Shown piece by piece: positions 1 to 25,332 of a stretch of DNA of 25,332 bases. This stretch comes from a virus. The translations under genes were made by a program, and so were the position numbers. Position 1 is the first letter of the stretch, and every line of letters starts with the position of its first letter. The stretch spans positions 1 through 25,332 of IMG/VR virus record IMGVR_UViG_3300020421_000128; one strand, written 5' to 3'. The notes below the pieces were generated by a model, which saw only the letters and a list, made by a program, of their open reading frames with translations, ran no database searches and was not told the DNA's origin.

Positions 1-795
1 CTTCGCCCCACGCTCGATAAAGATAACTCAAAAGCCATCTTCATAAGTACACCTAGAGGAAAGAATAACTGGTTCTCAGAGTTCTTTTATAGAGGATTTC
101 AAGATGAATTTGGAGAATGGGCATCTATTCGCGCTACTTATAAAGATAATCCTCGCATGTCTGAAAGTGATATTACGGAAGCTAGAAAATCTATGTCCGA
201 TGCCGAATTTAGACAAGAATATGAAGCTGACTTTAATACTTATGAAGGTCAGATCTGGAACTTTAATCACGAAGAATGTATAGCAAACTTTAGTGAGTTA
301 GATACTTCTAAGATGGATGTGTTTGCAGGACTTGACGTAGGTTATAGAGATCCTACTGCTTTCTGTGTACTTGGGTATGATTGGGATGAGGAAACCTATT
401 ACTTGTTAGACGAATACCTAGATGCAGAGAAAACTACTGAACAGCATGCTTTACAAATACAAAGTATGATTACAAAATGGGATATAGATTACATTTATAT
501 TGACTCAGCAGCACAGCAAACACGATTTGACTTTGCTCAAAATTATGATATTTCTACTATCAATGCTAAGAAGAGTGTTTTAGATGGAATAGCGCACGTA
601 GCCGCAATCGTAGACAATGATAAATTACTAGTAGAACAAACTTGTGCAGAAACATTGGCAGCTTTAGATCAATATCAGTGGGACGCCAATCCAAATTTGG
701 CTCGTGAAAAACCAAAACATAACAGAGCTTCACATATGTCCGATGCACTTAGATATGCTTTGTATTCGTTTGAAACTTCCGCAATAAGTTTTTAG
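1..795 (+). CDS. terL: Terminase large subunit, C-terminal part (5' truncated)
   Basis: This is the DNA-packaging motor protein, which powers DNA translocation with an N-terminal ATPase and cuts concatemers with a C-terminal RuvC/RNase H-like nuclease. The reading frame is open from base 1, so the gene starts upstream and 264 residues are visible. LRPTL at residues 1-5 and STPRG at 16-20 match the end of the ATPase domain (coupling motif). The nuclease acidic residues are plausibly D112 (in GLDVGYRDP), D168 (in YIYIDSAA) and D248 (in SHMSDALRY). An internal ATG at 157 lies after the STPRG motif and is unlikely to be the real start. The Walker motifs and the small terminase subunit must lie upstream of the window. 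The gene ends with TAG, and an 82-base gap holding a promoter follows. The identification rests on family motifs read by eye and on the neighbouring portal and capsid genes. Confidence 0.96.
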   Translation, partial: LRPTLDKDNSKAIFISTPRGKNNWFSEFFYRGFQDEFGEWASIRATYKDNPRMSESDITEARKSMSDAEFRQEYEADFNTYEGQIWNFNHEECIANFSELDTSKMDVFAGLDVGYRDPTAFCVLGYDWDEETYYLLDEYLDAEKTTEQHALQIQSMITKWDIDYIYIDSAAQQTRFDFAQNYDISTINAKKSVLDGIAHVAAIVDNDKLLVEQTCAETLAALDQYQWDANPNLAREKPKHNRASHMSDALRYALYSFETSAISF

Positions 796-813
796 GAGAC
801 CTGTGAAAAATAA

Positions 814-881
814 TGTTTGACATAGTATCTGAAACTAGATATAATTCTGGTATTGAAAATAGAAGTTCTAAAACCCAATGA
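814..881 (+). other. 22-codon mini-ORF overlapping the HNH start (ATGA)
   Basis: A small frame starts at ATG 814 and ends at TGA 879-881, overlapping the ATG of the HNH gene at 878. It encodes 22 residues beginning MFDIVSETRY. An AGGAG lies at 794-798, about 15 bases upstream, which is too far for a good ribosome binding site. The HNH gene has only a weak Shine-Dalgarno of its own, so read-through transcripts could use this frame for translational coupling. The promoter at 817-845 lies inside it, so transcripts from that promoter would lack its start. It may be a chance frame. Confidence 0.25.
817..845 (+). promoter_or_regulatory. Consensus sigma70-type promoter upstream of HNH-portal-capsid genes
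   Basis: TTGACA at 817-822 and TATAAT at 840-845 are both perfect matches to the sigma70 consensus, separated by the optimal 17 bases. Transcription would start near 852, just upstream of the HNH gene at 878. It lies in the gap between the terminase stop and the next gene. Two more promoters of the same design are present in this window. Activity has not been measured. Confidence 0.85.
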
Positions 882-1243
882 CCGAACTGAAGCGAGATAT
901 AGTAAAATATATCCGAGATAGAGCGAAGAATAACTACGAGAAGGGCTCGGAATGCTATATCTGTGGTGCTGACACCAAACTAGACTTCCACCATTATTAC
1001 AGTTTAGCTCCTTTAATACATCGTTGGATAAAAAAGACGGGGCACGACCCTCAGTCTATTATTGTAATTAGAGATGATTTTATAGAAGAACATTGGGCAG
1101 AGATGTATGAGCACACTGTAACTTTGTGTTACGACCACCATCGACAGCTACATAAAGTATATGGACGCAACCCAGCATTGACCACAGCAAAAAAGCAAAT
1201 GCGTTGGGTACAGATTCAAAGAGATAAATATGGCATGGTATGA
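878..1243 (+). CDS. HNH endonuclease (packaging-associated)
   Basis: This 121-residue protein has the zinc-stabilised HNH pattern: CYIC (C26, C29), FHH (H38, H39), then LCYDHHRQLH with C84, H87, H88 and H92. The layout matches small phage HNH nucleases encoded beside the terminase. In HK97-like phages such a protein partners the terminase for specific cleavage of packaged DNA. Its place between terminase and portal supports that role more than a free-standing homing endonuclease, although homing HNH enzymes share the same motif. The start at 878 is the only in-frame ATG after a stop at 869-871, and no strong ribosome binding site precedes it. The 3' end overlaps the portal start by 14 bases, so the two are probably translationally coupled. 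The first gene downstream of the promoter at 817-845. Confidence 0.85.
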   Translation: MTELKRDIVKYIRDRAKNNYEKGSECYICGADTKLDFHHYYSLAPLIHRWIKKTGHDPQSIIVIRDDFIEEHWAEMYEHTVTLCYDHHRQLHKVYGRNPALTTAKKQMRWVQIQRDKYGMV

Positions 1244-2426
1244 TCGATTTCTTCGAAGAGAGGAAACTGAGGAAAAGTTAAATCCTATACAAGCTTATTT
1301 AGGTAGCGGTAGTCAAACTTCTCGTGAATTCACAGATAAGTATGAAACTTATTATGAGAATCTAGAAGTTGTAAATCGCGCTGTTAATATGGTTGTAGAT
1401 GATACTGCCGAAATCCCCGCAATAGTTGATAGAGTCTCTGTCCCTGGAGTTATTAGAGGGATAAAGAGAGCCAAAGTAGATACTTTACTTAATAAAGAGC
1501 CCAACCCTTTCCAAGATATTAGTACATTTAAAAGAAATCTAATTACAGATTATCTTTTAGACGGGAACATGTTTATTTATTATGATGGTGCTCATTTATA
1601 TCATGTCCCTGCAGATACTGTACAAATACATGGAGACCCCAAAACTTACGTCGAACGATACACTTATAATGAAATAGATTATAGCCCCAATGAAATAATA
1701 CATATAAAAGAAAATTCTTTTCATGATATTTATAGGGGAGTATCAAGGTTAAAGCCGGCAGTTCGTACAATGCAAATTATGTCTTATATGCGAAGTTTTC
1801 AGGATAACTTTTTTAAGAATGGAGCAGTGCCTGGGTTAGTGCTTAAATCTCCAAATACATTATCTGAGAAAATTAAAGAAAGAATGATGCAGTCATGGCA
1901 GATACGTTATCGTCCAGATACAGGTGGACGAAGACCTCTAATACTTGATGGAGGTATAGAAATTGATAAAATTTCAAATGTTAATTTTAAAGAATTAGAT
2001 TTCCAATCAGCCATACAAGAAAATGAAAAGATTATATTAAAAGCAATAGGCGTTCCTCCTATCATGTTAGATTCAGGAAATAATGCAAATATACGTCCTA
2101 ACATGAGACTATATTATTTAGAAACTATACTACCTATTGTGAGAAAAATGAATTTTGGTTTGAGCCGGTTTTTTGGCTTCGAAATAAAAGAAGATGTAAC
2201 TAATATTCCAGCGTTACAACCAGAACTCAGAGATCAAGCCCTATACTATACTTCTTTAGTTAATGGAGGTATAATTTCTCCAAATGAAGCAAGAGATAAT
2301 TTAGGGTTTGATTCTGTTACAGGGTACGATGACTTACGAGTCCCAGCAAATATTGCTGGAAGTGCCGTTAACCCCTCGGAAGGGGGAAGACCGATTGAAG
2401 AGGAAGAGAATAATGGCAGCAACTAG
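1230..2426 (+). CDS. Portal protein (HK97 family)
   Basis: The portal forms the dodecameric ring at one capsid vertex through which DNA is packaged and to which the tail joins. At 398 residues the length is typical of HK97-type portals. Supporting phrases include ITDYLLDGNMFIYYDG, the IHIKE strand, a mid-protein FFKNGAVPGLVL, and the KAIGVPPIMLDSGN segment followed by YYLETILPIVRKM, a characteristic portal C-terminal core. The C-terminal SPNEARDNLGFDSVTGYDDLR is also common in this family. The start at 1230 lies inside the end of the HNH gene and is preceded by a GAGA. The 3' end overlaps the next gene (ATG at 2413). The acidic, Asn-rich tail is probably disordered. Identification is confident from family phrases and gene order. 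Confidence 0.95.
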   Translation: MAWYDRFLRREETEEKLNPIQAYLGSGSQTSREFTDKYETYYENLEVVNRAVNMVVDDTAEIPAIVDRVSVPGVIRGIKRAKVDTLLNKEPNPFQDISTFKRNLITDYLLDGNMFIYYDGAHLYHVPADTVQIHGDPKTYVERYTYNEIDYSPNEIIHIKENSFHDIYRGVSRLKPAVRTMQIMSYMRSFQDNFFKNGAVPGLVLKSPNTLSEKIKERMMQSWQIRYRPDTGGRRPLILDGGIEIDKISNVNFKELDFQSAIQENEKIILKAIGVPPIMLDSGNNANIRPNMRLYYLETILPIVRKMNFGLSRFFGFEIKEDVTNIPALQPELRDQALYYTSLVNGGIISPNEARDNLGFDSVTGYDDLRVPANIAGSAVNPSEGGRPIEEEENNGSN

Positions 2427-2733
2427 ATCAAGAAAGCTACGCCTTGTACGAGAAATCGGAATGTTCTTTGCCGAGTTAGGGCAAGTTCCGTCACGGGCGG
2501 AGTACGCTAAACTCAATAATAGACCTAAATTCTTGAATGTCAAAGAAGTAGATAGAATTTGTGGTTCTTGGGCTAAGATGTTGGCTATGTTAGAAAAAGA
2601 ACAATCAGATTTATGGGAACTTATTCATAAAGTCCCCGAGAAAAAAGAGCCTCCCATAGCACCAAAAATGGAAAAGGCTAAGACCGCTGAGGTTAAAGCG
2701 GAAGACGAGGGGGATGATGGAGAAGGTATTTAA
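2413..2733 (+). CDS. Small protein resembling the HNH-associated DNA-binding repeat
   Basis: This is a 106-residue protein of uncertain function. I place its start at ATG 2413, just after an AGGAAGAG ribosome binding site, rather than further upstream inside the portal gene. Residues about 8-60 contain a basic helix, then GQVPSRAEY (23-31) and GSW (51-53). The spacing of a helix, a G-x-x-P-S-x-x-E-Y motif and a final G-S-W followed by a helix resembles the short helical DNA-binding repeat often attached to HNH homing endonucleases (Pfam HNH_repeat type). The C-terminal third is lysine/proline-rich and then strongly acidic (EDEGDDGEG). It overlaps the portal gene by 14 bases and the protease gene by 20, so it belongs to the head operon. 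Possible roles are DNA binding during packaging or assembly, or a relic of a mobile HNH element. It shows no catalytic motif. Confidence 0.6.
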   Translation: MAATRSRKLRLVREIGMFFAELGQVPSRAEYAKLNNRPKFLNVKEVDRICGSWAKMLAMLEKEQSDLWELIHKVPEKKEPPIAPKMEKAKTAEVKAEDEGDDGEGI

Positions 2734-4687
2734 TCTCACCTCTACTTTTAAGTCTCATACTGAAGAAGATGGAAGTGTTAAAATTCGAGGTATGGCAAGC
2801 ACAACTGAATTTGATCGCGCGGGCGATTCTATTTCAGCAGATGCCTGGACTAAAGGTGGATTGAAAAATTTTGAAAAGAATCCCATAATTCTTTTTAACC
2901 ATGACTATAATAGACCTATTGGAAGAGCTACTGGACTAAAAGCTACTGAAAATGGACTAGAGATGGAGGCCAAGATAAGTAAGGCCGCCAAAGATGTTGT
3001 GGACTTAGTTAAAGACGGTGTCCTTGGAGCCTTTTCTGTTGGTTTCCGAGTCAAGGATGCTGATTACTTAGAGGAAACCGACGGATTAAGAATAAAGGAC
3101 GCTGAATTGTTTGAGGTATCAGTAGTATCTGTACCCTGTAACCAAACGGCTACTTTTTCACTGGCGAAGTCCTTCGACTCCATGTCCGAGTACGAAGATT
3201 TCAAAAAAACTTTCACTAATAGTGACGGGGCGCAAGTCCAAAAGGAGATACAAATGTCTGAAGAGACAAATCAACCCGTTGACTTGGAAGCTTTTGCTAA
3301 AAAGGTAGCTGAGGAAACTGCTGCTAAAATCGCAATGAAGCAAGCCGAGCAAAAAGCAGCCGATGAGGCTGTACAAAAAGAAGCTGAGGAGAGAGCTACT
3401 GCAGAGACAGAAGCCAAAGTTCAGCAAGAAGAAACAGTCAAGACTGCAATCAAAACTGGCGTAGAGTCAGGTGCAGAACGCTTGATGGAAGACATTCGCA
3501 AGGAATTCGAAGATGAGAAAGCCAATACTGCGGAAGTCATGGAGAAGTATAAGAAAGACCTACAAGAGAAGCAAGCTGAACTTGAAGCAATTCAAAACAG
3601 TAAGCGTGATTTCTCTGGTCGTCAGAAGGGTGACCTTCAGGCACATGGTCGTTCGCTTCTCGAAGCAACCGTTCTTGGTAAAATTACTGGGAAAGGTTTG
3701 GATGGAACCGATTATGGAAAGAGCGTTCTTGAGAAAGCTGGAGTTGACTATACGTCTACTACTGCAGCCGGTATCGATGTAATTGTTTCTACACAGTTTG
3801 AAAACGAACTGCGTCAAGAAATGAAAGTCGCACCTCTTTTCCGTGACATCCAAGTTGCTTCCGGTGCCACTGTACTACCATTGGCCCCAGACGCAGGAGC
3901 AGCAACGTTCAGCGCAGCTGGTGTAGGTGATTCATCTAACCAACTCTCTGACGCAGGTGATAACAACTATACTGTTAGCCAAGTAATCTTACAGGCTCAC
4001 AGATTGATCGCTGGTACTTATATCTCGAATGATACCGACGAGCAAGTAGTTGTAACATTGTTACCTATTGTTACTTCCGCACTAGCACGTGCACACGCAG
4101 TTGCCACTGACAAGATGATGCTTGTAGGTGGAACATCAGCTAGCATAAGAAAAGGTCTTGTAGGTCAGGATGGTACTGACGATACTAATGGTCTTTCTTC
4201 CGCTACAACCACTACTGCTTCAGTAGACGCTTCTGGTTCAGATGAAGTTACTCCCGCTATCCTTCTCGGTATGAGAAAGGAAATGGGCAAGTATGGTTTA
4301 GACCCTTCAAGAGTAGCCTTCATTGTTCCTAATGACGTTTACTACGAGCTAATTGATGCTTCTGGATTCACCGACGTAAGCGAAGTTGGAAACGACATAG
4401 CAACTAAGCGTATTGGTGTAGTTGGTTCAGTCTACGGTTCCCCCGTAGTTGCAACTAACCAGTTAGCAAGTAATTTGGCCGCCGCTGGCGCAGCTACTAC
4501 AACAGCAGCTGTTGCTGTTAATATAGACAACTATGTTGTACCCAAACTCAAGGGTGTCAGCATTGAAACTGAGTACAGTGTCAAAGATCAGCAAAATGTG
4601 ATCGTTGCCGCTCAATCACTTGGCTTCAACGAGTTGTACGCTGCAGCAGGCAGTGATAAGCCTTCAATGAGATTAAAGTACATCTAA
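2714..4687 (+). CDS. Prohead protease-major capsid protein fusion
   Basis: One 657-residue frame contains two head proteins that are usually separate. Residues 1-150 are an HK97-type prohead serine protease (family U35-like): the likely catalytic His is H63 in FNHDYNRPIG, the Ser is S108 in GAFSVGF, and ELFEVSVVSVPCN (131-143) is the conserved acidic/core motif. Residues about 181-296 are rich in Ala, Glu, Lys and Gln and look like a coiled-coil delta (scaffolding) domain. Residues from about 300 onward are an HK97-fold capsid protein, with phrases such as VAPLFRDIQV, ATDKMMLVGG and GLDPSRVAFIV. Start codons at 2714 and 2717 are both possible behind GAGGGGG. A much better Shine-Dalgarno sits inside the gene (3242-3247). 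The gene overlaps its upstream neighbour by 20 bases and is followed at once by a terminator. Function is confident; the cleavage site is not located. Confidence 0.95.
   Translation: MMEKVFNLTSTFKSHTEEDGSVKIRGMASTTEFDRAGDSISADAWTKGGLKNFEKNPIILFNHDYNRPIGRATGLKATENGLEMEAKISKAAKDVVDLVKDGVLGAFSVGFRVKDADYLEETDGLRIKDAELFEVSVVSVPCNQTATFSLAKSFDSMSEYEDFKKTFTNSDGAQVQKEIQMSEETNQPVDLEAFAKKVAEETAAKIAMKQAEQKAADEAVQKEAEERATAETEAKVQQEETVKTAIKTGVESGAERLMEDIRKEFEDEKANTAEVMEKYKKDLQEKQAELEAIQNSKRDFSGRQKGDLQAHGRSLLEATVLGKITGKGLDGTDYGKSVLEKAGVDYTSTTAAGIDVIVSTQFENELRQEMKVAPLFRDIQVASGATVLPLAPDAGAATFSAAGVGDSSNQLSDAGDNNYTVSQVILQAHRLIAGTYISNDTDEQVVVTLLPIVTSALARAHAVATDKMMLVGGTSASIRKGLVGQDGTDDTNGLSSATTTTASVDASGSDEVTPAILLGMRKEMGKYGLDPSRVAFIVPNDVYYELIDASGFTDVSEVGNDIATKRIGVVGSVYGSPVVATNQLASNLAAAGAATTTAAVAVNIDNYVVPKLKGVSIETEYSVKDQQNVIVAAQSLGFNELYAAAGSDKPSMRLKYI
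3242..3256 (+). promoter_or_regulatory. Internal ribosome binding site and ATG for separate capsid synthesis
   Basis: AAGGAG at 3242-3247 is followed by six bases and then ATG at 3254-3256, in frame with the surrounding protease-capsid ORF. It lies at the domain boundary, just after the protease and before the delta domain. The site at the start of the long ORF (GAGG at 2707-2710) is spaced less well from ATG 2714, so the internal site should initiate more often. Confidence 0.75.
3254..4687 (+). CDS. Major capsid protein from internal in-frame start (delta domain plus HK97 fold)
   Basis: This nested product shares the frame and stop of the protease-capsid fusion and begins at its residue 181. 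The ATG at 3254 is preceded by AAGGAG at 3242-3247 with a 6-base spacer, close to an ideal ribosome binding site and stronger than the one at 2714. The product would be 477 residues: a charged, coiled-coil-prone delta region of roughly 115 residues followed by a mature-size HK97-fold domain of about 360. The start falls between the protease domain and the delta domain, exactly where a separate capsid gene would begin in HK97-like phages. I infer that most capsid subunits come from this start and that the long fusion supplies a minority of protease-bearing subunits. This is a prediction from the sequence and needs protein evidence. Confidence 0.72.
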   Translation: MSEETNQPVDLEAFAKKVAEETAAKIAMKQAEQKAADEAVQKEAEERATAETEAKVQQEETVKTAIKTGVESGAERLMEDIRKEFEDEKANTAEVMEKYKKDLQEKQAELEAIQNSKRDFSGRQKGDLQAHGRSLLEATVLGKITGKGLDGTDYGKSVLEKAGVDYTSTTAAGIDVIVSTQFENELRQEMKVAPLFRDIQVASGATVLPLAPDAGAATFSAAGVGDSSNQLSDAGDNNYTVSQVILQAHRLIAGTYISNDTDEQVVVTLLPIVTSALARAHAVATDKMMLVGGTSASIRKGLVGQDGTDDTNGLSSATTTTASVDASGSDEVTPAILLGMRKEMGKYGLDPSRVAFIVPNDVYYELIDASGFTDVSEVGNDIATKRIGVVGSVYGSPVVATNQLASNLAAAGAATTTAAVAVNIDNYVVPKLKGVSIETEYSVKDQQNVIVAAQSLGFNELYAAAGSDKPSMRLKYI

Positions 4688-4703
4688 TTGTACAAATCTT
4701 AAT

Positions 4704-4735
4704 AACTCGGGGGAGCAACCCTCCCCCAAGTTTTT
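4704..4735 (+). terminator. Intrinsic terminator after the capsid gene
   Basis: GGGGGAG (4709-4715) pairs with CTCCCCC (4721-4727) around the loop CAACC. After one C/A mismatch the stem extends with AACT (4704-4707) and AGTT (4729-4732). A run of five T (4731-4735) follows. It begins 16 bases after the capsid stop codon. No promoter is recognisable between it and the next gene at 4748, so downstream head-tail genes probably depend on partial read-through. Confidence 0.9.
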
Positions 4736-4747
4736 ATTAATTAACTT

Positions 4748-5338
4748 ATGGCAAATTTAATTACATTACAAGATTATAAAACTGCAGAAGGTATCAACCA
4801 ACCTAAGGATGATGCTAGACTGGAAGTAATTATTCCTTCTGTGAGTGAATTAGTAAAAACTTACTGTGGTAACAGTTTTGTAGACTACTACTCGTCTAAC
4901 AAAACTGAAATATTTGATATTAATTGGAGTAGTCATATTGTTCAGCTTACCGAAAGCCCAGTCAATGCGATAGTAAGCGTACAAGAACGAAGCTCATATT
5001 CAGAATCATACGCAACTCTGACTACAGGAGCATACGAATATTATTTAGATACTGTTACAGACAGTGTTTATAGAACTCTTTCTTCAGGAGGCTTTAAAAG
5101 TTGGGCTCGTGGAGTTGGAGCAGTAAAAGTAGTTTATACAGCCGGCTATAGTGCGGTGCCTTCTGATCTTAAGCTCGCAGTGCTTGATCTTGTTACTTAT
5201 TATCTAAAGGACGAGCATAAGCAAAGGCAATCTATAGCAGGTGCTAGTATGCAAAACCAAGGTACTACTAGTCAAAAAGGTAATGTCGATTTCCCAGACC
5301 ACATTAAGAGAATCCTAGATTTATATAAAAATTATTAA
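4748..5338 (+). CDS. Head-tail connector (HK97 gp6-like adaptor)
   Basis: This 196-residue protein fits the small alpha-helical adaptor that binds under the portal and extends the DNA channel. The N-terminal part (ITLQDYKTAEGI, then RLEVIIPSVSELVKTYCG) matches the family's opening helices. The middle has the usual SPVNAIVSV strand, and the VVYTAGYSAVPSDLKLAVLDL segment followed by a helix is the most diagnostic part. Its place directly after capsid agrees. The ATG at 4748 has no visible Shine-Dalgarno; it sits 13 bases after the T-run of the terminator. Translation may depend on an A/T-rich unstructured start or on ribosomes arriving on read-through RNA. The stop codon overlaps the next ATG by one base. 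Confidence 0.82.
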   Translation: MANLITLQDYKTAEGINQPKDDARLEVIIPSVSELVKTYCGNSFVDYYSSNKTEIFDINWSSHIVQLTESPVNAIVSVQERSSYSESYATLTTGAYEYYLDTVTDSVYRTLSSGGFKSWARGVGAVKVVYTAGYSAVPSDLKLAVLDLVTYYLKDEHKQRQSIAGASMQNQGTTSQKGNVDFPDHIKRILDLYKNY

Positions 5339-6681
5339 TGGGAACTCCAACAGATAAGGCACTAGCTAAATCCATAATTGATCAGTTCAAGAAGGATAGA
5401 AAATCTAGTAAGCTAAAAAATAAAACTCAAAGAATTGAAGGGCAAATTCTTAGAATACCAGAAGCCGTTTTTAAAGATACGTTTGAACCTATATTTCCTG
5501 ACATTACATCCACGCAAGTAAATAATATTTTCGATGGTTATATAAAAGAACTTGAAACCCATTTACAAGACCCGTTTCTTTCTGGGTTAAACGAAGATGA
5601 CAAGGAATTTTATATTACTTTACGAGAAGATTATATACAATCAAGCCCTGGAATGACAGTTCTAGTTATAAGAAAATTCAGAGATTTAAACGAGGGGTGG
5701 AAAGGGTTTAAAGGAGGAAGAAAAGAAGTTTTAGCAGCAGTAGTAGAAAAATACTATAGAAAACCTTCAGAAGACGAAAAGGGGATGATGACTGGTGCAG
5801 ATAATAAGCACGGAAGTCAATTAGGTCATGCAGATGAAGGAGTAGGCTTGGCAATAAGTCAGGTGTCTGTTGCAAGAGCTAAAGCAAAAATAGCAGCAAT
5901 AAATTCTCCTAGAATAACTAAGCTAGTACATAATTATGAAACAGAAATGCAAGTGACGATTAACCATGAAATGGTTGTTGATTCAAACGGTAATTTTCTA
6001 AAAAGATATGTACCTATTATAACAGTTCAAAGTTCTTTATACAACCAGGAACAAGGAAGAGAAGATGAAAAAAGTGCTTTTCTAGCTCTTGAAAGAGAGT
6101 TGAATGAAATAATTCTAGACCCTGGTTCCACTAGTTTGCCCGATGCTATTGCTCAGACAACACTTTTTTCTCTTGCTAAAGGTAAGGGAAAACTAAAAAG
6201 CACAGGGACTAAGAAGCAGGTAATAAAAGAAAAAAGTAAGGGTACAGTAAGATCAAAAGTTAAAAGTAAAGTAGAGATAATGGGTATAACAGAAAGTAAG
6301 CCCAATACACAAGTATTAACCGCCAAGAAACAGAAGGCAGGTAGACGGAAAAGAGATAAATTTAGTGTTACTAATTTACTTGGTATAATTAATGATAAAC
6401 TCCCACAAACTGTTGAAAAGAATATGGGAGCACCTAGACTAGAAAATAGGACTGGAAGATTTGCAAGCAGTGTAAGATTACAAGATGCAGCTCGTACTAA
6501 TGCTGGACATATTAGTTTTGGGTATACATATGCTAAAAGTCCTTATCAGGTATTTGAAGTAGGGGAGGGGTCAACTCCCTGGGCAAACTCAAATAGAGAC
6601 CCTCGTAAAATAATTGATAAATCTATACGAGAAATCGCCGCAAATATGGCTTTAGGAAGATTTTACACTAGGAGACTATAA
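5338..6681 (+). CDS. Large neck-region protein with HK97 gp10-like C-terminus
   Basis: I do not recognise this 447-residue protein as a whole. By position, between connector and tail terminator, it should be a neck, head-completion or tail-completion protein. The last 100 residues or so (NRTGRFASSVRL, then YAKSPYQVFEVGEG and RKIIDKSIREIA) resemble HK97 gp10-like/neck proteins, which normally have only 110-160 residues. The N-terminal 330 residues are unfamiliar: a lysine-rich, helical start, a His-containing segment near residues 160-175 (KHGSQLGHADEG), a beta-rich middle, and a basic linker near residues 280-345 rich in Lys, Ser and Thr. No signal peptide, membrane helix or enzyme motif is evident. 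It starts by a TAATG overlap with the connector and ends with a one-base overlap with the tail terminator, so translation is probably coupled. Confidence 0.55.
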   Translation: MGTPTDKALAKSIIDQFKKDRKSSKLKNKTQRIEGQILRIPEAVFKDTFEPIFPDITSTQVNNIFDGYIKELETHLQDPFLSGLNEDDKEFYITLREDYIQSSPGMTVLVIRKFRDLNEGWKGFKGGRKEVLAAVVEKYYRKPSEDEKGMMTGADNKHGSQLGHADEGVGLAISQVSVARAKAKIAAINSPRITKLVHNYETEMQVTINHEMVVDSNGNFLKRYVPIITVQSSLYNQEQGREDEKSAFLALERELNEIILDPGSTSLPDAIAQTTLFSLAKGKGKLKSTGTKKQVIKEKSKGTVRSKVKSKVEIMGITESKPNTQVLTAKKQKAGRRKRDKFSVTNLLGIINDKLPQTVEKNMGAPRLENRTGRFASSVRLQDAARTNAGHISFGYTYAKSPYQVFEVGEGSTPWANSNRDPRKIIDKSIREIAANMALGRFYTRRL

Positions 6682-7133
6682 TGCCAAATGAAAGACTTTA
6701 TACGTCTCGCAGACAGGGAATTTCACAAGCACTCTCAGATAAGTTGGCTTCTATTGATGGGCGAGGACTGTTTAAGCAAGCAGTAGCAGAAACAAGTCCA
6801 CGATTAAAATTCTGGGATGAAGTAGAAGAGTTCCCTGCAATTCATTTAAATGCAGGATCAGAAACGCGGCAGTACCAAACTGCAGGATACAAAGATCGAT
6901 TTTTAAATGTTACTATACGTTGTTATGTTAACCAAGAAGATTCAGTAGAAGCACTAGATGAACTATTGGAAGACGTAGAAACAGTATTAGAGGAGAATAG
7001 CAGACTTCTTTACCATGATAGAAATGGTTTAGAACAGCATACTCACCAAATTACTGTCATCAGTATAGATACTGATGAGGGTGTATTAGATCCTTTAGGA
7101 GTAGGAGAAGTACTAATAGAGGTTCGTTACTAA
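6681..7133 (+). CDS. Tail terminator (tail completion) protein
   Basis: This 150-residue protein resembles the tail terminator family (lambda gpU/HK97 type), which forms a ring that stops tube growth and joins the tail to the head. The evidence is the family-like pattern: a helical N-terminus (QGISQALSDKLASIDG), then EEFPAIHLNAGSE, a strand pair with RFLNVTIRCYVNQED, a helix over EALDELLEDVETVLEE, and a last part ITVISIDTDEGVLDPLGVGE followed by a strand. Size and position between the neck gene and the tail tube gene agree. It is followed by a 62-base gap with the tube gene's ribosome binding site; I see no terminator or convincing promoter there. Confidence 0.82.
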   Translation: MPNERLYTSRRQGISQALSDKLASIDGRGLFKQAVAETSPRLKFWDEVEEFPAIHLNAGSETRQYQTAGYKDRFLNVTIRCYVNQEDSVEALDELLEDVETVLEENSRLLYHDRNGLEQHTHQITVISIDTDEGVLDPLGVGEVLIEVRY

Positions 7134-7182
7134 GAAAATACTGGCACGAACAGATGTTCACGATTCAGTCTTTTCAAGTTCA

Positions 7183-7189
7183 TAGGAGA
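7183..7189 (+). promoter_or_regulatory. Strong ribosome binding site of the tail tube gene
   Basis: TAGGAGA lies 6 bases before ATG 7196. It supports that start and fits an abundant product. It stands out because the connector and neck genes just upstream have no clear Shine-Dalgarno. Confidence 0.8.
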
Positions 7190-7195
7190 TAATCT

Positions 7196-8935
7196 ATGGC
7201 ACAACAACTATACTTTAGCCGTGATACTCGTATGTTTGTTCAGTTTAGGAACACAACAGACAATACCGAGGATGCAGCGGATTTAGGAAAAGGGGCTTTG
7301 TGGGAAATCCCCGTCCTTGATGGATATAGTTTCTCACAAACAACCAATACGTCAGAAATAACTCTGGCAGAAATGGAAAGTACAGCAGGCGTATCTCGTA
7401 GAGGTCGTCGTATGTTTACCGACTCTCTTGCTCCTGCAGAATTTTCATTTAGCACATATATTCGTCCGTTTGATTCTGTAGGACAGAATGCAATTCAACA
7501 ATACGATTATAATGGTGTAAAAGCCGCAGAACTCGCAGCACAGACCGGCGTTCATTCAATCGAAGAAGTTTTATGGGCTTCCATGTGTGGTGCAGATAAA
7601 TATGTCGCTAATGGTAGTAAAATGTCTTTTAGAAGAAATGTAAATCCAGTAAGTGGGTCAGAAACTGACGTTATAACCCCTACGGATACAAGTAGTACAA
7701 TAGTTTTTACTGAATCAAACAGATCAGCTTTGCACTCTTTTACAGTTTTCTTCTTAATCGATACAGCAGCAAGTAATCCTTTAGTATACAGGTTACCTGA
7801 AGCAATTATTAATGAAGTTACTGTTGATTTTGATGTTGATGGTATTGCTACTCTTAATTGGTCAGGCTTTGCGAAAGAAGTACAGGATCACTCTCAGAAA
7901 GTATGTATATCAAGTATACATAACCCGTTAAAAGCAGCAGGTAACGCAGGTGACGGAGATGGTTCTCGAATCGATGATACAGCTCTAGTTCTGGGAGATA
8001 TTGTTATTGATACTGGAAATTCACGAGCAGTATCAATAGTTTCCGACTTAACTAATGCCAATGCAGTCGCTACTCAAGCAATTGATGAAGCAACTACTAG
8101 TACTAAGAACTTTATTCGTAACCGATTAACAGCGGTGTCTATTGAGGCAGCGGATGCGGCCGATAAAGTGGCAGGTACTTTCCCAGGGCAGCATGCAGTT
8201 ATTTCAGCAGTTGACGTAAGTGGTACAACCGATAAAATAACTACAAGTACTGCTCATAACTTTACAACTGGCGACCAAGTTCAAATTTCTGGTATTACCG
8301 GCGCCGCTGGTACTGCTTTTGACTTGAACGGTACATGGTATGTAAATGTTACTTCAACTACACAGCTCAAGTTGTATGATAGTGAAACAAATGCAACAAA
8401 CGGAACTGGAACAGGATTGAAGGATCTTGACGCTTTAAATGCTGGAGCAACGTTAACTGGAAGTACTATTGGCAATGGAAAGTATAGCTTAACATTGACG
8501 GGTGGTAGTTTCAATATTGGAAACAATATTACCTATCTAGTACCGGAAGAATTGGGAGCAATTAACAAGCCGCTGGAACACGTAACAGGCACACGAACTG
8601 CTGGTGGAAATGCAACTTGTTATATGACTCTTGAAGATACTGATACTTCAAATGGTACTTCCCGACAGTTCTTTAATGACCTGGTAGGTACAGGTGCTAT
8701 GAGTAAGGTTGTGAACAAGTTTAAAGTAATAATGCATATTGGTGGTACTGCCGCGACAGGCAACACTACTGATCCTGCTGTTAAAGTTACTTTCCCGACC
8801 GCACACATCGAGGTGCCTACGCACCAAGTAGAGGATGTAATCTCACTAGAGACTACTTTCACCGCGCTACCCACAGACTTTGGAGCAGCCGATGAAATTA
8901 CTAATGTAGTTTATTATCCGCCTTCAACGTACTAA
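7196..8935 (+). CDS. Major tail tube protein with inserted beta domain
   Basis: This 579-residue protein is most likely the tail tube subunit that stacks in rings around the tape measure. The N-terminal 180 residues (GALWEIPVLDGYSFSQTTN, EITLAEMESTAG, RPF) and the C-terminal FPTAHIEVPTHQVEDVISLE followed by FTALP form a tube-like pair of segments. It is long for a tube protein, often 150-350 residues. Part of the excess is a module at about residues 345-405 beginning DKITTSTAHNFTTGDQV and continuing with ISGI and NGTWYV, a beta-rich unit common in phage structural proteins, which could decorate the tube surface. The ATG at 7196 follows TAGGAGA at 7183-7189 with 6-base spacing. A strong terminator follows the stop. 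A tail sheath is unlikely because the rest of the cassette is of siphovirus type. Confidence 0.82.
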   Translation: MAQQLYFSRDTRMFVQFRNTTDNTEDAADLGKGALWEIPVLDGYSFSQTTNTSEITLAEMESTAGVSRRGRRMFTDSLAPAEFSFSTYIRPFDSVGQNAIQQYDYNGVKAAELAAQTGVHSIEEVLWASMCGADKYVANGSKMSFRRNVNPVSGSETDVITPTDTSSTIVFTESNRSALHSFTVFFLIDTAASNPLVYRLPEAIINEVTVDFDVDGIATLNWSGFAKEVQDHSQKVCISSIHNPLKAAGNAGDGDGSRIDDTALVLGDIVIDTGNSRAVSIVSDLTNANAVATQAIDEATTSTKNFIRNRLTAVSIEAADAADKVAGTFPGQHAVISAVDVSGTTDKITTSTAHNFTTGDQVQISGITGAAGTAFDLNGTWYVNVTSTTQLKLYDSETNATNGTGTGLKDLDALNAGATLTGSTIGNGKYSLTLTGGSFNIGNNITYLVPEELGAINKPLEHVTGTRTAGGNATCYMTLEDTDTSNGTSRQFFNDLVGTGAMSKVVNKFKVIMHIGGTAATGNTTDPAVKVTFPTAHIEVPTHQVEDVISLETTFTALPTDFGAADEITNVVYYPPSTY

Positions 8936-8939
8936 TTTT

Positions 8940-8960
8940 AAGGGGCTTCGGCCCCTTTTT
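8940..8960 (+). terminator. Intrinsic terminator with UUCG tetraloop after the tail tube gene
   Basis: AAGGGGC (8940-8946) pairs perfectly with GCCCCTT (8951-8957) around TTCG, a very stable tetraloop, and T8956-T8960 forms the U tract. It begins five bases after the tube stop codon. A new promoter follows at 8985. Confidence 0.95.
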
Positions 8961-8984
8961 CTCCTCACCCTCCAAAAATAATTC

Positions 8985-9013
8985 TTGACATTTCTTGTGT
9001 TATTTAGTATAAT
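8985..9013 (+). promoter_or_regulatory. Consensus sigma70-type promoter upstream of tail assembly genes
   Basis: TTGACA at 8985-8990 and TATAAT at 9008-9013 are both perfect, with a 17-base spacer. It lies just after the terminator at 8940-8960 and 27 bases before ATG 9040. A start near 9020 would leave a leader of about 20 bases containing TAAGGAA (9026-9032), the ribosome binding site of the first chaperone gene. Confidence 0.92.
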
Positions 9014-9039
9014 TTAATTTTTAAATAAGGAATAATGTA

Positions 9040-9471
9040 ATGCCCGAAGAAAAGAAACCAACAGTATCGTTAAAGAGTCTTATGACTCCAAGTAAAACAG
9101 TATCAATCGACTTCCCTAGGTTTAAAGGTGTAAGTATAGATATTTGTTTTTTAGCCCGAGAAGAACTAATAAAACTTCGTAAGAGATGTATGAGTACGAA
9201 GTGGGATAAAAAGAGTCATCAACCATTTGAAGAGATGGATGAAGATAAATTTATCGTTGAGTATACCAAAGCAGTAATTAAAGGATGGAAAGGTCTAAAA
9301 TTTTCATACTTAGAAGAGCTTCTTTTGGTGGATATTAGTACCCTTAATCCAGATGATTGCTTGCCCTATACTCAAGAAAATGCTGAGTTACTGATGAAAA
9401 ATGCAACCGACTTTGATACGTGGGTTACAGAAGTAGTAGGTGACTTAGAAAATTTTACTGGAAACAAGTAG
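9040..9471 (+). CDS. Tail assembly chaperone (lambda gpG-like)
   Basis: This 143-residue acidic/basic mixed protein lies between tail tube and tape measure, the fixed place of tail assembly chaperones in siphoviruses. These proteins bind the tape measure and recruit tube subunits and are absent from mature virions. Little sequence motif evidence exists for this family; the call rests on position, size and the frameshift layout. The start at 9040 has TAAGGAA at 9026-9032 with good spacing. Near the 3' end, at 9450-9456, the sequence A_AAT_TTT in the correct phase is a canonical slippery heptamer, and a hairpin starts eight bases later. Zero-frame translation ends at TAG 9469-9471, inside that hairpin. 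A share of ribosomes should shift by -1 and continue into the next frame. Confidence 0.82.
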   Translation: MPEEKKPTVSLKSLMTPSKTVSIDFPRFKGVSIDICFLAREELIKLRKRCMSTKWDKKSHQPFEEMDEDKFIVEYTKAVIKGWKGLKFSYLEELLLVDISTLNPDDCLPYTQENAELLMKNATDFDTWVTEVVGDLENFTGNK

Positions 9472-9492
9472 CTGAAATAAGAACGTTACTTG
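9450..9492 (+). promoter_or_regulatory. Programmed -1 ribosomal frameshift signal (slippery heptamer plus hairpin)
   Basis: AAATTTT at 9450-9456 reads A_AAT_TTT in the frame of the gene at 9040, a correct X_XXY_YYZ slippery site. After an 8-base spacer, CAAGTAGC (9465-9472) can pair with GTTACTTG (9485-9492), including one G-U pair, around a 12-base loop. The zero-frame stop (9469-9471) is in the 5' arm. The -1 frame is open from 9444 to the stop at 9879-9881. The arrangement matches G/GT tail chaperone genes. The hairpin is only moderately stable. Confidence 0.85.
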
Positions 9493-9881
9493 AACGCTAT
9501 ATACAAGAACAAGGTACTATGGATGTTGAAAAATATCTACGTATTTGTGAGCAATTAGGGCAAGAACCAGATCCTACCAAAATGCCGCTCGATTCTTCTG
9601 GATTTCCGGAAGAAATTCAAGTGGCATTTTTTATGTTTGATCTACTATCGGATAAGTGGGATGGAATGTCGGGTACTTATCTAGGAAAAGATTGGTCACA
9701 GTGTACACAGTTATTTGATATTTATAATATTGAAGATCCTACGGTTACTCTATATTTTATGAAGATGTACGAATCTCTTGTAATATACGATCGTATGCAA
9801 AATCAGGAACATAAACGTAAAGCAGCAGAAAGAAAATCGCAGCAAGCGGGTAAAACATATACCCATAATGTGCAGGGATAA
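9456..9881 (+). CDS. Tail assembly chaperone extension (lambda gpT-like), made by -1 frameshift
   Basis: This is the -1-frame part of the long chaperone. Reading resumes at base 9456 with YWKQVAEIRTLLERY and ends at TAA 9879-9881, adding 141 residues to the 139 of the upstream frame, so the GT-like product is about 280 residues. The frame is open upstream of its first ATG (9519) as far as 9444, and the residues read there look like ordinary protein, which supports fusion over independent initiation. A start at 9519 behind a weak AAGG would give 120 residues and cannot be excluded. In lambda the T part binds the tail tube protein while G coats the tape measure. The last base of the stop overlaps the tape measure ATG. 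The C-terminal 25 residues are Lys/Arg/Gln-rich. Confidence 0.8.
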   Translation, partial: YWKQVAEIRTLLERYIQEQGTMDVEKYLRICEQLGQEPDPTKMPLDSSGFPEEIQVAFFMFDLLSDKWDGMSGTYLGKDWSQCTQLFDIYNIEDPTVTLYFMKMYESLVIYDRMQNQEHKRKAAERKSQQAGKTYTHNVQG

Positions 9882-12800
9882 TGGCTAAAAAGAAGCAAGT
9901 ATATATTGATGTAGTAATTGATGATAAAGGTACTACTAAACGCGTTGCTGTCAATGCAAAAGCTCTAGGTATTGAACTAGAGAAAACGGGTGTAGGGGCA
10001 GACAAAGCCGCAAAGGGTACCGATCAGTTAAATAAAAACAGCCAAACCCTTAATAGGAATCTTAAGGGTACTGGTAAACAGTCGTCAAATACTACTAAAA
10101 ACTTTTCAAAAATGCAACAAGGTATGGGCGGTCTTGTAGGTGCCTATGCTAGTCTTGCTGCCCAGATATTTGCTGTTTCTGCGGCATTTCAATTCTTACA
10201 ATCAGCCGCTCAGCTAAAGAACTTAACAGCCGGACAAGAGGCTCTTGGAGCAGCAACTGGTACTGCTTACAGAACAATTACTCAATCAGTAATTGAAGCA
10301 ACCGACGCTCAATTAGGGTTTTTAGAAGCTTCCCAAGCAGTATCTATTGGTACTGCGGCCGGTTTAACATCCAGTCAATTAACAGATTTAGCTACTGCCG
10401 CCAAAAATACTTCTGCAGCACTTGGCAGAGACTTGACCGACTCTTTTAATCGCTTAATTAGAGGTGTTACAAAAGCCGAACCAGAACTATTAGACGAACT
10501 AGGTATCATTTTAAGACTAGATACCGCTACTAGAGCGTACGCTGAAGCAGTTGGACAAAGTGTCGGAGATTTGACAGCATGGCAAAGAACCCAAGCAGTA
10601 ACAAATGATGTATTAGAGCAAGCAGAAAGTAAATTTGGAATGATGGAAGACTTAATGGATCAAGATGCACTGGCTTTGAACCAGTTTGCTCGATCTTTCG
10701 ATGAACTAGTAAACTCTCTTAAAGAAGGAGTACTTGAAAAATTAGCTCCTGTATTTAGATTTTTGACCGATAATACCCTGGGCTTGGTAGCGGCATTGTC
10801 TCTGGTAGCTTTACCAATTATAAAAGGGATCATCCCTAGCATGGATGAGTGGCAAAAAAGCTCTAAGAAGAAAGCAAAACAAAGTAAAAGAGCAGCAAAA
10901 GATTATGGGAGGCAAATTGATGAGCAAGTAGAAGCCTTAACACGATTGAATATGGCGGAAGAAGAAGCATCAGCCATTGCAGCCGCCACAGCAGAGAAGA
11001 AAGGAACAGCACGCGGAGCAGATATAGATTTTATGACTGGTACGGGCGGAGATCAAAAAGCAGCAGGAGATACTCTTAGAGATGCAGAAAAACAAATGAA
11101 AAAACATGGCGAAATTCGTCGTGGTACCTTACAAGGTTATAATAAAAAAGAACTTCAAGATATGAGAAGGTCTTACGATATGAGAGTTGCTGCCTCAGTT
11201 ACAGCGAATAAAAAAATTCAGCGCATACATAGTGAAACAGAGATAAAGTTTAAAAAAAATGTATTAATAATGCAAAGACAGTGGGCATTATTTACGTCTG
11301 GGATGGCGAAGATGGCTAGAAAAACCGCTGGTGCAATAGATAAAGCCTTCTCAGCTATGAGCTGGATTGGCATGATTAGTCTCCTTATTTCAGCAGGACA
11401 GTCTTTATGGGAGTGGCTATTTCCAAAGCCTGCTGAACAAAAAGCAGCAGAAGAAGCAATAGAATCCTTAACAGATAAATACTCCGACTTAGCTGGAGAA
11501 ATGATTAATGCCGAGAAGGTACGAAGGGACAAGGCGATAGGAGGGCAGGGAGCCGTTATTGCAGGGAATCAGATGCAAAGTTTAGACACTAAAGATTACA
11601 TCGAACAGATAGATAGACTGCAAGGTTTCGAAGGTATGGATGATGTAGACAAGATGCAGGAGAGTCTGCTTAAGACTATGAACGCTGCCGCAGCAACTCA
11701 TCCAGAGTTTAAGTTGTTAGCAGATAACATTCAGAACTTTTCAGGTCCAGTAAGTGAAGACTTAAAAAGAGCTCTAATAGAAGCATCTTCGGGGACTATT
11801 GATTTAGGACAAAGAATTGAGCAGCTGCCTCAAAACCTTTCTAAGACCGACAAAGCTTATACTACACTAATAGAGTCTATGATTAAGCCCACAGGTGCCG
11901 AAACTCTTATTCATGAAGAAAGTAAAAATCTGGAGACTTTGGAGGATAAGTTAAAAGAAGCACATGCTGCCAAGCTACGAAGACAGGATGATGTTTTAAA
12001 GATAGGGCAGACAGAAGCACAGTTCCTGAAGGAGCAGATGGCATTGCGGGCTAAATTTAATGAGATGACTGACGACCCAACAGCGCTGTTAAATAATAGG
12101 CTATCAAATGCCATGTCTCTTAAAGATATTACGTACGATAATTATAAACAGGCACTATTTAGATTTGGCATCGAAGCTAAAATCACAGAAGAGCAGTACA
12201 ACCAAGCCCTGGCTATAGAAAGAGCCGCTCAAGCCTCTAAGGACGCCGTTAAAGAGGAAGATAAGATAGAAAAAATGCTAAAATCACGTCAAGGTAGACT
12301 AAGTAATATACAACAATGGCACCAAGATATGAAAGAAGCAATATTGAATAGGGGTAAAGCAGAGGCAAAGTCAATAAGAAGCCAAACACTTGGACTTACT
12401 ATTCAAGGAAAGTTAGTTAATCTTAAACATCAAGAGTATAATGTAGGTAAAAGACTTGAGAAAGCCACCGATAAGCATAATCAGGCAGTAGCAGCATTAG
12501 CAGATTTTGAAAGCAAGGCAGGAGATGCGAAAGCTCAAGCAAAAGACAAGGATGTTATACGAGGACGAAGAGCAGTTAAGGAAGCGTACCAAGAACTCGA
12601 CGTTCAAAAAGCAATCGCAGAGATTGCGAGGCAAAAGCTAGCCTATCAACGTGCACAATTAGAGACACAACTGAAATATGTCTCTGCTCTAGCCAAAGAG
12701 AAAAATGAAATAGCGTCGATAGCCCTGGCTAGGGCTAATGCTGCTCATAAGGCAAAAATGGGAGGAGGAACCTGGAAATCCGTAGGAGAGCAACGTACAA

Positions 12801-13873
12801 GCAATGTAACTCAAGGAGAAAGGCAGCTAAAGGTAGATGAAGCTGTACAGACCCGAGTAAATGACCTTTATAATCTAGAAGTACAGAGACAATTCGAAGA
12901 ACTTAAGGGTATGAGGGGAGCTGAAGGCTCTGGAATAGCTGCATCTGTTACTGATGACGCTCTACTGACGAGAGCTACAGATTCGACTACCCTCAGCAAA
13001 TTCGGAACAGATCTTAATACTGCTAATGCTAATGTTCAAAATACAAAGAATGATTTAGATTATAATAAAAATCTATTTGACGTGATTACTAATCAGAATG
13101 TAGCAGCCGCAGAGCAATTAAACATGAGAGCTCAAAGTAGTTTCTTTAATAAAGAAGAGCAACTATTTATAGATATGAAAATAGCGGCTATGGATAGGAT
13201 GGGACCTTTAAATGAGGAGCAAGAAGCGAGTTTAAAAGAGCAAGCAAAGCAACAATATCAGTTAAATAAAATGATAGAAATGAAACAAGGCATTTCAGAT
13301 TCCATAACTAATAATATGGAAAGTGCTCTCATGTCTATAGTAGATGGGTCTAAGAGTGCTAAAGAAGCATTTAGAGACATGGCGAAAGCAATACTTGCCG
13401 ATATTGCTAAAATGATAATTAAGCTGTTAGTTCAAAAAGCAATAATGGCAGCAATGGGACTGGCAGATGGAGGAGTAACTCCGGCTGCTCCCGCCTCTGG
13501 AATCAGTGCTGCTGCAGGTGGAGTATTTGGACCCAGAAGAGGTAAGAATTATACTTCAGGGGGTATAGCTCGTGGACCTACTCAAGGATACCCTGCAACT
13601 TTACATGGAAATGAAGCAGTAGTACCTTTACCTCATAATAGAAAAATACCTGTGGAACTCATGGGAGGTGCAGGTGGACAACAAAATAATGTAAATGTAA
13701 CTGTGAATATGAGTGGAGCTGCAGGAAATGGTGGAGATAATGCAGGTGGACAACAACAGGGAGATAGTCAGGCAGCCAATCAATTAGGGTCAGCTATTGC
13801 GAAGGCAGTACAAGTGGAATTGCAGAACCAAAAGAGATCGGGCGGTATTCTTAATCCGTATGGAGTAGCATAA
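9881..13873 (+). CDS. Tape measure protein
   Basis: At 1330 residues this is the protein that sets tail length and is ejected ahead of the DNA at infection. Its position after the chaperones, great length, high Ala/Gln/Lys helical content and long coiled-coil stretches (for example 700-1010) are typical. Hydrophobic segments lie near residues 84-112, 298-317 and 495-514 and could insert into the host envelope. The C-terminal region is diagnostic: a helix with MAKAILADIAKMIIKLLVQK, then Gly-rich DGG, GGVFGPRRG, SGGIARGP and LHGNEAVVPLP, the conserved tail-end motif where J-tip proteins attach in lambda-like tails. A Gly/Asn/Gln-rich stretch follows. By the usual rule of about 0.15 nm per residue, the tail would be at most about 200 nm. 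No peptidase or lysozyme motif is visible. ATG 9881 overlaps the preceding stop. Confidence 0.95.
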   Translation: MAKKKQVYIDVVIDDKGTTKRVAVNAKALGIELEKTGVGADKAAKGTDQLNKNSQTLNRNLKGTGKQSSNTTKNFSKMQQGMGGLVGAYASLAAQIFAVSAAFQFLQSAAQLKNLTAGQEALGAATGTAYRTITQSVIEATDAQLGFLEASQAVSIGTAAGLTSSQLTDLATAAKNTSAALGRDLTDSFNRLIRGVTKAEPELLDELGIILRLDTATRAYAEAVGQSVGDLTAWQRTQAVTNDVLEQAESKFGMMEDLMDQDALALNQFARSFDELVNSLKEGVLEKLAPVFRFLTDNTLGLVAALSLVALPIIKGIIPSMDEWQKSSKKKAKQSKRAAKDYGRQIDEQVEALTRLNMAEEEASAIAAATAEKKGTARGADIDFMTGTGGDQKAAGDTLRDAEKQMKKHGEIRRGTLQGYNKKELQDMRRSYDMRVAASVTANKKIQRIHSETEIKFKKNVLIMQRQWALFTSGMAKMARKTAGAIDKAFSAMSWIGMISLLISAGQSLWEWLFPKPAEQKAAEEAIESLTDKYSDLAGEMINAEKVRRDKAIGGQGAVIAGNQMQSLDTKDYIEQIDRLQGFEGMDDVDKMQESLLKTMNAAAATHPEFKLLADNIQNFSGPVSEDLKRALIEASSGTIDLGQRIEQLPQNLSKTDKAYTTLIESMIKPTGAETLIHEESKNLETLEDKLKEAHAAKLRRQDDVLKIGQTEAQFLKEQMALRAKFNEMTDDPTALLNNRLSNAMSLKDITYDNYKQALFRFGIEAKITEEQYNQALAIERAAQASKDAVKEEDKIEKMLKSRQGRLSNIQQWHQDMKEAILNRGKAEAKSIRSQTLGLTIQGKLVNLKHQEYNVGKRLEKATDKHNQAVAALADFESKAGDAKAQAKDKDVIRGRRAVKEAYQELDVQKAIAEIARQKLAYQRAQLETQLKYVSALAKEKNEIASIALARANAAHKAKMGGGTWKSVGEQRTSNVTQGERQLKVDEAVQTRVNDLYNLEVQRQFEELKGMRGAEGSGIAASVTDDALLTRATDSTTLSKFGTDLNTANANVQNTKNDLDYNKNLFDVITNQNVAAAEQLNMRAQSSFFNKEEQLFIDMKIAAMDRMGPLNEEQEASLKEQAKQQYQLNKMIEMKQGISDSITNNMESALMSIVDGSKSAKEAFRDMAKAILADIAKMIIKLLVQKAIMAAMGLADGGVTPAAPASGISAAAGGVFGPRRGKNYTSGGIARGPTQGYPATLHGNEAVVPLPHNRKIPVELMGGAGGQQNNVNVTVNMSGAAGNGGDNAGGQQQGDSQAANQLGSAIAKAVQVELQNQKRSGGILNPYGVA

Positions 13874-14475
13874 TGGCTATTGGTTTTACAGCAACTAATG
13901 TTACAGATAAAAAGATTATACCCGATAAAAGTTTATCTCGAGCAGTACAGCCAAAACTCAGAGTAGCACAGTTTGGGGACGGCTATCAACAGAGAATAGT
14001 TGATGGAATTAATAATTTAGGTGAAACTTATACTATAAATTTTATGAACAGGGAAAAAACAGAAGCAGATGATATTATAGCTTTTTTTGATACTAAAGCG
14101 GGTGTCTCTAATTTTGATTTTACTATTCCAGACACCAACTCAACCACTACGGCAACTGCTAAAGTTAATGGGGCTATAAGCACTGCTAGTACAGCAGTAG
14201 TTCTAGATGCTGCCACTACTAATTTAGATATTTCTGTAGGAGCTACTGTTACTGGCTCTGGTATTTCGACAGACCCCGTAGTTAAGGTAGCCGCTATAAG
14301 TGGTATTAATTTAACTTTAGATACAGCTCAAACTATGTCTGATAATACTGACTTAACATTTACAAATCCTAATGAGCGCACCATGAAAGTAGTTTGTGAT
14401 ACTTGGAATGTAACGTATTCAAACGGAGACTTTTATAACGTTTCTTGCAATTTTAGAAGAGTATTCGAACCATGA
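13873..14475 (+). CDS. Minor tail protein M-like, with inserted beta domain
   Basis: This 200-residue protein matches the lambda gpM family, which sits at the tail tip next to the tape measure C-terminus. Evidence is FGDGYQQR at residues 34-41, GIN at 45-47, the strand TYTINF (52-57), the IIAFFDTKAG helix (68-77), NFDFTIP (80-86), and, later, MKVVCDTWNVTY and FRRVFEP. Lambda M is only about 110 residues. The difference is a block at about 91-164, rich in Ala, Thr and Val (VTGSGIS, ISGINLTLDTAQTMSD, LTFT), which separates the two halves of the conserved fold and resembles a beta module found in other phage structural proteins. The gene overlaps the tape measure stop by one base and the L gene by four. 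Confidence 0.85.
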   Translation: MAIGFTATNVTDKKIIPDKSLSRAVQPKLRVAQFGDGYQQRIVDGINNLGETYTINFMNREKTEADDIIAFFDTKAGVSNFDFTIPDTNSTTTATAKVNGAISTASTAVVLDAATTNLDISVGATVTGSGISTDPVVKVAAISGINLTLDTAQTMSDNTDLTFTNPNERTMKVVCDTWNVTYSNGDFYNVSCNFRRVFEP

Positions 14476-15806
14476 GTAAAGAGTTAGCAGCTGATCTACA
14501 GAAACAAGAAGTTAATACCGGTTATTTAGAGTTTTATGAGCTAGAAATAGGATCTGGTAGTAATAATATTTTATACTTTCATGCCGGCAGAAACGAAAAT
14601 AGTGCTAATATTACTTACGACGGTAATACTTATCTCTCATTACCAATATTATTATCAGATATAGAAATTAGTTCTAGTGGGGCAATGAGTCGTCCAACTC
14701 TTACTATTGCTAATGTAGAGTCTTTAATAAAAAATCAATCAGTATTTAAAACCCAAATGGAAGACGGAACCTGGGATGCAATAGTTGACGGAGAAGAATT
14801 AACCTATACTGATTTCAGAATAGATGATTTAGTTGGATCAAAATTAATTAGGCGACGAACATTAGAAAAGTATTTAACAAGTAATCCTACTGTAGAGTTT
14901 AATAAAGATACCTATATAATTGATAGGATTCAGTCAAAGAATAACGTATTCGTAACTTTAGAATTATCCTCCCCTATTGATTTAGCAGGGATTAGAATAC
15001 CCACTAGAGATGTAATTGGAAAGTATTGTCCTTGGCGTTATCAAGGAGCTGCTGCAGGCCTTACACAAAAGAGAGGTGCTTGTCATTGGAAAACACATAA
15101 TCAATTCGTAGCAGCGGATGGGACTGCTAGTAGTGTTTTTGTAACTGTAGATGATGAGCCACTCTTTAAAGTAGTTCCAAGTGGTTATAGTGGTTCCGGC
15201 GGAATTCTTTCAGCAGGAAGCGGCTCTATTGACGGAGCTACTTTTTTATGGGTATATAGTTATAATACTTCAAATAATTCCGGTGGTGGTAGGGCTTCAT
15301 TAACTGCTACAACCCCTACGTATCAAGAGAATTATATTGTTTTAGAGCCTGTTGCAGGAGTGGCAGGTAATGCTAGAGTAGCTTATATATCTAAAATGGA
15401 TAGTAATGCCGGCCCTTTAAATGATCCTGTTTATTGGGTAAGATGTAGGTTATATACTGTATGGAGTGATGCCCCTTCTAATACACAATTTACTATTAAT
15501 ACTGATGATATAAGAGAAAACTCATATGTTCTACATAATAATACGGTATGGCGAGCTACAAAAGCACACACTAAAAATTCTTCTTACGAGCCAGGAGAAG
15601 CACCTAGTCATTGGGTTCGGGGAGATGTTTGCGGTAAGCTTTTAAACTCATGTAAGTTACGCTATCAAGCTCAAAAATTGCACACCGCCACGACTACTCC
15701 GGTTATGTCCACAGGTGTAGGGTTTAACTTTTTAACTTCAGCTAGTTTAAATACGGCTGTTCCTTTGCCTTTTGGTGGGTTCCCAGGGAGTAGGAAGTTT
15801 AGATAG
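14472..15806 (+). CDS. Minor tail protein L-like, with Fe-S cysteines and inserted domain
   Basis: The 444-residue protein fits lambda gpL, a tail-tip component. The N-terminal half has LYFHAGRN, the TYLSLPILLSDIEISSSG segment and the SSPIDLAGIRIPTRDVIGKY segment. The C-terminal domain has the four cysteines that bind a 4Fe-4S cluster in lambda L: C186 (KYCPWRYQG), C204 (RGACHW), C387 and C394 (VCGKLLNSCKLRY), and ends with the typical LPFGGFPGSRKFR. Lambda L is about 230 residues. Here some 170 residues lie between C204 and C387. Part of this insert (about 345-384, HNNTVWRATKAHT through PGEAPSHWV) resembles a small aromatic carbohydrate-binding module of the CBM5/12 kind. The start overlaps M by four bases (ATGA). 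The stop overlaps the GTG of the K gene. Confidence 0.87.
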   Translation: MSKELAADLQKQEVNTGYLEFYELEIGSGSNNILYFHAGRNENSANITYDGNTYLSLPILLSDIEISSSGAMSRPTLTIANVESLIKNQSVFKTQMEDGTWDAIVDGEELTYTDFRIDDLVGSKLIRRRTLEKYLTSNPTVEFNKDTYIIDRIQSKNNVFVTLELSSPIDLAGIRIPTRDVIGKYCPWRYQGAAAGLTQKRGACHWKTHNQFVAADGTASSVFVTVDDEPLFKVVPSGYSGSGGILSAGSGSIDGATFLWVYSYNTSNNSGGGRASLTATTPTYQENYIVLEPVAGVAGNARVAYISKMDSNAGPLNDPVYWVRCRLYTVWSDAPSNTQFTINTDDIRENSYVLHNNTVWRATKAHTKNSSYEPGEAPSHWVRGDVCGKLLNSCKLRYQAQKLHTATTTPVMSTGVGFNFLTSASLNTAVPLPFGGFPGSRKFR

Positions 15807-16504
15807 TGCAGTTTCTTGAAGATATAAAACAACATTTTGCAGATGAGTACCCAAGAGAAGGCTGTGGTATTATTACTGTAATTAAAGGGAAACAAAAATG
15901 GATACCTTGTACAAATATTGCAGAAGAAGATAATCATTTTATAATTGATACCAAAGAATATTTAAAAATTGCTCGAACTTCAGACATTATCGGAATAGTA
16001 CATAGTCACCCCGATGAAAGTTCAGAACCGAGCGAACTAGATATAAATAATTGTAATGCTTTAGGAAAAAAGTATTATATATTTAGTTATCCAGAAATGG
16101 ATTTGACAGTAGTAGAGCCAGAGATTGATACTACTGACTTATACGGAAGAGAATACGAATTTGGTGTTAATGATTGTTTTGAAGCAATGAGAGATTATTT
16201 ACATACAAAAGGAATAGAGCTACCTCCCAGAGCGATGTTTGTAGAGGATTATTGGGATAAAGACATTGACTATTTTAATGATGAGACTATTGCGGAGTGG
16301 GGGCATGTTCCAGTCCCAGTAGAAAAAATACAAGAAAATGATGTACTAATTTTTAGAATTTTTTCAGCTATTAATAATCATTGTGGGGTTTATTTAGGTA
16401 ATGAAGTGTTCTATCATCATGCAGAAAACAGATTATCATGTAGAGAAAGTTTATATCCAAAATGGAAAAAATGGTTAGTAGGAGCGTATAGATATGCAGC
16501 GTAG
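15806..16504 (+). CDS. Tail tip protein K-like: JAMM peptidase plus NlpC/P60 domain
   Basis: This 232-residue protein has two hydrolase domains like lambda gpK. Residues 1-105 are a JAB/MPN domain with a complete JAMM metal site: E18, then H66-S-H68, seven residues, S76 and D79 (HSHPDESSEPSELD). Residues about 113-232 are an NlpC/P60 cysteine peptidase-like domain with C124 in NDCFE, H192 in NNHCGVYLG and the HHAE segment. The second domain probably cuts peptidoglycan peptides during entry, and the first may process a tail protein. The start codon is GTG at 15806, overlapping the L stop and following GGGAGTAGGAAG; no better ATG lies nearby. The 3' end overlaps the I gene by 11 bases. All expected active-site residues are present. 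Confidence 0.92.
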   Translation: MQFLEDIKQHFADEYPREGCGIITVIKGKQKWIPCTNIAEEDNHFIIDTKEYLKIARTSDIIGIVHSHPDESSEPSELDINNCNALGKKYYIFSYPEMDLTVVEPEIDTTDLYGREYEFGVNDCFEAMRDYLHTKGIELPPRAMFVEDYWDKDIDYFNDETIAEWGHVPVPVEKIQENDVLIFRIFSAINNHCGVYLGNEVFYHHAENRLSCRESLYPKWKKWLVGAYRYAA

Positions 16505-17222
16505 ATTATATTTAGAAGGAGAAATTGGTGAAAAGTATGGGCGCTCAATGGTGGTTCATGCAGAAAGCGTTAGAGATGCTTTAAGAATAGTAGAAGCAAA
16601 TAATTCTGATTTTAAGCAATATCTTCTTGACTGCACTGAAAGAGGGGTAGATTTCGGTATTGAAATTGCAGGAGAAGAAATTGAATATGATGAAGAACTT
16701 TTTCTACCCCTAACAAAAGGCGATATAACTATAACTGCAATTCCCGCAGGAGGCGGAGGAAGTTTTGGAAAAGTGATACTAGGGCTTATGATGGTTGCAG
16801 CAATGGTCTTTGCTCCCTATGCGGTAGCGGGTGGAGCATTTGGGGTATCTGGGGGTGCAGTATTCGGCGCCGCTGTTACTCAGTATGGCCTCACCGGTGC
16901 TATTGCATTAGGGTTAGGCTCTTTAAATTTCATGGGTTTAATGGTGGCTATGGTAGGTGTTAGCCTAGCTATGTCTGGGCTACAAGAGATGATGGCTCCT
17001 GATCCATCGACAGATAATGATCAAGAATCATCCTATTTATTTAACGGAGCAGAGCAAAATTTAATTGAAGGAGATCCTGTTCCAGTATTATATGGCAGAC
17101 TACAAGTACCTGGACAGCCTATTAATTTTGAGGTCACAAATGCACATAACGGTAATAAGTATTATACATATTCGTTTAATGGCTTATTCGGCGGAATATC
17201 CCAGCAGGAAGCAATACAATGA
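16494..17222 (+). CDS. Tail assembly protein I-like
   Basis: This 242-residue protein matches the lambda gpI family. The N-terminus (RRLYLEGEIGEKYG) forms a ubiquitin-like fold in related proteins, followed by PLTKGDITITAIPAGGGG. A long Gly/Ala-rich hydrophobic region (about residues 95-165) could make two or three membrane segments. The C-terminal part has the typical YLFNGAEQNLIEGDPVPVLY segment and YGRL. In lambda, I acts with J and K at the tip during assembly and is not abundant in the virion. The start lies inside the K gene, and the stop overlaps J by four bases (ATGA). Confidence 0.88.
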   Translation: MQRRLYLEGEIGEKYGRSMVVHAESVRDALRIVEANNSDFKQYLLDCTERGVDFGIEIAGEEIEYDEELFLPLTKGDITITAIPAGGGGSFGKVILGLMMVAAMVFAPYAVAGGAFGVSGGAVFGAAVTQYGLTGAIALGLGSLNFMGLMVAMVGVSLAMSGLQEMMAPDPSTDNDQESSYLFNGAEQNLIEGDPVPVLYGRLQVPGQPINFEVTNAHNGNKYYTYSFNGLFGGISQQEAIQ

Positions 17223-20200
17223 GTAGAGGCTCGATAAAAGCTACAGATCGACGTAGAACCGCGGATGAGAATGTTCTTATTGATCAGGTATCAACAGGTG
17301 CGACGTATCAAACGGTTTCTGTAACAGATATTATTTCCGAGGGGGAGATCGAAGGTTTAGTTGACGGAGGAAATAGTATTTATGTAAATGGAGATCCTCT
17401 TTTTGCAGAAGAGGAAGTAGGAACCGTTCCTCCTACAACGGCTACTGCTTCAAGTACCACAACTTCTGGTAGTTTGACCACTGCCGTTAATTTATCAGAA
17501 AGTATTACTAGTCAACAACCTTTAGATGTTGATGGCGGAAAAAGATTTTTAATAATCAAAAAAGCTATAGAAACTACTGTTACGTTATCAAATGCGGAAG
17601 AGATTTCTATAAATGGTGCAACCGCGAAACAAGGTTTCCAGGTAGACATGACTGCTCCCTCAGCTTTATTTAAGCCGGCTTATAAACATGAGCCGTATTA
17701 TGAAAGCAGCGTACTTAAATTAAAAAGTTTTAATCGAGAATCTGTTGTAGATCATGACGTTGAGGCAACGTTAGAAACAGAGGAACACTATTTACATAGC
17801 TACATAGATGTAACTGGAAGTTCTGATACGGCCACTGCAAAATTTATAATTGGTATAGGGCCAGGAAACATGGATTATTCTGTAGAAACAGCAACAGGTA
17901 ATTCGCATTCATTAACTCTAGACTTATGGTTAGAAATACAATCAGTTAGTGGGTCGACAATAACTTTAAAACAAGCGCCTCCTATTGCTTTTACTACTAA
18001 AAAGTTTGAAATTACAGAAATTCTTCAAAGAACAGACGAATATACTAAGAAAAACGACCAAGCTAGTTACCAATTTCGAACTGGAACGTTAAATCAGCCT
18101 CCAATGACCTATCTAAATGGAATAGGATCATCTAGTGTTGCTCTTACTGTTCCTTCTGGCCCTCTTGAGAGAGGTGAATATACAAGTGCTACTGCTGGAA
18201 GTGTTACTTCAAAAACTATTACTACTGCTAACTTAACAGGGGCGCAAGCTTCAGAAATAGATCAAGTCAGATTTCTTATACAGTACGGAAACGGCCTATA
18301 CCAATATCACAGAGAAAAAGGAGGAGATAGACACTCAGGAGTAGGTTATAGAGTAGAAGTAGGTATTAAGCGAAGTGCCTCAGACGATATAGTATGGACC
18401 GTACTGGGAGGAAACCTAAAAGCAGGCACTTTTAAGCAATCGGATACAGATGCTTTTGTTGGAGAAGACATTGTAGCTCATGGCGCTTTATTTAAAGGAC
18501 CCCTAAGCTATGAGTATGTAATTGACTTACGCCCCTTCCAACCTTTCAGTGATTTTTCCATAAGGGTTACACGTCTAACCAACCATGGTGCGGCAGGAGT
18601 ATACGCAGACCCTCATTGGTGGAATGATAGTAGAACAGAAAAATTAGAAAAGGCAGCTGAGTGGTGGGATGGAGTACTAGCTTCTCAAATTAGTTCAGCC
18701 ACCGGTATAATGTTAGAAAATCTTAGTTTTCCTTATACTGCTATGGCAACGACTCGCTTTAGTTCTAAACAATTCCAGTCTGTACCTAAAAGAACTTATG
18801 ATGTTAGAGGTATACGAGTTCTAGTGCCTTCTAATTATGTTACTAGAGAGGAAAATACTGCTGAAACAACGCACCCCGGACAGGTAGCCGTATACACTAG
18901 AAATACTAGTACTAGAGCTATTGAAACCAATCTTCAACCTTGGGATGGGGAATTTAGAAAGAATTTAAGTGGAGAAAAATATGAGAAAGTATATACCAAT
19001 AATCCTGCTTGGGTCTTTTATGATATTTTAGTAAACGATAGATATGGACTAGGGGAGTGGTTAAAAGGTACCGATATTGATAAATACTCTCTTTATAAAA
19101 TTGGAAGATATTGTGATGAATTAGTTAATGATGGAAAAGGGGGAAAAGAACCTCGTTTTACTGCTAACTTATACTTACAAAAAGCTACAGATGCTTATAA
19201 AATCCTCAAGGATATGGCTACAATTTTTAGAGGGATGATATATTGGTTAGGTTCAGAAATAGTCCCGGTTATAGACGAAAAGAAGTATCCTGTTTACAAC
19301 TTTTCAAAAGCAAATGTTATAAATGGAGAGTTTAGCTATGAGAGTACAGGTAGTAAAACCAGAGCCAATCAATACATTGTTAGTTGGAATAACCCCGATG
19401 CAAATTATAAGCTAGAACCTATAATTGTTGAGGATCGAGCGCATATTATCACTTCAGGTAAAGTGGTTACGGAAAAAGCAACTGCTTTTGGCTGTACTTC
19501 AGAAGGTCAGGCAATACGGTATGGGCGATGGAAATTATGGACAGCAGTTAATCAAACAGAAGTTGTTGGATTTAAGACAGGAATTAACGCTGGGTTCTTA
19601 CAGCCTGGAGATATTATTAATGTTCAAGATGCAGACGAATTCGATATTCCTTTTAGTGGTCGGGTAAATTCTTACTCAGAAACTGGGTCTTATACAGTAA
19701 CTTTAGATAGAGATATTGATGCAAACCTGATCTCTTCAGGCTATACATATACAATAGCAATAGTTATTCCTAAAAAAGCAGCAGTTCTTAATCAAGATAG
19801 CGCCACTATCGGAACGGTAGCTTATACTAGAGGAGATATTGTTAATCAAGCCAGATTAACACATGGAGGTAGCCAAGCAACAATAGTTGTAACTAGTGAT
19901 GACACTACCAACCTGAATGTAAATAATGCTTTAGATGATTCCAACGAATCATTATCTTTATCTTTACAAGAATCCACGGTTGTTCAAGAAAGAAGTTTGA
20001 CAGGATCTACTACAATTAATAGCGTGGATTATACTTTTCCCGCTTCCGCTGTTGATGGGCGAACCACAGTTCAAATAACAGAAGCATTAGAAGAAGATGC
20101 AATGACACATTTACCTGATGCGATTTGGGTAATAAAGCAGACTGATACAGCCGCACAACGTCTAACCATGACTTCCCCCAAACAATACAAGATTTTAGGA

Positions 20201-23200
20201 ATTAGTGAGGATGAAGGCGGTGAGTTTGATATAAGTGCTGTAGAACACTACAATGAAAAATTTGATGATATAGAAGGTGACTTTAATACTGCTGTAGATG
20301 ATCCAGTGTACCCACCTGAACCTGATGCCTCTCCTCCAGCACCAAATAGTGTTATTATAATGAGAACTCCATGGTTTTGGAGAAATAAGGAAGAGGTACA
20401 GGTACGATGGGAACCTCCCACTGCATATGACTACTTAAAAGGATATGAAGTTACACATAACTTCAATGCAGATAGGGAAACAGAAACCTTCTTTGCTTCT
20501 CCCTCACAAATTAAAAAGAGATTTTTCGACTTACCTGATGCAGAGTATGAAATTGCAGTACGAACAATTAGTACTTTTAACAAACGATCTAAGCCTGCTA
20601 TTGCAAAAGTTAGTTTAAGAGATGTGTTTGGTGGGGAAAGAGTTCATGGAGGTATTCGTAAAGGAGGCCTTTGTACTACTACTATCGAGCAAGAATCTGA
20701 CGGCTCAGGAAAAGTATTTTTTGCTAAACCATCCTATCAGATTGGTCCTCATAAAGACGACGTTGCTGATGAAAGTTTATTATTATTTCAGGAAAATGAT
20801 TCCACTAATCCTAAATCATTAAGTATTGATTGTTCCGCCTTATCAGGTGCAAATAGTACTGCTTGGGCAGGAAATAAAGTTGCTGCAGGTACTTACGCAG
20901 GAACTCCTTTTGCTTATATATTTTATGATTTTTCTGAAACATCCTCGGCACCGTCTAACAATGCAAATGAAAATGACCCAATTAAATTAATATCTTGGAA
21001 GAATGAGACTGGTGCAACAAGAAATGGTAATTTATTCTACTGGTACGATGCGGATGCCTATCGTACCAGTGCTTCCAGCATATGGTCACAAATTTCGGGA
21101 ACAGTAGAAATAGCTAATGGAAGCAATAAAGTAATTGGTACTAATACTACCTTTAGACAGTTAGATTTCCAAAATATTTTTTATCTTTCCAGCACTCAGG
21201 CAGGAAGAATTTCTTATATTGAAAGCGATACAGTATTATACTTAGATAGAAATGTTAGTACTGCAATTTCAGCGGGGTCTAATGCGTATATTGATACTTT
21301 AGGTATTGATTATGATAATGATTTTATAATAGGTACTATTCACTATACTGCTGGAAGCCCTGGTGTTTATACTTTGAAGTCTTTTCTGCAAACTATGCAG
21401 CCTCCCCAAACTAGAGGCCTGATAGTAAATTCTAATGCTCCTACTTTGAACTATAACTCTTCGGAGGTATTAACAACTGCATGGGGAAGTGAAGGACTAA
21501 ACCTTAGCATACAAGCACTTAATTTTAGTAATCCAGAAATACAAATAACAGGTGCGGGGTTTACGCAGACAGATCAAAGTGCTGAAACTTCTTGGACAGC
21601 GGCAGATTATAGAGCTAATGTCGAAGTTCATAGTGTAAGTAGTACAACGTCCCCTTTGGTTACTTTTGCCGGCGGTGCCTTAGATTTCGTAATAACCGCA
21701 CGCGAGAAAGAAGACCATGGTATTAATAGACAAATTACTCATACTATTTCTAAAAGTAAGGATTCGGCAGCAGAGGATAGTGCAGGAATAGTTTCCCAGG
21801 CTAGTAATCTTTCGCATACCTTCTTTATAGACTCTGCTGGTAGTGTAACTAATAATTTTGAATCTTTCTTTGATACATACAGGGACGGAGTTAAACTAAC
21901 TTATGCTACTGGCGTAACTACAGCTAATACTTATAATTTAACAGCAGTTGCTGGAGGAGGAGCCACTAAAGCGAATAGCACAGACGAAATGGCCATAATT
22001 ACTTCAGAAGATAGAGATCCAACAGGAGGAGTAGATACCCAAGCCAAAGTAACATTAAATGCTAGTCATTCCCAAATTTTAGTGGATCCTAGTGTTTTAA
22101 CCGGTTCAATAAATGTTAAAATTACAGACAATGCAGACAGTGACGCAGTTTTAGCAGAGCATACAATTCGACTATATAAAGTATCGATGCCAACTAGGGT
22201 AGGTTCTACACTTACAATAACTAGTTCAACGTATGCGGCAAACTGGGCGAGTGGTAACTTTAATACAACAACTGCCAGAGCTATTGCTGACCTCGTAATA
22301 GCTCATCCTGATACGGTTCCTGATGGTCCCTCGAATGTAAAACGCATAGTACCTAATGATAGAATTACTGTTACAGATGGAGCAGCCTCTCCAATAGTAG
22401 CAACTAGGATCTATAATGGTCCGGCCACGAATGTAAGTACTAACATTACTCATTTAACAACTTACTGGAGTTCAGTAGTAGTTAATGAAATTGATGGAAG
22501 TATGATAGTGGCAGGAACTCTAAGTGCTGATAAACTAAAAGCCGATTCAGCCACTACAGGAGCATTAATAGTAGGAAACAATCTACAAATAGGAGAGGCC
22601 GGCAATACAGTAGGAGCAAAACTATTTAGTTATAATAAAACTAGTTTTACAGATACAGATGCTGGTTTTTATATGGATGGGTCTGGAGACTTCACTATTG
22701 GTAGCGCTTCTGCAGGCAGCTTAAGTTTTGATGCCTCTGCGGGTACACTTTTCTTTACTGGAACTTTCCAAATCGGCGGAAATACTGTAAATGATTCTTA
22801 TATTGCAGGTAAAGCTCCTGTTCAAAGTGTGCAGGGAGGCACTCTAAATAATGGGGTACTAACTATAACAGCGGGGGGCTTAAGTATAGCCCATACAGAT
22901 GTCTCTGGACTAGGAGATTTAGCAACTGAAGATGCCGTTGCTGCAGGAAATGTAACCGGACTAGGAGCTTTAGCTACTCTAAATACTGTCACTGCTGCTA
23001 ACCATGTTACAGGTTTATTAAATTCCGCTAAAAATGCAACAGCCTTTAGTAGTGCTGTATCAGCAGAAGGAGTTATAAAAACAATCACAACAGAAGGAGG
23101 TAGTGCAAAAACCGTTACTAATAATAGCGTGGACTTGACAGCTAGTGATTTTACAATTACTTCCAGTGATTTACCGAATGATGTTGTATATGACGCTGAT

Positions 23201-23416
23201 ATAGCTGGCACAATTTCAATGAATACTAGTGTTACTAATATAAGTGCAGGAAAGATTATTTTAACGTCAGGACAGTTACAGTTTACTACTAGTACTAGTG
23301 AAAGCACTTATATTCCTAATGATTCAATAGTTTTAGATACAACAACGGGTAAGAACAGAATTCTAATAAAATCAGGATCAACTACTAGGGTTATACTTGG
23401 TAAATTGGTTGATTAA
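17219..23416 (+). CDS. Central tail tip / host specificity protein J-like
   Basis: At 2065 residues this is the tail hub protein that closes the tube and carries host-recognition parts (lambda J is 1132). The N-terminal VSVTDIISEGEIEGLVDG is the family hallmark. The hub core near residues 600-745 contains NDRYGLGEWLKG, LYLQKATDAYKILKDMA and FSYESTGSKTRANQY. A fibronectin type III-like domain lies near 1030-1125 (RWEPPTAYDYLKGYEV). Around 1290 there is a small beta unit (SGTVEIANGSNKVIGTNTTF). The usual J phrase IDGSMIVAGTLSADKL occurs near 1755. The last 200 residues contain GLG-x-LAT repeats and Thr/Ser/Ala-rich beta sequence, probably the variable receptor-facing end. No terminator follows; the next promoter begins 22 bases after the stop. 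Confidence 0.94.
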   Translation: MSRGSIKATDRRRTADENVLIDQVSTGATYQTVSVTDIISEGEIEGLVDGGNSIYVNGDPLFAEEEVGTVPPTTATASSTTTSGSLTTAVNLSESITSQQPLDVDGGKRFLIIKKAIETTVTLSNAEEISINGATAKQGFQVDMTAPSALFKPAYKHEPYYESSVLKLKSFNRESVVDHDVEATLETEEHYLHSYIDVTGSSDTATAKFIIGIGPGNMDYSVETATGNSHSLTLDLWLEIQSVSGSTITLKQAPPIAFTTKKFEITEILQRTDEYTKKNDQASYQFRTGTLNQPPMTYLNGIGSSSVALTVPSGPLERGEYTSATAGSVTSKTITTANLTGAQASEIDQVRFLIQYGNGLYQYHREKGGDRHSGVGYRVEVGIKRSASDDIVWTVLGGNLKAGTFKQSDTDAFVGEDIVAHGALFKGPLSYEYVIDLRPFQPFSDFSIRVTRLTNHGAAGVYADPHWWNDSRTEKLEKAAEWWDGVLASQISSATGIMLENLSFPYTAMATTRFSSKQFQSVPKRTYDVRGIRVLVPSNYVTREENTAETTHPGQVAVYTRNTSTRAIETNLQPWDGEFRKNLSGEKYEKVYTNNPAWVFYDILVNDRYGLGEWLKGTDIDKYSLYKIGRYCDELVNDGKGGKEPRFTANLYLQKATDAYKILKDMATIFRGMIYWLGSEIVPVIDEKKYPVYNFSKANVINGEFSYESTGSKTRANQYIVSWNNPDANYKLEPIIVEDRAHIITSGKVVTEKATAFGCTSEGQAIRYGRWKLWTAVNQTEVVGFKTGINAGFLQPGDIINVQDADEFDIPFSGRVNSYSETGSYTVTLDRDIDANLISSGYTYTIAIVIPKKAAVLNQDSATIGTVAYTRGDIVNQARLTHGGSQATIVVTSDDTTNLNVNNALDDSNESLSLSLQESTVVQERSLTGSTTINSVDYTFPASAVDGRTTVQITEALEEDAMTHLPDAIWVIKQTDTAAQRLTMTSPKQYKILGISEDEGGEFDISAVEHYNEKFDDIEGDFNTAVDDPVYPPEPDASPPAPNSVIIMRTPWFWRNKEEVQVRWEPPTAYDYLKGYEVTHNFNADRETETFFASPSQIKKRFFDLPDAEYEIAVRTISTFNKRSKPAIAKVSLRDVFGGERVHGGIRKGGLCTTTIEQESDGSGKVFFAKPSYQIGPHKDDVADESLLLFQENDSTNPKSLSIDCSALSGANSTAWAGNKVAAGTYAGTPFAYIFYDFSETSSAPSNNANENDPIKLISWKNETGATRNGNLFYWYDADAYRTSASSIWSQISGTVEIANGSNKVIGTNTTFRQLDFQNIFYLSSTQAGRISYIESDTVLYLDRNVSTAISAGSNAYIDTLGIDYDNDFIIGTIHYTAGSPGVYTLKSFLQTMQPPQTRGLIVNSNAPTLNYNSSEVLTTAWGSEGLNLSIQALNFSNPEIQITGAGFTQTDQSAETSWTAADYRANVEVHSVSSTTSPLVTFAGGALDFVITAREKEDHGINRQITHTISKSKDSAAEDSAGIVSQASNLSHTFFIDSAGSVTNNFESFFDTYRDGVKLTYATGVTTANTYNLTAVAGGGATKANSTDEMAIITSEDRDPTGGVDTQAKVTLNASHSQILVDPSVLTGSINVKITDNADSDAVLAEHTIRLYKVSMPTRVGSTLTITSSTYAANWASGNFNTTTARAIADLVIAHPDTVPDGPSNVKRIVPNDRITVTDGAASPIVATRIYNGPATNVSTNITHLTTYWSSVVVNEIDGSMIVAGTLSADKLKADSATTGALIVGNNLQIGEAGNTVGAKLFSYNKTSFTDTDAGFYMDGSGDFTIGSASAGSLSFDASAGTLFFTGTFQIGGNTVNDSYIAGKAPVQSVQGGTLNNGVLTITAGGLSIAHTDVSGLGDLATEDAVAAGNVTGLGALATLNTVTAANHVTGLLNSAKNATAFSSAVSAEGVIKTITTEGGSAKTVTNNSVDLTASDFTITSSDLPNDVVYDADIAGTISMNTSVTNISAGKIILTSGQLQFTTSTSESTYIPNDSIVLDTTTGKNRILIKSGSTTRVILGKLVD
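22907..22978 (+). repeat. Two imperfect copies of a 51-base repeat within J
   Basis: A 21-base block (22907-22927) recurs with two changes at 22958-22978, 51 bases on, and encodes GLG-x-LAT each time. The repeat is in frame, so it gives a 17-residue period in the protein (GLGDLAT, GLGALAT) near the C-terminus. Such short repeats can form a beta-helical or stalk section and can change in number by recombination. Confidence 0.6.
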
Positions 23417-23437
23417 CAACCACCTCAAAAATAAAAC

Positions 23438-23466
23438 TTGACTATTTATGTCCTTTGAGATATAAT
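23438..23466 (+). promoter_or_regulatory. Consensus sigma70-type promoter upstream of adhesion genes
   Basis: TTGACT at 23438-23443 (one mismatch) and TATAAT at 23461-23466 (perfect) are 17 bases apart. A start near 23473 would give a leader of about 14 bases with GGAGAA at 23475-23480, the ribosome binding site of ATG 23487. Confidence 0.9.
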
Positions 23467-23486
23467 TTCAGCATGGAGAAATATAA

Positions 23487-23825
23487 ATGAGCGCAGGAAC
23501 TTATAACTTAATGATCGACCAAGGCTCCGACTTTGCGTTAGACTTGGTTATTAAGCAGTCTGGAACGGCTATGGATTTGAGTAATTACTCAGGTCGAGCG
23601 CAGCTGCGAACATCTGTTGATGCAAGTTCCGTTTCTGCCACTTTTACAGTCACTAAAACTAATGCGAGTGGAGGAGCTTTGAAGATGGAACTTCAAGCAG
23701 CAACTTCAAGTGCTTTAGCTGCAGGTCAGTATGTATATGATTTAGAGATTTATACAGCTAGTGATAGTACCGTAAAAAGAATTTTACAAGGAACGGCAAC
23801 GATTACTCCCGAAGTTACTAGATGA
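23487..23825 (+). CDS. Small beta-sandwich virion protein, tail-fibre operon
   Basis: This 112-residue protein begins TYNLMIDQGSDFALDL and continues with DLSNYSGRAQLRTS, LAAGQYVYDLEI and LQGTATITPEVTR. This layout (an opening DQGSDF strand, a DLSNY turn, a QYVYDLEI strand and a final LQG-x-x-x-TPEVT) is one I recognise from small phage tail or baseplate proteins with an immunoglobulin-like fold, often annotated as virion structural or BppU-N-like. Its exact function is unknown. It is the first gene after the promoter at 23438 and has a good ribosome binding site. Its stop overlaps the next start (ATGA), which suggests coupled synthesis and a joint role in the distal tail. Confidence 0.65.
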   Translation: MSAGTYNLMIDQGSDFALDLVIKQSGTAMDLSNYSGRAQLRTSVDASSVSATFTVTKTNASGGALKMELQAATSSALAAGQYVYDLEIYTASDSTVKRILQGTATITPEVTR

Positions 23826-24232
23826 GCCATACTACAATACAATTAACAGAAGATGTAACACAAGTTACAACAACCGGAGACTCTATCAGTGTCGATATAA
23901 CTGATGATGTGACCTCCGTACAGGCATATTCATTGGCAATACCTATTGATGTGCCAGGCACCTTAAATGCTACTAATATAATTGTTACTCCTTATAATAC
24001 TATTTCATCAACTAATTTACAGACAGTATTACAAGGATTAGCAGATCAAGATTTTCGCGGTGCATCCGCCCCTACGGGGTCGACTGTCTCAGAGGGAGAC
24101 ACATGGTATGATACCGATGATGAACAATTCAAAGTCTATCGAGAAACAAGTACAGGCACTTTTCAGTGGGTTCCCATAATAGTGGGCGCAGCTGCAGGCG
24201 ACTCTGATACAGTAGACGCAGGATCCTTTTAG
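23822..24232 (+). CDS. Small tail-fibre-associated protein
   Basis: This 136-residue protein has a Thr/Val/Asp-rich beta N-terminus (TIQLTEDVTQVTTTGD) and a C-terminal motif APTGSTVSEGDTWYDTDDEQ followed by FKVYRE and FQWVPI. The 'EGDxWYDTDxxxxKVY...W' motif is common in phage tail fibre and neck-fibre proteins and forms a short beta structure, perhaps for trimer or glycan contact. The exact role is unknown. The start overlaps the preceding stop by four bases (ATGA). The gene ends 18 bases before the next fibre gene, whose ribosome binding site (GGAG at 24241-24244) lies in that gap. Confidence 0.6.
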   Translation: MSHTTIQLTEDVTQVTTTGDSISVDITDDVTSVQAYSLAIPIDVPGTLNATNIIVTPYNTISSTNLQTVLQGLADQDFRGASAPTGSTVSEGDTWYDTDDEQFKVYRETSTGTFQWVPIIVGAAAGDSDTVDAGSF

Positions 24233-24250
24233 GATAATTCGGAGTTATAA

Positions 24251-25332
24251 ATGGCTCAAACAATTCAAATTAAAAGAACCACAGGTACTGGTAAGCCTAC
24301 GAGTGTTGCTCAAGGCGAACTATTCTATGCCTATGGTAGTAATGGAACCTATGGAAAGCGTCTAGCAATAGGAAATGTTAGTGGAGGGGGTAATACTCCA
24401 GAGATTATTGGTGGATCGCATTTCATGGATATGCTTGACCACACCCCTGGAAACTTAACAGCAAGTAGTGCAATAATTACAGATTCTAATTCTTACATTG
24501 ATGAGCTTAAACTAAAGGCTCAGGGAGAATTAAAACTGTTCGAAGCCACTGCAAATGGTACTAATTATATAGCATTAAAGTCCCCTGCAACCGTTGCATC
24601 TGATTTAACTTATACTCTTCCTGCGTCAGTGACTAATGGGTACTATCTTCAGACTAATGGATCAGGTGTATTAAGCTGGGCAGCACTATCAACAAGTTTG
24701 ACAATAGCTGCTGATAGTGGGTCAAATGATACTGTTACAGTTGGCAGTGACACTTTAACGTTCGAGGGTACTGCTAATGAAATTGAAACTACAGTATCAA
24801 ATAATAAAATTACTATTGGGTTACCAAACAATGTAACAATCGCAGGAAATTTAACAGTATCTGGTACTACGACTACTGTTTCTTCTACTACTGTAACAGT
24901 TGCTGATCCATTAATGCATCTAGCAAAAGACAATAATTCTAGTGATGCGGTAGATATTGGTTTCTATGGATTGTACGACGATTCAGGCTCCCAAGATGAA
25001 TATGCAGGATTATTTAGAGATGCATCTGACCAAAAATGGAAGCTCTTTAAAAATCTACAGGCAGCGCCAACTACTACTGTTGATATCAGCGGTACTGGTT
25101 ATAATGTTGCCAGTCTAGTAGCTCACTTGGAAGATTCAAATACAAATATTACAGGTGGAACAATTACAGGTATTACAGACTTAGCGGTTGCAGATGGTGG
25201 AACAGGACTTTCAGCAGTTGCCAAAGGATCAATACTTGTAGCAAATACTGCAAATGTTCTTTCCGCTTTAGACGGTGGAGGTTCAACAGATAAAATGCTA
25301 TTATACACATCAGCTACTGATGCGATTTCATG
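24251..25332 (+). CDS. Tail fibre / virion structural protein, N-terminal part (3' truncated)
   Basis: The frame starts at ATG 24251 behind GGAG (24241-24244) and is still open at the right edge, giving 360 complete codons. The N-terminal MAQTIQIKRTTGTGKPTS followed by AQGELFY is a phrase I associate with marine phage fibre and structural proteins. Later features are TYTLPAS near 117, a Thr/Val beta-rich section, ADPLMHLAKDNNSSDAVDIG followed by FYGLYDD (about 219-243), GLFRDASDQKWKLFKNL (about 256-272) and VADGGTGLSAVAKGSILVAN near 316-335. The last resembles repeated Gly-rich shaft segments of trimeric fibres. It probably forms part of a receptor-binding fibre; the receptor-contacting C-terminus is outside the window. 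Confidence 0.85.
   Translation, partial: MAQTIQIKRTTGTGKPTSVAQGELFYAYGSNGTYGKRLAIGNVSGGGNTPEIIGGSHFMDMLDHTPGNLTASSAIITDSNSYIDELKLKAQGELKLFEATANGTNYIALKSPATVASDLTYTLPASVTNGYYLQTNGSGVLSWAALSTSLTIAADSGSNDTVTVGSDTLTFEGTANEIETTVSNNKITIGLPNNVTIAGNLTVSGTTTTVSSTTVTVADPLMHLAKDNNSSDAVDIGFYGLYDDSGSQDEYAGLFRDASDQKWKLFKNLQAAPTTTVDISGTGYNVASLVAHLEDSNTNITGGTITGITDLAVADGGTGLSAVAKGSILVANTANVLSALDGGGSTDKMLLYTSATDAIS

Follow-up and report, generated by a model that had tools for sequence, protein, structure and literature searches.

A single gene of an uncultured T5-like phage encodes an S78 protease joined to a T5 pb8-type scaffold-plus-capsid protein (ORF 2714-4687, 657 aa), and the way in which its sequence is conserved strongly suggests that it is read from two start sites. 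We propose that it is a nested dual-start gene, in which protease-capsid and capsid-only chains would co-assemble and give the same mature capsid protein, a reading to which we assign a probability of about 87%. It bears on the question of how phages keep the number of maturation proteases packaged in each procapsid limited. If the proposal is true, the answer is built into one gene, with a tether that guarantees entry and two start sites that set the dose, and this rule appears in two families, one of which includes cultured phages and prophages. Fused protease-capsid genes are already known; in the literature on such fusions or on internal starts, we found no description of the dual start.

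A fused protease-capsid gene in a T5-like head module

The DNA analysed, hereafter the window, is a 25.3-kb virus record (25,332 nt). It carries the head and neck gene set of the T5 family (Demerecviridae) in order: terminase, an HNH-like ORF, portal, a 106-aa ORF, the fused gene, adaptor, tail completion, tail terminator and major tail protein. The portal is ~41% identical to those of T5-like phages, and the tail completion, adaptor and terminator genes matched T5-like families. One trait of the Demerecviridae isolates examined, separate protease and capsid genes, is absent, as the gene in the window is fused. The HNH-endonuclease-like ORF between terminase and portal (878-1243) matches phrog_3497 and phrog_8048, and the 106-aa ORF (2413-2733) between portal and protease occupies the position of the gene for the T5 decoration protein pb10. 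As the end of this ORF overlaps the long start, that start may be translationally coupled. On the other side of the fused gene, T5 has an annotated terminator at a place equivalent to the stem at 4709-4735 (Table 1). Further downstream, two ORFs at 9040-9881 correspond to a tail assembly chaperone (phrog_313); the last codons of the first are GGA AAC AAG TAG, and the -1 frame runs on as YWKQVAEIRTLLERYIQEQG, which makes a programmed -1 frameshift likely.

Table 1 Features of the fused gene and its flanks in the window
Feature	Coordinates	Strand	Basis
Upstream ORF, 106 aa, no family; 3' end overlaps long start	2413..2733	+	ORF list, profile searches
GAGG, Shine-Dalgarno of predicted long product, 6 nt before ATG 2717	2707..2710	+	Sequence; duplex -6.8 kcal/mol
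Predicted long product, protease-linker-scaffold-capsid chain, 656 aa (657 if ATG 2714 used)	2717..4687	+	2717 is the start conserved in homologues
Head maturation protease domain (Peptidase_S78), residues 33-157; H63 2900-2902, S108 3035-3037	2810..3184	+	Pfam match
Variable protease-scaffold linker, low model confidence	3185..3253	+	Stop-free in 256 distinct homologues
AAGGAG, internal SD, selected at nucleotide level	3242..3247	+	Sequence and homologue comparison
Predicted short product, scaffold-capsid chain, 477 aa; ATG 3254-3256	3254..4687	+	ATG in 256/256 homologues; matches start of separate T5 capsid gene
Delta (scaffold) domain, residues 181-341, long helices	3254..3736	+	Profiles, T5 alignment, model
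Predicted scaffold cleavage site K341/A342	3734..3739	+	Homologous to T5 K159/A160; K341 invariant
Mature capsid domain, T5 pb8-type HK97 fold, residues 342-657	3737..4684	+	Profile and Foldseek matches
GGGGGAG/CTCCCCC stem then T run, terminator-like, directly 3' of fused gene	4709..4735	+	Sequence

The first-pass annotation had read the frame as an HK97-type protease with H63 and S108, followed in the same chain by a delta domain and a capsid fold, and both halves of that assignment held. The protease domain matches Pfam Peptidase_S78 (PF04586; 1.3e-16, 61.7 bits, cut-off 21) and phrog_80 (2.8e-40). H63 and S108 are kept in every homologue that covers those positions (254 His and two gaps, and 255 Ser and one gap, respectively, of 256). 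The remainder of the chain is T5 pb8-like, matching profiles of PDB 8ho3, 8zvi and 5tjt with E values of 1e-48 to 9e-53; the alignments to 8ho3 and 8zvi (9e-53 and 2e-52) begin at chain residue 25, and a match to PHROG 617 covers both domains. A predicted structure, of moderate confidence (mean pLDDT 65) and used for domain placement only, has a beta-rich N-terminal domain, a low-confidence linker at ~169-191, long helices at 191-298 and an HK97-fold capsid domain; its best Foldseek matches in the PDB are the T5 and DT57C capsids.

In T5, 775 copies of pb8 form prohead I, from which the protease removes the scaffold (PMC5292684), and ~160 N-terminal residues are lost from the capsid proteins of T5 and DT57C (PMC10713586). 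By alignment, the T5 site K159/A160 corresponds to K341/A342 of the window protein, where K341 is invariant in homologues, and we infer cleavage near this position. Three related loci (L036, L067 and L079) are nearly identical to window 2714-4687 in the protease and early scaffold and very different in their capsid domains, a mosaic indicative of recombination inside the fused ORF.

Two predicted in-frame start sites

The domain boundary holds AAGGAG (3242-3247), ATACAA and then, in frame, ATG 3254 (M181), in the linker where the scaffold begins; this is the Shine-Dalgarno (SD), six-base spacer and ATG that had drawn attention to the gene. The predicted duplex of this SD with the anti-SD of the 16S tail (-8.7 kcal/mol) is stronger than those of the other genes in the window, except for a G-rich run before the long start if spacing is ignored. 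The other main ORFs of the window contain 104 internal in-frame ATGs, none with a duplex as strong as -7.0, and across the family no internal ATG other than M181 is both widely conserved and preceded by a strong SD.

The long product had been described as a 657-residue chain from 2714. An ORF of that length is present, but the codon at 2714 is not kept as a start: relatives have ATA, CTA, TTT, AAG, TAA and others here, with ATG often found only at the second codon. The long start is therefore probably M2 at 2717, which would give 656 aa. With this start, GAGG (2707-2710) sits 6 nt upstream and forms a duplex of -6.8 kcal/mol.

Selection on the internal start

Related loci were collected from IMG/VR and GTDB contigs. 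Both domains are present in 305 of them, and in 304 a single open frame covers the two; the remaining locus (L166) has a run of N. Among 256 distinct fused homologues that are 39-98% identical, a search for loss of the internal SD or ATG found none: all 256 have ATG at M181, and every one has an SD, either in place or in a shifted register. The hexamer at the SD position is AAGGAG in 112, CAGGAG in 60, ACGGAG in 32, AAGGAA in 22, GAGGAG in 13, ATGGAG in six and TTGGAG in three; the remaining eight sequences are out of register, with GGAG or AGGA at slightly different spacing.

The pattern of change within the SD separates selection on nucleotides from selection on protein. Codon 177 occurs as AAG, CAG, ACG, GAG, ATG, TTG and AGG, that is, as seven amino acids, with 20 changes on the tree at its first position, eight at its second and none at its third. 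Third positions average 37.2 changes, and of the 608 columns no other is free of change. Where the residue is Thr, the codon is ACG in 32/32, although ACG makes up 6% of Thr codons in the family. The third base of the following codon (GAG/GAA) changed only twice. These are Fitch counts, and thus minimum counts, on one tree that is approximate owing to recombination inside the ORF; neither property can create the contrast at codon 177. An earlier 5-codon scan of synonymous conservation on close relatives had ranked the SD first; part of the protease domain also scored low, and for this reason we replaced the scan with tree-based counts on the wider set.

Since codon 177 encodes seven amino acids, protein function cannot explain its fixed third base; selection therefore acts on the nucleotides of the SD, which makes use of the internal start almost certain. 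The two nested products anticipated for this gene are thus strongly supported by comparative evidence.

Origin and maintenance of the fusion

T5 has the same protease family (gene 150), scaffold-capsid protein (the pb8 precursor, gene 149), gene order and neighbours as the window, and its capsid gene starts, with an SD before the start, at the position matching M181. In T5, however, the protease gene ends in its own stop, the capsid gene follows 17 nt later, and the protease has no covalent tie to the capsid protein. Across T5 and the other isolates checked, the two genes are separate and adjacent (-1 to 17 nt apart) and the capsid start aligns to M181; the frame is even shared, with only 12-15 nt between the genes, in phiR2-01 and a Proteus phage. 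Among the matches listed, no phage isolate had a fused T5-type gene. The simplest history is that a T5-like ancestor lost the protease stop and kept the capsid ribosome site.

The fusion is under selection in its own right. Across the 256 distinct homologues, the linker ranges from 22 to 52 residues and has accumulated at least 1,821 inferred changes, yet none of the ~87 stops expected under neutrality was seen, and linker indels occur only in whole codons. Were the tether without a role, stops should appear, since one in the linker would suffice to recreate the T5 arrangement; their absence indicates that the open frame through the linker is selected. As full-length queries could favour fused genes and hide split ones, we also carried out three scans seeded with the protease alone or the capsid alone. 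These returned 186 loci with both domains in one frame, all with a start-like SD-ATG at the junction, and two exceptions. One (L406) has a deletion and frameshift inside the protease. The other (L455:1-240) has a single in-frame linker stop with SD and ATG intact, and is either an assembly error or a naturally split gene, in which case some of these phages may manage without the covalent link.

Proposed protease dosing and assembly

Ribosomes starting at 2717 would make a protease-linker-scaffold-capsid chain, and those starting at 3254, from an SD embedded in coding sequence, would make the scaffold-capsid chain alone. With the same scaffold and capsid domains, the two chains should co-assemble into one procapsid, the long chain bringing the protease inside by covalent linkage. 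Cleavage of both chains by the protease near K341/A342 would then detach the protease and scaffold parts and leave mature subunits that no longer differ, such that mature virions would hide the long form. In this scheme, in which we infer both initiation at the two starts and co-assembly of the chains, the number of proteases in a shell would follow from how often ribosomes start at one site relative to the other.

The first-pass annotation further noted a weaker-looking site at the long start and predicted a scarce long chain and an abundant short one. HK97 proheads contain ~60 proteases per 415 capsid proteins and D3 proheads ~90 per 540, sub-stoichiometric protease being normal in this class (PMC12749128). 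A minority of long chains is therefore expected, and the SD strengths in the window (-8.7 versus -6.8) agree with this. Among homologues, the order of strengths is a majority trend rather than a rule. The internal SD is the stronger in 183/249 (73%) and the weaker in 64/249, and in a clade around L279-L316 the order is often reversed, with long-start SDs down to -12 kcal/mol. Predicted mRNA folding around 2717 versus 3254 gave no consistent support for a stronger internal start, the mRNA near 3254 being not generally less structured than that near 2717. Elongating ribosomes could also partly block the internal site. It is plausible that the long chain is the minor product; a weaker SD at the long start holds for the window and for most homologues, but not for every lineage.

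Alternative explanations

One alternative is that only the long chain is made, with a protease in every subunit, and that AAGGAG-ATG is a chance or protein-level feature (a conserved K-E and M). The frame is open throughout, and M181 and E178 are conserved as residues, as this would predict. Yet the amino acid at codon 177 varies while its third base never does, a pattern that protein selection cannot produce; the near-fixed third base of GAG/GAA and the retention of GGA(G) even where the SD has shifted frame point the same way, and M181 lies in a low-confidence, variable linker. We therefore consider this explanation highly unlikely. Equally unlikely, in our estimation, is the idea that the long chain cuts itself in the linker and in this way supplies most of the capsid-only subunits, with the internal SD serving mainly to pause ribosomes so that the protease folds first. 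In its favour, the protease is by design active on this chain, and a slowing of elongation by SD-like sequences has been proposed. A pause would not require an ATG, whereas the ATG here is invariant, at start-like spacing and at the start of the homologous T5 gene; moreover, the linker differs widely in length and sequence among homologues, with no evident shared cleavage motif.

The strongest competitor, although still improbable, accepts both products and treats the fusion as a neutral accident in which a T5-like stop was lost and the tether has no role. The same-frame genes of phiR2-01 and the Proteus phage could be fused in just this way by loss of a stop, one locus (L455) carries a linker stop, and genes of the PAJU2 type (below) occur both fused and split. 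Against this stand the lack of any linker stop in 256 distinct sequences where ~87 are expected, the restriction of indels to whole codons, and the 186 fused loci against two exceptions in scans unbiased towards fusion.

Comparison with known systems

The first-pass annotation noted that fused protease-capsid ORFs are known from some phages, and PAJU2, with a gene annotated 'prohead protease fused capsid protein', bears this out. Like the window gene, genes of the PAJU2/JLK-2012 type combine an S78 protease, a scaffold and an HK97-fold capsid protein in a single ORF, with an SD and a start codon inside it where the scaffold begins. They differ in that their capsid is HK97-type rather than T5 pb8-like, apparently reflecting a separate fusion event, and in that split relatives exist. 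In named records of phages, prophages and plasmids (from Pseudomonas, Salmonella, Escherichia, Rhizobium/Bradyrhizobium, Ewingella, Citrobacter, Arsenophonus and Enterobacter), an SD and ATG were present at the scaffold start in 11/11 examined. Environmental relatives were fused in 69 of 80 cases and split in nine. In all 69 fused loci a start codon lies no more than two codons from the scaffold start, and 66 have an SD of -5 or better there, against a background of 102/960 internal ATGs. Several of the split environmental loci visibly have an SD before the capsid start; the split capsid gene of a Moraxella phage starts at the same scaffold N-terminal place, and in Stenotrophomonas phage SOVA965 (63% identity to PAJU2) protease and capsid are likewise separate, the capsid start being preceded by AAGGA. 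A search for PAJU2-type genes in 274 genomes gave none at a strict cut-off and was uninformative.

On these sequences, the PAJU2/JLK-2012 family is apparently an independent case of the same dual-start design. We give even odds to a broader reading: joining protease to capsid while keeping the capsid's own internal start would be a general means of dosing in HK97-fold phages, reached by convergent evolution, in which the tether would guarantee packaging and the initiation ratio on one mRNA would set the dose without a separate targeting signal. Annotations of PAJU2-type genes give just a single long product, 'phage major capsid protein' or 'prohead protease'; if the dual start is real, annotation and structural work on such phages uses the wrong N-terminus for many subunits.

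A gene of the Salmonella phage Gifsy-2 (L319:2472-4562), a single ORF of 697 aa annotated as a Clp protease, is a tripartite protease-scaffold-capsid gene. It has in-frame ATGs with strong SDs at residues 186 and 221 as candidate internal starts, but its protease is of the unrelated ClpP type and its capsid lambda-like, whereas the window protease is S78.

Nested products with a common C-terminus are familiar from lambda C/Nu3, which yields protease plus scaffold and scaffold alone, and from herpesvirus UL26/UL26.5, in which analogous products are made from nested transcripts. The likeness in logic to lambda C/Nu3 proposed in the first-pass annotation is borne out: in both, an in-frame internal start gives a C-terminal product, as comparative evidence indicates for the window gene. 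The nested lambda product is scaffold only, whereas that of the window would include the capsid protein itself, and as the window protease is S78 rather than of the ClpP/S49 type of lambda C, the window gene is an analogue of the lambda system and not a member of it.
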